DNA from: Picocystis sp. L7 | Lineage: Eukaryota > Chlorophyta > Picocystophyceae > Picocystales > Picocystaceae | Direction: 5' to 3' | Length of the DNA stretch: 64,000 nucleotides | Assembly (NCBI GenBank): GCA_020975725.1 | Contig: QXJR01000004.1 | Location: forward strand, 1-64,000 | Part shown: piece by piece, positions 1 through 64,000 of the stretch | How the letters are laid out: each line of letters starts with the position of its first letter | Position numbering within the stretch: position 1 is the stretch's first letter | Position numbers and translations under genes: made by a program | Notes under the pieces: generated by a model | Database searches by the model: none | What the model was told of the DNA's origin: nothing | Seen by the model: only the letters and a program-made list of their open reading frames with translations

Positions 1-1240
1 GGCTTGCTAGCCTCAAGAAAGCTGCAGATCTATCCTGGCGTAAAATCGCATTCGTGGGCATGAGCCTGCGTACATACTTGGAAGCTGCATGGAAGGATGG
101 TCAGGCACCCTTCGATCCACGAGAGCTGATAGAAGCAGAAGACATTGATAAATACGACCCAAACGCTGTTGATTGTGACGACAGGATCACAAGGGGAACA
201 ACGCGCCGCTCTAACTTTGGCCTCTTTTGGGGGAAGCCGATTCTTGAACTTCAGGAACGATGATCTGTTGCTGTACAGTGCAAAAGTGATTCCCGGTAAC
301 GAAGGGAAGGTAATGGACATGATGAACCGGGTTTCAGGTCTTGGACCCCCGATTGCCATGGGTAGAGGGGAATGCCTGCACACCTCTGGCCACGCCTGCC
401 ATGACGAGTTGGAAGAGGTGCTGAGGCTAGTCAAGCCTCAACATTTCCTGCCTGTTCATGGGGAGACTGCGTTTTTGTATGCGCATGCAAACTTGGCGAG
501 AGAGTCGGCGAATGTGCAGCACACCAGCGTCATTCGTATGGCCAGATGCTGGGTGTAGCACCGCTCAGGAAGTGAAGGCAGTACTCGAGCTTGGGAAGTA
601 TGTCTATGCTAGGAGAGGTCAAGCTACACCGTTTTACAATGACGGTGAAAACGGCACTGGTACTTCTGAGGAACTGGCCGTCGAAGAACGCATGCGCGTG
701 GCTGTCGAAGGGTTGGTTGTCGTGAGTGTAGCAGTCACGAAGCCGAAGCCTTCTGGTTCATCCGAGTCCGAAGCGACGGTAAAGAGGACAGAACACGCTG
801 AAGGGCAGCATTCGCATCACCACCCGTGCCATGTGGACGGACGGAGGGCGCTTGATCGTGGAGATGCAGAAGTCTGCCGAGGCAGCCGTTCGTCGCATGC
901 CGCTGGACGTCACGTTGCTTCAGTTGGAGCGCACCGTAGCGGACATGGTGCGTCGCACCTGCCTCCAGTACTGCAAGAAACGTCCAGACGTGATCGTGAC
1001 GGCACATTACGCCACGCCGGACGAGGAGCAGGAGCACTTTCGGAGTGTGAGAACAGTTGGGCAAGAAGAAGACACCTGCAGACTACCGTCGCAATAGTTC
1101 CGGTTCTTCTCGTGGCGGCGGTTCAAGTCGGAGGGGTCGCCGTCCGTCCACTCCGAAGATTGACGGTGCGTTCGTTGATTTGGATTGGATGCGACGGTTG
1201 GTTGATGTGCCAAGTCGCACTTGTGTGTCGAGCTTCACAC
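1..1240 (+). pseudogene. RNJ: RNase J C-terminal fragment, frame-disrupted, cut by the window edge
   Basis: Translated pieces in three forward frames match, in order, the C-terminal half of plant/bacterial RNase J (metallo-beta-lactamase/beta-CASP exo- and endoribonuclease, plastid in plants). Seen are [26 protein letters not shown], the metal-binding stretch [24 protein letters not shown], then an IRITTR segment and ERTVADMVRR...KKRPDVI, followed by a Ser/Gly/Arg-rich tail near 1090-1150. About five single-base frame changes are needed: near 168, 537, 572, 770-805 and 1045. The 5' part lies outside the window. Either this is a decaying copy or the consensus is poor at a contig end. Family assignment is firm; the status as a pseudogene is not. 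Confidence 0.7.
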
Positions 1241-1679
1241 GACGGGTTGGGCTCGTTCATCCCATAATCCATGTTTCCTTTGGTGGTACATTGCAGCCCA
1301 CTGCCTTCCACCCTATCTCTATCCTTCTTCCTCTTCCTCTTCCTCTTCGTTCGCACACCATCGTCTGTGGCACGTGATGGATGCCGTTCCACTCCCCTTC
1401 CTTCCACTGCAAGGTTGGTTGGCTCAGCTGTACTTCGTTTCGCCCATCCCACCCAACCGCTCTGCTCGCTTGTCCCCTCCTTCCTTTCCGTACCTATCCC
1501 ACCCCGGGATTTCATTGGATACGTGCACCCCACGTCCAATCAATGCTTGGGATCTCGAGTCCGGTCCATTCCATGGGGAGTGTGGGGATCCATCCCCCTT
1601 TCCACCCATCGGGTCTGGAAAGGAAATGCTGGGATCGATCCGAAGGGATCCACAACCGTCACCGACGGTTCAGCTCGCC
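1241..1679. other. Intergenic/5' leader region upstream of the Nudix gene
   Basis: No gene seen. It holds a CTT/CCT-rich pyrimidine tract near 1318-1350 and GGATC-type palindromic words (about 1587-1652). An in-frame ATG at 1626 could extend the next gene by 18 residues. Confidence 0.4.
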
Positions 1680-2639
1680 ATGTCGCTTCCCACCGCACGA
1701 AACCTTCACGTGAAGACCGAAGAAATAGAAGGGTTCCGATGGGTGAGGCTCAAGAAGATCCAGTGGAAGGACGAGACGGACAGGAAAAGGATGTGGGAAG
1801 CCGCAGAAAGGACCACACGAACCGAAGGAACCGTGATAGACGCAGTCGCAGCCATCACCTACGTCACAGAGGATGGAGAGACGGACAACACGACGTGGAC
1901 CAAGAGGAAGAGAGAAGAGATGGAAACAAACGAAGGGAACGGGGAAAACGTGTCCACGAAACTTGAACTCGAACTCCCGTCTCCCAAGGAAAGTGCAGAC
2001 TTCGATCTCAACCAAGAATACCAGGAAGGGGAACAACCAACACCAGAAGTGCTGGAACCTGAAGTGCCTGAAAAAATCCCGCTGTCGAGAGGGAAAAATG
2101 CGAGTCGAATGGTCCTGGTGTCTCAATTTAGACCCGCTGTGGGAAAATACGTGCTCGAGATACCCGCAGGACTCGTGGACGAACGGGACATCCACGGAGG
2201 GGCACCGGCGGTGGCTCAAACCGAGACGGGGGATCAAGATGTTCCATCTCGTGAGCATTCGGCAGAAAAACTCGTCAACGAAGAGAAACTTGAACTAGCC
2301 TCTAAAAGAGCGGCGGAACGGGAGCTGTACGAAGAAACAGGGTTACATGGAACTGCCTACGCCGTTTCCCCGGTGGTGTACTCCGATCCGGGTTTGAGCA
2401 ATGCATCGGTCAGATTTGTTCGGATCGATGTGAACACTTGGGGAAAGCAACAGCACCATTCATCCGAGTTGGAAAGTGCCCGGATCAAGACACATTTCGT
2501 TTCCGTAGGTCAGCCCTTGCAAGATGCATTACGTATTGCGAAGGGAGGACAGATGGAGTTAGATGCCCGTCTCTATGCTTTCCTAGCAGGGATTGAAGAG
2601 GGTTTGAGGATCCAGGGGTCAACTCCTCTGGGCGATTGA
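1680..2639 (+). CDS. NUDT5-like Nudix hydrolase (ADP-sugar diphosphatase)
   Basis: Predicted 319 aa. It resembles NUDT5, which hydrolyses ADP-ribose and related ADP-sugars in cytosol or nucleus. The N-terminal GFRWVRLKKIQW...ERTTR region matches the family, as do VSQFRPAVGKYVLEIPAGL (about residues 146-164), RELYEETGL (the metal-binding half of the Nudix box) and SDPGLSNASVRFV. Two oddities: a charged insert of about 60 residues (about 78-140) before the first core strand, and about 35-40 extra residues between the AGL turn and the REL helix, which splits the Nudix box. The metal-binding Glu residues of the REL helix are kept. The start at 1680 is chosen because similarity begins right after it. 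No intron is seen. Confidence 0.82.
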   Translation: MSLPTARNLHVKTEEIEGFRWVRLKKIQWKDETDRKRMWEAAERTTRTEGTVIDAVAAITYVTEDGETDNTTWTKRKREEMETNEGNGENVSTKLELELPSPKESADFDLNQEYQEGEQPTPEVLEPEVPEKIPLSRGKNASRMVLVSQFRPAVGKYVLEIPAGLVDERDIHGGAPAVAQTETGDQDVPSREHSAEKLVNEEKLELASKRAAERELYEETGLHGTAYAVSPVVYSDPGLSNASVRFVRIDVNTWGKQQHHSSELESARIKTHFVSVGQPLQDALRIAKGGQMELDARLYAFLAGIEEGLRIQGSTPLGD

Positions 2640-2921
2640 AGTATCGAGTGTGGATTAAGCAGTGTAGAACGTCTGCCAGTGCGATGGATACAGGTATACT
2701 CGCTCCATGCTTGGTTGTGCAAGGTTCGACTGCTTGCAGCACGCATAAGGTTGTCATTGAATTGTTTGTTTGATGCAAAGAAATAAACAAGAGGGATCTA
2801 ATTTGATAGCAATCGAGCCGGCAAAGCATAAAAATCATTTCAATCCTACAGTGCGATGCACAGATGCCTGCCAAATCACCTGATTCTCCTATCCTGTCAG
2901 CAGCAACCCCACGAAAACACT
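2640..2921. other. Short convergent intergenic region
   Basis: 282 bp between two converging stop codons (Nudix gene and thioredoxin gene). It holds presumed 3' UTRs and no coding signal. Confidence 0.5.
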
Positions 2922-3738
2922 TCAGAGCTCTGCAGCTGCCGTAAGTGACTTCTCAACCAGATCTTTGCAAGCGTTGAGAGTGAGGAGGCCCTCCTTGCGC
3001 GATCCGGACACTTCTTGGCCGTCCTTGAACATGATCAGACATGGCAGACCGAACACTCTGTACTTATCCCGTACTTCCGTCTTGTCAGTACAGTTGAACT
3101 TGACTACTTTGAGTTTGTCTCCATACTCCTGGTAAAAACATAGTGTCAGTCATGGCCGATTCAGCACCGATTTCGACGACGAAGTGCGGTTGAAAATCGA
3201 AGGTCTCACCTCACTAATCTGCGTGACGATCGGACCGATCAGCTTGCAGGGTCCGCACCACGTTGCCCTGCACACGCGCGTCGCAAAGCGAGGAAGGTCA
3301 GCAGGAATCCAGTCACGACAGCGTGAATACGTTGGCCTCCTGGCCGGTCCTTCTTCGCATGAAAAGATGGACAGAAGGTTCACCGACAAGCGTGCACGTT
3401 GAGAAGGTTCCTTTCCGTAGCACGCGGTGGGCGACACGCGGACGTCGTGCCAGTCGTCGCGTTCCCACGAGATTGCACGCAGCACGGCAGGATCTCTCTA
3501 CCTATCGAACAAGTCGATTCATCGCTCGAAGCGGATGCGTCACTCACCAGAAATCTACGAGTACAGGCTTGTTCGCCTGCATCACCTCCTCGTCCCAGGT
3601 ATCGTCGGTGACTTCGACGAGCGCACCGGCTCGCACCGCCACGTTGGAGCAGCGTCGGACCCCATTTCGACGGGATCTACCGATTGCATGGCTTCTGGAT
3701 CTCGTTGGCGCGGCCAAGCGCATCGCAGCGTGCGCCAT
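2922..3738 (-). CDS. TRX-x: Plastid thioredoxin, x-like (three exons)
   Basis: Exons on the minus strand are 3738-3548, 3267-3210 and 3128-2922, with GT-AG introns of 280 and 81 bp, giving 151 aa. The N-terminus (MAHAAMRLAAPTRSRSHAIG) is basic and Ser/Ala-rich like a transit peptide. The thioredoxin fold follows with the active site ATWCGPCKLIGP (about residue 65). The later FGLPCLIMFKDGQEV and SGSRKEG segments match plastid thioredoxin x better than m or f. Thioredoxin x is known to reduce 2-Cys peroxiredoxins. The position after the cis-proline is Cys rather than the usual Thr or His. Reading phase is kept across both junctions. Plastid location is inferred from the N-terminus only. Confidence 0.87.
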
Positions 3739-4291
3739 GGGAGCTGGCACGATCGAAGCCGGCAGCTGGGCGCACGGTCCACGTCCTTCCTCTCTCTGCT
3801 CCTGGGTCCACTTCACCCAGGGTCTGGGCAGAAGGCTATCCGGGACCCTAGATGGGAGGATCAGATGGACCGAGGGCTGGACGTCCCCTTGTAGAAGGAA
3901 ACAAGCCCCTGGATCGATCTCGGCTGGTGCTGGGTTCAACCGCGGGGAATCGGATCCTGTGCTGTACGGTCCCCTGTGCTTCGTGTTGCACACATCTCCC
4001 GGATAGGGGAAGGATCCAACGATACACCACGAGGTGTGCAGGGACAGGGCACGCAAACCACACACCAACATCCACTAGTTGTCTCCATGCACCCAGCAAT
4101 CACGTAAGTTTGCACGCATCAGACAACGAAAGGGCGCGGGAACAGGAGAAATGGCCTGCACGAGACCTCTGCAATCATCGATTCACATCTGCCACTCACC
4201 ATGCGCCATTGGACCCAGGCGATTGCCGTTTCTGAGATGCCGAAGCCATGGGGAATTTTTATTACCTCTGATGTTTTCTGGGCGATGAAGG
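3739..4291. promoter_or_regulatory. Upstream region of thioredoxin / 3' flank of V-ATPase B
   Basis: 553 bp without a supported gene. Near 3906-3960 it carries palindromic words (GGATCGATC, GGGTTCAACC, GGATCC) of the kind that recur before many genes here, suggesting the thioredoxin promoter. Confidence 0.35.
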
Positions 4292-5930
4292 TTACTTTCG
4301 CTCGTAAAACTCATCCAGAGTCTTGATGGAGATCCGTCGAAGCAGTTCCCTAGGAAAGAGGCGCAGCAGGGACCAAGCGAGGTCCAAACTTGCAAAAATA
4401 TCTCGCACCTCATATGCCCCCTGCTGAATGAACTTTTGCTCAAACTTGCCCAGGAACTCCAAGTAAAGGAGGTCTTCTGGCGACAGTGCTTCCTCTCCGA
4501 CCACCGCCTTCATTGCCAGCACATCCTTGGCAATTGCATAGCAAGCATACAGCTGATTCGATACCTCACTGTGATCCTTCCGCGTCATACCTTCACCAAT
4601 GGCACTCTTCATCAATCTGGATAAGGATGGCAAAACATTGATGGGGGGAAATATCTGTCTATTGTGAAGCTGGCGATCGATGTAAATCTGACCTTCAGTG
4701 ATGTAGCCTGTCAAATCAGGAATGGGATGCGTAATATCGTCATTGGGCATGGACAAAATTGGCAGCTGGGTGATCGATCCTTTCCTCCCCTTGATGCGGC
4801 CTGCGCGCTCGTAGATTGTGGCGAGATCCGTGTACATATATCCAGGATAACCCCTACGACCAGGAACCTCCTCTCGTGCAGCAGACACTTCACGCAATGC
4901 ATCCGCGTAGGACGACATGTCCGTCAAAATGACAAGCACATGCTTTCCACACTCGTACGCCAAGTACTCAGCAGTCGTAAGCGCAATGCGAGGGGTGATG
5001 ATCCTCTCAATAGTTGGGTCGTTGGCAAGATTTAGGAACAAAGCCACCCTTTCCATGGATCCATTCTGCTCAAAGTCTCTCTTGAAGAACGATGCTGTCT
5101 CCATGTTAACACCCATTGCAGCGAACACAATGGCAAATTCCTGTCCTCCTTCTTGCTTCTTGACCAGTCCTGCTTGCCTGCATATTTGGGCTGCAATTTC
5201 ACTGTGGGGTAGACCGGCCGCCGAAAAGAGGGGAATTTTCTGTCCTCTCGCGATGGAGTTCATCACGTCGATGGTTGATATACCCGTCTGGATCATCTCT
5301 TCTGGATAGGTGCGTTCGGAGGGATTGATCGATGCGCCCTGAATGTCCAGGTACTTTTCAGCCAATACTGGCGGCCCTCCATCGATGGGTTTACCGGACC
5401 CATTGAACACTCTACCCAGCATGTCTTCGGAGACAGGTGTCTTCATCACATCTCCTGTGAACTTGCAGTTGGTCTTGATGTTGTCGATTCCCGAGGTACC
5501 TTCGAAAACTTGGATCACTGCCTTTACTCCGTCCACCTCCAGAACTTGCCCTCTCCTTTTGCTTCCGTCTCCGATCGTCAGATCGACGATCTCGTTGAAC
5601 TTGGCGTTCTTCACGTTCTCGAGCACGACCAGGGGTCCAGCCACGGCGGACACGGTCCGATATTCTTCGTCGTTCGGTGCGTATCGGGAGGGACGACGTT
5701 CGACGATCGCATCATCCGCATTGGAATCGCTTCTCGGTCAGTCGTGGCACTCGCTCGCGCGGATCTCGTTTGGTCGTGGACCTTTCCCTTCCGTCGGCCA
5801 ACCCTACGGCTCTGGTTCGCTCATTCACCCGGCACGCACCCATGCGAGGCTTGATCACGTTTTTCTTGGCATCTCCACCGTCCAGCACGAGCGCATCCAG
5901 TCCGTTCGTCACGCTCGTTGCATCCGTCAT
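4292..5930 (-). CDS. VHA-B: Vacuolar H+-ATPase subunit B
   Basis: Two exons, 5930-5840 and 5664-4292, separated by a 175-bp GT-AG intron, give 487 aa, the usual length. The junction makes [17 protein letters not shown], the canonical family N-terminus; without the intron no ATG precedes this block. Subunit B is the regulatory nucleotide-binding subunit of the V1 head that drives vacuolar and endomembrane proton pumping. Highly conserved blocks are visible: [75 protein letters not shown] and [18 protein letters not shown]. It is divergent with the RAB5IF-like gene. Confidence 0.96.
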
Positions 5931-6334
5931 GGCGAGAGCGCGTAGTGCGCGTGTGTGTCGCCTTCCCTCTCGCGACCCCTCCCGATCCCACACCAGCCCC
6001 CCTTCCCCTTCCAAAGACCGCAAAGACCGTCGGTCCACGAAGGATCCCGTGCGGGATCGGGAGGGGAAGGGGGGGGCTCGGGGACCGCGGTCCCCGGGGG
6101 GAGTGTCTGGGGTTTAGGGTTGGGAAGGGGGGGTCCTCCCAGTGGTGGAGAGAGAGACACAGGACGGTGTCTTCCCAAACCGCGTGCATCCATCGCGTCC
6201 ACATCCACCGCGTCGAGGTCCGAACGCCACCACGAGGGACCCAAAGGTCGCGTCCGAAGCGTCCTCGCGGAAGGGAAGACACGCTGGGATCGAAAGGAGA
6301 AGGAAGGAACGGTAGATCCAAGGATACGTCGGGG
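5931..6334. promoter_or_regulatory. Divergent promoter between V-ATPase B and the RAB5IF-like gene
   Basis: 404 bp, very GC-rich. It contains a perfect 16-bp palindrome GGGGACCGCGGTCCCC at 6080-6095 and a telo-box-like TTTAGGGTT at 6113-6121. Telo-boxes are known promoter elements in plants; use here is inference. Confidence 0.45.
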
Positions 6335-6952
6335 ATGGCGGGATCCAAAAGCCTCACGAGGAAGCTGATGGACAAGGAAGACAACTGGTCGCTGGTAAGT
6401 GCAGAGATCCGGAACCAGAAACGGAGACGCTCGGAAGGAACGCGAGAATCCTGTCGGACGGCCGCTGACCGCATTCACCATCGCAGGCGGAGTTGCAAGA
6501 AGTCATCCATTGGATCCGTCAAGCCCTGGCACTGGTGTTGGGATTCGTGTGGGGTGTCATTCCCTTGACAGGATTAGCCTCGTTCGTAGGGTGAGCGCTT
6601 CCGTCCGGTGTGGATATCCACACGAACGCGTTTCTGATCCCTGTTCAATGCGCTGACACATCTGCACGCGGAAAGGTATATGGTGCTGAGCAGCGCAACG
6701 ATCATGGCCTTGTACGGGAACTACTTGAACATAGACGAAGAAGAGTATGGAGGCCACATCGGTCTGCTCGGGGAAGGCTTGGCACCGTCCTTTTTCCTAT
6801 TCTTGGTAAGTGCCTTGTCGGTTGCAAGGACCATCCCTCCCGCGTGCTCCTGTTCTGGAACGAGCGAAGGGATCCCTGGCTGACCTCGTACCGATCGGGT
6901 CGTACCGTCGCAGCTCACATGGACATTGACGTACACTGCAATTCACTTTTGA
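6335..6952 (+). CDS. RAB5IF: RAB5IF/EMC6-like small membrane protein (four exons)
   Basis: Exons 6335-6394, 6487-6590, 6676-6805 and 6914-6952 (introns 92, 85 and 108 bp, all GT-AG) give 110 aa. The family (RAB5IF/C20orf24, related to EMC6) comprises small ER-membrane proteins linked to multipass membrane-protein assembly. Seen are a hydrophobic segment LALVLGFVWGVIPLTGLASF, a second around YMVLSSATIMALYGNYL, the family signature NIDEEEYGG, and a final hydrophobic segment FFLFLLTW...YTAIHF that ends the protein as in animal homologues. The last exon encodes only 12 residues; its match to the family C-terminus supports the splice choice. Confidence 0.8.
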
Positions 6953-7190
6953 ACGTGCCACATCGTGGTGTTGGACCTTCCAGCGTCCGCATGGATGCTC
7001 TCCTCGTCGCGCCATGACCAGGGCCAGTTCGGGCCAAGGTCGCCTCACGCCTCCCCCTTCTCTCCCCCCGGAATCCCTTGGGAAACGAACCGAATCGAAC
7101 CGGGCGTGAATCCCCCGGTTGAAAGGAAGATCCCAGCTGGGGACAAACGTGGGTCGGTGGACGAACCCATCCTCGACGCGCGAAGACGGC
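6953..7190. promoter_or_regulatory. Short upstream region of the TGD2-like gene
   Basis: 238 bp between two tandem genes. It contains a run of CGAACCGAATCGAACC (about 7085-7100), one of the recurrent promoter words of this window. Confidence 0.35.
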
Positions 7191-8438
7191 ATGGAGGCTC
7201 GCACGGCGCTTCCCAGGAGAATGGCCGTGCGTCGGACCGTCCTGCGGAGGCATACAAGGCAGGCGAGGCGCACGTGGACCATCGTCTCGGCCGCAGGCGG
7301 GGACGAGAAAGGATCGGGGAAGCAGGAAACGCGAGCGCGAGGTTGGCGTCGCTTGTGGGCCGGATTCGCCAGACCTCTCCAAGACTTTGGTATAGGCGTC
7401 AAAAGCACGAAAGAAGGTGGAACGGGTCTGTTTGTGGTCGCTGGAGTAGGTGAGTTCGACGATCCTCGAAGTTGCGTCGGCTTGTGCCACAGGGGCGATG
7501 TCGTGGCACCTCCGCCTCCGGTCGACAAGCCGCTTACGAACAACACCGGAGAGGATCCTGCTGACCTTGGATGATCCCATGCGTTCGCTTTCGCCCGCTG
7601 ATGCGCAGGGGTGACGATACTGCTCTTCAGCTGGATGAAAGCGTTCTCCATAGCGAACCGAACGAAAAGCTATCAGGCCATCTTCGACTTTCCTCTGGCC
7701 TGTGGGATTGCAACCGGTACGCCGGTGCGGGTGAGAGGGGTGAACATTGGGAGCGTTCTCAGCGTTCAGCCGAGTCTAGAAAAAGTCAGCGTTTTGGTAG
7801 AAATCAAAGACGATGAAATAGTCATCCCTCGCAATTCGCTGATCGAAGCGAATCAATCGGGGCTCATTGCAGAGACATTGATAGATATCACCCCGCAGGT
7901 CCCTATCCCTGATCCACAGTACGGGCCACTCAGCGACAACTGCGATCGGGAAGGGATGATTGTGTGCCACCGTGGAAGAATCGGTGGTGAGACTGGGGTG
8001 AGCATGGACGAGCTTGTGGGCATTGCTACCAAGTTGGCCAAACAAATGGACCAGCAGGGCTTGGACAAGGTATTTGATGCAGCAGAGTCGTTCAGCAAGG
8101 CGATGGAGGATGCCCAGCCACTCCTAGATGAAGCAATTGCAGTTGCAAAGGAGGTCACACCCATGCTAAGCAAGATCAACGAGGGAGACATGCTGAAGTC
8201 GATGGAGTCTCTCACCGCCACTGCATCAGAGACGGCCAAAGACATCAAAAAGCTTAATGCTGCAGTGCTCACCGATGAAAACGTAGAACTCATGAGACAG
8301 TCCGTGTCGACACTAACAGAGACCTTGAGACATATCGAGGGCATCAGCGGGGACGTGAGTAAAATCACAGGGGACTCCAGCACACAGCAGCATTTGAAGC
8401 AGATCATCCAGTCACTAAGCAGACTCGTAGAGACATGA
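7191..8438 (+). CDS. TGD2: TGD2-like MCE-domain lipid transport protein of the plastid envelope
   Basis: Exons 7191-7449 and 7609-8438 (159-bp intron) give 362 aa. TGD2 is the substrate-binding MCE/MlaD subunit of the TGD1-2-3 ABC importer that moves ER-derived lipid across the plastid inner envelope. The basic N-terminus (MEARTALPRRMAVRRTVLRR) looks like a transit peptide. One transmembrane segment, GTGLFVVAGVGVTILLFSW, spans the splice site. The MCE core follows (FPLACGIATGTPVRVRGVNI, IPRNSLIEANQSGLIAETLI), then VSMDELVGI and a long helical C-terminus ending near QSLSRLVET. All match plant TGD2 in order. The stop lies 44 bp from the stop of the opposing eL13 gene. Confidence 0.93.
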
Positions 8439-8482
8439 GAGCAGATCCCAGAATTCGTGTAACTCACATTACAGAAGTTCTC

Positions 8483-9368
8483 CTAACCCAGCTTAGCCTT
8501 CTCCTTGGCTTCCTTCTCCTCTTCTTCTGCGCGCTTCTTGCGAACGCCAGCCAGACGTGCATTCATGCGTTCCAAGCGGAGCTTTGCATAGGCCCTTGTG
8601 GCCTTGGCTTCATCATCCAGGGACACGTATTCCACGTCATGAGTGGATCCTTTGATGGGCATCACTTCACCGGACATCTGCACTACATTCTTGAGCTCCT
8701 CCCCAGTGGAGTCTCCTTTCTTGGGCTTGGAGCTTCGGCGAGGGAAGATGACCAGCTTGGACTTGTACTCCATGAGACGGTCCACGTTCAACTTGAGGGA
8801 CTCTTCTGACTTGTTGGTGCGCCTGTGATCCACAGCAATTCCAATGGTGGGAGCGAGCTTCGCAGAGATCCCAGCAGCCTGCGATCAAAATTCGGCCGGG
8901 AAACGGACCCAAACACTCCGTCAGCATGGTCCATCCGTAGCCGGGAAGGAGCGTCCGGCATTCGGCTCGGAAACCGCCGTAGAGCAGCCAGGCATACGCG
9001 ACACGCTTCTCCATTGTCTTTCGCGCACCTTCAGTTCGTCCAGCGTGAACCCACGGCCCAGCTTCGTCTTCATGTTGTATCGGATCGTGCTTCCATGGAC
9101 GATCGGGCGCAGCAATCCCTTCACTGGACGAGGGGAGATCGCTTTCGCCTTGGCCGCACGAGCTGCTCAGTTGCAAGGTCGACAGGCACTCCGAGGGTCA
9201 GCGACGGCTCTGCGCGCTTCCGGTTTCGTGGCCGCACCACGACCGGCCCATCGACGTACCATCTCTTCTACGCTTCTTGCGTGCGGGCTGGTTGAACCAA
9301 GTCTTCACTCGGCTCTGCCAGTCCTTGTGGCAATGCACATTCGGGATGATGTTGTTGTGTCTCGGCAT
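8483..9368 (-). CDS. RPL13: 60S ribosomal protein eL13
   Basis: Three exons on the minus strand, 9368-9260, 9162-9029 and 8878-8483 (introns 97 and 150 bp), give 212 aa, the family's length. Conserved stretches: [78 protein letters not shown] and SGEVMPIKG. It is a structural protein of the cytosolic large ribosomal subunit. It is divergent with uS9, so two ribosomal protein genes share one upstream region. Confidence 0.95.
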
Positions 9369-10017
9369 CTCGAGCCTGTCCTCCGTTCCATTTCCATCGA
9401 TGCAGTGGCCACCACCGTCGGTTTTCGCACCAAACCCTCCACGGTCAGCCTCCTGGTTCCGTCTCTCGCCGCAGGTCTCGTCCGTCCCCTTTCTCGTGCG
9501 TTTCCACGTCCTTCTCTTCCCTCCGGCATCGAACGCGTCCCTTCCTGGTCCCGTTCGCACGTGGCGAAGGCGCACCTCCCAAGCGCGAATACGCGCGACG
9601 TCCAATCGAGAGAGAGGCGGCGGTGGAACCCTGCTCCACTCCCGATCCCCATCGATCCCATCACCCGCAGAGGAAACCGCCGCTCCCGACCCGTCCCCGT
9701 CCTCGGCGGGGATGGAAACCTCGGGCTCGACCCCCCTCCCACCCGCCGCCACCCTTGCGAATATTCGCACTCCCCTTGCGAATGTATTCGGGCCTCTCCC
9801 TCTCGAGGGGGAGGTCGCAACTGGCGATCACTTGGCTTCGGCGGCGGCTGCAGAGCTCGTCCCAACTCGTGCTTCCTTTCGGACCGAAAGCACGATGGAG
9901 GTGCGTCGAACGCGCAGATGCGTGGCAAGAAGACAGAGGAAGAAATGAAAGAGCAAGAGAACCGCGGATTGGAAGAGGCTGACGAAAGAAACCTGCGGAA
10001 CGCCGACGGATGGGACG
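9369..10017. promoter_or_regulatory. Shared divergent promoter of eL13 and uS9
   Basis: 649 bp between the start codons of two cytosolic ribosomal protein genes. It is CG-rich with few stops, so long accidental open frames run on both strands. Near 9763-9785 is the repeated word TTGCGAATATTCG / TTGCGAATGTATTCG, a candidate shared control site. Confidence 0.5.
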
Positions 10018-10662
10018 ATGCTCGGAAAACGAACGCTGCGTCACGACGATGCAAACGTGCGGAATGGGATCGAACAGTCGGTGCAGTGCTTCGGGAAGAA
10101 GAAAACGTCGGTGGCTGTGGCCCATTGTAAGCGAGGACGCGGCTTGCTGAAGTTGAATGGTGAGTAGCGACGGGAAAACCCTGTCCCAAAGTGTTCTCGC
10201 TCGAGAGCGCTCCCAGCCACCAAGCAGCATGCAACGGCATGCGATCGCACGGATCTCGGAAAAAAACGGAGAGTACGCCATCGATGGTGCGGTGAAATGG
10301 TGCTGACACTCGACGCCGACGTGCGCAGGATCCCCGCTGGAGCTGATCCAACCCGAAATGCTCAGGTTCAAAGCCTTCGAGCCGGTGATGCTGCTGGGCA
10401 AGGAGCGCTTCTCCAATCTCGACATTCGTGTGCGCGTGAAGGGAGGAGGTCACGTATCTCAAGTCTATGCTATCCGTCAGGCGATTGCAAAGGCCATCGT
10501 TGCCTTTACCAGAAGTTTGTCGACGAGCAGACCAAGCAAGAAATCAAGGACGTCCTGCTCGCGTACGACAGGACCCTCTTAGTTGCAGATCCACGCCGCT
10601 GCGAACCGAAGAAGTTCGGTGGTCGGGGTGCACGTGCACGCTTCCAGAAGTCTTACCGTTAG
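10018..10662 (+). CDS. RPS16: 40S ribosomal protein uS9 (RPS16), one frame change
   Basis: Exon 1 is 10018-10159 and exon 2 starts at 10329 after a 169-bp GT-AG intron. Family blocks are [80 protein letters not shown] and the canonical C-terminus [10 protein letters not shown]. At the T-run 10505-10507 the frame changes: VAF must be followed by YQKFVDEQ, so one T appears to be missing. For a single-copy essential gene a homopolymer consensus error is the likely cause. About 158 aa if read through. The N-terminal 18 residues are not conserved, so the start is less sure. Confidence 0.88.
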
Positions 10663-10785
10663 GCTTCGGGAGGGTTCGTTCTTTGCAATCCATATAAATT
10701 CCTCGAGCTCCACTTCCCACCATGCCAACGCCAACTTTCTTCCAGGTTGACGCACATAGAAACGATGCAAAATTGGGATGCTCTT

Positions 10786-12429
10786 TTACAGGCTTGGAAG
10801 AGAGGTCCTACAGTAGGGACACTCAAGCTTTATTTCCATCCAGCGTTCCAGGCATTCCGGATGAAAGAAGTGATCGCATGGAGTCACCATACGAGATCTT
10901 CGATTTTTCACGTCAACTGGAGTCATGCAGATGACACAATCTATGTCATTGCTTCCACCTGTTTCCGCAGTCATTTCTAGGTCTACTTGCCGATAAAAAT
11001 CATACTTCTCAGGTAAGAACCGCTTGGGTACAAACCATCTCGGTCCATAATAGTGTTGTGTGAGTAGCATCGTTGCTTGAAGCCCTACCCATCCCGCGAG
11101 AGTAAAGCATATTCGCAAGTGCTGATCCAAGTGCAGAAAGTTCTGTGGACATCCTAAGAAGTAGCAAGGAATGAAAAGCCTTGTCATTGACATCCCTAGC
11201 ACGTACTGTGGCATCAATGGTTTCCGAATGTCGTGCAATGCGTTTTCAACGATCTGTGGCATCCAGAAGGAGTAAAAACCTATGGATAGGAATGGAAGGA
11301 ACTTCTGCCACTCATAGAGCAGCAGTATTCCTGCTAGCATGCACAGGTAGAATCTGGAGTACAGAATGTTCAACTCCCTTCTCGTGGAATTCCAAGTTTC
11401 GAAGCTGGCGGGTCGCCTTGCCTTCCAGATGGACAACATGAAACGCATCTCAAAAATGGAGAACATCACGAACTTGAAAAAGGCCACGGTTGCAAATGCG
11501 TTGAACAGCGTATCCACGACCAACCCGCCTGTAAGATGCGACAAGCAGATGTAGGCATCCAGTATAGCCTGTAACGCAATGGTCAAAATGGAAACTTTCG
11601 CTGCAGAGGCTTGGGTATTCGTCCTCTCCATCTGTCTTATTATAAGTGCCACCTGTATGAAATTGATGATGCTCACCACGAGTGTGTAGTTGATGGCCTT
11701 GGAATGATACTTTTCCACAAGCACTTGAGTGCCATTCAAGCGCAAGGAGAAGTGACAGTTGTCGCTGACTAGCATTCCTGTGTATACCCGGCTGCCTTCG
11801 ATGGGTTGGCGTTCGGACTTTTCTTCCGCGTTTTTGAATTTCAGGTCCACTCTGAAGGAGCATCTTTTTCGAAGGCTCAACGGATTCAAGGTGTCCAGCG
11901 AATTCATGGACAGCCTAGATCTCCCGGTAGCGCTGGTGGCCGCATACCTTCTCGCGGTCATTCTCAACGCTTGCCTGTATTCCTCTCCTTTCTTAGACAT
12001 GTCTTCGGTCGACATGTCTGCCATGATTTTGCTTTCCGAGAACGCGATGAGCCTTCCGTGTGGCGCGATGTACACCCCACGCAGCCTGAGGTTCTCGTCT
12101 TTGTCTGCAAAGTACAGGGTCTGTCGGAGCTGCAATTCTCCTCTCACAAAGACGACGTCTTCGCTGTTCTGTTCTCCCGGATCCACCGCAATTCTGAGGA
12201 TGGCGGATCCGCGTTCCAAGTCGAGCAACGGCACGATGGGTGTGGAACGGTTGTACTGCTCTCTTTCCCAATTCCCTCGGTAGGTTCCGGTTGCGTTTCT
12301 GGGCCATTCGTGTTCCCCGGCCAGGACCCCTTCTGCTCGACCCAACACCCCGTCAGCTCTCACTCCCGCAACGTGCACGAGTAGGGCGAGGAGCGCCATG
12401 CCCATGGTGCGTCTCACGTCCACCGCCAT
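10786..12429 (-). CDS. FLY: FLY1/TUL1-type transmembrane RING E3 ubiquitin ligase
   Basis: 547 aa, no intron. It resembles plant FLYING SAUCER (FLY1/2) and yeast Tul1, endomembrane E3 ligases; FLY1 acts on pectin methylesterification. It begins with a signal peptide (MGMALLALLVHVAGVRADG), followed by a lumenal domain with several Asn-linked glycosylation sites (NATG, NRST) and a multi-pass membrane region from about residue 260. It ends in a RING-H2 finger: CVIC, CDHFFHPEC, then CPYC in the last 50 residues. The start at 12429 is chosen to place the signal peptide first; the frame stays open upstream but looks non-coding. It converges with uS9, 123 bp between stops. Confidence 0.88.
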   Translation of the reverse strand: MAVDVRRTMGMALLALLVHVAGVRADGVLGRAEGVLAGEHEWPRNATGTYRGNWEREQYNRSTPIVPLLDLERGSAILRIAVDPGEQNSEDVVFVRGELQLRQTLYFADKDENLRLRGVYIAPHGRLIAFSESKIMADMSTEDMSKKGEEYRQALRMTARRYAATSATGRSRLSMNSLDTLNPLSLRKRCSFRVDLKFKNAEEKSERQPIEGSRVYTGMLVSDNCHFSLRLNGTQVLVEKYHSKAINYTLVVSIINFIQVALIIRQMERTNTQASAAKVSILTIALQAILDAYICLSHLTGGLVVDTLFNAFATVAFFKFVMFSIFEMRFMLSIWKARRPASFETWNSTRRELNILYSRFYLCMLAGILLLYEWQKFLPFLSIGFYSFWMPQIVENALHDIRKPLMPQYVLGMSMTRLFIPCYFLGCPQNFLHLDQHLRICFTLAGWVGLQATMLLTQHYYGPRWFVPKRFLPEKYDFYRQVDLEMTAETGGSNDIDCVICMTPVDVKNRRSRMVTPCDHFFHPECLERWMEIKLECPYCRTSLPSL

Positions 12430-12815
12430 CTCCGGCACCTTCCTCGTCTCCCACGAAGACGTAGAATGGGACAGATCCAAGGGGAAAGAAAGGCTTGACC
12501 GGCAGCTCTTCCTTACGGACCGTCCTTCCCTCGGGTCTTCGAAAGGGACCCCTGGGATCGTGCTCCATCCTACCCGGTCTCCTGCACCCAGTTCGAAGAT
12601 CCGATTGGGTTCAACCCTTCTCCATTCATGGGGATCCATGTTCCGATCCACCTGGGAAAGATCCGAAACGGAATAAGGGTCGTCCACTCGGGACACCCAA
12701 CGACAACGATCGCCTCCAACGAAAGGCAACAACAGGGACTGGTCCACCAAGGATTCGGTGTCGGAGCCTACGGTGCGTTGACATAGCCAGTAGGAAAGGT
12801 GAGAAGAAGGAGGGA
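12430..12815. promoter_or_regulatory. Upstream region of the FLY-like gene
   Basis: 386 bp with repeated GGATCC, GGGACCC and GGGTTCAACCC words (about 12530-12670). No supported gene. Confidence 0.35.
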
Positions 12816-13067
12816 ATGGGCAAGCGTGCACGGCCTCGTGGGTTTTATAGGATTGTCGATTGTGCCGTGATCATCGAAGAACAACGCAAACAAACTCCCG
12901 AACGTATGGCAAAGCATAGGTCGCAAACACTCCATGCGTGGACTTGTTTGGGCAGGAAGTGCCCGAGCAAACTGCCGGGATACGATGTTCGCAAAAGTGT
13001 ATGTCGGATGTGCGAGCTTTGGACTCGGAAGCTCGAACTGAAGCTTGCAATTGCCAAGGCTAAATAA
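12816..13067 (+). CDS. Hypothetical 83-aa basic Cys-containing protein
   Basis: An ATG-started frame of 83 aa that I do not recognise. It is Lys/Arg-rich, with four cysteines late in the protein (TCLGRKC and CRMC) that could bind a metal ion. It lies between the FLY promoter and CYP71 without overlap. There is no homology evidence; a chance open frame is equally possible. Confidence 0.22.
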   Translation: MGKRARPRGFYRIVDCAVIIEEQRKQTPERMAKHRSQTLHAWTCLGRKCPSKLPGYDVRKSVCRMCELWTRKLELKLAIAKAK

Positions 13068-13915
13068 CAAACACGCCATCCCCACTCCTTTAGAACGATG
13101 CTTCCCCACTAGCATTCACATGAAACCACGAAAAAAAGCAGTTGATTTGATGCTAAAATAGCCATTGTGTGTTCAGCAAAGTTCACAATCTACACCTTCC
13201 AACAATCACGCCTCTCTTTCAATCAACAGATGGGCTTGCCTTGCCTTGAAGTGAAGCCGTAGAAAGGCTAGTCCGCAATGCGAAGCACCGCAACGGTATC
13301 GAAAGTGACCAAATTGGCACTGTGGGTGCCACAAAGGCCTGACCTTTCAATTTCTACGCCATCCATCTTATCCGGCACAGCAACCGTGGCAGGAGATGTG
13401 GGAGGATCTCAACACACTCCTTCTGCCGTGGCGTAGCTCTCGATGAGCCGGTTCATCGTTCCATCACGAGATGTTGGGTCCTTCCAAGGGTCCATCCCGG
13501 CGGAAGCCCGGTTCGATGGATCGATTTGTTGGAGTGGGGATCGGTTTCAACCCGAGGTTCGAACCGATGCCATTGGTTCGGACTGGAAAAAGGTGCAGGA
13601 GACTCCAACCAAATCAACATCGTGACAGCACCCTTCAGGACGAATTGCGCCGTCTTCGTTGCTGCATCTCGTCCTTCCACGTCCGAGGCGCATCTTCCGG
13701 ATCCAACGCGGCACGCGCGTCCATCCTTGAATCTCCTGCTTCCCCGTTCGCCGCCGGTTCGGACGGTGCGACGGTCCTCGTCTTTTTCCATCCGTCTGAG
13801 AAGAAACTCTTGAAAGGGGATCCTGGTTGCTTTGTCTTGGATTCCTCCCTTTTCCATCTCAGTTATTTCCATCTTTCGGTTTCGAAGGTGGAAACCTGCT
13901 GCGAAGCGCGACAGG
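13068..13915. promoter_or_regulatory. Gap with probable CYP71 promoter
   Basis: 848 bp without a supported gene. Around 13490-13600 it is dense in GGTTCG/CGAACC and GGATCGAT words (for example GGTTCGAACC near 13555), like other promoters here. Confidence 0.4.
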
Positions 13916-15691
13916 ATGGAAGACAGCGGAGAAGCCATGGCGAAACGACCGCGCGTGAAGGAATGGGAAAGGACGTGGGAAGACGCCATGCCTTGTGCAG
14001 AGATGTACGAAAAGTCCTACATGCACAGGGACGCCGTCACGCACGTGGCCGTGGCCGAAGCCACGCACTTCTTCGTCACGGCAAGCGTCGACGGACACCT
14101 GAAGCTGTGGAAGAAAGTGATCGGCGACGTCGAGTTCGTCAAACAGTTCCGTGCCCACCTCAAGCCCATCAACGATCTCTGCGTCAGCCCGGACGGCACG
14201 CTGTGTGCCACCGTGGCCGACGACAGGACCCTCAAAGTGTTCGACATCGTCGGCTACGATCTCATGGCCTTCCTGCCGCTCTCCTTCACACCGGAATGTG
14301 CCGAATGGATATTCAAGGCGACGCACTCGCAGGCGAAGATCGCCGTTGCGGATAAAAACAGTGGAGATGTGATGGTATTCGACGCCAAAGGGAACGGGGA
14401 GGAAGCCTTGCACACCTGCAGGCACCACAAGAAACGAGTGCGGTGCATGAAATACGTCGAGAAACTCGATCTAGTCGTCTCAGGAGACGAAAGCGGAATG
14501 ATAGAGTACTGGTGTGCAACTGCGTACAAGTTTCCAGAGGACAAAGTCAACTTCCAACTCAAATTGGAAACGGACCTGTTCGAATTGGTCAAGCAGAAAC
14601 TACCCGTGCAAACACTTGCCGTCAGCCCAGACGGTGCATCGTTCGCCGTGATCAGCACAGATCGGAGAATACGAATTTTCAAGCTGAAAACGGGAAAGCT
14701 CAGGAGGACCTACGATGAATCGCTAGAAATGGCAAGCCAGGTCCAAACATCAGACAATCCTACCCAAAAATTGGAGGACATCGATTTTGGCAGAAGGCTC
14801 ATGATAGAGAAGCAAATGGACAAAGAAAATACCGTTCATACGAACGTTCAGTTCGATGAAAGTGGACAATTTCTCGCCTATTCCACCCATCTAGGAATCA
14901 AAATCGTACACATCCTCAGCAACAAAATCGTTAGGATACTAGGGAAAGTCGAAAACACAGAGAGATTCCATAGAATTGCACTGTACCAGGGGGCACCAAG
15001 CGCCCCTACTGGTGCAAGAATCTTTGCCCAGGATATTGAAAGCTTTCAAAGAGACCCTGTTTTCCTATGCTGTGCCTATAAGAAGCAAAGGATGTACATG
15101 TTCAGCCGAAGAGAGCCTGATGATACCGGAGACGAATCCGTAGGAAGAGATGTCTTCAATGAGAAGCCTTCTGCAGAGGAAATGATCGCAGTGAATCCAT
15201 CCTCAGAACGAGGAGACAAAGCAAAAGAGGTCGTGTTGCACACAACTTCGGGAGACATCGCTATATCTCTCCACGGAAACGAGTGTCCCAAAACTGTCGA
15301 AAACTTTACTGTGCATTGCAGAAACGGCTACTATGACAATGTCATTTTCCATCGAGTTATTAAGGGCTTCATGATACAAACTGGAGACCCCCTAGGTGAT
15401 GGGACGGGTGGGACTTCTATTTGGGGCACAGAATTTGAAGACGAATTCCATAGTAGCCTTAGGCATGACCGGCCGTACGTCGTCAGCATGGCCAACAGTG
15501 GATTGAACACGAATGGTTCACAGTTTTTCATCACCACCGTTGCTACCCCCTGGCTTGACAAAAAGCACACTGTCTTTGGCCTTGTTACAAGAGGAACACA
15601 AGTCGTTGACCAGGTTGAAGCTACAGAAACCGACGAGCACGACAAACCCACAACTGACATCAAGATTCTCAACACCACCGTAGTCATGTAA
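13916..15691 (+). CDS. CYP71: CYP71/PPWD1: WD40-repeat cyclophilin peptidyl-prolyl isomerase
   Basis: 591 aa, no intron. The orthologous family (plant CYP71, animal PPWD1) is nuclear; in plants it acts in chromatin-based repression and in animals it is spliceosome-associated. WD40 repeats fill about residues 35-420 (DAVTHVAVAEATHFFVTAS, VDGHLKLWKK, INDLCVSPDG). A cyclophilin domain occupies about 438-590, with active-site FHRVIKGFMIQTGDP, GSQFFITT and PWLDKKHTVFG; the catalytic Arg and the Trp of the cyclosporin site are present. The start is at the KRPRVKEWERTW block, which matches family N-termini. It converges with SEC6, only 38 bp between stops. Confidence 0.94.
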   Translation: MEDSGEAMAKRPRVKEWERTWEDAMPCAEMYEKSYMHRDAVTHVAVAEATHFFVTASVDGHLKLWKKVIGDVEFVKQFRAHLKPINDLCVSPDGTLCATVADDRTLKVFDIVGYDLMAFLPLSFTPECAEWIFKATHSQAKIAVADKNSGDVMVFDAKGNGEEALHTCRHHKKRVRCMKYVEKLDLVVSGDESGMIEYWCATAYKFPEDKVNFQLKLETDLFELVKQKLPVQTLAVSPDGASFAVISTDRRIRIFKLKTGKLRRTYDESLEMASQVQTSDNPTQKLEDIDFGRRLMIEKQMDKENTVHTNVQFDESGQFLAYSTHLGIKIVHILSNKIVRILGKVENTERFHRIALYQGAPSAPTGARIFAQDIESFQRDPVFLCCAYKKQRMYMFSRREPDDTGDESVGRDVFNEKPSAEEMIAVNPSSERGDKAKEVVLHTTSGDIAISLHGNECPKTVENFTVHCRNGYYDNVIFHRVIKGFMIQTGDPLGDGTGGTSIWGTEFEDEFHSSLRHDRPYVVSMANSGLNTNGSQFFITTVATPWLDKKHTVFGLVTRGTQVVDQVEATETDEHDKPTTDIKILNTTVVM

Positions 15692-15729
15692 GGTAGGCCA
15701 ACTTTGGGATTTCATGTGAGAAGGAACAA

Positions 15730-18090
15730 CTACATCAATGTGTTCCTTCTCTGTCGCTGAGTACCCCGTCGCTGTTGCCTAAGATGCCATGAGGAGGCAA
15801 TTTCATTCATCGTCTGGAACATCTGTGGCATTTTTTTCCCTTCCAGATGACTATCGCCCTCCTTGTCTTGAATGTCCTTGAGGCACTGAAGTAGGTCTGA
15901 GTGGTCAGTGGCAAACCAGGTGTTGCCAAGATGCAAGCTTCCTATTTCCAGATGCTTTTCGAGTAAGGTCATGGGTATGCTTCCATATGTATCCTGCAGA
16001 TGTGAATAAACTCCAGCAAATTTTTCGTAGGTATCTGCCATGGATAAGTCTGCTACAGCATCAACCAGTGCTTCGCATTCATCTGCAAATTCAGCCATGC
16101 CATTGCGTTGGAGGTGATGCAGCAGCATGGACATGTCTGTTTCTATTTGTGCCCTAATCTTTCTGTGTACTTCTCCTGCTTCGACGTTCTTCGGGCGCTT
16201 GGCCAGAAGGATTGCTGTGCAAAAGTGCGACACTACCTTCAAGTAGCTGGAATGAATGATGCTTTCATAGTTGTCTCCTAGCATCATTAACCGAAGATCG
16301 CTCCAATAGTCATCTAGTGTCGCGAGTATGGATGGCATTGGTGAAAGAGCAGGCTCAGAAATGTGTTCTTCGGAGAAGAGCTGACGCGTGAGAGGAAGTA
16401 TGTCCTGCAGGATCAAGCTCCCAATAAGCGTGTTGGCTGCATCTTTTGCATCGAAAAATTCGTTTTTGACTGCTTGCAGTTCATGTGCACCATGCACTAG
16501 TAGAGGCAAATCTATCCTTTTGTCACCGTTCAGCGAGCTGATGCAATGTAGTGCATCGTTCGCAATTTGGCATGTGCGCTCAAGGTCTGGCTCAAGCAAA
16601 CCACCTGCCATCTTATCCACCAGATCCTTGCAGTAGTTTGCATACATCTTGATTCCATGACAAGCTACATTCAAAACCTGACAAGTCAGCTGGCCGCCTT
16701 CCTCAATCTCGTCTACTATTCTGATTTGATCGTTCATCATCTGAAATATGTCAACCCAGGTCAAAGAGTGCAGTTTTCCTTCTTCGGATACCAGGGGAGG
16801 TTTTTCGAAATCTCTGTTTGCTATGTTCAAAATCCAAGTTTCCATCGACGAAACAACACGTTCCAAGTATTTTTCGTGGAAAGTATTCACCACATCAAGT
16901 AAGGATGGTTTCAGGGCTCTTACATTTATATCGAGGTCAAGCAATCCTGACTCATAATCCATGCACCACCCAATTATTTCCAAGATGTCCCCATTGGATA
17001 TGTTCTCAATTTGACTGGCAAGCCTACCGAAGAAGGAAGAGAAATTCTTATTGTACTCGGAAGCAAAGAAGTAGAAGAGCTCGTAGTCAGGCGGAAAGCA
17101 AGGCTCCACAGATCTGTAACACTGAAATAGACTATCTAGAAGTTGTGATGCCTGTAAAAGCTTATGCTTCACGGTTGATTCAGTGGAGAGTGACGGTTCC
17201 AGGGCTTCTTCACACTCTGCCTGGACATGCTTGCTGAACTCGTTGAGGCATTTTTCCTTCCCCATATCCGCAGCTTGAGTCATTGTGACTTTGCGCATGA
17301 TCTCTTTCTTATCGTTCTGCCATTGATGGTTTTTCCCAAGCTCCTCGCAAATTTTGTCTTGCATTCTTATGCACTGAACACATCGCACAAGTAACGAGGG
17401 ATTCTCTTCTGACAATTGCCGATAGTTTGCAAGGTGATCCCACAAAATTTTGTTGAATTTCCTCCAGCAATACTCGAATTCGCGCTTGACTCTGTGTAGC
17501 ACGTGGCCCGTATTACCAATTGTGTTTGGGGCATCGCCTCCCTCCATTTCTTCGTACTGGAAAGCAAAGCCTCGGAATGGTCCTAAACTGAAAAGCTCGG
17601 TGTACAGCAGAAGTAGGTCGTTTCGATCAGGTGTATAGTCGTCCAGACGGCGATGTATGTCTTGAATCACGGGTATGACATCGTACAGTCCTTCGATGGC
17701 TTGGATGAGCTCTTTCGTGTGCTTGGAGGAGCGCATTATGTCTTCGATTGTCTTGGTCTCCCGTTTACTGAACCGATTTTCTTCCCCTTCGGCTTGCTGG
17801 GAGAGCTCTTTCACCTGTTTGAGGTTGGATTCCATGTCCTGCAGATCCTTCTGGCACTTCTTCAGGGCATCGTGCATATGTTTGGCTTTCGTCACCATTC
17901 TTTCTGCCTCGCTTTCGAGCATGGCGTTGCTCTTCCACCGCTGGTCCTGGAACACGGCGGCCAGTTCTTCCAAGGAGTTGCCTTGAACCGGTGCGTTCAG
18001 CAGCTCGTGGAGCACCGCTGCGGCCTCTCGAGCCGCTTCGTCCACGAGATCTGCCTTGGACGTGGCCATTCCTCTCGCGGACCACGCCAT
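15730..18090 (-). CDS. SEC6: Exocyst subunit SEC6 (EXOC3)
   Basis: 786 aa from the ATG at 18090 (a second in-frame ATG is at 18069), no intron. SEC6 is a core subunit of the exocyst, which tethers secretory vesicles to the plasma membrane. The N-terminal 120 residues are a predicted coiled coil (ESEAERMVTKAKHMHDALKK region). Family signatures are WDHLANYRQLSEENPSLLVR, CFPPDYELFYFFASEYN, DILEIIGWCMDYESGL and EEGKLHSLTWVDIFQMMNDQ, and the C-terminal helical Sec6 domain continues to the stop. The frame is open further upstream, but that part is promoter-like sequence shared with the divergent CBS gene. Confidence 0.88.
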   Translation of the reverse strand: MAWSARGMATSKADLVDEAAREAAAVLHELLNAPVQGNSLEELAAVFQDQRWKSNAMLESEAERMVTKAKHMHDALKKCQKDLQDMESNLKQVKELSQQAEGEENRFSKRETKTIEDIMRSSKHTKELIQAIEGLYDVIPVIQDIHRRLDDYTPDRNDLLLLYTELFSLGPFRGFAFQYEEMEGGDAPNTIGNTGHVLHRVKREFEYCWRKFNKILWDHLANYRQLSEENPSLLVRCVQCIRMQDKICEELGKNHQWQNDKKEIMRKVTMTQAADMGKEKCLNEFSKHVQAECEEALEPSLSTESTVKHKLLQASQLLDSLFQCYRSVEPCFPPDYELFYFFASEYNKNFSSFFGRLASQIENISNGDILEIIGWCMDYESGLLDLDINVRALKPSLLDVVNTFHEKYLERVVSSMETWILNIANRDFEKPPLVSEEGKLHSLTWVDIFQMMNDQIRIVDEIEEGGQLTCQVLNVACHGIKMYANYCKDLVDKMAGGLLEPDLERTCQIANDALHCISSLNGDKRIDLPLLVHGAHELQAVKNEFFDAKDAANTLIGSLILQDILPLTRQLFSEEHISEPALSPMPSILATLDDYWSDLRLMMLGDNYESIIHSSYLKVVSHFCTAILLAKRPKNVEAGEVHRKIRAQIETDMSMLLHHLQRNGMAEFADECEALVDAVADLSMADTYEKFAGVYSHLQDTYGSIPMTLLEKHLEIGSLHLGNTWFATDHSDLLQCLKDIQDKEGDSHLEGKKMPQMFQTMNEIASSWHLRQQRRGTQRQRRNTLM

Positions 18091-18692
18091 GCTCTCCTCC
18101 TCGGCTTCGAAATGACACGAGTCGTGTCGGAAAGCACCGGAACAGTCGGATGGGAGAAGGAATGGAGACCGGTCTGTCCCTCCCTTCTGAAAGGGAGGAG
18201 ACCCGAATCGACACGACCGGGGACGATGGGAGGAACGGGTGTCCCTCCCTGGGAGTTTCTTCTCTCGTAGGATGGGTGCTGGCGCTTGCCGAGGGAGGCG
18301 TGTGCGTCGAGCCGCTCGGCATCGAAGGAATCGGGGTCCGTGGGAGATGGATGGCGACAGGACCACCTCTGTTGCGTCGTACACGGGCCAATGCGCACGG
18401 AAGAGGCGCACAACCAACGTGCACTTGCCGACACGGCCATGCTTGGCACATGCAGCCCGTGCCCACGAAACGGTCCGGTTCGGACCGATCGTTTGAAACG
18501 GGCGAAAATTCCAATCTTCCATCTATTCGCTCCGGTTCGAACCCCAAGGCGAGTTCCGATTCGGAACCGGTCCCGTCCAAGCCGAAACAACCGGAATCAA
18601 AGACCGTCCGAGGACCGTAAATGGACAGCAAAGACCGTGTGAGGGAAGGAGCGAAAGACGGATGAAAGACCGGTCTCGGTCGTTGGCACGTG
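18091..18692. promoter_or_regulatory. Divergent promoter between SEC6 and the CBS protein
   Basis: 602 bp between divergent starts. Several GGTTCGAACC / GGTTCGGACC / CGGAACCGG palindromes cluster at 18476-18580. One resembles a tRNA B-box, but no tRNA folds around it. Confidence 0.45.
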
Positions 18693-19910
18693 ATGGAGGA
18701 TGCGATGGCGACGGCACGCGACGGCGCACGCGAATTAGCCGCTTTCGCGCGCAATTCGACGGTGAAGGACGTGCTGGAGTGGAAGAAAAAGCTTCGTACC
18801 GAATGTGAACTCGAGAAGAAGGAAGTCATCGTGATCGAAGTCCACAACACTGTCGGGAAAGCGCTTGGAATGCTGGCCGAAGCGAACGTGCTCAGCGCAC
18901 CCGTGGTCGTGCAGGATCAACGCAATGCAAAAGAGAACGCAATCGTTATGCAGGAACCAGTGACATTGGTGGGATTCCTCGGGGTGACCGATGTGCTGAA
19001 AGTATTTCTGGACGAATTTGTCCGCGACGCTTTCGAAAATAATCGAGACTTGATCGCAGAAGACGCCGACGTTCGAGAAAGGATAGAGGAACTCGACAGG
19101 CTCGGTGAGAAATTCGAAAGGAAAACCGTCTCTTCAATATGTAACGCAGTGTGTGCTGGTGCTTTCAGCTCGCCTCAGAGGTACGATGGAGGAGTCATCT
19201 ACACGAAAGACCTTTGCATGTCTCTGATGACGGCGATCCAAGAGGGGTTTTTCAACGTGAGAGACAAGATACCAGCGCATAGACTTCTCGTCTTAGAACC
19301 AGGTGATGATTTGTTTGTGCAGCACTCAAGAAGCCCAACGACCACGATGTTTGCGAGAGGAAGGGTAGTCGATATCCTTAGCCAGACAGATGTTGTTGGC
19401 TACCTCTGCGAAAAGTTGGAGACCCTACCATCCCTGCGTCAATGCAGAGTTTCTGATCTGGAGGTGGGTACATCTTGGTCAGACATGGTGTTTGTGACGT
19501 CAGAGATGCCAGCCATCGATGTACTCTCTATGATGAGCTCGAAAGGCCTTACTTCCCTTGCCATTGTAGCACATGATAGCGTGGAGTCTCCAAGAGCAGT
19601 GGAACGTGGCAGGTTAGAGGGGAATCTGAGCACCTCTGATTTCCGTGGGCTGCAGCCTCACGAATTTCGACAGCTTGCTCTGCCTGTGAAAGAGTTTTTG
19701 GCAGAGCGAAGCAAGTTACGAACTCAAATGAAAGCAAGGCAGAGAAAAAATCTAGTCTCCGTGCCCGAACAGGCCACTGTTCAGCAAGTGCTGGAAATGT
19801 TAGCCAAGCACCGAATCCACCGGGTTTACACAGTGAACGAATACGGCCGGGCAATGGGTGTGATCACGCTCACTGATGTTTTGTTGCTGATCAATAGCCT
19901 GGCATGTTGA
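18693..19910 (+). CDS. Four-CBS-domain protein, AMPK gamma/PV42-like
   Basis: 405 aa, no intron. CBS pairs bind adenine nucleotides. Proteins with two pairs include the gamma/SNF4 subunit of AMPK/SnRK1 kinases and plant PV42-type proteins. CBS1 is about residues 20-110 (VGKALGMLAEANVLSAPVVV, FLGVTDVLKVFLDEF), CBS2 about 160-245 (MFARGRVVDILSQTDVVGYL), CBS3 about 250-330 (MPAIDVLSMMSSKGLTSLAI) and CBS4 about 345-405 (ATVQQVLEMLAKHRIHRVY, GVITLTDVLLLI). No kinase or glycogen-binding part is present. Nucleotide sensing is inferred from the family; partners are unknown. Confidence 0.78.
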   Translation: MEDAMATARDGARELAAFARNSTVKDVLEWKKKLRTECELEKKEVIVIEVHNTVGKALGMLAEANVLSAPVVVQDQRNAKENAIVMQEPVTLVGFLGVTDVLKVFLDEFVRDAFENNRDLIAEDADVRERIEELDRLGEKFERKTVSSICNAVCAGAFSSPQRYDGGVIYTKDLCMSLMTAIQEGFFNVRDKIPAHRLLVLEPGDDLFVQHSRSPTTTMFARGRVVDILSQTDVVGYLCEKLETLPSLRQCRVSDLEVGTSWSDMVFVTSEMPAIDVLSMMSSKGLTSLAIVAHDSVESPRAVERGRLEGNLSTSDFRGLQPHEFRQLALPVKEFLAERSKLRTQMKARQRKNLVSVPEQATVQQVLEMLAKHRIHRVYTVNEYGRAMGVITLTDVLLLINSLAC

Positions 19911-20566
19911 ACAAGGTCAAGATCGGTGCATTGTACTTGTTGCTTGCTTTTGGAGAAAGCAGCAGAGAATTGCACCAACGAATGTTCTTACATGACCGCA
20001 CACGCTCGTCGAGTCGCTTTCGTTGGAGCTAGCATGAATAATGTCCAACAACCTGTGCAAACGACGCTACTGCTGGACTTTTGACCCATTCTGTAGAATT
20101 TTTTCTGCCATTCAATCTTACGACTTGACTGGAATCTTCAGCGTTTCTTTGCCCTTGCCCACGCGCCCACTCCGACAGGACATAAGCCAGGACAACGTAC
20201 TTCACTTCCAAACCCTTCGGTTCAGCCAGGGTCTCCCCAGTGAATCCATAGGACGATAGAGACATGAAGCGAAGTGGGTTCAGAGGCATCCCCTACGTCC
20301 TCGACGGTCTTTGCAAGCCTGCGATCGATTGGCAGGGAGGGGGGATGAGGGGGGCCATGAGACCAGATTCCGCAGCGCATGTCGTGGGCGCATGTGGCTC
20401 ACAGTCAAAAGTCGAAAACACAAGGACGAACCATTTGGGCATCCGAAACGCGACAAGTCAGTGTGCCGTGGATCACAAGCATAGCTCGCGCCGATTCAAT
20501 CACTACTACAGCGGTGTCTTTGTGGTCGTCAGCGCTGAGGACAGGCAAGCAGGCTCTGGAGAAAGA
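19911..20566. other. Gap before the KNOX gene
   Basis: 656 bp. The KNOX frame stays open back to about 20264 with an ATG there, but that stretch has no family similarity and may be 5' UTR or contain an intron. No other gene seen. Confidence 0.35.
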
Positions 20567-21565
20567 ATGGATTTTCCTACCACTGAAGAGCTTGAACGGT
20601 TTCTTGGTTTTGACGTTCACGCCCAGCATCCAGAATTTCTAACGAGCTTTGACAAGGTGATTCCACCCTCCGACGGAACAGGGAGTGCCACTTTTCCAGA
20701 ATTGGATGGACTGGCGAGTGGAAACTTCTTCCCCGGCGAAAATTTCCTCAGTAGCATACCAGGTGGGCAGAACGTGCTGGTAGAAGCCAACAGGGGAAAC
20801 TCACTACAAGATTTCAACAGCTTCATATGCGCACATCCTCTGTACCCCAAACTTCTCACTGCACATTTCGAATGTAAGATGATCGGTCTCGACAAACTGG
20901 AGAAAGCAAGCCTGCAAGCTGAGTTGTCTGAACTGCTCCGAATCATCACAGAATCCGAACAAGTACACCTTGTGCAATCCAAGAAGGAATTTGCCAGTGT
21001 GGAGCACGAGATCAGGAAGTTCATTGAGGACTACTGTCGCTCCCTGGAGAGCTTGAGGGCAGACTTAGAGGGCCCTTACTTAAAGGCCAAGCAGGCTTGT
21101 GAGATGTTTGATCGGGAACTCCAGTCCATAAGAGACAACGCCAAAATGTTTCCAAACTTCAAAAAAGCAGAGATTCAGGGTTCAGCCCAAGAGGCGGATT
21201 TTCTCCCCGTTGACCACGATGCAAAGTTGAGGCAACAGCTCAAGCGTCGATACAACGAATCCCTTCGATCGCTTCGTGATGAATTTTCCAAGCGCGTGAA
21301 GAAAGGAAAGCTCCCGGAGAGTTCCTCTTCTGTTCTCAAGGAGTGGTGGAACAAGCACTTGATTTATCCATATCCTTCTGAAGAGGAGAAAATAACACTG
21401 GAACGAGCCAGCAACCTGAGTTCCACTCAAGTCAACAATTGGTTCATCAACATGAGAAAACGGCACTGGCACAAGCTCTTTCCCGAAGGCATTCCAGAGA
21501 ACGAGCGTGTGGCAGAGGCGTCTTTGCGTGCGAGAGGAATGCTATCGAAACTCTACCGTCCGTAG
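20567..21565 (+). CDS. KNOX-type TALE homeodomain transcription factor
   Basis: 332 aa from the ATG at 20567 (an upstream in-frame ATG at 20264 is possible). Domain order is KNOX1 (about residues 86-125, HPLYPKLLTAHFECKMIGLD), a KNOX2-like region (about 130-190), ELK (about 220-247, LRQQLKRRYNESLRSLRDEF), then a TALE homeodomain (about 247-309). The three-residue loop PYP and recognition helix STQVNNWFINMRKRHWHKL are intact, including the DNA-contacting Asn. KNOX proteins pair with BELL-type TALE proteins and in green algae and plants control diploid (zygote) programmes. No intron is seen in the conserved part, unlike land-plant KNOX genes. Confidence 0.9.
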   Translation: MDFPTTEELERFLGFDVHAQHPEFLTSFDKVIPPSDGTGSATFPELDGLASGNFFPGENFLSSIPGGQNVLVEANRGNSLQDFNSFICAHPLYPKLLTAHFECKMIGLDKLEKASLQAELSELLRIITESEQVHLVQSKKEFASVEHEIRKFIEDYCRSLESLRADLEGPYLKAKQACEMFDRELQSIRDNAKMFPNFKKAEIQGSAQEADFLPVDHDAKLRQQLKRRYNESLRSLRDEFSKRVKKGKLPESSSSVLKEWWNKHLIYPYPSEEEKITLERASNLSSTQVNNWFINMRKRHWHKLFPEGIPENERVAEASLRARGMLSKLYRP

Positions 21566-22228
21566 TTTCTGATCGCTTGCATCTCCATCCGTCGGATGTG
21601 TGCGTTCCAGGTTTTTCCGAACACCGTGTCCACGTTTCGTGGGTCCGTTGGTGGAATTCGTTTCGTCTTGCTTTCGATTCTTTCGTGGATGGTTGGGACC
21701 AACGTCATGGCTCGTTCCGTCCGGTTGGGACCGTAGCTGCAGTCACGTGGTCCCTCTCCTTCGGGGTTCGGCACCGTCCTCTGCACGACATGTTTCCGTT
21801 CTTCCATCGTTGGTCCGATCCCGTCCGGGATGTCGGGGGTTTCGCTTCGATGTGCGTGGAGGATCGTGCCACGGGATCCCTTCTTCACCGGGTCTTTCGA
21901 TTGGGTTCGACCCTTGGGTTCGGTTCGGGTTGAAAGGGAGTAGTCTGTCCGATCCCACCTTCCCGAACCCACGGGTGGCATGGAGGGACACCTAGGTGGT
22001 GGGGGGGGAAAACGAGGCGTGGGGGTTCGTCTACTCGGTCGTCCCTGGTCCTTTCCCCCATCCCAAGGGTCGGTTTCGAAAGGGAGCACGAATCCCTTGG
22101 TGTCCCGTCGACGTGTCCCTTCTCCCCAGCGCCCCAACCCAGGTGAAGGGAAGGAGCCAGGAAGGAATGGACGAGAAGAGGGTTGAAGCGACGAGGAACG
22201 CCGATCGACCACCGCCACAAACGCCATC
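21566..22228. promoter_or_regulatory. Upstream region of malate dehydrogenase
   Basis: 663 bp, G/T-rich on the + strand, with GGGTTCGACCC, GGTTCGGTTCGGGTT (about 21904-21932) and a G8 run near 22000. No supported gene; open frames on the opposite strand look accidental. Confidence 0.4.
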
Positions 22229-23481
22229 ATGTTCGGGAAGAAGAAGAGCCGAGCGGAACCGCTCAAGGTGATGGTCACAGGTGCAGCAGGTGAGACAGAA
22301 GAAGAGATGCACGTGCACCGCGCCGAAAAGTCGATCCAACGGTGGAACCCACCACGCCGCAACGACGTGAAAACCAAGCGGTGGATCCAGAAACGATCAA
22401 CTGACGCGTGTTGAACCTCGTGGGATTTCGCAGGCCAGATCGGATACGCGCTCGCACCCATGATCGCACGTGGAGCGATGCTAGGTGCCGAACAGCCCGT
22501 CATCCTGCACTTGCTGGACATCCCACCGGCTGCCCAAGCACTCGAAGGAGTCAAGATGGAACTCATCGACGCGGCCTTTCCCCTCCTGGACGGTGAGCGG
22601 AACTCGAAACAGTGCGAAGCCGAAACAAGATTCGAAGAAGGAGCGGATGAAAAGCTGACCGAGGATACGACGATCGTGCTTCAGGTGTCCTGGCCACCAC
22701 CGACCTCGAAGAGGCCTGCAAAGGTGTCGATGTCGCAGTCATGGTTGGAGGATTCCCACGAAAGGAGGGAATGGAGAGGAAGGACGTCATGAGCAAAAAC
22801 GTGGCGATCTACAAAAGCCAAGCAAGCGCCCTGGAGAAGCATGCCTCCAAGGATGTGAAGATTGTCGTGGTGGCCAACCCTGCGAATACGAACGCGCTCA
22901 TTCTGAGTGAGCACGCTCCCTCGATCCCCAAGCAAAACATAACCTGCCTGACCCGCCTCGACCACAACCGAGCCCTGGGGCAGATTTCCTTGAAATGTGG
23001 AATCCCGGTGCAAGACGTACACAACTGCATCATATGGGGAAACCATTCCTCCACCCAGTATCCGGACGTGAACCATGGATATGTGCTGAAGAACGGTAAG
23101 AAGGAGTCCATCCGTGCAGCAATGGCCAATGACGAGTACCTTAACAACGAATTCATTCAAACAGTGCAGCAGCGCGGAGCTGCTGTCATCAAGGCCAGGA
23201 AAGCATCCTCTGCCTTGTCTGCAGCATCTTCCGTTTGCGATCACATGCGTGACTGGATGTTGGGGACTGCCGATGATACCCATGTCTCGATGGGTGTCAT
23301 TTCTGATGGAAGCTATGGAATTCAAAGCGGCATAATGTACTCATTCCCTGTGACATGCAAGAAGGGATCATGGACCATTGTGCAGGGCCTGAAGATCGAT
23401 GATTTCTCACGGGAGAAGCTCCAGCTAACTGAGAAGGAGCTGGCCGAAGAGAAACAAATGGCAATGGAATGCCTTGCCTAG
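22229..23481 (+). CDS. MDH: Cytosolic NAD-malate dehydrogenase (three exons)
   Basis: Exons 22229-22289, 22434-22592 and 22685-23481 (introns 144 and 92 bp, GT-AG) give 338 aa. It interconverts malate and oxaloacetate with NAD(H). Seen: the dinucleotide fold [20 protein letters not shown] across intron 1, substrate loop [15 protein letters not shown], active-site [10 protein letters not shown] and [14 protein letters not shown] with the catalytic His, and VISDGSYGI. The match is to the cytosolic/plant-animal class; no transit peptide is present. Its stop is 50 bp from the stop of the opposing PICKLE-like gene. Confidence 0.96.
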
Positions 23482-23531
23482 GCAGGTAGAAGAATCATTT
23501 TTGTAATGCAGATTTTTGACATTGATGAACC

Positions 23532-26500
23532 TTAGTCATCCACAGGCGCTGCAGCTGCACTGTGGATGCGGTCTCCTTGGCCTGGCACAGCCATAGTTTG
23601 CCCAAGGTCTGAGGGCATACCTTCCTCGGGATCTTCCACACACTTCTCCACAATAGGAGACACCCCAGGGGAGCTGGAACGTCTGCAGGGTTGACTCAAT
23701 CCATTTGCATCCTGCTTCTTATGAGCGTGCAAGCGGCCAAGGGACTCTCTCATTGATTTGCAGGCAATACTCACTTGGTGCAGAGACTGTATGGCTTCTT
23801 CGGACATGGTCGAAGGTGGCTTTGGACTATTGTAGAAGTTGATCAGTGCCTGCTGGGCTGCGTTGCAAGCATCGTTGTAATGTCCCGCAACCTTCAGCCG
23901 TTCGTCCATGCAAGATACATGGTTTTCTCTTCCAAAGTCATGCATGTTGACCCTTCCGATGTTAGGAAGGCCTCCCATTGGAATTCTCTTTGGAGGCTGC
24001 AGCTGCTCGAGCATGGTATCTTTTGAGACACTTGCTTGCACAATGGGTGGTTCTGCAGCAACAGTGTCGTTCCCAAGGTACACAGGTAGGATATACTGTG
24101 CAAATAGGACCTCTTTCAGCGAGTTCATTCGACTCCTTAACCATCTCACACAATTCCTCAAATTCACTTCCCTTTGCTCCTTCTTCAAAACTCCACTGAC
24201 CACGTCACGCAATTCAGACACACCACTCAAAATATCTTCATAACTGTCCATACCATACTCAAGCGCAGCCTTAAGAAGCAAAAGGTCTTTCTTCCTGTTC
24301 CAATGCGAGACTGTGATTGGCAGCCTGTACAAGCCGTCGTTGAAAAATAAATCCCCACTTTCGCTGCCTTCTACTTCCTCGACCTTTTTCCTCATCATCC
24401 ATATCAGTGTTAATCGATGGATAATGTCCGACGAAGTCTTCGCAGACATTTGATCGAAAGGCGGTACAAACCCCAGCATTGTAGAATCTTTGGATGGGTC
24501 CTGGGAACATGTGCACATGTTGCGAAGGTGGCTGAGGAAAAGCTTGCCATACTGTTCCAGATTAGCTGGATCTATCTCTGGACATCTGGATATAAGCCTG
24601 GACCAGTCAGGTTTTCCGCCAAAATTTTCAACACCGAAGCGCATGAGATGCCGATACACAGTGGCACGGTCTTTGGAAGACAAACCGTGTACAACCAAGT
24701 CCTTAGGGTCTTCATGCTTTGCCTGCTTCGACTGCCTTGGCAGATCATCGAACTCTGCATCCAGTGATGTATCATCGTCTGAATCATCGTCTTCGTCTGC
24801 TGTGTATGGTTCATCATTGGTTTCTTCCTGCACAACATCAACGTATTGTATTTTTTTCCTCTGGCGCTTACCTTTCCCAAGTTGTGCTTGCTTTATTTCT
24901 TGCTCCCTATTGAATCTCTCTTGGAGCAGCTTGTCCCAGTAATTATCGGCCTCGCCTTGGTTATCTTCCGGCTGGACCTCGAACTGCGCAACCTTGAAAG
25001 CCTTCAAGTAGTCGTCTTCCTCCTCTGCACCAGCAGTATCGTGGCCTTCCCAAGCAACAGATCTGTCCAGTAAACGCTCAAGTGATGCATCATCCCAAAT
25101 GACAACATTCTTCCGGCTGTCCCCTCCATCTCTACCTGCACGTCCCTCGGCCTCTCTTATGGTGTCCCTTTTCTTTGTCTTGGGACTATCTCCTAACAAA
25201 CGCAATTCACGGTGAACTTGCTTGCCATCGTCCTCCCCTGCCTCTCCCTCGTTTTGCTCAGCAATTTCTTCCGTGAAGAGTTCTGCCGCACCAAAACGCA
25301 AAATATCATCAAGCTCTTCCTGGCGAAAATCCTGGTTTTTGTTCATTTTACGAACAACTAGATGCTCAAGCACTAGTTTGCCTTTTGCTTTCTGCATCAT
25401 TCGTTCTTCAATGGAAGCCCGTGTGACCATTCTGTAAATCATAACTTCCTTCTTCTGTCCCATCCTGTGTGCCCTGGCTTGTGCTTGAATGTCATTATGA
25501 GGGTTCCAATCACTGTCAAATAGAATCACAGTGTCGGCGCTTGCCAAGTTGATCCCTAAGCCTCCAGCTTTCGTTGAAAGGAGAAAACAAAAGAGTTCGC
25601 TATCCGGCGAGTTAAACTTGTCTATCGACTTTTGCCTTTCTGGACCAGCAATGCTACCGTCGAGTCTAGCATACGCCCAGTTCCTGCCATGCAACCAATC
25701 CTCCAAAATGTCGAGCATAGTGGTGAATTGTGAGTAAATCAGAACTCTGTGCCCTCGCTCATGCAGCTTTTGCATCATGCGATCGAGGAGCTCAAGTTTC
25801 CCAGATGCCTGAATGAGACGCTCAGTTGCCGTTGGAAACACTCGCAGCGTGTCATAGAGGTTGTCCTCTGCCCCTTCAAACAGGTAAGGATGATTGCAAC
25901 ACTTTCGAAGTTCCATGATCACATTCTTCAATCTTGTTGCGCGTTTTCCTTCCCGGCTGCTTGAGGGTTGAAGAACTGGATAATTATTCAAAAGAATTTG
26001 CCTGTAATATTGCTTCTGCGCTTTGCTAAGCTCTACTCTCACAATGAGCTCTCTTTTAGGTGGCAGTTGCTGCAGCACATCCTTCTTCATTCTTCGAAGC
26101 ATGTGGGGCGCAAGAATTTTGTGCAGCTTCTGAATTTGCTCCCCCTTCTCTATCTTTGAGAACTCTCTGTCAAACTCCTCAACCGAGTCAAACAGGTTTG
26201 GTTCAAGGAAGTGCATCAACATGAACAGCTCTTCTAAATTATTTTGAAGAGGCGTGCCAGTCAAGATGACACGATGTGCAGTGTCTATGTCATGAAGAAT
26301 CTGAAACATTTTAGAATCCCTGTTTTTCAGACGGTGCCCTTCGTCAACAACCATGCACTCCCAAGCTATACATCGGAAAAAAGAGATATCTGTGGTAATC
26401 ATTTCATAGGAAGTCAACAGGACATGGAACTTCACTCGCCGCCGCTTCCCATCCTTGGACTGCCAGAAGGTCTTTTGTGCTCTCTTCTTCCCAAGGTCAA

Positions 26501-28313
26501 GTTGGACAGCCTCCTGTGGGGTGCAGTAAAATTCAAATTCACGCATCACAGCCCTTGCCACTTTATTCCCTTTGTACATCACGATGTTTAAGTCAGGTGC
26601 CCATATCGAGAACTCTCTCTGCCAGTTGCTAATTGTTGATAAAGGGACGACTACAAGCATAGGTTTCTTTGCCCCATCCACAAAGAGACTTTTCAAAAAG
26701 GCAACGCTCTGGACTGTTTTACCCAAGCCCATTTCATCACCCAAAATTACATTTCTATGATTCTTCCGTGCAAAGCGCAGCCAATTCAATCCTTCCAGCT
26801 GATACTTGTGCAGAGTGCCACCATTTAAAAATTCTGGTTGGTCTGTGTATGTGTCATACTTAAGCTTTGATGAAGCCAGCATTTTACCCTCCTTCAAAGC
26901 AATAGGCCTTCTACTATTAAAAGCTTTAATGATCTCTTGGTAAGGTTTTACGACGTCTTCTGTTTCCCAAGTAGCTTCATCGTACCCAAGATCAACCCAC
27001 TTCACTAGGTACTCCCTCGCCTTTCTGGTATTCCGTGCAGCGATAACTCTTTCCACCGTGGTATAGTCTTTCAACCTCTGGTCCACATCTGGATCCTCCC
27101 TAGCATTCTTTAACTTCAACTTCAGGCTTGGATCTGACAGGGCCGCGTTTTGCAGGCTCTCCTCTGCAACCCAGCTGCAGTGGATATAGGATTTCTCTTT
27201 CCACTTGATGTAGTATTCTGTGGCGTGGCTTTGCAGGCCATTCTCTTGCTTGTGTCTGATTTTAAGGATGCGCTCGACCTTCTCCAGGTTGGTGGAGGGG
27301 CTGCAGTATGGGCACTGCCACTCTTTCCTCGGCACCTCCTTGAGTGGCGGATCCAGGCAGTAGAGATGGAACGCTCTGGGGCACGTATCGCAGAGCAGCA
27401 ATTTTTTCGGATATGCGTTGCTTCTACAGACGGCGCACTCGTCTTCGTGTTCATCTGGGTAGACGTCCATGTCGGTTTCTTCTTCCTCTTCTTCCTGTTC
27501 GCTTTCCGTCGAGGATTCTTTAACCACGTCGATTCTTTTCCTTGTGTTCCTGGCACCAGTCCCATCTTGGATGGTTTCACGTCCGTTGTCTTCTTCTCTT
27601 TCGCTGGGGCTGTCCATGATCACGACGTGTGCTCTTTTGGATCGCTTGTGGTTCCTGGTTTCCACCACGTATTCTTCCTCTTGGCTCCCTTCCGCCTCCA
27701 GGCCTGGGTTCTCTTTCTTCCTCCTGGGCCTCAACGCACGATCCATCTTACGTTTCGTCGCTTGCGTCCTCGTGGTGCGATGGGCGCCTTCCGCTTCCAC
27801 ACGTGCGCTTGGCGATTTCCCACGTGTTTCCTCCATCGGATTCCGCCCCTGTGTCTTGGGGATCTTCCCAGGTCCTGCTTTGGTCTTCCTGGTTGGACCC
27901 GAAGGCGCATCGGCAGGTGATCCGCGACCTGAAGCGTCCGCGTGGGAAGGTCGGCGTGGACGGTGGTGGTGGGCGACGGAACCGACGTCGACGCCTGGAT
28001 GCGAACGTGCGGGATGGGACGGATCCGAGGCGGTCGGAGGAACCGCAGGTGTGGACGTGGACGCCAACCCACGCGATCCCACCGGTTCTCGACCGTTGGG
28101 AGCAGCACGAAGGTGCACGTGTGGTTCCTGGTCGCCCATCAGGTCGTCCCACGTCCTCTCCCGCTCCCTCGTCCGTCTCTTGCGCGGTTGGAAAGGACCG
28201 TTCCGCTTCACCACGCGCACCATCGTCCGAAATGCTTCCCGCTCAAAAACCAGGACTCCCCTTTCCATCCAAGGCCCACCCCCCTTCCTCTCCCTTCTCC
28301 ATGCCCTTGTCAT
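23532..28313 (-). CDS. PKL: PICKLE/CHD3 (Mi-2) chromatin remodelling ATPase
   Basis: About 1593 aa from the ATG at 28313; later in-frame ATGs at 28268, 28223 and 28139 are possible starts. No intron. An N-terminal basic/acidic low-complexity region is followed by a PHD finger (about 293-337, CAVC...CDTCPRAFH...CPYC), two chromodomains (about 350-385 and 425-460, YIKWKEKSYIHCSWV and YLVKWVDLGYDEATWE), the SNF2 ATPase (GDEMGLGKT about 524, VVDEGHRLKN about 656) and a helicase C lobe (GGLGINLASADTVI, about 920). CHD-family C-terminal regions follow. The DEGH box instead of DEAH matches plant PICKLE. The role is ATP-driven nucleosome remodelling in the nucleus. Its 5' end lies about 77 bp from the divergent NDUFAF7 start. 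Confidence 0.94.
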   Translation of the reverse strand: MTRAWRRERKGGGPWMERGVLVFEREAFRTMVRVVKRNGPFQPRKRRTRERERTWDDLMGDQEPHVHLRAAPNGREPVGSRGLASTSTPAVPPTASDPSHPARSHPGVDVGSVAHHHRPRRPSHADASGRGSPADAPSGPTRKTKAGPGKIPKTQGRNPMEETRGKSPSARVEAEGAHRTTRTQATKRKMDRALRPRRKKENPGLEAEGSQEEEYVVETRNHKRSKRAHVVIMDSPSEREEDNGRETIQDGTGARNTRKRIDVVKESSTESEQEEEEEETDMDVYPDEHEDECAVCRSNAYPKKLLLCDTCPRAFHLYCLDPPLKEVPRKEWQCPYCSPSTNLEKVERILKIRHKQENGLQSHATEYYIKWKEKSYIHCSWVAEESLQNAALSDPSLKLKLKNAREDPDVDQRLKDYTTVERVIAARNTRKAREYLVKWVDLGYDEATWETEDVVKPYQEIIKAFNSRRPIALKEGKMLASSKLKYDTYTDQPEFLNGGTLHKYQLEGLNWLRFARKNHRNVILGDEMGLGKTVQSVAFLKSLFVDGAKKPMLVVVPLSTISNWQREFSIWAPDLNIVMYKGNKVARAVMREFEFYCTPQEAVQLDLGKKRAQKTFWQSKDGKRRRVKFHVLLTSYEMITTDISFFRCIAWECMVVDEGHRLKNRDSKMFQILHDIDTAHRVILTGTPLQNNLEELFMLMHFLEPNLFDSVEEFDREFSKIEKGEQIQKLHKILAPHMLRRMKKDVLQQLPPKRELIVRVELSKAQKQYYRQILLNNYPVLQPSSSREGKRATRLKNVIMELRKCCNHPYLFEGAEDNLYDTLRVFPTATERLIQASGKLELLDRMMQKLHERGHRVLIYSQFTTMLDILEDWLHGRNWAYARLDGSIAGPERQKSIDKFNSPDSELFCFLLSTKAGGLGINLASADTVILFDSDWNPHNDIQAQARAHRMGQKKEVMIYRMVTRASIEERMMQKAKGKLVLEHLVVRKMNKNQDFRQEELDDILRFGAAELFTEEIAEQNEGEAGEDDGKQVHRELRLLGDSPKTKKRDTIREAEGRAGRDGGDSRKNVVIWDDASLERLLDRSVAWEGHDTAGAEEEDDYLKAFKVAQFEVQPEDNQGEADNYWDKLLQERFNREQEIKQAQLGKGKRQRKKIQYVDVVQEETNDEPYTADEDDDSDDDTSLDAEFDDLPRQSKQAKHEDPKDLVVHGLSSKDRATVYRHLMRFGVENFGGKPDWSRLISRCPEIDPANLEQYGKLFLSHLRNMCTCSQDPSKDSTMLGFVPPFDQMSAKTSSDIIHRLTLIWMMRKKVEEVEGSESGDLFFNDGLYRLPITVSHWNRKKDLLLLKAALEYGMDSYEDILSGVSELRDVVSGVLKKEQREVNLRNCVRWLRSRMNSLKEVLFAQYILPVYLGNDTVAAEPPIVQASVSKDTMLEQLQPPKRIPMGGLPNIGRVNMHDFGRENHVSCMDERLKVAGHYNDACNAAQQALINFYNSPKPPSTMSEEAIQSLHQVSIACKSMRESLGRLHAHKKQDANGLSQPCRRSSSPGVSPIVEKCVEDPEEGMPSDLGQTMAVPGQGDRIHSAAAAPVDD

Positions 28314-28390
28314 GGGCGGTCCTTCCCTTTCAAGCACTGGGAACGAACCCGTGGGAACCCTTTCCACCCCAAGGACGAAGCCTGGGAAGG

Positions 28391-29773
28391 ATGTGGCGCC
28401 GCCTGAGCCACCACCTGGCGCAACGAGTGCGCAAAAGAGGATGCAGCGTGGTCTCGGTGGATCGAAGCGGCCTCTTGGGATGCACGTCCAACACAGATAA
28501 AGCACCCCCGCCGCCTCCCGGATCGGATACTCCGTTGGCTCGCCACGTGGCTTCGCTCATCCGCTTCCGTGGCGGTCCCTTGACGTTGGCGGAATTCATG
28601 CACGAAGCGTTGACGCACCCGAAATACGGATATTACACGCAAGGGGATGTCTTCGGATCCAGAGGAGACTTCGTCACCTCGCCAGAGGTGTCGCAGATGA
28701 TGGGAGAACTCGTGGGAATCTGGACGCTCTGTGCGTGGCAGCAGGCTGGTCAGCCCAAAGAATTCCGACTCGTGGAAGTGGGACCTGGGAGAGGGACACT
28801 CATGGCAGATCTGCTGCGAGCCACTTCCACCTTCAAAGATTTCGCGAATGCATTGCGTGTGCACCTGGTGGAAGTCAGCAAACCAATGCGCCGTCTACAA
28901 TGGACCATGCTCAGGTGCCAAACCATGCGAGAGCATTTTGGAAAGAACGCAGGACCAAATGCAGACACGGAAGATGTTGGTATCAGCTTCGTGTCTGGAG
29001 CCACCGTACAGTGGCATTCCGATCTTGAGGAGGTCCCCAGTGGACCCAGTGTTGTTCTAGCGCACGAATTGCTTGATGCGCTGCCGACCCACCGATTCCT
29101 CAAAACGGAGCATGGATGGCGAGAAGTCCTGGTGGATTTGTATGATCACGAAGTCGAGGGCGAAGGATCCTGTGCCCTTCGATTTGTCCTCGCGCCAGGT
29201 GATACACCAGCTTCAAGATTGCTTCTGCCTCCTCGCCTCAAAGCTCTCGGGCCAGACGAGGTGGCCAATCTGCAGGCGATCGAAGTGAGTGCGAAGGCGA
29301 TGGCCTACTCGCAGAAGATTGCGCAGCGAATACAAGAGCACGGTGGAGCAGCACTACTGATTGACTACGGGAAGGATGGTCCGCACGAGTCGAGCCTGAA
29401 AGCCATCAAGGACCACAAATTTGTGGACGCACTCCATGCACCTGGGAAGTCAGACCTGAGCGTAGATGTAGATTTCTCTGCCATACGCCAGGCCGTGCAG
29501 GAGCAAGGACTGGGGGGTGACAACAAAACAATGTTTCATGGCCCTATCACGCAAGCATCCTTGCTCCACTCATTAGGAATCGCGACCCGCCTGGAAAGTT
29601 TGGTGCAGCATGCCAGCGAGGAGCAGAAAGAATCCCTTCTTGCGGGATACGAAAGACTTGTGGGCAACGCTGAAAGCGGCGGTATGGGAGACAAGTACAT
29701 GGCAGTGGCCATCACTCGCATGAATGCACCTACACCTGTGGCCTTTGGAGGAGGTGCAGACAATCCTCCTTAA
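28391..29773 (+). CDS. NDUFAF7: NDUFAF7-like mitochondrial protein arginine methyltransferase
   Basis: 460 aa, no intron. NDUFAF7 (MidA) symmetrically dimethylates an arginine of the complex I subunit NDUFS2 and is needed for complex I assembly. The N-terminus MWRRLSHHLAQRVRKRG is a typical mitochondrial presequence. Family signatures: GPLTLAEFMHEALTHPKYGY, GDFVTSPEVSQMMGELVGIW, SAM-binding LVEVGPGRGTLMADLL (about residue 127), VVLAHELLDALPTHRF, ALLIDYGKDG and the late DVDFSAIRQAVQEQG block. The start is chosen for the presequence. Confidence 0.93.
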   Translation: MWRRLSHHLAQRVRKRGCSVVSVDRSGLLGCTSNTDKAPPPPPGSDTPLARHVASLIRFRGGPLTLAEFMHEALTHPKYGYYTQGDVFGSRGDFVTSPEVSQMMGELVGIWTLCAWQQAGQPKEFRLVEVGPGRGTLMADLLRATSTFKDFANALRVHLVEVSKPMRRLQWTMLRCQTMREHFGKNAGPNADTEDVGISFVSGATVQWHSDLEEVPSGPSVVLAHELLDALPTHRFLKTEHGWREVLVDLYDHEVEGEGSCALRFVLAPGDTPASRLLLPPRLKALGPDEVANLQAIEVSAKAMAYSQKIAQRIQEHGGAALLIDYGKDGPHESSLKAIKDHKFVDALHAPGKSDLSVDVDFSAIRQAVQEQGLGGDNKTMFHGPITQASLLHSLGIATRLESLVQHASEEQKESLLAGYERLVGNAESGGMGDKYMAVAITRMNAPTPVAFGGGADNPP

Positions 29774-32651
29774 TAATAAGCATGCCTGCCCCTCTCTGGT
29801 ACCATCTAGCAAGTGAATAATGGGACACATTTGTACAGTGATCGTCTGTTGATTGAAGCATAACATATGGACAAGAGCAAGCGTACACCGGATATTCTAT
29901 CGCTTGGTCCTAGCAAAGTCTATCGTTTGGACATATGTCTTTGTCTTGAATAGTCGCCGGAAGACGTTCAAGACGGGCCGATGTATAGGGTCCGAAACTG
30001 CCAAAGCTGATGTCGAGGCGTGCACTCAGGAATTTATCCTTTGGTAGAGGAAGAAGCTTGCGAACGACAACCCATGGGCCGTATCCGCTGCAGCTAATAA
30101 AAAAAGGATCCACAGAATGGACCGCCTATATCTATCTTGTTCTCAATAGGATATGCCTGGCTAGCCCAGTATGGCGAATCGATAACATGACCGACACTGT
30201 CGCGCTCCATCACGATCCTCCGACCGAGCCTCTCTTCCCACTAAAACAGATCCTTCGACACTTAAGCTTGTCAGTGTCGACGAATTGCAATCAACAGAAA
30301 CAGAAGTTTGCGCGGGAAAACCGACCAATTTGAGAGGAAGTGAACGAGCCGGATTGAAAACATTGAAGATCGAAATTCTTTGCACGGATGGGTGGTAGAT
30401 TGCGCTTTGAACAACTTTTGCAAGGCAAAGGTCCATGTCTATCGGTGATCAAAATCCGATTTTGAATCGTGTCCTTGCATGCTCCGAAAACTTTCATTTG
30501 ACTAGTGTGACTTCAAATCTGCTTATTCGAGGATTCTTTTTGAAGGCGTGGAAATGGAAGGTTTGTAGGATGTGAAGATTCTCACTTTCTTCACATGTGT
30601 GTTGCCGCGGCAATGGATGTTGGTAACAAACTCGGCTTAAAACGATTGTTGGAAAGCATGTCCTTTCACTTTGGAGATCCGGGTCTCTCGGGCACAATAA
30701 CTGCGCTTAGCCGCTACAAATTTGACCACGATGTCTCTTCTTGCACCACGACATACTTGACCGACCTCAAGAGACACTACGTTATCTGGTAGACCTGTTG
30801 GATTGAGAGATGGGTGCGTTGTTCTATGGTCAAGAAACAATCGGACTCTGCCTCTTCTCGACACATGTATGAAAAAGTCACAAAGATGCTACAACATCAC
30901 TCACACTAGACGTCCCTCCTTCGTGCGGGGTCCGTTTTAAACGATGCTCTTTCGGAAATAGTTCAACAATAAGGATCTAGAAATAGTTCTTATGTGGCTC
31001 TTCCCCATCAAGCACCTATTAGGAGTTCCTTGTTGTAGTCTTGAGCTTCACCCGTGTGAAGGAAGTTGTCAAAAGAGGACGAAGCGCTTGAAAAAGCAAT
31101 GCGTTGCTCTCGAGGTCAAGACCGGTTAGATTATCGTGGATGTCCGTGCGAGGTTAGATAGCTCCTTGTCCATGGGCCTCCCCAATTGGTAGCCTTGAGT
31201 GAGGGAGTGGGGACCCCAAATCCCCACTTCCTAGAATCGTCAAGTGTTTCACATATTCAAATTCGCTCGATTGAATAGCAAGATGTGTACTCTCCCTAAA
31301 TCGCCACGTGTCGCAACATTCAATGGGGAGGGCATTCCACTACGCACTCACGTCTTGTATGCAGAACCAACTCCTCACCATCACCATTGGCGCCTTATAT
31401 GGGATCACGAAAGTGTTGCCTCGAACAACAAGCAATAAGAAAACGTGGAATTGAGGGTACTAAAATTGGTTTTTCATTCGGTACGTGAACAAGGTGTGTG
31501 GCAACGACATGCCATTGAAGGAGATGCTAGAAACGGTGAACGATATTCATTCGCATGCACTTCAAAGATCCCATGAAGCTTGTGTTGTCTCGATGCAAGA
31601 GACGCATGCCTTTTGAGAATTGTCCTAGGCAAGCGAACATCCTTTCTTGCGTTTGAAACGATGACGATGCGTACAAGAAGGCGATGCTTTTGAGAAAGAA
31701 AAGCTAGGACGACAACTTAAGTGCCTAGGCCAACCGTTAGAACGCATGGTGGCAAAATCAAGGAGATGTCCAAGGAACCCTCGGTAAGTTGTCTTCATGT
31801 TCGCCCACACGTACCAAACTGCCAACGTCTCTTCGGTTCTTGCAAGCCATGGTGCATCCATAATTGTGTTTGTGGTCGACATGCACGCAAAGAATGTGGG
31901 CCAATCCATCATAGCGATTGTTTTGAGGGCACAAATGGATGTTTACCACTCTTGTAGATCATTTGCAAAGGATAGTGGGCAAGGACAAGATTAAGAAGGT
32001 GCTATACATTTCCCAAAGTTCATACCGGTTGGAAAGTTGGTATTCTTCTTTTATAAACCGTAAACTTTAGATTCCTCTTGCCACTTCTATACGTGAGTTA
32101 AAGTCTACCACCAGACTACACTCGTACTATACTAAAGGCTCACGCTTATGGAAGGTGTGGGAAGATGAGGTACAAGGAATGCATTTGTAGCCGTCCACTA
32201 ATGCAATTCCGGCTATAAAACGGAATGCAATTTCATCAAGATACAGCGGAATCCCACCATCGACATCCTGAAGCGCATGACCAACGAGCGTCCCAAAACC
32301 CTGTGTCACTCAAAGAGGGAGGCATTCAAGACGTTGATCGGATCTTGGATTTACAAAAGAAATTTACCTTTATGTGACCGGGAATGGAACCAAAGAGGGC
32401 CTCCCCATGCGAAGTCCATGATGTAGCAATGTCAGGCCCGAGAAGGAGGACTACGGGAAACGACAGTTCTATTCGTCTTCGTTCCATATGCAATCTGCCA
32501 TTGGAAGAAAGTGTCCCATTATTCCTTTAGTCGAGAGTAACTGGTCAAATCAACTCAACGCACACTCCAAGGAGTTGGTTGTTCAAACAAAAGAATAGCC
32601 CTTGTGGGCAAAGATTCTACCTGGATTGTGTCAACTGTAGGCACAACAGCC
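29774..32651. other. Long gap with no supported gene
   Basis: 2.9 kb between the 3' ends of NDUFAF7 and LETM1, less GC-rich than the gene blocks and full of stops in all frames. Short stretches look like decayed coding sequence, for example on the minus strand around 32127-32309 (YLDEIAFRF). I cannot assign a family. Probably old mobile-DNA debris. Confidence 0.4.
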
Positions 32652-34853
32652 TCATTCATTGCTTTCCTTGTTCTCCTCAAGCAAAGATAGCAAATCACCG
32701 ATTGATATCTTGCCATCCATGTCACTATCCAAGCGCTCCAGCAACGATCGGAGTTCGTCTTCACCCAGTGTTTCTTTGAGAAAGGTGAGTGCAAGCCGAA
32801 CTTCCTCTGTGCCGATAACTCCATCATTGTCTGTATCAATCATCTTCAGTTTTTGGCCAAGCTTGCATTCCACATCATCTAATTCTTTCTCAAGCGATAC
32901 AAGCAGAGTGTTCACACGGTTTGAGAGAGCAGATGTTGCCGCATCTTTCTCTGCGGCTTGAACGTCTCTGTTGTTCTCAATCTTGCCTGCACGGAACAGA
33001 AGCTGAGGAACTCTTCTTGTAGCAAGCTCATTGTACTTCAATATTTCTTTTTCTGCGAGCCTCAAAAACTGGGCGCGCTCCACGCTCACGCTTGAAGAAG
33101 AAGAGAGCACTGCCAATGCTGTCTGCACACCCTTCATCTTCCGGGTCTGCGCTTGAAGGACACGATCAGCGAGTTCTTCATTGATCGTTGGGAATTCTGC
33201 TGCTAGCTCTTTGCCATCCTTGGGCCTCTGGTCCGCTACGGTGGCAGAGCGCATTTCCAGCAATGCTTTGTCAGTGACTGCCAGGTCCTCTAGCTCCTCT
33301 TGGATCATGGCCTGCTCTCTCTGGAAATAATCAAACCGCTGCTGGAGTTGCTCTGCTCTTGTCTTCTCTGATCTACTAGCAAATTCCAAATCTTCCATGA
33401 CTTCGTCAGGGAGGGAAGTAATGGTCTCTTGCATATCATCCAGTGCTTGTTGCGTAACTGTCTTGCTCTCTGCACCTCTACCAGCATGCAGAATGGTGAA
33501 GGCCCTTGATAGAAGTAGGAGGGAAGAGGGCAAATTCTGATTCAGGGACAAGTCCAGCCACTCGGTGAGTTGGCGCCTCATGAACGAGATGGACTCGCTT
33601 CCAAAGGGAGCCCTCATGCCACGTGCACGACATGCAGCTCTTAGCTCTTCTGCTGTGAGGCTCTCTATCCCTTCGTCCCTTATCATCTGATCATCGGTCC
33701 GAATCTTCTGCAAGTGCTTCCTAAGTTTGGAACGGATAAAAGGATCTGAACCAAAAGGTGACAGACCCACAAATCGTGAAAGGTTTACAAGCTGTGATCT
33801 GTCAAGATGATCGAGTGTCAGCTCGTCGTTGAACAATCTTGCAAATCTTAGTATTTCCTGATTATCTATTTTTTCCCCACTCCTTGCACGAGAAACAAAC
33901 GCCGATAGTTCTTCTGCAGTTGTCTGGACTTCTCCGCCCCTTGTTTTGCTAATCTCGGATGCCATCTCCTCAACGGTGTCCTGCAAGAACTTGGCAAGCT
34001 CTATCTTGGCCCTCAGCCGTTTCTTGTACTGCTCCTCTTCTTGGAGTCTATCTTGGAATGTTGAAGGGAGCATGTTAGGGAAAATTTTCAAGGCGACTGG
34101 AAGGAGAAATTCCATAAAAGGAACAAGCACAAACACCAGCATGGGCACAAGTCGGAACATGTCTGCAGCTGTTCTTGTCAGTTGCCTTTTCTCTCGTCTA
34201 GTCAACGCTTTGCCCTCCACAACTTTTCCAAGAAAACCGACGGCAATTTTAACTTCCAGCGCCAATAGTTTCGTGCCTGTCCAGTAATGCTGTGCTGCAT
34301 TCTTCGCCGAAACACCGAGCTTGCGAAACCATTCTCGCCACCCCGCCGCATCCATGGCACGAATTCTCTTCCATGCACCAGGTATACTCGCCAGGAAGTC
34401 GCGCAGGTATCTCCACGCCTCCGCCATTTTTTTCGCTGGCTTGGTTTGTTGGGCCTGACGCAGCGACGCCTCGGCTCTGCGACGTGCAGCGTCCAGAGAG
34501 GCGATCGTTGCATCACACTGTTCCGCATCTGCGGGCGTGTAGTTCGATCCATTCGGCGTGGGTTTGTTTGCATCCTCAGATACCTTGTACGCGGTGGATT
34601 TGACTCCCGGATCTGCTCTTTCGGTTGCTTGGGAAGCTTCTTGTATCCCTCGCGAGGCAAAACTAGGTGGTCCTTGGCTGTGGCGCAGCTCCCACTGGCG
34701 CAGTTCCGCCCCTCTGGTAGACGCCAAGAACGCACGCGTCTGCCTTTCTCCCAGGTTTCGGATCTGTGACACGTCCCAAAGGCATTTCACGAGCGCATCG
34801 GTCCTTCCTGTGCGAGCAGCGGCTCGCCACGCCATGAACGGCGTGCGAGCCAT
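32652..34853 (-). CDS. LETM1: LETM1-like mitochondrial inner-membrane protein with two EF-hands
   Basis: 733 aa, no intron. LETM1 is a mitochondrial inner-membrane protein linked to K+/H+ and Ca2+ exchange and mitochondrial volume. A basic mitochondrial-type N-terminus (MARTPFMAWRAAARTGRTDA) comes first. The LETM1 domain follows: REKRQLTRTAADMFRLVPML leading into a membrane segment with the conserved PFMEFLLPVALKIFPNMLPS (about 235-262), then LETM repeats such as GLSPFGSDPFIRSKLRKHL. Coiled coils come next, then two EF-hands at the C-terminus (DTDNDGVIGTEE and DSDMDGKISIGDL, about 665-725). Confidence 0.92.
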   Translation of the reverse strand: MARTPFMAWRAAARTGRTDALVKCLWDVSQIRNLGERQTRAFLASTRGAELRQWELRHSQGPPSFASRGIQEASQATERADPGVKSTAYKVSEDANKPTPNGSNYTPADAEQCDATIASLDAARRRAEASLRQAQQTKPAKKMAEAWRYLRDFLASIPGAWKRIRAMDAAGWREWFRKLGVSAKNAAQHYWTGTKLLALEVKIAVGFLGKVVEGKALTRREKRQLTRTAADMFRLVPMLVFVLVPFMEFLLPVALKIFPNMLPSTFQDRLQEEEQYKKRLRAKIELAKFLQDTVEEMASEISKTRGGEVQTTAEELSAFVSRARSGEKIDNQEILRFARLFNDELTLDHLDRSQLVNLSRFVGLSPFGSDPFIRSKLRKHLQKIRTDDQMIRDEGIESLTAEELRAACRARGMRAPFGSESISFMRRQLTEWLDLSLNQNLPSSLLLLSRAFTILHAGRGAESKTVTQQALDDMQETITSLPDEVMEDLEFASRSEKTRAEQLQQRFDYFQREQAMIQEELEDLAVTDKALLEMRSATVADQRPKDGKELAAEFPTINEELADRVLQAQTRKMKGVQTALAVLSSSSSVSVERAQFLRLAEKEILKYNELATRRVPQLLFRAGKIENNRDVQAAEKDAATSALSNRVNTLLVSLEKELDDVECKLGQKLKMIDTDNDGVIGTEEVRLALTFLKETLGEDELRSLLERLDSDMDGKISIGDLLSLLEENKESNE

Positions 34854-35093
34854 CTTGCTTCGGAAGACGGAGTATCTTCTCGTTCGGGCAGGATCCAGGT
34901 GGATGACCCAGGTTGGTTTTCCAATGGAGAGTCCTTTTTACCCGCCCCCCTGGGCTCGATCCCCCATCTAGAATTCGGATTCACGTGACGGGTTCGTCGA
35001 AAGCCCATCACGCCTGTCCGGTACCTTGCCGGAGGACGAGCTCAGAGGCTTCCTGTCAGAGAACTACATCAAGAAAGATGCATGCAGCGATAG

Positions 35094-35597
35094 ATGGATC
35101 GCAGGAAGGAACCGAGGTTGGAATGGGAATGTGCAAGCAGAATCGAAGTTGGCGTCTCTTCCCATACACGTGCAGCAAGACAACGAGCGGAACACACGCA
35201 TGTGCCCGCTTTCGTTACATACCCGAATGACCATGCAGCACATCTGCACATCCAAACCCATGCTGAAAGGGTTGAAAAACAGAGATTTTCAACGAGGAGC
35301 ATATCAAAACCATCTGAAACCAAATCCAGTTCTCGGTCTCCAAGGATAGCAAACTGGTGCGTTCCGCCAGACAGGGCATCGGACTGCACTCCCATCCCGT
35401 GTACAAATGGAAGGATTCCAAGATGTGGGACTGGCGATTCTAGGGTTTATGCGATTGCATTGCCTATAGACAAATTTTGCTGCTTCAAGATTCAGAAAGT
35501 GGAAACAGTTGCAACAGCGAGGAAAGATGCCGCTCACTGCTTGTCCTCCTCTTCCTGCAGGAGCGCCTGCTCAGCACCTCTGCGAAGAATCTCTTGA
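35094..35597 (+). CDS. Hypothetical 167-aa open frame
   Basis: An ATG-started frame in the 680-bp gap between the LETM1 start and the TAF8 stop, overlapping the 3' end of TAF8 by 64 bp on the other strand. I do not recognise it; it is rich in Ser, Arg and Cys. The upstream part of the gap (34854-35093) is the LETM1 promoter side. It may be a chance frame. Confidence 0.18.
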   Translation: MDRRKEPRLEWECASRIEVGVSSHTRAARQRAEHTHVPAFVTYPNDHAAHLHIQTHAERVEKQRFSTRSISKPSETKSSSRSPRIANWCVPPDRASDCTPIPCTNGRIPRCGTGDSRVYAIALPIDKFCCFKIQKVETVATARKDAAHCLSSSSCRSACSAPLRRIS

Positions 35598-36592
35598 GCA
35601 CGTCGCTGCTTCCGCAAGCGGTCCTGCTCTGCTTCATAGGTTGCTGCTCGCGCAGAAGGAAACACCGAAACGGGGGCTACGTCTGCTCCCAAAGAAGATG
35701 CTGCGGCCACTGCACGCGTTCTCGTTGCCCAGTCGAGGGAAAAGGTCAGGGGTGGCCTATTCATCTTGCTCCCGGAAACTTCTGGGGTCTTGTCTTCCCA
35801 GACCACCCCTGTCAGCGTCTTCTCTTTGTCATGTTCTTGGAGGTCCTGCAAACCATCCCCAAACGCTGCCAGTGGCGACGCAGCTGGCAGATCTTCTTCC
35901 CCCACGGTGGTCGTTGGAGCCACCTCAGGTGGTGCCAAGAAGGGATTGCGAGCCGCTGCATCAGCTTCGGCGGCTGCCTGCCTCGCTTTCAATGGCGCCG
36001 GACCCTTGGTGCCACTTATGTCTCCCCATCGATGCCGCTCTTCTACTAGTAAACGAAGAGGTATGCTCTGATCGGTCTTCCGTTTGAACGAGGCGAGTGA
36101 ACGCTTCGCTTCTCTTCTTTGCCGATCCACTTGGTTCTTTTGTACTGTAGGATCCGTGTCGTGTGCATCGTATGCTGGAGTGGATTTATATGTGTGTTTG
36201 TCGGGGAAGGCAGGAAGGAAAGGAGACACGCCCTCTGGAGGTTCCTCGCCAAATTCCTCGAACGTAGGAAGCCGCTTGGCTTTTTTCCGCACGGGGAACG
36301 AAGGAACGGTCCTTGCAAAGGGTATCTCGTCCTCCTTTTCCACGTACTCGCACAACAAGTCAAGATCCACTCCCGTGTCTTCCAATGCACGCACCGCGTC
36401 CGGAAAGGAGGCCTGAGTGCGTCCTGACATCTCGGCGTACGCCTGCGAAGCTGCGCCCACCTCCTTCAGGTATCGGACTACGACTTCGGCAAGCGCATCC
36501 GCTGCACTCTCTCGCACGCTTTGAAATCCAGAAGCCTCTGCGGTCTGAGCAGCAGCAGTGCGTGCCAAAGCACGCGCATAGGCGTCGCTCAT
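35534..36592 (-). CDS. TAF8: TFIID subunit TAF8
   Basis: 352 aa, no intron. TAF8 is a histone-fold subunit of the general transcription factor TFIID and pairs with TAF10. The N-terminal histone fold (bromodomain-associated type) covers about residues 5-85 (ESAADALAEVVVRYLKEVGA, AYAEMSGRTQASFPDAVRAL). The TAF8 signature PAFPDKHTYKSTPAY is at about 126-140, followed by a charged basic/acidic C-terminus of no known fold. The order and the HTYKSTP motif make the assignment specific. Confidence 0.87.
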   Translation of the reverse strand: MSDAYARALARTAAAQTAEASGFQSVRESAADALAEVVVRYLKEVGAASQAYAEMSGRTQASFPDAVRALEDTGVDLDLLCEYVEKEDEIPFARTVPSFPVRKKAKRLPTFEEFGEEPPEGVSPFLPAFPDKHTYKSTPAYDAHDTDPTVQKNQVDRQRREAKRSLASFKRKTDQSIPLRLLVEERHRWGDISGTKGPAPLKARQAAAEADAAARNPFLAPPEVAPTTTVGEEDLPAASPLAAFGDGLQDLQEHDKEKTLTGVVWEDKTPEVSGSKMNRPPLTFSLDWATRTRAVAAASSLGADVAPVSVFPSARAATYEAEQDRLRKQRRAQEILRRGAEQALLQEEEDKQ

Positions 36593-37905
36593 GCCTTCCT
36601 CTCAAAAACTGGTCGAAAGGACGCATGCGGTGGAGGGGCCAAGGCAGAGTTTTTTCTCGACTCCTCCCGTCGAGGAGGGCCCAGGCATCCTCGATCCATT
36701 TCGAGAGATATGTAGGGTAGAAGAGATCGCTTACATGTCACCAACGCGCAAGCGTGTTGTTTTTGATCCCAGTTAGGTGGTCTCTAGTTAGTTAGGAACG
36801 TGAAGAAATGTCAAGAGCGCTCAGCAAAAGGCAATGTCCTCCTAACATCGTCCACATCTTCGATGTGACAGTCACCTTTGCATGAGTGACCATGAACTAC
36901 ACAATTGCAAAGTTTGCATAGTCGTTGCTCTCCGTTCAAAAAACTCCTCACCCTTAAGAGAACCAAAACGTAAGTGAAATCGAGGAAGGGAAACCTAGGT
37001 TGATCGGTTGCCCTAGTCAAAACATTATTCAAAGAAACCAGCTCCTAGAGCACGCTAGAGTGTTTGTTGGCGATGGAAGATGTTTCACATCCGACGGTGG
37101 GCTTGGTGTGGTGACCAGAAATGTGGTGTTGATGGCGAACCTCTTGCTCGAAAAGGATAACATTGAAAATTGCTTTACGGGAGATAGAAAACGCTTGGCA
37201 TCACATTGTGTCCTTTCAGCTAAGATTGATTGATGTAGGGGTACGAGAGAGCCCAATGTATCAAGTGCACGTACATTGAATTCGTGACCTCCCTAGATCT
37301 ACCAAGAGGTGCGATGCCCCACGCGTGAACCATTTGATGCATCGCACGTTTCCTCCTCCAACACCAAAGTAATCGCAACCACCTTGGGATGACAAGGAAT
37401 AAACTTCATATTAGAATGCTTTGCCATTACGTTGATTCAACTCGTAGACTCCAATGAAGGCTTGCTTGGGAGGCCAAACAAGGCTTCTGCTCTGACCATC
37501 TTTGCACGGAAGACCAATGTTTTTCCTTGAAAATGGGAAAGTGGTCCAAGCGGCGTAGCAATGCAGACCCCACGTAGACTTGTTGATCTCGCATCCGACT
37601 TGCTCGAGCTTGCAGCTTCGGTTCCTTCGGCTATGGTGCTCCGGAATCGAAGACGTCAATTGGATATTTCTTCAACAACGTGTAGCCTTTTCCAACACTA
37701 CTTCCGGAGATGAGGCTGTTGTGTACACCGAAGGCTTTTTCCCTCTCGCCGGGGGAAGTGTAGGGCTCGACTGGAGGGACTTCGGATGAAATCCCACCCC
37801 AATCGAACGAGCGTACCTGGACAGGTAAACCACGAGGACACCCAAAAGGAGGGGGCGGCGCACCAACGTGGAACGAACCAACCGTAGAAGTGCCACGCGC
37901 GTAGC
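36593..37905. other. Gap with no supported gene
   Basis: 1.3 kb between TAF8 and FCF1, with stops in all frames. The last 150 bp before FCF1 contain GGCTCGACTGG and CCAATCGAACG words that may belong to its promoter. Confidence 0.35.
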
Positions 37906-38481
37906 ATGGGAAAAGCGAAGAAGACGAGGAAGTTCGCGCAAGTGAAGCGTGTGCTGAACATCAAAGACGTGAAACAGAAACAGGCGGATAAGTCGAAAGA
38001 TCAAAAGAAAGTCAGGAACGTGCCCCTGACGTCTTCCGCGCTCTTCTTCAAGTACAATACGGCACTCGGTCCACCATATCAAGTGCTCGTAGACACGAAT
38101 TTTATCAACTTTTCAATCAAGAATAAAATCGATCCCGTGAAGGGTATGATGGATTGTCTGTATGCACAGTGCACTCCCTGTGTAACGGACTGCGTCATGG
38201 CAGAACTGGAAAAACTTGGCCAGGCCTATCGTGTAGCGCTTAAGATGGCCAAAGATCCTCGTTTCGAACGCCTTCCATGCACACACTCGGGTACGTATGC
38301 AGACGACTGCTTGTGCGAAAGAGTCAGGCAGCACAAGTGCTACATTGTTGCCACTTGTGATCAAGATTTGAGGAGGAGAATTCGGAAGATACCAGGAGTT
38401 CCCATCATGTACATAGCACAGCACAGGTATTCCATCGAAAGACTCCCAGAGGCTACCATGGGTGGAGCCCCGAGGGTGTAA
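37906..38481 (+). CDS. FCF1: rRNA-processing endonuclease FCF1/UTP24
   Basis: 191 aa, no intron. FCF1/UTP24 is the PIN-domain nuclease of the nucleolar small-subunit processome that cuts the pre-rRNA near the 5' end of 18S rRNA. Seen: N-terminal MGKAKKTRKFAQVKRVL, the PIN active-site acids in VLVDTNFINFSI, CVMAELEKLG and ATCDQDLRRRIRK, and the zinc-binding CTHSGTYADDCLCERV segment. The ending VPIMYIAQHRYSIERLPEA matches the family. Length is normal (yeast 189 aa). Confidence 0.96.
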   Translation: MGKAKKTRKFAQVKRVLNIKDVKQKQADKSKDQKKVRNVPLTSSALFFKYNTALGPPYQVLVDTNFINFSIKNKIDPVKGMMDCLYAQCTPCVTDCVMAELEKLGQAYRVALKMAKDPRFERLPCTHSGTYADDCLCERVRQHKCYIVATCDQDLRRRIRKIPGVPIMYIAQHRYSIERLPEATMGGAPRV

Positions 38482-38579
38482 TGCTTTAGTACTTCATGTA
38501 CAAACTGCGCCTTTAATGGTTAGGTGTCATCCCAACAATTGAAACAGAGAGAATAACTTTGATAAAACGTACGGTGTGA

Positions 38580-39140
38580 CTACTGTCGTTCATCATGCTT
38601 ATCCTTTCTCTTTTTTGTTGCAAGGAGAACGGCTTTGAAAGCAAGGCGTGCCCCCGCTGCAATCGTGGTTCCCAGAACTGGCGCAGCGGCTTTGACGGCA
38701 TTTCCAGCGGTTTGGGCTGTAGCTTTTGTAATCTCCCGTACACTTTGTCCAGCCGCCTTTCCCATCGGCCCTCTTGCCACATCCCAAGCCATCTTTGCAG
38801 GAACCGGAGGGTTATTTTCAGCCTTGTTCAGCGTTTCATCTACACTTTTCAACATCCAGTCGATAGCGTTCCCAGCTCCCGTGTTTCGAGGCTTGCTGAT
38901 ATCTTTCGTTTCTTGCAATTCTTCCTTCCGCACAGCTTCAAGATAAACTCTTGAGTGTCGGACCGGTGGCCGCTGTGATGGCCCCTTCGCGTCATTCGGA
39001 GCGCTCGTCGTTGGCTGCCCCGCTCCCTCTCCAGCTTGCGATGGCAGCTTTGAAGCACTCCTGAAGGGATTCCTACTATGCGCTCTTCTCTCGAACGCTT
39101 TTCGACACACTCGGGAAGACGACGTCGTCCCTTTCATCAT
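38580..39140 (-). CDS. Unknown 186-aa protein, possibly organelle-targeted
   Basis: ATG-started at 39140, about 100 bp from the 3' end of FCF1. The first 40 residues are basic, Ser/Arg-rich and acid-poor (KAFERRAHSRNPFRSASK), like a transit peptide. The C-terminal half has an Ala/Gly-rich amphipathic or hydrophobic stretch (AGNAVKAAAPVLGTTIAAGA) followed by a Lys-rich end. No family recognised. Codon use and clean ends make it a plausible gene. Confidence 0.45.
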   Translation of the reverse strand: MMKGTTSSSRVCRKAFERRAHSRNPFRSASKLPSQAGEGAGQPTTSAPNDAKGPSQRPPVRHSRVYLEAVRKEELQETKDISKPRNTGAGNAIDWMLKSVDETLNKAENNPPVPAKMAWDVARGPMGKAAGQSVREITKATAQTAGNAVKAAAPVLGTTIAAGARLAFKAVLLATKKRKDKHDERQ

Positions 39141-40049
39141 CGTTCGACAACGCAAATTTGGACGAGTTGGAAGGACACTTCGTCTCGTCAAGATCCCTAT
39201 GTTGGTAAACTAGGAAGAAAGGAGTTTATATTTCTTTTCGGGTATCATGGGACGAGCCTCCTTACCGGACCCACGGATGCTTCGAACTCTCACGTTGCCT
39301 CAACCCCATCAAGCAAAAGTGTTCGATGCGTGAACAACTGCTTCCTCTACGATTAACTCAACGTGTTCTAAATCGGTAGGACTTTCCGCAACTAGTCACG
39401 TGAAGGACTTGACAATCGCTTCTAAAACACGGAAGAAGTGGATGGTTTAGACATAACATTGGGTGTTGCCCATGTAGTCAACTTAAGGCTTAGACAAAGG
39501 ATTATAGAATGACGAGAATGCGATACCATACTTGGATCTCCATCATGTAGCAAATGGTTAAAAGAAACTTTGTTTTTGTGCATTGCGAACATTTTCCCCC
39601 TTAGATTGTAAGTTCACTAGGTTTAGTCTTTCGACATTGCAATAGGTTTCAGTAGTAGAAGGAATCCACAAACAAAGAGCAAACTCCCTCACATCATGAA
39701 CGACTTGAAGATAAAAAGATTCTATTACCCCCATCGTTTGCTTCGTGCTTAAGGCTTGTGGCGCATGGGCGCCCACCTCCTTCTCCCGTAATGAGCCAGC
39801 GGCACTGGTGGTGGCGTCGGCGTGCGTTCGCGCTCGTTTGCTCGTGCATTCGTGTCGCCGCGGTGCTCGAGACCGTTGGGCGGAACGTTGAGGAACGTTG
39901 TTGTGTTCTCGTTCCCCTCCGCCGCGATTTATATTACATCTTAACTCCATTGTGGAATCCGCCCGCGGCTAAGCCACCTATTTATCCGGTTTATCGGCAA
40001 CGGAGCCCTTATTAGAAAGGGGGACAAACCCGTCCCTATTCGGGGTTAT
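39141..40049. other. Gap with decayed sequence upstream of the LTR element
   Basis: 900 bp without an assignable gene. The TTG-started frame on the minus strand at 39558-39950 is not recognised. Confidence 0.3.
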
Positions 40050-40302
40050 TCCTAGCCCTGCATTCGCCTACGGACATGGTGGAGGAGGACGTCCTTGTGA
40101 GGGGAAGGCAAGGGCCTTCCTCGGGCATCCGAGAATATTCCCTCATGCCTCCCTAGTACTTCCTCGTAGGTAGCAAGATGTTGCAAGCGAGGGAACCAAA
40201 GTGCTTTTGGCCAATGCGGAGTGATCATGGTCACAAGGGCTCTAGGTTCGGCCTCCAACTTGCCTATCACGGAGTCAATGAGGCAACTAAGTGGGTGTGC
40301 CC
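40050..40302 (-). mobile_element. Older retroelement fragment, left flank of the LTR insertion
   Basis: The minus strand encodes a stretch resembling the end of a retroelement RNase H-type region (VTMITPHWPKALWFPRL), as found in DIRS-like and related elements. Its counterpart lies beyond the younger LTR element, at 47791-48010. It is a broken, older copy that served as the insertion site. Confidence 0.5.
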
Positions 40303-40884
40303 TGTAGCGTCCAAGTAGGGTCGCGGACAGGGGACACTTGGGCAACGAGCGAGTTGCGGCTCTCAGCAGTCGTTGAGGTCCTGGAAGAGGCTGATGAGGC
40401 GAGGAGGTCGTCTCGGAGGACAAGTAGAAAAGTGAATTGCAAGGCAAAGAGAGGGACTGGAGGTCCGTCTCTCAAAACCACTCAATGGCGGTTGAGATGA
40501 GGGCAAGTGGGGCACAAGGAGGGTCCACGTGCTGCTGACGGTCAAATCTGACCGTCCGTGCAGCCAGCCGTGGGGCGTCCGGCAGCTGTCCGAGTCATCG
40601 ACACCGTCCAGCCTCCCCAGCCCTACCTTCTAGAAGTACACGGGGGAAGGGAATCCTTTCGACTCAACTCTACCGGTCAAGGGTTCCCTTCATCCCTTAC
40701 TGAAACATGTCCATTGACCCGGGGCGTTCTGCATCTAGTCCCGGGCTCTGTTGACCCACATTCAATCCAGACCCGGATCTATGGTATAACGGTAATAGGG
40801 GGCAGTAAGGCAATGACTGCCCTTTTACTCCCCAAAGTCTCGGGGTCTTCACGCAGGGTCTCATAGGGTCCCTGCTAAGCTACA
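40303..40884 (-). repeat. 3' LTR of the Ty3/Gypsy element
   Basis: 582 bp, TGTAGC...GCTACA on either strand, almost identical to 47209-47790. Confidence 0.95.
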
Positions 40885-40915
40885 TTCTCCTGGCTCCTGT
40901 CAGGTCACTGACACA

Positions 40916-43900
40916 TCAGACGTGAAGAAAGTCATACACATAACTGATGGGGTCATATAGCATCGCACGTATCTCAGCAGCTGTATAACTTTGCTCGATC
41001 CCATCAGTCCAGCGCACGCAATAGTTTTCACCCGATGTGCCAATCACAATGCCTTGAAAGTATGCTTGGGTGCCATCGGAGGCATGAAACAACTGTTGCA
41101 CCACTGCCTGTTGCAGGTTATGGGGTGACTTGTAAGTCGGTCTTCGTCGGGTCTGGAATGGTAGTTTTGAAGAAGTCCAGGTGTTCACTAATATAGGTGC
41201 TGGATACTGTAAATATACTTGGTGTTTATGCTGTTCCACTTTCTCAAGGTTAGAGGCAGCAATGCCCTGTTCGGGAATGCAGCCATTGTTTTCCTCCAGC
41301 ACCAAAAACTCATCTAGTAGTTCACTAGTTTCATTGACCCACATGTAGGGTTCTGTAGTTGAAGTTGTCTTGACCCAATAACGAACAGGCTGTTGGGGGA
41401 AGAGTTGATAGTCTCTTAATAGATAGCGCTGTATGATTACTGCGGGTTCCACGTTGGCATCCACGGGAAGGGAGGTGGATGCACCAGTAGGTTCTTGCGA
41501 AGGGAAGAGCGTTAAATCTGAATCAAACCACGGTGCCAAACGGTCAGCATTGAAGCGGTCAGAATAGGGCGAATCAGGGGGTAGTTGTAGCCTGTAAGCC
41601 CCTTTTCCCAAGTCTTCAGTAACGGTGAATGGACCGACATAGTATGGGTCCAGTTTGTGCTTATCAGTTGGCCCCTTCAGGCCATACTGGACTTTCACTT
41701 GATCACCAACCTTGAAAGAGCGAGTCGGTAATTGTGAACGCAGAGCCTGGAATTTCTCAGCTTGTTTATGCAAATGCTCCAGTATGGTTCTGTACAATTG
41801 TCGCTGCTTGTCTAGTAGGACAGTAACCCGTTGGTCTACTGTGGATATCATATCTGTGAGACTCTCTGTATTGTCCTGTAAGGTTAGGAACTGCAAGTGC
41901 CAGGGCAACCTTGAAGGGCATCCGAACAAGGCGACAAACGGCGCAACTTTTGTAACAGCATGTACGCTGTCATTATAAGCATGGGCAGCTGCCTGTAAAT
42001 AGTCATCCCAGTTTAAACGGTCATCGCACGTTAAGCGCAGCTGCTGTAAAAGAGTGCGGTGCTGTCGCTCTGCACCTCCTTGGGATTGTGAATGATACGG
42101 TGTTCCAGTGGAATGCTGAACTCCCATTGCAGCGCAGAATGCCTGGAAAAGGTCGCGATACGCCGGCCCATTGTCAGTGTGAATGCGCTGCGGCGTATGG
42201 AAGCGGTACACGAGCGCATCTAGCAAGCATTGCGCTTGTCGGAAAGAACTCCAGGAAGTGTGTATAGCAATGTAGATCGCATACTTCGTAAAACGATCGA
42301 CAACAGTAAGCACCCCATTATGCCCCTTGGCTGTAAGGGGCAATCCTTCGACCACATCCATTACCACTGTGTGAAATGGATAGGGATAAAACTTAGTCTC
42401 GGCAAAGAGGGGCTGGTGCCTAGATGTTGTTCCTGGTTTTTGCATCTGACAAGTTGGACAGCGCGCGACAAAGTGATTTATATGCTGTTTCATTCCTTTC
42501 CAAGTGAAGTGGCGCTTGGCGTTTGCGAAGGTACGCTCTGCACCGAAGTGCGCCTGGTCATGTACTAGGTGTAATAAGTCCTGACGTAAGGCGTCATCTG
42601 CGGGAACCAGTACCACAGCAGGGCCGTCGAAGACATCGATCTGATTTGGTGGGCTGACTTCAAAAAGTAGTCCATTGGTGGCACGCAAATGTGGGGGCGG
42701 CGATTGCAGCCATGCCTCATACTGAGGGTCAGATAGAGCGGCGGACCGTAGGCGCTGCACAAAAGAGGGACTGCCCGGATCGGCTAACGCGGACAGAATT
42801 CTGGACTGTTTGCCTTGAACACACACAGCCTCGGTAAGACTGCGGCTAGCTAGCGGTCGAAGCGTCCCTGTGGGTGTTTTAAAGTAAAGGTCCAGAAGGT
42901 TGGCTATCCACGCTACTGGGAATGCATTGCCGCACAACCGATGTCGCATGCTTGTTGAGACATTCTCGGCAGCTGTGTCTCCAATTTCCATCCCAACCAA
43001 GCGCTCTTTTTCTGTAACTGTCAGCGCTCTTTCAGATCCATCTGAGTTACGTACCCATGTTGTCCGATTGCGGTCACTATGCGAGTTACTCGTTGCCATC
43101 AAAGTGGGGCATTTAAGAACGGGCTGGTTCATTGCCCCAGTAGGAACCGTAGCTCCATCGGTCAAACAATCTTGCCAGGTAAGGGGCAGACCGGGGACAT
43201 GCCATATACGTGAATTGGACGGAAGCGAAGTCCAGCAGTACCTGCTCCTTTTCTGGGGGCAGTACTGGGACATGTCGTGTAAGGCGGGCTCTCCAAACAT
43301 TTCCGCAACCTGCTGAAAATCTTTGTAAAGGTGGCCTGCAAAAGGAGTACATTCGATGATATAATCTGGTTGACCAAGTCGGTTGTAAAGGGTATGTACC
43401 GTTGTAAAAAGTTCTCTTTCATCCCGCAGCCCATAACTGGGGTAGTCTGGCGAGGTATTGGCTTTGGAGAACGGCTGGCATGGTACCCCCGCGATAAGCA
43501 GGTGGACAGGTGGTAGCTTTCTTCGATGCGCCAATACTCGTACATCATTGCCATAACGGAAAATATCTGTGCGGTGAAAGAGTCCAGGTCGATCTAGGTT
43601 CACCTCAGCAAACACCCTCTGTATTACCTTTCGGGCATGCTCTTCTATTTCGACTGCTATGTAATCAACTTGTATTGGATAGCCAGTTGGTATGAGATGC
43701 CACAGAGCTCGAAGGACTGTGCCCATACCTGCACATAAGTCTAAAATCCGGATGATGGGAGGACCTGTGCTAGGGGGGTTGCGCGATAAGTAATCTGCAG
43801 TGATATTTTGAGATCCTGGGCGGTACTCGACAGCGAAAGGTGCAAAGTATGCCAACTTCGCTGTCCAGCGCTGATCCCGGGGACTGAGTTGTTCTGCGGA

Positions 43901-45949
43901 CTTGCTTTGCAAGTACATGCTGGCTTTGTTGTCTGTAAGGACAGTGAATCTCTGTCCAAAGAGAAGGTGCCGCCAATGCTGCAGAGCGTAGACGATAGCA
44001 CAAGTCTCCTTCTCTGCTGGATGATAGTTCCTTTGTGCTGAATTGAACTTTTTAGAGTAATACTCAACTGGTTCCCAGGTGTTGGGGGAGGTTTCTTGTA
44101 GTAGTACAGCCCCCATACCCAAATCCGAAGCGTCAGTCTCAACGCGTATAGGCCGGTCTTCATCAAATAACTGTAAAATAGGTCCAGTAGTGAGCATACG
44201 CACAAGGTTTTCAAAGGCCTGGTCATGTTGAGCCTTCCAGAAACGACAGAAGTCGTGGCGGTACTGTTTGCGAGTGAGCTCTGTAAGAGGTGAAGCAATC
44301 TCTGCATAATTGCGTACAAAGCGCATGTAGAATTGACAAAGTCCCAGGAATGCTAAGTTTTGTTTGTGTGTGACAGGTTTAGGGAACTTTTGTATGCGCT
44401 CCACCAAATGGTCTGCACAACTGAGCTGGCCAGCATGTATGCGAAAACCAACCCATTCCAGCGTTCGGTGGAAGAAGTGACATTTTGACTCTTTCAGTCG
44501 TATGTCGTTACGCTGGCATACCTCGAGGAAGTCTTCCAAATGTTCAAAGTGTTTCTCTTGATCTACAGAGTGTATCAATATGTCATCCATATAGACCTTT
44601 AGAAAGGGCAATGCCCCAAAAATTCGATTCATCATTCTCTGGAACATTGCAGGGGCATTGGCCAGACCCATTGGCATAACCCTCCATACATAGCTGCCGA
44701 AAGGAGTAACAACTGCTGTCTTGTCAACATCTTCTCCATTCATGGGGAGCTGGTGAAAGCCGTCTAGGGCGTCTACTGATGAGAAGATACTTGACCCTCT
44801 CAAGTTCTGCAGGTGGTCATCTATTCGCGGCAACGGGTAGCGGTCCTTAATTGTGGCTGCATTTAGCATTCGATAGTCGAACACGACCCTCCACCCCCCA
44901 TCCTTCTTTGGGATGAGGAGGACAGGTGCCCCCCAACTCGATCCCGCACAGACATCCATTTTCCCAGCGTCCACGTATTCGGTCAGCAGTTCGCGTAGAG
45001 CATCCTGCTGTTGTGGGGACAACCGATAATAGTTGCGATGCACCGGCTGAGTACCAGGTTCCAGCTGAATCTTGAATGACTCACCGGGTACGCGTTCGCA
45101 AGGTAAGGTGGTACGCTTTTCAAAGCAGAGCGCGTACTTGCGGAGCAGCTTCTGCAGTCTCTCTTGTTCGTTGGGTGACAGCGTGCAGGCATCACTGAGC
45201 TTACTGCGGAAGGTCGAAGTTTCTAGTTCTTCAGATGTTAGCTCACAGGTGACATCAAGAGGTTGCACCATTAATAATAAGCATCCTTCTGTTTGCATGG
45301 CCTCTTTGATTTCAGAGGGGGGCACTATAAGGTCAAGTTTACGGGCTTTTATAAAGGCTGTGTCGCCCTGTACTTTATGAACTGTCCCATCAGGATGTTT
45401 AAGTTCCATGTACTGATGCTGCCAGTTTATGTGCAGCAAGAAGAGGTGGCAGAAGTCGACACCTAGTATGCATTCAAAGGTCTCAATGGGGGCCACACCA
45501 AAATAATGACTCACCTGAAAGGTATCGATTGTAATCTGTGCCTGAATAACTTGGGCCTGGTGCACTTCTGTCCCTACTGCTAGGCTGAAATCAAAGTATT
45601 GGCCAGTAGGCCTCCAATTCTGCTGTGTTGGGTCATGCTTCTTCAGTTTTTCAAAGTAGTGAATGCTTAAGAAGGAGTTGCTGGCAAGCGTGTCCACGTA
45701 CGCCTGTGTGGACAGGTCAGTAGGACCTGTAGGTCCAATAGTACTGCTGGCTGTGAGGAACTCGCAACGGGGGCGAGGGTTTGGCGACGCTCGTAAGGCT
45801 ACCACCTGATCTGGGTATAAGTTGTTGCGAGTCAACGGATCAGACCTCGCGCTTGCGGGTGGCACCTCTCCTGGCTCCATCCCGACGGCCTCTTCCGTCG
45901 GGAGGAGCCTGTTCAGTTTTTTGGCATCATTGGCTGGGTGTGACGGCAA
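40916..45949 (-). CDS. pol: Pol polyprotein with embedded C5 DNA methyltransferase
   Basis: About 1677 codons. Rough residue positions: retropepsin-like protease 60-190; reverse transcriptase 310-510 with YMDDILIHS; RNase H 600-700 (VETDASDLGMGAVLL); DNA methyltransferase 730-1020; integrase 1130-1400 with an HHCC zinc region and the D,D,E acids (VVMDVVEG, HTDNGPAY, GGAERQH); chromodomain-like segment near 1500; Tudor-like segment near 1630-1670 (YCVRWTDGIEQSYTAAEI). The methyltransferase shows motif I DLCAGMGTVLRAL, motif IV GVPCQPFSKAN with the catalytic Cys, motif VI ECTPF, motif VIII QKRSRYCW and motif X RLCGNAFPVAWIANLL. It overlaps gag by 37 bp in another frame, so expression by the ribosomal frameshifting usual in this family is likely. 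Confidence 0.93.
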   Translation of the reverse strand: MPSHPANDAKKLNRLLPTEEAVGMEPGEVPPASARSDPLTRNNLYPDQVVALRASPNPRPRCEFLTASSTIGPTGPTDLSTQAYVDTLASNSFLSIHYFEKLKKHDPTQQNWRPTGQYFDFSLAVGTEVHQAQVIQAQITIDTFQVSHYFGVAPIETFECILGVDFCHLFLLHINWQHQYMELKHPDGTVHKVQGDTAFIKARKLDLIVPPSEIKEAMQTEGCLLLMVQPLDVTCELTSEELETSTFRSKLSDACTLSPNEQERLQKLLRKYALCFEKRTTLPCERVPGESFKIQLEPGTQPVHRNYYRLSPQQQDALRELLTEYVDAGKMDVCAGSSWGAPVLLIPKKDGGWRVVFDYRMLNAATIKDRYPLPRIDDHLQNLRGSSIFSSVDALDGFHQLPMNGEDVDKTAVVTPFGSYVWRVMPMGLANAPAMFQRMMNRIFGALPFLKVYMDDILIHSVDQEKHFEHLEDFLEVCQRNDIRLKESKCHFFHRTLEWVGFRIHAGQLSCADHLVERIQKFPKPVTHKQNLAFLGLCQFYMRFVRNYAEIASPLTELTRKQYRHDFCRFWKAQHDQAFENLVRMLTTGPILQLFDEDRPIRVETDASDLGMGAVLLQETSPNTWEPVEYYSKKFNSAQRNYHPAEKETCAIVYALQHWRHLLFGQRFTVLTDNKASMYLQSKSAEQLSPRDQRWTAKLAYFAPFAVEYRPGSQNITADYLSRNPPSTGPPIIRILDLCAGMGTVLRALWHLIPTGYPIQVDYIAVEIEEHARKVIQRVFAEVNLDRPGLFHRTDIFRYGNDVRVLAHRRKLPPVHLLIAGVPCQPFSKANTSPDYPSYGLRDERELFTTVHTLYNRLGQPDYIIECTPFAGHLYKDFQQVAEMFGEPALHDMSQYCPQKRSRYCWTSLPSNSRIWHVPGLPLTWQDCLTDGATVPTGAMNQPVLKCPTLMATSNSHSDRNRTTWVRNSDGSERALTVTEKERLVGMEIGDTAAENVSTSMRHRLCGNAFPVAWIANLLDLYFKTPTGTLRPLASRSLTEAVCVQGKQSRILSALADPGSPSFVQRLRSAALSDPQYEAWLQSPPPHLRATNGLLFEVSPPNQIDVFDGPAVVLVPADDALRQDLLHLVHDQAHFGAERTFANAKRHFTWKGMKQHINHFVARCPTCQMQKPGTTSRHQPLFAETKFYPYPFHTVVMDVVEGLPLTAKGHNGVLTVVDRFTKYAIYIAIHTSWSSFRQAQCLLDALVYRFHTPQRIHTDNGPAYRDLFQAFCAAMGVQHSTGTPYHSQSQGGAERQHRTLLQQLRLTCDDRLNWDDYLQAAAHAYNDSVHAVTKVAPFVALFGCPSRLPWHLQFLTLQDNTESLTDMISTVDQRVTVLLDKQRQLYRTILEHLHKQAEKFQALRSQLPTRSFKVGDQVKVQYGLKGPTDKHKLDPYYVGPFTVTEDLGKGAYRLQLPPDSPYSDRFNADRLAPWFDSDLTLFPSQEPTGASTSLPVDANVEPAVIIQRYLLRDYQLFPQQPVRYWVKTTSTTEPYMWVNETSELLDEFLVLEENNGCIPEQGIAASNLEKVEQHKHQVYLQYPAPILVNTWTSSKLPFQTRRRPTYKSPHNLQQAVVQQLFHASDGTQAYFQGIVIGTSGENYCVRWTDGIEQSYTAAEIRAMLYDPISYVYDFLHV

Positions 45950-47187
45950 TGTTTTGCGTCATGCCCGTAGCGTCTACACTTGATGCACAAGGAATTACTC
46001 TGACAGAGTTGAAGTTGGTCTTGAGAAAGACTGGCTCCCAAAGGCAGACTTTTCATCTGTGTTTGCGCAGCCACTATCCTTTTTTGAAGTTCCTCCGATA
46101 AATCTCTGAATCGCTTGGCGGCCCGTCCTTCGATCGATCGTACGTTGGGGCGGTAGCTCCCTTCCTTCTGAGGTAAGGCATGGACAGTGGCCACAGATTT
46201 GGCTCCATGACCATTTTGATTGAGCGGCCTGACCGTGCGTGAAACACGCCGAGCTTTCTCTCTGTCCTGGGCTTCCACTTTCAATGCGATGGCTGCTATG
46301 CCCCATGGGGACACATCTGGCTTGCGTTCCAAATCAACCATCAGTTGCATGTGTTGCTCCACCTTATTGCCACTGTCATATGGCAGGCCGATGCGTAACC
46401 TGGTGGCGATGTCATTCTCATCAACCCTTGGACAGGTGGGGTCATCGCTCATATTTATCACAAAACTCAGAAGAAGGAGGCGGTTCAAGTAAGTGATCAC
46501 ATTCTCCTTGTTTTGACGTAAACGAGCCCGCTGAAATTCTTTCCAAGCATCAGGCCCTGGGTCTCTTCTTTGAAAGGTCTCCTTGAGTAGACTGAAGAGA
46601 GACGGTAAGTTTGGAACGCGCTCCCGATCAGCCATGATAATATTATCGACCATGATGCGGGCTGTGCCTGTCAAGGTCTGGAGAGCTAGTACTACCTGCT
46701 GGGTTGGATCGCTCGCGTAACCTTCAACCCAACAAGCAACCTCCCTATACCAGTGGGTGAGTGCATATGGGTCATCTATCACTTCCGTTCCAGAGAAGCT
46801 TTTTGGCTTGGACAATGCCACTCCTTGCAACCGGTGGGAGCCTTCCATAGATTGGTACATCTTGGTGAGTGAATGAAGTCCTTGTTGGCTCAATGGTTGC
46901 ATAGCCAGGTGGGAAGCATCCCCAGCTGCCTTCTCATTGGGTTCAACTGATGGTGGAGTAGGTCCATTGTCCTCGCGAGGGAAATCCTCCTCCCCAAGCG
47001 GTTCTTCTTCTTGCACTTGCGGGTCTTGAGCGGGGGTGTCGTTACGCAAACGACATAGTTGACTTTCCAACTCCTCCACTTGCTGAGCAAGGGCGGATCG
47101 AGCGTGTTGCTCACGTTCCAACTCACCTCTCAACCGTTGCATTCGTGTGGCGGTTCCGGAGAGGAATTCTTCCTCCGAGTCGCTCAT
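45913..47187 (-). CDS. gag: Gag protein with CCHC zinc knuckle
   Basis: 424 aa from the ATG at 47187, which lies only about 20 bp inside the LTR edge. An acidic coiled-coil N-terminus (RGELEREQHARSALAQQVEE) precedes a retrotransposon Gag core (HWYREVACWVEGYASDPTQQ, TYLNRLLLLSF) and a basic region. A C-terminal zinc knuckle CIKCRRYGHDAKHC (C-x2-C-x4-H-x4-C) follows, which packages element RNA. The frame is open throughout. Confidence 0.9.
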   Translation of the reverse strand: MSDSEEEFLSGTATRMQRLRGELEREQHARSALAQQVEELESQLCRLRNDTPAQDPQVQEEEPLGEEDFPREDNGPTPPSVEPNEKAAGDASHLAMQPLSQQGLHSLTKMYQSMEGSHRLQGVALSKPKSFSGTEVIDDPYALTHWYREVACWVEGYASDPTQQVVLALQTLTGTARIMVDNIIMADRERVPNLPSLFSLLKETFQRRDPGPDAWKEFQRARLRQNKENVITYLNRLLLLSFVINMSDDPTCPRVDENDIATRLRIGLPYDSGNKVEQHMQLMVDLERKPDVSPWGIAAIALKVEAQDREKARRVSRTVRPLNQNGHGAKSVATVHALPQKEGSYRPNVRSIEGRAAKRFRDLSEELQKRIVAAQTQMKSLPLGASLSQDQLQLCQSNSLCIKCRRYGHDAKHCRHTQPMMPKN

Positions 47188-47208
47188 CGCCAAGCGAAGC
47201 TTCGACAA

Positions 47209-47790
47209 TGTAGCGTCCAAGTAGGGTCGCGGACAGGGGACACTTGGGCAACGAGCGAGTTGCGGCTCTCAGCAGTCGTTGAGGTCCTGGAAGAGGCTGA
47301 TGAGGCGAGGAGGTCGTCTCGGAGGACAAGTAGAAAAGTGAATTGCAAGGCAAAGAGAGGGACTGGAGGTCCGTCTCTCAAAACCACTCAATGGCGGTTG
47401 AGATGAGGGCAAGTGGGGCACAAGGAGGGTCCACGTGCTGCTGACGGTCAAATCTGACCGTCCGTGCAGCCAGCCGTGGGGCGTCCGGCAGCTGTCCGAG
47501 TCATCGACACCGTCCAGCCTCCCCAGCCCTACCTTCTAGAAGTACACGGGGGAAGGGAATCCTTTCGACTCAACTCTACCGGTCAAGGGTTCCCTTCATC
47601 CCTTACTGAAACATGTCCATTGACCCGGGGCGTTCTGCATCTAGTCCCGGGCTCTGTTGACCCACATTCAATCCAGACCCGGATCTATGGTATAACGGTA
47701 ATAGGGGGCAGTAAGGCAATGACTGCCCTTTTACTCCCCAAAGTCTCGGGGTCTTCACGCAGGGTCTCATAGGGTCCCTGCTAGGCTACA
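47209..47790 (-). repeat. 5' LTR of the Ty3/Gypsy element
   Basis: 582 bp, same ends and length as 40303-40884; the difference I see is AAGCTACA versus AGGCTACA at the end. It should contain the element's promoter. Confidence 0.95.
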
Positions 47791-48010
47791 GCCCATAGGT
47801 TGCAAGGACTAGCCCATTCTTGGGCGAGGGCCTTGGTCTCCCGTGTAAAGAAGGCCGGACATTGGGCATGGTTTGGCGAGGCAAACACGTCCCAAGTAAA
47901 TGACCCGAATAGAATTGAGAACCTCTCAAAAGTCTCGCGATGGAGTGCATATTCCTCATCGTCGAAGGACAACCTCGGCAAGGCAAGTGTCGCGCGAGGG
48001 CTAGGCGCAA
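47791..48010 (-). mobile_element. Older retroelement fragment, right flank of the LTR insertion
   Basis: On the minus strand a stretch resembling the RNase H-type region of DIRS-like and related retroelements is visible (FTWDVFASPNHAQCPAFF). It begins exactly at the target duplication and pairs with the fragment at 40050-40302 on the other side. Broken and old; family only approximate. Confidence 0.5.
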
Positions 48011-48220
48011 CAGGCCGACGCTGTGGAATGGATAGTGAATTTCTCTATCACGGATTCAGCATCTCACGAAAAATAAATATTCATGAAATTATCCGCTCAT
48101 GGAGGTGGCAACTAAAGGAGATGCATCATTGCTATCAAATTCGTTGCATTTGTACTTGGGATCATTTCATAAAATCGAAATCTAGAACACGATTGCGCGT
48201 GATATCTTTTCAAACAAGCG
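48011..48220. other. Spacer between two mobile elements
   Basis: 210 bp, AT-rich, nothing recognised. Confidence 0.4.
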
Positions 48221-48238
48221 GCATTTAAAATGTAAAAC
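48221..48238 (+). repeat. Left terminal inverted repeat (candidate)
   Basis: GCATTTAAAATGTAAAAC, inverted copy at 51354-51370. Confidence 0.5.
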
Positions 48239-48261
48239 TTTCTCGTGTGATCATATTGTAA

Positions 48262-49297
48262 ATGGTATATCACTCTGACGACTACAAAAGAGCAGCCGTT
48301 AGACACTATCTGAACGTCTCTCACAACCGTGATAAAGCCTGTCGTACCCTCGGGTGCTTGAATCTCACCCTCGGCAGATGGATTGAGGTATGAGGATGAG
48401 GATGATTTGGCTCGCCACAATCGCCAATTACGGGCTTACAAGATGAGCAAAGCGCAGGTCCAAGAGGCTGTCGACTTCCTCGCGGACCACCAGACAACAT
48501 CCATACCTGAGCTCCATGCCCACTTGTAGGAAACCTTCGATGATTTTGATATATCTATGGCGCACTTATACAGGGTCGTTAGAGACAACAACCTGACGCG
48601 CAAGCGCACCAAGTATGGACACTATCCGAGAGTCAAGCGCGGCGTGGAGACCAACAAGAAAGCCGACCTCGAAGAGTTCTACTAAATCGTCTCGGCACAC
48701 CCTATCAACCGGATCGTATCTATAGACGAAACCTCGCTGACACCCTTCATGTTCAAGCCATACAGCAGGTGCGCCCTTGGCGAGAAGTGCATAAAGATCA
48801 CAGTCGAGAACAAGGTCTTCACCAAGCACACTTTCGTCGGCGCGATCACGAGCTCCCGCTGTGTGGGCTGGCAGGCGTATGAACGAAGCGCTATGAACGC
48901 CAATCGGTTCGTCGAATTCGTCAGGAGTATCATCAACAAACGCCGTTTGCGTGGCTACTTGTTCCTAGTCGATAACGCCGGTGCTCGCAAGGGCCAAGGC
49001 ATCCGTGATCTGATGCAGCAGACGGGAAACACATTGTAATACACCATCCCGTCCAATCCGCAGACCAACGCGATTGAGAACTGGTTCTCGCAGTTCAAGC
49101 ATTACATGCGTAACTCCACGACCAAGGACTTCGACGGTGTGTGCGATGACTGCAAAAGGTGCATACGGAAGATCACGCCTGAGCATTACCACAACTACTT
49201 CCAAATCGCGTACCGCAAGCACGAGTACCCGCACTAAGAGAGACCGCATGCTTTGACGCGCAGACGACCCCCGAAGAATTGCAAGGTCGATGTGTGA
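48262..49297 (+). pseudogene. IS630/Tc1-mariner-like DDE transposase, interrupted
   Basis: It starts MVYHSDDYKRAAVRHYL, a helix-turn-helix DNA-binding region (to about 48390). One apparent frame change near 48394 follows, then a single frame to a UGA at 49295-49297. The catalytic core is intact in sequence: RIVSIDETSL (first Asp), LFLVDNAGARKG (second Asp) and NPQTNAIENWFSQFKHYMR (Glu). In-frame UAG at 48527 and UAA at 48683, 49037 and 49235 interrupt it. If the last is the true stop, the protein ends YRKHEYPH; if it is read through, a basic tail of about 20 residues ends at the UGA. It catalyses cut-and-paste transposition. As read by the host's standard code it is non-functional. Confidence 0.82.
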
Positions 49298-49312
49298 GCA
49301 CTTAAGGATAAA

Positions 49313-51256
49313 ATGCACTACTGCGTTCAAGCCGAACGAAAAAACATCTCAACGAAAAAGTACTACAATGCAGGAGCCCCCGCCGGATCCCGGAGGGGGC
49401 GGCCGTTCTACCAGTGCATCAAGACCAGCCTGAAGAGCGTGGTCCGCGACGACGCGGTTATCGCCAAGCTACAAGACGCCGCCCTGCAGGCCAACGGGAT
49501 CGTGACTCACACCCTCCAGCTGCTCAAGCTATACTTGATCCATTGCTTCGGCAACGGTACCGCCCTGCCTACGATCGACCGCCAGTTCGTGACTTCGGTG
49601 ATGAAAGTTCTGTGCGAAGAGCCCACTAGCGGACGCCCACCCAACGAAGAAACCAAGCAGATCAAAGAGAATCTGAAGGCGTTCTACGAGGTGCACTACA
49701 AGCCTCGCGTCGTAGGGCAGCTCAACTACCGCCACAGGAGCACAGTGCTGGACTACCTGGCGATCGACGTCATCACAATGTACGAGAACAATATCAAGCA
49801 CCATTTCGTGGAGTACGTCGAGCGCTTCGTCAATGCGTCGTGGGAAAATAAGGCGTTGCTCGCGGTCATCAAGAAACACAAGAAGACCACCGGCCAACGC
49901 CAAGCGGCGACCTACGCGCTCTGCGCTTAGCTGCGTCTGATCAAGACCGACCTCCTTAACCCTAACCATCCGAAGAAGGCACACGCACTGTATCACGCGT
50001 GGATCGACGAGCAGCGCCTTAGGGTGTTGCCTCAACGGAGGCTCCAGCAGGACAGCATCTACTACGACATCCAGTGTTTGTCCCACGACTACCTTCCACG
50101 TATGCTCTACATGATGAAGGCCGTCGAGGCCGGTGGGGCCAGCGTGAATAACGCATGTCCGCTGCGGAGCGAGATCATCCCCAAGCACTTACTTCTGGGC
50201 ACGGTCTCCCTCATCAACCTCTGCTTTACATCGGAGCAGGGTAAGCGTGGCGACTACACGACGAAGGGCAACCTGGTCAAGCACCAGGCCAAGATTTGGG
50301 GCTTCTTCTTCAAGACCAACATGAAGTGCTTCCACATGGAGGACGACACGCACGCGCACACCTTCGACCACCAGATCGAGACTTACGGCGTGAGCTGTAG
50401 CATCCTACTGAAGCGAAAGGACATGGTCGGCAAGGGCGTCAAGGAGCCCAAGCCCAAGAAGGGAAACAGTGAGATCTACATCGACGAAGTGTAGGACTAC
50501 ACGCCACTAATGGGCAAACGCGTCGTTGCTATTGACCCCAACATGAGCGACTTACTTTAGTGCGTGGATGGTGATACCAACGAGCAGACCAAGTTCCGCT
50601 ATACCTAGGACATGCGCCGCAAGGAGACGAAAGCGAAGCAGTACCGCGGCTACCTGCAACAGCGCAAGCAGGATGTGGTCGATGGTAAACGTGTCGTGGA
50701 GTGGGAAGCAGATCTGAGCGCCTACAACCGTAAGACGATAGATTTCGAACGCTTCAAGGCGTACATCCAAAAGAAGAACGAGATCAACGCTCGGCTCGCT
50801 CCGTTCTACACCGGGTACATCTTCTGGAAGCTCAGGTTGGGAAGCTACATGCGGCGCCAGATTACGGAAGCCTGTTTGCTGGCACGGTTCGAGAAGTTGT
50901 TCGGCGGGCCAGAGGAGACCATCATCACGATCGGCGACTTCGAACAACGTAAGCACCGCAAGTACAAGGAACCCATAAAGGGGAAGGGCTTGAGGACCTT
51001 GTTTCGCAAGGCCGGCTATAGCTTGTATTTGGTGGATGAGTTCCGAACCAGCTGCCGCTGCAGCGCGTGCGGTGGCAAATGCAAGACGTTCAGGGAAGGC
51101 CAGAATCCTAGGTTGTATCGTACCGGCAGTGTCATGAGACACGGACTCGTCAAGTGTAAGACTTGCTCGAGGCTAAGGAATCGTGACACGAACGCCGCCT
51201 CAAACATCTTGAAGGTAGCAGTGAGTGCGATACGAGGAGAAGAGCGCCCAGACTAA
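49313..51256 (+). pseudogene. Fanzor (TnpB-like RNA-guided endonuclease), interrupted by UAG codons
   Basis: 647 codons in one frame, starting ATG 15 bp after the transposase UGA and ending UAA at 51254-51256. Fanzors are eukaryotic TnpB homologues shown to be RNA-guided DNA nucleases. RuvC parts: VVAIDPNMSDLL (first Asp, about codon 403), a GDFEQRKHRK segment near codon 545, and NRDTNAASNILK (last Asp). Between the last two is the zinc finger SCRCSACGGKC...KCKTC. In-frame UAGs lie at 49928, 50492, 50558 and 50606; there is no UGA and no frameshift. The right end after the stop is where TnpB-type guide RNA ends normally lie. Family call firm; activity doubtful under the standard code. Confidence 0.87.
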
Positions 51257-51353
51257 CTTCAACGAGCCGGAGGCTCAATCAGTGGTGCTACGTCGGCACT
51301 ACACAACCACGATTTACACGGGAATGCAAAGTCCCAACGTTTGGCATAACAAT

Positions 51354-51370
51354 GTTTACATTTTAAATGC
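51354..51370 (-). repeat. Right terminal inverted repeat (candidate)
   Basis: GTTTACATTTTAAATGC on the + strand, one base shorter than the left copy. It is followed by TA. Confidence 0.5.
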
Positions 51371-51984
51371 TAAACGGTGTAAATCAAGCGCTCCACGGAG
51401 CCGGATGCTGAATTCTTCATGCTTGGAAAGATTGCAAGCATAGCAAGGGGATTTGTATGGGGTATCCTCTTGCAAACCTACGGTTTTCATTTAGTCATGA
51501 GCAAGTGCGAACGCCTGGAAGGAATGCACTTCATTGATGCACATAATTTCACCACGATTATGCTCGAGCGTCATGCACTTGAGGATAAAATTGGCATGAT
51601 GAATGAATTACGCGTGAATCAGCATAACCTCTTTTTGTACGTTGCATGGATTTTTTTGGCGTAGATGGAATCCCTTCTTGCAACAACAACCTTGCACAGA
51701 ATTCCATATGCATGATGGTCGCAAGAATGACACCTCGTCACACAAAGCAATACTGGCCTAGAACAAGATGTTCATGCAGAAAACGCCACAACTGGCCCTT
51801 TCAAAGATGAGATAGTGCAATGGTGCAGTTCCACGTAGTGTGAGTATCGCGGTTGCTCTACCAGCTGTGTCTGCTTGTCGCGTCCATCAATAGACGGTGT
51901 AGACATTGGGGGGGGATGGGTAGGAGATGCATACTTCATTGCTCAGAACTTTATAAAATCGCTCAGAACTGTAAAGAAGGGATT
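51371..51984. other. Gap between the transposon and ATPC
   Basis: 614 bp. A 3' UTR for ATPC is expected at the right side. No gene seen. Confidence 0.35.
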
Positions 51985-53261
51985 TTAGGCATTCGCACCT
52001 GCAACAATCTCAATGATCTCGCTGGTAATCTTTGCCTGGCGCTGCCTATTGTAGCTGAGGGTGAGGTTTTTCTTGAGCTCTTTAGCATTGTCACTGGCAT
52101 TGCTCATGGCATTCATCCTTGCGGCCAGCTCTGATGCAATGGATTCCTGTAGCGAACGGAGGATCTGTGAGTTCATGTACAGGGGAAGAAGAGAATCCAA
52201 GATTTGGGATGGATCCTGCTCAAAAAGAAGGCTACCATCCACAGTTGATGTATCCACAACAGTGGCTTCTCTTTCCACCACAAACTTTCCTTCCTTGGTG
52301 GTGAGCTTGAAAATTTCATCCTCTGCTGCATCAACGCAGTTGCCATCCATGTCGCAGATTTCTCCCTGGGGAGTCAAAGGGAGTAGGGTTTGCACCACAG
52401 GCTTGGAAGCAATGAGTGACACGAATTTGGTGTAGATAAGCTCAACTTTGTCTGCTTCTTCAGAGACAAACTCTGAGAAAATCTCGTCAGCAACTGCCTG
52501 TGCTTCCTTGGTGGTTGGGGATTGACCCATGACGAAACGTTTTGCAATGTTGTACATGCTTGCGCGGTTAGGATTGCGGAAATATGTTGCACCCTTCTTT
52601 CCAATAACGACCATCTTGACTCCAATGCCAAGCTGTGTTAGCTCCTTGTGTCTCTCCTCCGTAGCCTTGATCACGGCATTGTTAAACCCTCCACATAGCC
52701 CACGATCACCGGTGCAAACGACAAGTAGAACGTTTTTGACCGGGCGGACCGCCGTCAATGGGACATCCACGTCTTCCCCACGGAGACGCTGGTTGACACT
52801 GAACAGCACTTTGACGAGATTCTCAGAGAAAGGCCTGCCTCCTACCACTGCTTCTTGCGCCCGGCGGACCTTTGCAGCTGCAACGAGCTTCATCGCATCG
52901 GTAATCTTTTGAGTGTTCTTCACGGAGTCGATGCGATCTCGGAGTTCTTTCATGGAAGCGCAGACCTGCGGTGCGGGTTCGAAGGTCAGCGGCGGTCTCG
53001 CGCTTCGACCCTGCTCGGTCGGTGTATCTTGGCTACCCGCTCGTCCCCTCTCAACACCGTTTCCGCCCTGCTTCTCCATCTTTGGCTCCTCAAGACTGCC
53101 AAACAGCGCGCTTCGTCCGTTTCGTACGCAATTACACGTACCTGGAGCGCTCCTCTCCTGGGTCCTGCCGGCAATCCATTCGGGCTTCCGCGGACGCGGG
53201 CGTTCCCGGTGGCGAAGGTGGCGCGTTTTGGCGCCCCCACTGGCTTCGACACGCACTTCAT
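51985..53261 (-). CDS. ATPC: Plastid ATP synthase gamma subunit with redox switch
   Basis: Exons 53261-53142 and 52965-51985 (176-bp GT-AG intron) give 366 aa. Exon 1 encodes a 40-residue basic transit peptide (MKCVSKPVGAPKRATFATG...). Exon 2 starts at the mature N-terminus VCASMKELRDRI. Gamma is the rotating shaft of CF1. Conserved blocks: SVKNTQKITDAMKLVAAAKV, ENLVKVLFSVNQRLRGEDVD, VVCTGDRGLCGGFNNAVIK and ELAARMNAMSNASDNAKELK. The regulatory insert GEICDMDGNCVDAAEDE has both cysteines (about C244 and C250) that thioredoxin reduces in green plastids. An open frame upstream of exon 2 was rejected because it gives an acidic, non-transit N-terminus. Confidence 0.95.
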
Positions 53262-55007
53262 GTCGTCTTTTCCAGGCGTGTGCGGCTGCACGCGGCTTCC
53301 AGTCGTCGCGAGTGGAGTCGGCCGTGAGACGATCCGAGGCAGATTGCGGCGCAGGAAGCCCCCACTTGAAAGGATGGGGAGGATAAGGTGGAGCACTGCC
53401 ACACTCCAGTTGCGACAGGGGAGATGGATTGGACAAACGGCCTCATCCGGTCAATCCACTGGAGACGCCCCGTTGGATGCGTTGGGTTCCTCCTTCGGAT
53501 CGGTCGGGCTGGACTCAACGGGTAGACGGGGGCGAGGGGGACTTCATGGGACAGGCACCAACACGGGAGGGCACCCCGGAAGAGACCTACCCCACCCCAT
53601 CGGACAAGAGAGAAGCGCGAACCACAAGTTTGCTACGTTCCGTGCAAAAGCACATGGGACACCTTGTGGAGGGCGAACAATCAATGTCCCCATCAAGAAA
53701 ATGAAAACGTCGACGATGGGGCCCTTCACTTATGCATCCCCTCCTTACCACGAGGATGATCACATCGTCCGTGCAATGGGCTGCCAGGTTCCCTGCAAGA
53801 GATGCTCCATGCCATGCCCGAAACAAAAAGACGGATGCTGTGGCAAAGAGGGGATTCGATGCTCGCAAGAAAAACGGAAAAAGTAGATTTTTTAAATATT
53901 TGTGATGATTCGCTCCAATGCATGCCACACACCGACTCTGACCAATCGGACTTTAAACATTCCTCGGATGTTGTGTTCTTAGCAAACGCAATGGAAGGAA
54001 TTCATGCACCCAAAGATAGCCAACGAGAGGCGTGATGCATCTTTTGACACTCTTCCAAAATTGGAGGGAGAGAAGCGAAGTTACCATACGACAAGTTCCA
54101 AGGTTGTCTCCCATGGCCGCAGTACCATTACAACCATTGTGGTGCTTTCCATGATGCCCGTGCCTTTGCTTGTGTCAGACTCAGCTAGCATATTCGTTAG
54201 TGTCTATAACACCATATCTACGTTTTTTCATGATACCAACAACGGCGTACTCAATCTTCACAAATATCTGTCCTCCGAGTATTTTCCTTCGAGGTCGCTC
54301 CTCGACATTGAATCAACGTTTTGCATTGTTCACACGCCTTAGCATGTACCTACCCAACTTGTAGTAATTGTAAAGGTGTAGCATTTTTGTTGTGATGTTC
54401 GGATACGACCGCGGTGTTGGAGACACGGAAGGGTTCGAAATTGGTTATCAATGGATTAAAGGTAAAGGAGGAATGTAAAAGAAAAAGATTGATTGTGTCA
54501 TGACCCAATGTCTTTCTTTGAGAGTTTGACGACTTGTTCTGATTGAGAAGGTCGTCGATGGAGATTCCCGTGTTTGTAGACAAGGACATCGACCGTTCCC
54601 ACCTTGTCATACGAAAAGCATTGTAGAATCACTATGCTGCAACGACAACATATCGAAGCGTCTACCGACATGGAAGAAGAGAAGCTCAATCTACCACTTC
54701 GATTGCCGCGTAATATGTTAGAGTACGTCCGTTCATCCACTTGGATGGTATCGACTACACCTTGTGGGAGGAACGTGTGCCCCTATGCCAAACCAGGCCG
54801 ATTTCTCCCAATTCATCTCGATTGGGGACACGGTTCGGATGGTTTCCCCTGGACAGACCCAACCCGCCGCGGGTTCTCCAGTCACGTCTCCTCGATAGAC
54901 CCCCGATGTGTCCTTCCTTCGTCGAGACAGACCCGTATAGGCCCACCCGAACTCCCTTCTCGTGTCACCTCGAAGCGACGGCGGTCAAAGAGGACCTGAC
55001 AAAGACC
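53262..55007. other. Gap upstream of ATPC and RRP15
   Basis: 1.75 kb between divergent genes. Within 300 bp of ATPC there are GGTTCC, GGATCGGTCGGGC and GACTCAACGG words. About 53890-54720 is AT-richer with no coding signal. The RRP15 frame is open back to 54741, but this part shows no similarity. Confidence 0.35.
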
Positions 55008-55826
55008 ATGGCCAGCCCTCGAGCCAAGATCGCAACGAAGCAAATGAAGAATGCAAGGGATGTCGAGAATCGCATGGTAGAAGATGAAGACGAAAGGGAC
55101 GAACATGGGACCAGTACTAGCGAAACGGAGTCTGAACAAGAACGGCGGCCGTCGGATGGTGGACAAGCCGCCTTGGCGAGGGCATTTTCAAAGGTGGTGC
55201 AGAGAGAAGATCAAGGGAAGTTCGCCGATTTGAAGGCATACACGGAAACAATCAAATCGAAGAGAAAAATCCAAGGGATGGAGTTGGAAGAAGAGGAAGC
55301 ACAAGGGACAAGGAAGAAAAGGGAACGGCTGGAGTGGAAGAAGCGGGGAAGAATCTATCCGAAGAAAGCTGGTGAAGACCCGAAGGCTGACCAGAAGGAA
55401 AGGCACCTACGTAAAATCGCAACGAGAGGTGTTGTTACTCTCTTCAACGCTGTTGCGAAAGCACAGAAAACGGTGGAAGATAATAAGAATAAACCAAACA
55501 CAGCTGCTGCTCTCACCAAAGCTACCTTTCTAGCTGAGATCAAAGGAGGCCTATCGCATGAAAGAGAACCAAAGGCCAAGGGGAATGCGCCCGATAAAGG
55601 TGGATGGAATGTCCTGCACGATAATTACGGAGGTTTGGGAACAGGAAAGCTAAAAGACCTCGAGAAACAGCAGGAAGATGATACAATGGAGGGACTTGAC
55701 AGTGACCTTTTGGACACTGCAAGTGACAGCTCCGGACACGATTCTGCAACGGACGGATCACCAGGTGCGTCTGAAGAGTCGGAGTTGGAAGAAGAAGAAA
55801 GAGAAGCAGAATACGAGTCCGAGTGA
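55008..55826 (+). CDS. RRP15: RRP15-like ribosomal RNA-processing protein
   Basis: 272 aa, no intron. RRP15 is a nucleolar protein needed for 27S pre-rRNA processing and large-subunit assembly. The conserved core is RLEWKKRGRIYPKKAGEDPK leading to LRKIATRGVVTLFNAVAKAQ (about residues 133-152), then ALTKATFLAEIKG and the GWNVLHDNYGGLGTGKLKD block. Both ends are acidic and low in complexity. The start at 55008 (MASPRAKIATKQMKNARD) is taken because the open frame before it reads like promoter sequence. Confidence 0.82.
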   Translation: MASPRAKIATKQMKNARDVENRMVEDEDERDEHGTSTSETESEQERRPSDGGQAALARAFSKVVQREDQGKFADLKAYTETIKSKRKIQGMELEEEEAQGTRKKRERLEWKKRGRIYPKKAGEDPKADQKERHLRKIATRGVVTLFNAVAKAQKTVEDNKNKPNTAAALTKATFLAEIKGGLSHEREPKAKGNAPDKGGWNVLHDNYGGLGTGKLKDLEKQQEDDTMEGLDSDLLDTASDSSGHDSATDGSPGASEESELEEEEREAEYESE

Positions 55827-56485
55827 TCGGAAGGTCATATCACCATACTACGAGATTGGCCAAGAAAGCCCACCCCAAGCGTCTTGTGAACCAACCTAAG
55901 CTCCAGGCAAGAAATGGGGTTTGGCATTCTTGCATGCTCAAAAGCATACATCATTACTACCTTGTAGTCTTCATGAATAACCAACTTTTGTCGTTTATGC
56001 CAATCTTTGACAGTGCTGCTTGTTGCCTTGTAGTCAAGATATCTCCCGAGCATCGGTACAATAGATGCTTCATCCTCTTTGCAAATCAGCTGCTTTGCTG
56101 GATGTCTTGCCCACGAGATGCCCAAATTTCGAAATTTTCCAAAGGGGATCGATCCCCATTTCGCGCGCTTAAATTCACTGCAAGCATTTCCTTCACGAGA
56201 GCCAGCTCTGGTCCGCTTCCTGCTGAAGGGCCAGGGGACTTGGGGCCAACCAGGCGCCCTTTTTTGTCGCGAGTCCAATTTCTGTCTACGGTTGCGCTTG
56301 TAGTTACGTGAACTTGATTTCCATGGTCGAACGTCAAAGATTTCGCCTCGAAAATCTTGAGTCGGTCAAGGATTCGTTCAGTGATTCCCAAGTTCCCCGG
56401 AAAGAGACGTGAAGTGTTTGAGGTAAAACCTTTCTTACCCTCTAATACCAAGCAGGTCCGATCACAACAACACTTTACTCTTGAC
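55827..56485. other. Gap between RRP15 and the BORCS5-like gene
   Basis: 659 bp. Holds the RRP15 3' end and the next promoter. No gene supported. Confidence 0.35.
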
Positions 56486-57013
56486 ATGGGTCAGCGAAGC
56501 AGCAGAGACGCGCAGCATGGCGCGTGCACCGAGGAAGGGGTCGTCATCGTGGGATCTCAGAGCGACCTTATGGCTGACGAAGACGCTTTAGCAAGACGTC
56601 TTCATAGTTCTGTACTTGCGGAACCTTTAGATGCTCCTGCGGAGGATTTGGACTGGAGCGAAGTACTGTCCCAGCGCAGAGAGGATGATTTGCTCGTACG
56701 AGAGTTGGAATGCATGCTAGATGTGTACAGTGAATTTGCGAGGCAACATGTGCAAGAAGTGTACAGTGAGCAGCAAGCAATTCACGATGGCATTGATGGT
56801 TTGGATGCGAGAGCTGCTTCCATGGTAAAGGATTTGATTCAGAGCAAACGCCACGCGAAAGATGATTCGAATGGGGCAAACATGCTGGAGCAGGTGGACA
56901 GAGAGCTCGCTCTACTTACCGACAAGGCTATGTTCTTAGAGCAGCAGATGCACGAATTGCAGGACAGAAGCAGGCGTCTTCGAGTCGCTCCTTTGCACGA
57001 TGTTTCAAAGTGA
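56486..57013 (+). CDS. BORCS5: BORCS5 (myrlysin)-like BORC subunit
   Basis: 175 aa, no intron. The start MGQRSS fits an N-myristoylation signal (Gly2, Ser6), as in animal BORCS5, which anchors the BORC complex to lysosomes and controls their transport. A short motif VVIVGSQSD follows, like the VVVAQGSQ of the family. The rest is helical coiled coil (about 70-165; LVRELECMLDVYSEFARQHV, QVDRELALLTDKAMFLEQQM). Overall similarity is low and rests on layout plus these motifs. Another small coiled-coil trafficking subunit is the alternative. Confidence 0.5.
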   Translation: MGQRSSRDAQHGACTEEGVVIVGSQSDLMADEDALARRLHSSVLAEPLDAPAEDLDWSEVLSQRREDDLLVRELECMLDVYSEFARQHVQEVYSEQQAIHDGIDGLDARAASMVKDLIQSKRHAKDDSNGANMLEQVDRELALLTDKAMFLEQQMHELQDRSRRLRVAPLHDVSK

Positions 57014-57356
57014 TAGTTGTTGTGATCGGATGGGCTGTGATAAACCTGTTCGTTCTCTGACGAGATGCACCTCTGCGGCTGATTCCTTCGTCCTAGTGAT
57101 CCGTTGTTCCTTGTCCTTTTTCATCAAACTTCCATGGGCGGACCGCTGCTGTCCATGTGTCAGCAACCGCCTGGTTGTTTTGGCATTGATCCCTCCAACG
57201 GGGTAGCAAGCGTACAACTTGACTTGGTGCAGCAGACACATCCCAGACCGAACCCCTCCCCTCCAGAGCGTCTGGGGAGTGGATCGCCCCGACCAGCACG
57301 ACCAATCCATTCGACCGAGCCGACACCGACGTTCCACCAGACCACCGCGAGGCAAT
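57014..57356. promoter_or_regulatory. Upstream region of the dehydratase gene
   Basis: 343 bp between two tandem genes. The dehydratase frame is open back to 57219 but without an ATG. No gene seen. Confidence 0.35.
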
Positions 57357-58410
57357 ATGAAAGCCGCAAGACGCCTTCCGCACACGAGCCAGACGACCAG
57401 GCGGATGCGATCCGTGGTCGTCCCCGGATGCAGCAGGAAGGCAATGCCTCTCATGAACGCTCCAGACGCCATTCCTGGTCCGCAACACAACCGGAAAGAC
57501 ATCCTGTCCGTGGCGTATCAAGGCGTCCCGGGTGCATATAGCCAAGAAGCGGCGACCACAGCCTATCCGGGCTGCAGTGCGGTGGCATGTGAGAACTTCG
57601 AATCGGCTTTTCAAATGGTGCAAAGCTGGACAGCTGACAGGGCCGTGCTGCCCATCGAAAACTCTCTCGGTGGGAGTATACACGCCAACTTTGACCTTTT
57701 GCTCAAGTACAGATTGCACATCGTCGGGGAGGTTTATTTACCAATCAATCACTGCTTCATGTGTCTGCCTGGACAGGAAATGAATGAGATAGAGAAAGTT
57801 ATGTCCCATCCACAGGCACTGGCTCAATGTGAAGGTTACCTGCAGAAGCTTGGCGTAATCAAAGAAGAATACATAGACACCGCAGGAGCGGCAAAAGTTA
57901 TAAAAGAAAACATGCTCACTGGAGCTGCTGCAATTGCAAGCGCATGTGCTGCAGAACTCTACGAAATGAAGGTGCTAGAGACAGGCATTCAAGACCACAA
58001 AACCAACGTTACTCGTTTCATTGCACTTGCGAGGGACCCACTCTTGCAGAAAGCCTCAGTAAAAAAAACCGCAAAAAACGTCAGTATGCTTCTCCTTGAA
58101 TGAAGCTCCTGGGGTGCTGTTCAAAGCACTCTCAGTTTTTGCTTTGAGAGACATTGACCTGACCAAAATTGAATCCCGTCCCATGAGGACCAATCCGGTC
58201 ATCGAATCTCGATCTGGAAGACAGTTCAACTTTCTGTTTTACGTTGACTTTGTAGGCTCCCTCAGTGAAGAGTCTTGCCAAAATGCACTTCGTCACCTTC
58301 AAGAAATATCACCATACTTGAGAGTGCTTGGTTCATATCCCATGGATACAAGCTTGAATGTCAATGTTTGGAACGAGGACACTGATCCATTGAACGATTT
58401 GGTGCGGTAG
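57357..58410 (+). CDS. ADT: Arogenate/prephenate dehydratase with ACT domain, one frame change
   Basis: About 350 aa if read across one frame change. It makes phenylalanine (from arogenate) or phenylpyruvate (from prephenate) in plastids. The basic N-terminus (MKAARRLPHTSQTTRRMRSV) suits a transit peptide. Catalytic part: VAYQGVPGAYSQEAA, AVLPIENSLGGSIHANFDLL, VMSHPQALAQCEGYL and the active-site TNVTRF. The ACT domain has the Phe-binding ESRP motif (KIESRPMR) and YLRVLGSYPMD. At 58101 the frame meets UGA. Moving one base forward (GAA-T-GAA) restores LLLEEAPGVLFKAL, which fits the family exactly. This is either a one-base insertion error or a +1 frameshift at a UGA stop. Confidence 0.9.
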
Positions 58411-58909
58411 CACTTCCTTGGGTGTTGGCCAATCATGACAATGCATTAGAAAAGCGCTTGGCAGCACCCCTACACGTGGCCTTTCTGTAGATACCGTGAC
58501 ATCGTTGGCTGCAAAATCCATTACATCAAAGCACGATTCAGGATGGTAAGAGCCAGCATACTTTCTTAGTTCTTGCCATGTTCCGTCCTGTTTTGGAATG
58601 GAAAGGCAGAGGGAAGGCAACGAAATGAGGGAGTCTAAAATGTGAAATATTGTGCCCATGCATCGTAGATCTTCCAAGTGGTTTTATGTTACATCTCCTG
58701 AAAGTTCACAACCAAGTTGTACTGAAATTTGTGATCAATTTCTGTAAGGACAGTTGGATCAGCAAGGTCATTCTTTCCTGGATAAAAAGGACAGCGGTTT
58801 GGACTTTTCTCTCGCCCTCCATCTTCTTGTTTGAATCGACACGGCATGGATAAATGTGCTCCAGAGGCATTCTTCTGTAGTACTTGTAAAGGTAAGCAGT
58901 GGGGGGGCT
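58411..58909. other. Convergent gap
   Basis: 499 bp between the dehydratase stop and the stop of the minus-strand unknown gene. No coding signal. Confidence 0.35.
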
Positions 58910-60145
58910 CTATCTGTGCAGGGCGCACAATATTCCTGCCACCATTTCAGGGCTTGCCGGTTTTGCGGTGGGAATGATAGTGCAGAGCTTACCATCTTTT
59001 ACTTTATCCTTTTGAAGTGCTTTCTTGGAATTCTTCTCATCAACAAGTAGACCTGACCCTACAGATGATTCATCCGACCAATCAGAGGATCCTTCCAATG
59101 AAGGAGCCTTCAACTTTTCTCTTGCACTACTGTCACCTGCTTGAACATTTCCTTCTACTGCTTTGCATGCATTGTCTTGATTCTGGGCAGTCAAGTGGCT
59201 GGTTGCTTGTTTGTCACTCCCTTCCTTGTATCCTCCTCGTGTGTTGGCTGCAGCCAGGGCTGGGTCGCCAAACACTCGGCTTGCATCTTGCCACCATGGA
59301 ATGGAAGCACCTTTCCCATAAATTGCATCCACGCAAGGGTACAAACCATAGTGGGAAGCAAACCAAGCAGCCATTGGGTCACGTTGAAGGGGAAAGTTTG
59401 GAGCTATATATTTGGTCTGAGTTTGACGCGATGGAGTTTGCAAAGACTTTTGATACCTGTCCCGTTCAGTGGATACCATCTCCCGCTGAACGACAACCAC
59501 ACGGTGCAGGTCATGAAGCTGCCTCTTGAAAGTGCCAACTTGCCTCAGAATCGTTGTTTGCACTTTGGCGAAATTATCCTGTCCCAAGTACTTAACCACC
59601 TTCTGCTTAGAACTGGGCCCCGTGCATCTTGCATCTCTATCCCCTGTGTCTCCTAATCCTTCAGCACATGATCCACTCTTTGTTTGGAAGAGTTGTTGGA
59701 GGTATGGGTCGCTCTTCTGAGCACAGCCGCTGGTGATTTTCGCTGTCAGTCTCGTTTGCTCGGATTTGTTCGAAGACTTGGTGTAGCAAGGCCTTTTCTG
59801 CTTGGGTTGTCCGCCCAAACCAACGAATCCCCTTCGTTTGCCAGTCTTCCCTTGTTGCGTCGCTTCTTGTCTTTCCAGTGCTGTGTAACCCTGCCCTTCG
59901 ACGAATCCTGTTCGATTCTCGTGACTATTGACTGCATGGTTTTGACATCCACTTTCTCGTAAAGGCAGCGATGGGGTATGGTGAAGATCCGCTGGCCTGC
60001 TACTGAAGCAATTCATCAAGTGCTGATTGTGCTTCAATTGCCAAGATCCAGTCATGTGCTGCATGTAAGATACACCGGGATCGCCAGGCATCCCCTGCGG
60101 GCATACGATTTGGCCAAAAGGTGATGTGACCTGTATCTGATACAT
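58910..60145 (-). CDS. Unknown protein with a plant LHRL-type motif (ELF3/DUF863-like)
   Basis: 411 aa from the ATG at 60145; the frame continues 19 codons upstream without an ATG (RRPGFADTAYACTLCPT), so a first exon may be missing. I do not recognise it as a whole. Near the middle is FKRQLHDLHRVVVVQREM, which resembles the short F-x-x-Q-[VL]-x-[ED]-LHRL-x-x-[VT]-Q motif of plant ELF3 and of several plant families of unknown function. A Pro/Gly/Gln/Ser-rich low-complexity sequence surrounds it, typical of intrinsically disordered nuclear proteins. A SLEGSSDWSDESSVGSG acidic patch is near the C-terminus. A clock/ELF3 role would be speculation. Confidence 0.5.
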   Translation of the reverse strand: MYQIQVTSPFGQIVCPQGMPGDPGVSYMQHMTGSWQLKHNQHLMNCFSSRPADLHHTPSLPLRESGCQNHAVNSHENRTGFVEGQGYTALERQEATQQGKTGKRRGFVGLGGQPKQKRPCYTKSSNKSEQTRLTAKITSGCAQKSDPYLQQLFQTKSGSCAEGLGDTGDRDARCTGPSSKQKVVKYLGQDNFAKVQTTILRQVGTFKRQLHDLHRVVVVQREMVSTERDRYQKSLQTPSRQTQTKYIAPNFPLQRDPMAAWFASHYGLYPCVDAIYGKGASIPWWQDASRVFGDPALAAANTRGGYKEGSDKQATSHLTAQNQDNACKAVEGNVQAGDSSAREKLKAPSLEGSSDWSDESSVGSGLLVDEKNSKKALQKDKVKDGKLCTIIPTAKPASPEMVAGILCALHR

Positions 60146-63100
60146 TGTTGGGCAAAGGGTACATGCATATGCAGTGTCAGCAAAACCTGGCCTTCGTTTC
60201 ACAAATTCAAAGCACGTGTTTCAATTTCGTACGTACCGGAATGCCAAAACTTGCTCCTTGGGGCGGTGTGTACCACCCTCTGAAGTCCTCTACTGAGGGG
60301 AAGGCCATGTATGGCCGTGCAGCATTGTCTATTTTTCTCTTCGAATCCGCCATTTCTTCAATTGGCACGTCGGGACGAGGCCGACCGTGGACACTGCAAA
60401 GCTCGCTGCTCTTTTGCGGATGCCAGGCGTTTTCACGAGTTTACGTTCCGAAGCCCCCGTGGACTTCAACCTTTCTTTCTTCTGGAACGTCTCGTTTCTT
60501 TTCTGTCGGCGTGGAAGGCTTTCACTCGTCCTACTCTTCTTCCGTACTCAAGAGGTGCAATGAGCTTCGCGCGATGTGCTAGAAGCTCTTTGTGCGCGAA
60601 GTCGAACGTGTGGGGGGAGGAATGGCGACTCCGATTCGTCAACCCTACGCCGAACCAGGGTGGTGGTGGGGAGGAGGTGCTCGGCACCATCCGAAAGGAC
60701 AGCAATAACTGCTCTGTCTCTCGAACACACCCGGAAAAGCGACCGGAGGGTCGCCCCGAAAGATCGACGGTCCTTAGTCAGGGCATCGAAAATCGGTAGG
60801 TATCATCGATCCCCTCTCCAGCCAGCGACAGAGAAGAATGGAGCACCTAGCGTGAACCAACTCTGAACTACCACTGCCGCTACAAATCGGGGTTTCAGGA
60901 CCCCCAGGTTCGTGAGCCTCGGCGCGGAGGCCACTATCTCGCCCGGCCTCCAGTGTGTCCCCCTCCGCAACCAAACATGATTGGGCCGAACCTTTTACTC
61001 CTGGCCGATTGCTTCGCAGATGCGCAAAAACGGCGCGGGTCGAAGCCTACCTAACAAGGCCATCAAGCGCAACCGTGCACATGAGGGGGCATCCATCCGT
61101 GTAATCGATGTGGATAATCACGTGCTTGCACCCGTTGCGCACCCCACAACCGTTTTGTTGGTCTCGTTTACCGGTTGCATTGCGCGACGGGGAAACGCCC
61201 CACAACATGCGCGGTAGGTGTTGCGCGTTGGCACCATCGTCTTGCATTGCCCGGTTTGCTTCACAATGAGGCAATGCGGTAGTATCAAGTGGGTGCGACA
61301 CAACGTGTGGCTTGCGCCCAAACACGTGCCCGTTCACCACGTCAGCAAAGCGTGAGTGTTTCCGGTCGTAAAGGTCAAGAGACCGTTGCAACATGCACTT
61401 GACGGAGGTGGTGAACTCCTCAACGCACTAGGTGGCAATGGGTGGCAATACCATGGTAGCCGTCCGTGCCTATGTCCCCTTTCGGCAAGCGAGCGCGGCG
61501 TAATGCCCCCCCCGAAAAGTGTGACATCCTACAAGAGTGTTTGCACCACATGGAAGCTTCCTAACACGCCAACCTAGGGTACAGTGCAGAAAACCACTAT
61601 GATGGCATCGGCGACGCCGGTTGGCAAAGGCTACGCCACTTGGAAGCATCCTTTCATTCTCGCACACCCCCCTTCAAGGGATTATACCATGGGCTATACG
61701 GTGGTGTAAAGAGTTGCAAATGTGCCGGACGCAATGCGGCAGTGCTGGTTTCGTGAAACGCTACAACCTCCATGAGCAAGAAGGTACTAGCAAGGTAAGG
61801 GAGAGTGTGGGGAATGTTTGGAACGAGTTCTTGTTTAGGGGTCTCAGACGACGACGTGGTGTGTGTTGCCGTCGATGGCAAATGTCAACAAAAGCGAATG
61901 TTGCTTCGAAGAGTGAGTCGGCGTTGTCACCACGCACTGTTCCCTCCTAGGGGAGTACCCATACAAAGGCAAAACGCGCTTTAGAACTAACATTCATCTA
62001 TGGATGCAATGAGTGGGGGCATCGGAGCGGTGAACATATAGTGTGCTATGGGAAGAAAGAGATGCGGGGCATCTTTCATGCATATGACAAGACCGTTGGG
62101 CGGCCGCTATCTTGACAAGTCCACCAATTGCAACGCGTTACTCGTGGTGCGCACACACAAGCCTGGCTTACATATCACGTGGAGTGAGCAACAATGCGTG
62201 GCACTGCGGTGACTGGATTGGTGGCAACGTACTCATAGAGTTGTAGGAGTACACGCGGCAAAAGCTTTTGTCGTTGGCGATTGCGATGCTTCGCAATGGC
62301 ATGCTTTACGTGTGTACAACATAGGCAACGGTACATTGTGCTTGCAACCATGTTAGCTAGACGTACTTTGTGCCTCAAACTACCTTTTTGTAGGAGCTAG
62401 CGCAAGACTGAATTTCTCAAGTCACTAGAATGCATCTTCATGAAAATTAGAAATGAAGTTGGTCTACGTTGGGCGTTCCATTCTAAACTTGCCCCCTTCT
62501 TAGGTAGTAAGCGTACAACCGAAACCTTGCCGAGAATCGAATTCACGATACAAATGGAATTTGCTGAGTCAAGTGTCGTATTGACCGGTATTGTTGCTCG
62601 ATACGACGATCTACTTTGATGGGGCGAAATCAAAATCCAAGCTCATGTGTTTCGAAACAAGCACAAACGCAAGAACGATGCTAGTGTAACCCGTTCTTAT
62701 TTTGATTGCGAAATAGTCACACAATTGCGAGAAACTGAGAAACGCATTCCATTCTCGTATGATTTTTTCTTTATCGGACGTGGCAATGCAAGAACTAGCC
62801 AATGAGCGTAAACCTTTGATTCCAATCTACTACATCAATCACGAAGCCAACCTTGGAGGCAACATGCAATGCAAGTCCTCGGAATCGTCAATCGAAAGCT
62901 TGTGTTGTGAACTAGACATGGGCTATGTGGAGGTACGAAACGGCAACTTATGTTGGTTGGAAAACGATTGGCATCCCTCGTATTTGCTACAACCCAGTGC
63001 TTTGTTGTCAATCGTTGCAAAAAGAGCAAAATGCTTGTACGAGCAAGCAAAAGAGTTGTTCAAGAATATGCAATTGTTTTTACATTTTCGTGCTTGTCAA

Positions 63101-64000
63101 AATCTATGGCAAAACGAAGCGATACAGCTTAGGTGAAGGCTATATCTACACCAACAAGTCGCACTGACAACAGCGTTTGCTTTTGTAGTGTAACAGTCGA
63201 ATTTGCTAAGTAAATGACCTATGACGAATAGATACAAACAATGCGGAGAACCAAATCATACGTGTAGAAACAACAACGTGACCGTTTTGGGCAATGTTTT
63301 GTACCACAGATTGGTCGCTAGTTGAAAACAATTCTCGTACTATAGAAACGCGTCCTTGAACAGGCAACACACGGTGCTAGGAGGACAAATAAATAAGCAC
63401 GAACTACGAAAACACGAGCCACCTCCCAATCTCTTTCCCAACACAACATTGAATAAATGTTGTGTGTTCATAAATCTAGGAAAAGGCTTTTCGTTGCAAT
63501 GACTTGTTTGTCCGACAAAGCTTTGCTACTCCTCTTTGTACACCAAAGTTGTCATGAACAAAATACATTGGTCATGCAACGACCGACCCGAGGTATCGAT
63601 ATTATTAGACAATTGTTAAAGTACCCATGAACATATTACGAACTACGTATAGAAAAAATATCTACGCTAGATCTATTTTGTAGAATATTTTATATGGTTT
63701 ACTAGGGAATGCTAGAACTCCCATGAAAAAATTCCTAGATTCCCGCACTAAAAAGGAAGATGCTTGGAGTAACATTTCTTTGTAGTATTGTATCCTATAC
63801 CATGTTGCTTGCGTGAACGTCCTCATTAATATCGGGATCTTTTGGAACATTCAACCTCGATTAGACAAAAAATGGCAAAACAAAATCTTGTTGTTGCTCC
63901 TATGTTTTTCATCTTAACAGATTAAGATGGATGGGAGTTGTGATCTACGCCAAACTATTAGCACTACTTGAATGGACAACTTTGAATTACCCGAGAGCAT
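60146..64000. other. 3.9 kb without a supported gene
   Basis: 60,146-60,850 is GC-rich and may hold the 5' end/promoter of the minus-strand gene. 60,850-62,380 has stops in all frames and short G/C and C8 runs. From about 62,400 to the end the sequence is AT-rich. No tRNA, rRNA, repeat array or gene family recognised. Confidence 0.35.

Follow-up and report, generated by a model that had tools for sequence, protein, structure and literature searches.

A DNMT3-like cytosine methyltransferase within the Pol polyprotein of Ty3/Gypsy LTR retrotransposons of a probable green alga

The minus strand of the window (the whole 64,000-nucleotide stretch analysed here, i.e., bases 1-64000 of contig C2 in a source genome of 20.5 Mb in 30 contigs) carries a complete LTR retrotransposon with the organization LTR-gag-pol-LTR, and we hold it nearly certain that this element contains a complete DNMT3-like C5 cytosine methyltransferase (MTase) within its Pol polyprotein. 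The element, a Ty3/Gypsy LTR retrotransposon, has been mobile recently in its algal host, probably a green alga, and the MTase is a settled part of such elements, present at most of the Gypsy reverse transcriptase (RT) places scored in this genome. As the preliminary description had proposed, the domain lies between RNase H and the integrase; the coordinates given there for it (42890-43760) are right, and the five motifs that it listed were located in order in the pol frame, from 43721-43741 down to 42917-42931. The features of the element are:

40299..40302, no strand: target-site duplication GCCC, beside the 3' LTR (direct sequence)
40303..40884, minus: 3' LTR (sequence comparison)
40916..45949, minus: pol ORF, 1677 aa, in the -1 frame relative to gag
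41534..41674, minus: integrase C-terminal SH3-like domain, SH3_Tf2-1 type, aa 1426-1472 (Pfam)
42089..42379, minus: integrase core rve, aa 1191-1287 (Pfam)
42434..42598, minus: integrase zinc-binding domain H2C2, aa 1118-1172 (Pfam)
42890..43759, minus: DNMT3-like C5 cytosine methyltransferase domain, aa 731-1020 (Pfam, profile, fold model)
42917..42931, minus: motif X, GNAFP, present in 52/55 domain rows
43241..43255, minus: motif VIII, QKRSR, present in 54/55 domain rows as a loose pattern
43340..43354, minus: motif VI, ECTPF, with the catalytic glutamate, present in 54/55 domain rows
43475..43483, minus: motif IV, PCQ, with the catalytic cysteine, present in 54/55 domain rows
43721..43741, minus: motif I, DLCAGMG, for AdoMet binding, present in 52/55 domain rows
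43844..44239, minus: RNase H, aa 571-702 (Pfam)
44438..44914, minus: reverse transcriptase RVT_1, aa 346-504, with YMDD at aa 453 (Pfam)
45680..45700, minus: protease active-site-like motif YVDTLAS, aa 84-90 (by eye)
45873..45909, minus: stem-loop, 6 nt 3' of the heptamer, with 15 pairs in the window copy (folding)
45913..47220, minus: gag ORF, 435 aa, with a CX2CX4HX4C zinc knuckle at its end (CIKCRRYGHDAKHC; knuckle by eye)
45916..45922, minus: slippery heptamer A AAA AAC, immediately 5' of the gag stop TGA at 45913-45915
47209..47790, minus: 5' LTR with TGTAGC...GCTACA ends, one mismatch against the other LTR
47791..47794, no strand: target-site duplication GCCC, beside the 5' LTR (direct sequence)

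Both LTRs are 582 bp long and differ at a single base, at 40878; such direct repeats with TG..CA ends, flanked by a short target-site duplication, are as expected for a Ty3/Gypsy element. The pol frame (40916-45949, minus) has no internal stops, and its Pfam domains follow the order RT - RNase H - MTase - integrase, with the integrase last. We assign the element to Ty3/Gypsy because, in a comparison with solved structures only, the RT-RNase H stretch has Ty3 RT (4ol8, E=2e-84) and Ty3 Gag-Pol (7q5b, 7e-84) as its two best matches, the next match standing at 1e-52. Pfam matched no family in the gag ORF and no protease family in Pol. The 5' LTR is followed by TTGTCGAAGCTTCG..., in which no TGG start was seen by eye, the window having no tRNA as a comparison for a primer-binding site.

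The Pfam family DNA_methylase matches aa 801-851 above its cut-off (E=2e-7), spanning just positions 48-94 of 324, and motifs I, IV, VI, VIII, and X occur in order in one frame with the catalytic Cys, Glu, and Arg. The alignment of these motifs with C5-MTases, on which the preliminary description had made its call depend, is borne out by a 10-row MTase profile that recovers solved DNMT3A/3B (E=3e-12), with DNMT2 far behind (E=1e-4). The AlphaFold2 model of the domain (pLDDT 83.4, pTM 0.85) likewise yielded DNMT3 entries as all 50 of the 50 best Foldseek matches listed, with 22-28% identity in the structural alignments listed. The genome matches, the profile match to DNMT3, the fold model, and the Foldseek result together place the MTase call far beyond chance. 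Judged by profile and modelled fold, the domain is nearer to DNMT3 than to any other group compared individually, namely DNMT1, DNMT2, and bacterial enzymes. DNMT3 enzymes put new methyl marks on DNA in animals and plants. With DNMT3A and DNMT3B the element MTase shares the conserved Cys, Glu, and Arg and the RY-W and L-CL-G region after motif VIII, but it lacks the PWWP and ADD domains and is embedded in a retroviral-type polyprotein. Further, in place of the motif IV PCN and motif VI ENV of DNMT3A it has PCQ and ECTPF, and hence we class it as DNMT3-like rather than as an ordinary DNMT3. In a tree of 27 of the 31 prepared rows, the transposable-element domains, DNMT3A, and the viral-contig enzyme L049 fall on one side of a branch with support 81/89, and a grouping of the element domains with DNMT3A to the exclusion of L049 was rejected (p-AU 0.005); DNMT3A is one long branch in this tree, the fragment used for it lacks motif I, and the grouping with DNMT3A has at most moderate support.

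A bacterial or viral origin of the domain was considered and rejected, as structure comparison and contig scans of records with either of two short peptide patterns brought up nothing nearer than DNMT3. The scans, which are not exhaustive, gave six loci on viral contigs resembling the domain (28-31% identity) and five on genome contigs, four of the latter being weak local matches (35-44% over 41-78 residues). The fifth, L055 (59% identity), is a fragment of an element of this type on a contig assigned to a bacterial MAG, where it is most likely a contaminant. The best BFVD match of the MTase model reached E=2.5e-16 at 21% identity, versus 2.6e-18 for DNMT3A.

A genome-wide search for other copies, a check already suggested in the preliminary description, placed the MTase at no fewer than 128 sites at E <= 0.001 (of 189 candidates, 128 were scored). 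With the Pol as query, eight full-length copies were recovered at 98-100% identity, the window copy counted, along with one more copy of the same family in two pieces (96-97%) and other families, full length or nearly so, at 69-74% and 60% Pol identity. The MTase lies 1.13-1.39 kb downstream of the RT on the same strand in 117 of the 150 scored Gypsy RT places, leaving 33 without it; this census merges three match lists, its counts are lower bounds, and a few of its 165 merged MTase places are genes of the host, one of which was entered twice. The preliminary description had regarded a retrotransposon with its own DNA methyltransferase as rare, which holds insofar as the kind is known in few algae, but not among the Gypsy elements of this genome. 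Ten LTR pairs of the window family have a spacing of 6,897-6,906 bp, and in nine of these pairs the MTase list has an entry between the two LTRs. Eight of the 150 RT places have neither the MTase nor the segment described below, and their frames are short (317-688 aa); at least one of these places (C3:121148) sits between family LTRs 6,897 bp apart, which indicates that the MTase list misses some. Outside this genome, the Pol query retrieved 19 proteins for which the MTase region was scored, 18 at 46-95% identity and one (P0019) at 30%, with ENA named as a source for 15 of them. Comparing by eye the RT and MTase trees (34 rows each), we found most well-supported groups to be common to both, with P0009 and P0017 placed differently or unresolved between the two.

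Purifying selection keeps the MTase between lineages, as seen in Nei-Gojobori comparisons with unsaturated dS. In three such pairs the MTase omega is 0.055 (L022/L023; bootstrap range 0.031-0.085), 0.101 (L033/L036; 0.058-0.148), and 0.097 (L029/L031; 0.055-0.156). The same pairs give 0.010-0.045 for RT and 0.012-0.025 for RNase H, and the integrase, measurable in two of the three, gives 0.037-0.039; these values indicate that the MTase is maintained yet accumulates change more quickly than the remaining Pol enzymes of the measured pairs. Within a family, the pair L017/L020 shows an MTase omega of 0.146 (0.058-0.298), on par with the other Pol enzymes. For the family of the window copy the estimate is so imprecise (upper bounds 1.22 and 1.01) that neutral evolution remains compatible with it, and in most other between-family comparisons synonymous sites are saturated.

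At the same position, 25 of the 33 RT places without the MTase have a segment of about 194 aa, which has 33 matches in the genome corresponding to about 30 copies (three are split) and belongs to a family with open frames of up to 2672 aa. None of the MTase motifs occurs in this segment. When its first 99 residues, a boundary picked by eye, were aligned end to end with the pre-PCQ part of the MTases, the score was reached by 0/1000 shuffles for P0017, L033, and P0010, and the mean over twelve MTases exceeded 999/1000 shuffles; the alignment is colinear with the MTase start, scoring best against P0017 (26), and gave no signal with 2 of the 12 (L044 and P0018). The remaining tests give little or no signal: end-to-end alignment of the whole segment is equalled on the mean by 93/1000 shuffles, free-end alignment gives no signal on the mean (298/500 as high), the HMM score is 0.6 bits with 9/1000 shuffles higher, comparison with the MTase profile by hhalign yields p=0.046 and a probability of 1%, and AlphaFold2 produces no usable fold (pLDDT 40.8). 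Among four near-identical copies of this family dN/dS is too noisy for use. The N-terminal alignment suggests that the segment is probably a remnant of the MTase that lost its catalytic motifs; if so, some lineages do without catalysis, and an MTase-bearing ancestor predates the split.

The end of gag reads CCA AAA AAC TGA, and the heptamer A AAA AAC with a stop right after it recurs in 19/19 loci examined across six families (drawn from the 29 Pol loci L009-L037), with a frame of more than 200 aa ending at that stop in 17 (the exceptions are L011 and L023). The stem downstream of the heptamer folds in 7/7 copies (z from -2.4 to -4.6). Over seven sequences 90.5% of the pair cells pair, falling to 24-47% when the partner is slid as a control, and 7 of the 15 pairs have changed on both sides, a figure matched by 0/500 shuffles; the number of pair types is unremarkable (271/500 shuffles). 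A heptamer, spacer, and stem of this kind make up what we take to be the standard -1 frameshift signal. Its conservation implies that the enzyme would be produced solely as part of Gag-Pol, at a frameshift dose, which agrees with the preliminary description's expectation that the domain is made in particle stoichiometry. From this anatomy, the MTase is predicted to enter particles together with RT and integrase.

We propose, with a probability of about 0.55 for the whole, that ribosomes slipping by -1 at the end of gag would make a Gag-Pol that includes the DNMT3-like MTase, that the latter would be packaged with RT and integrase and become, or stay, part of the particle's enzyme set, and that it would methylate cytosines either in freshly made double-stranded cDNA or where the element inserts. 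This activity appears the most likely one since the domain is DNMT3-like, has intact catalytic residues, is under selection, and is predicted to travel with the enzymes that synthesize the element's DNA and insert it. The target context would most likely be CpG if the enzyme behaves like DNMT3 and like the yeast-tested SymbioDIRS-Dnmt3 (PMC5890265). New copies would then be methylated from the moment of insertion, and candidate benefits include camouflage as host DNA, a shielded cDNA, or a check on the element's own spread within so small a genome. Several results described here weigh against the proposal: the CpG ratios, the abundance of Copia without the enzyme, the faster evolution of the MTase, the imprecise selection estimate in the window family, the probable loss of the catalytic motifs in a related family with long open frames, the yeast result for KnitGypsy-Dnmt3, and the modest tree support for a grouping with DNMT3A.

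The preliminary description had suggested that the enzyme might methylate element DNA so as to hide new copies or imitate host marks, and a CpG test lends this no support. In a codon-aware count at codon boundaries, eight Gypsy sequences with the MTase have CpG ratios of 0.57-0.73. Thirteen host genes of the window span 0.54-1.10, and the motif-less family with the 194-aa segment gives 0.84-0.85 for two sequences and 0.81-0.85 for four. Copia sequences without the MTase, at 0.44-0.56, are more depleted in 4/4 cases; CpG depletion thus does not discriminate, and we rejected it as a self-methylation footprint. C>T excess at CpG among near-identical copies is uneven, being absent in family A and about fivefold in family F; over five families, singletons number 45 at 2378 CpG sites versus 122 at 10394 other C/G sites. 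No enzyme-specific footprint was seen in the CpG ratios of Gypsy, Copia, and host genes. Copia elements are abundant (150 RVT_2 places scored), with an MTase match within 2.5 kb at 1/150, on the opposite strand, so that the enzyme is not required for spread in this genome; their depletion indicates that Copia is methylated, or loses CpG in some other way, without an enzyme in cis. The host genes include a DNMT1-like enzyme (L001, E=1e-184 to DNMT1), DNMT2 (L002), and a chromomethylase-like gene with a chromodomain-like insert recognized by eye (L003). The genome also has 18 LHC matches, and L038 resembles chloroplastic chlorophyll a-b binding proteins in one stretch (E down to 2e-117). Such LHCII-type genes point to a green alga as the probable host or, less probably, to an alga whose secondary plastid is green-derived; they speak against a red alga and are at odds with the label Pavlova_lutheri carried by near-identical EukProt entries.

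Four other readings may be set against methylation of new cDNA or of the insertion site. The domain might persist chiefly for a structural or DNA/chromatin-binding role in Pol, e.g., as a spacer or integrase guide, with catalysis secondary. Its fixed position beside the integrase and the retention there of 194 aa without catalytic motifs, in a related family with frames of up to 2672 aa, are compatible with this; however, the kinship of that segment with the MTases is only probable, and the catalytic residues, needless in a scaffold, are near invariant in the MTase-bearing families (52-54/55 rows), which leaves this reading unlikely in our estimate. Alternatively, the enzyme could act in trans, with the host genome or competing elements as its targets, for example by creating favourable target chromatin or silencing competitors, an idea raised for Symbiodinium in PMC5890265. 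The high copy number, at least 128 places, would permit such genome-wide effects, and the strong CpG depletion of the four Copia sequences implies that elements without their own enzyme are, or were, methylated; but the DNMT1-like L001 and chromomethylase-like L003 could explain that depletion, and packaging in Gag-Pol favours action on the contents of the particle, so that we rate action in trans as rather improbable.

RNA, i.e., the genomic RNA in the particle, might instead be the substrate: the motif layout is compatible with it, the particle contains RNA before any DNA, and RNA methylation has been raised for SymbioLINE-Dnmt (PMC5890265). We give this little credence, as both kinship and fold are nearest to DNMT3, whose members act on DNA, and DNMT2 matches much more weakly (E=1e-4). 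That the whole arrangement is an assembly chimera or a one-off capture, for which neither the genome copies nor the outside proteins offered support, can practically be dismissed: the domain recurs in many copies on many contigs, in proteins from other assemblies, and in the contig L055 under a bacterial MAG. The preliminary description had considered that sibling copies might lack the domain and that this one might show a chimeric junction; the sibling copies carry the MTase.

Precedents for such captures in algae and dinoflagellates, which the preliminary description had mentioned, are found in de Mendoza et al. 2018 (PMC5890265). The closest described there is KnitGypsy-Dnmt3 of the charophyte Klebsormidium nitens, likewise an LTR Gypsy element with a Dnmt3-family DNMT in its Pol ORF and purifying selection on that DNMT, but in another host lineage and with a DIRS-like repeat structure (Fig. 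4c legend there) rather than the plain direct LTRs seen here. In yeast, according to its authors, methylation by KnitGypsy-Dnmt3 was not detected, a result they call inconclusive, whereas two SymbioDIRS-Dnmt3 domains carried out de novo CG methylation (PMC5890265). Copy number also sets the two apart: the MTase occupies most scored Gypsy RT places here, and K. nitens is stated to have fewer copies than Symbiodinium (PMC5890265). Given the plain LTRs, we place our element beside KnitGypsy-Dnmt3 as one of the same kind by description, without implying identity of the element family. The SymbioDIRS-Dnmt3 and SymbioLINE-Dnmt elements of Symbiodinium are also retrotransposons with a C5-MTase, in hundreds of copies, with the Dnmt3 of SymbioDIRS in Pol (PMC5890265); they differ in being DIRS (tyrosine recombinase) and LINE elements, as opposed to a Ty3/Gypsy element with an rve integrase. 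DIRS elements with a Dam-like N6-adenine methyltransferase (PMC5890265, PMC6338049) again combine a retroelement with a DNA methyltransferase, but of another element class and with a structurally unrelated enzyme acting on adenine. A literature search among open-licence papers listed none recognizable as a description of DNMT-bearing Gypsy elements in a chlorophyte. The kind is already known from a few algae, and what we describe is its occurrence in another lineage, with ordinary LTRs and in a very rich radiation.

A tentative scenario, toward which we remain more sceptical than not, is that of one ancient capture by a Gypsy element, whereupon the MTase became a standard Pol domain and diversified deeply among green algae and other, unsampled eukaryotes (domain identities as low as about 30%); one family would have reduced it to a dead remnant, and KnitGypsy-Dnmt3 would belong to this lineage. 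Were this true, the published independent capture in a charophyte would become part of one old clade, with vertical and perhaps horizontal spread.

Cytosine methylation is ordinarily directed against retrotransposons. In this genome of only 20.5 Mb, numerous Gypsy elements carry a DNMT3-like enzyme of their own within the polyprotein responsible for synthesis and integration of their DNA, and the frameshift signal turns the dose of that enzyme, at Gag-Pol stoichiometry, into a concrete prediction. Many recent intact copies, several lineages with the MTase, another that probably lacks its activity, and Copia elements without the enzyme coexist in one nucleus, offering a natural comparison that bears on why an element would carry the silencing enzyme of its host.

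Two of the genome's 30 contigs, C3 and C4, form a repeat-rich pair that holds 68 of the 165 merged places matching the element's DNMT3-like methyltransferase (MTase) domain (a pooled count that includes a few host genes, one of them twice). On C4, the genome search placed MTase matches at 1048782, 1055931, and 1063080, all on the same strand and spaced 7,149 bp apart; these probably form a head-to-tail array of elements with LTRs in common. Another Gypsy family, with long open frames, carries a probably related feature at the equivalent position:

L045 566-1147, minus strand: MTase-like segment between RNase H and integrase

This segment, which has 33 matches in the genome, looks from its sequence like a shrunken MTase devoid of catalytic motifs. 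Immediately upstream of the window's Gypsy element there is a further reading, recognized by eye:

Window 48300-49000, plus strand: decayed transposase-like reading of the DDE type

Beyond this genome, P0034, a Gypsy-type Pol from ENA (1934 aa), combines two different DNA methyltransferases in a single polyprotein, viz., a C5 cytosine methylase (matched over aa 906-968) and, at aa 1162-1251, an N6-adenine methylase domain of the Dam-like kind, both lying between RNase H and integrase. The C5-MTase encoded by the viral IMG/VR contig IMGVR_UViG_3300030328_000292 is placed in the tree next to DNMT3A and the transposon domains with moderate support.

Some relatives are filed under other organisms. 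PUNI01000121.1, a contig assigned to a Rhodobacteraceae MAG, carries RT, MTase, and integrase pieces 59-73% alike to the window element, and is most likely eukaryotic contamination in a bacterial genome record. Several EukProt entries (P0020, P0024, P0010, and others), with up to 98% identity to the element, bear the label Pavlova_lutheri, a haptophyte; despite these near-identical entries, the window's genome carries LHC genes of the green LHCII type, and mislabelling, contamination, or horizontal transfer might each account for the discrepancy.

Because four Copia sequences of this genome (L060-L063) are strongly CpG-depleted (codon-aware ratio 0.44-0.56), their composition points to methylation of transposable elements by host enzymes.
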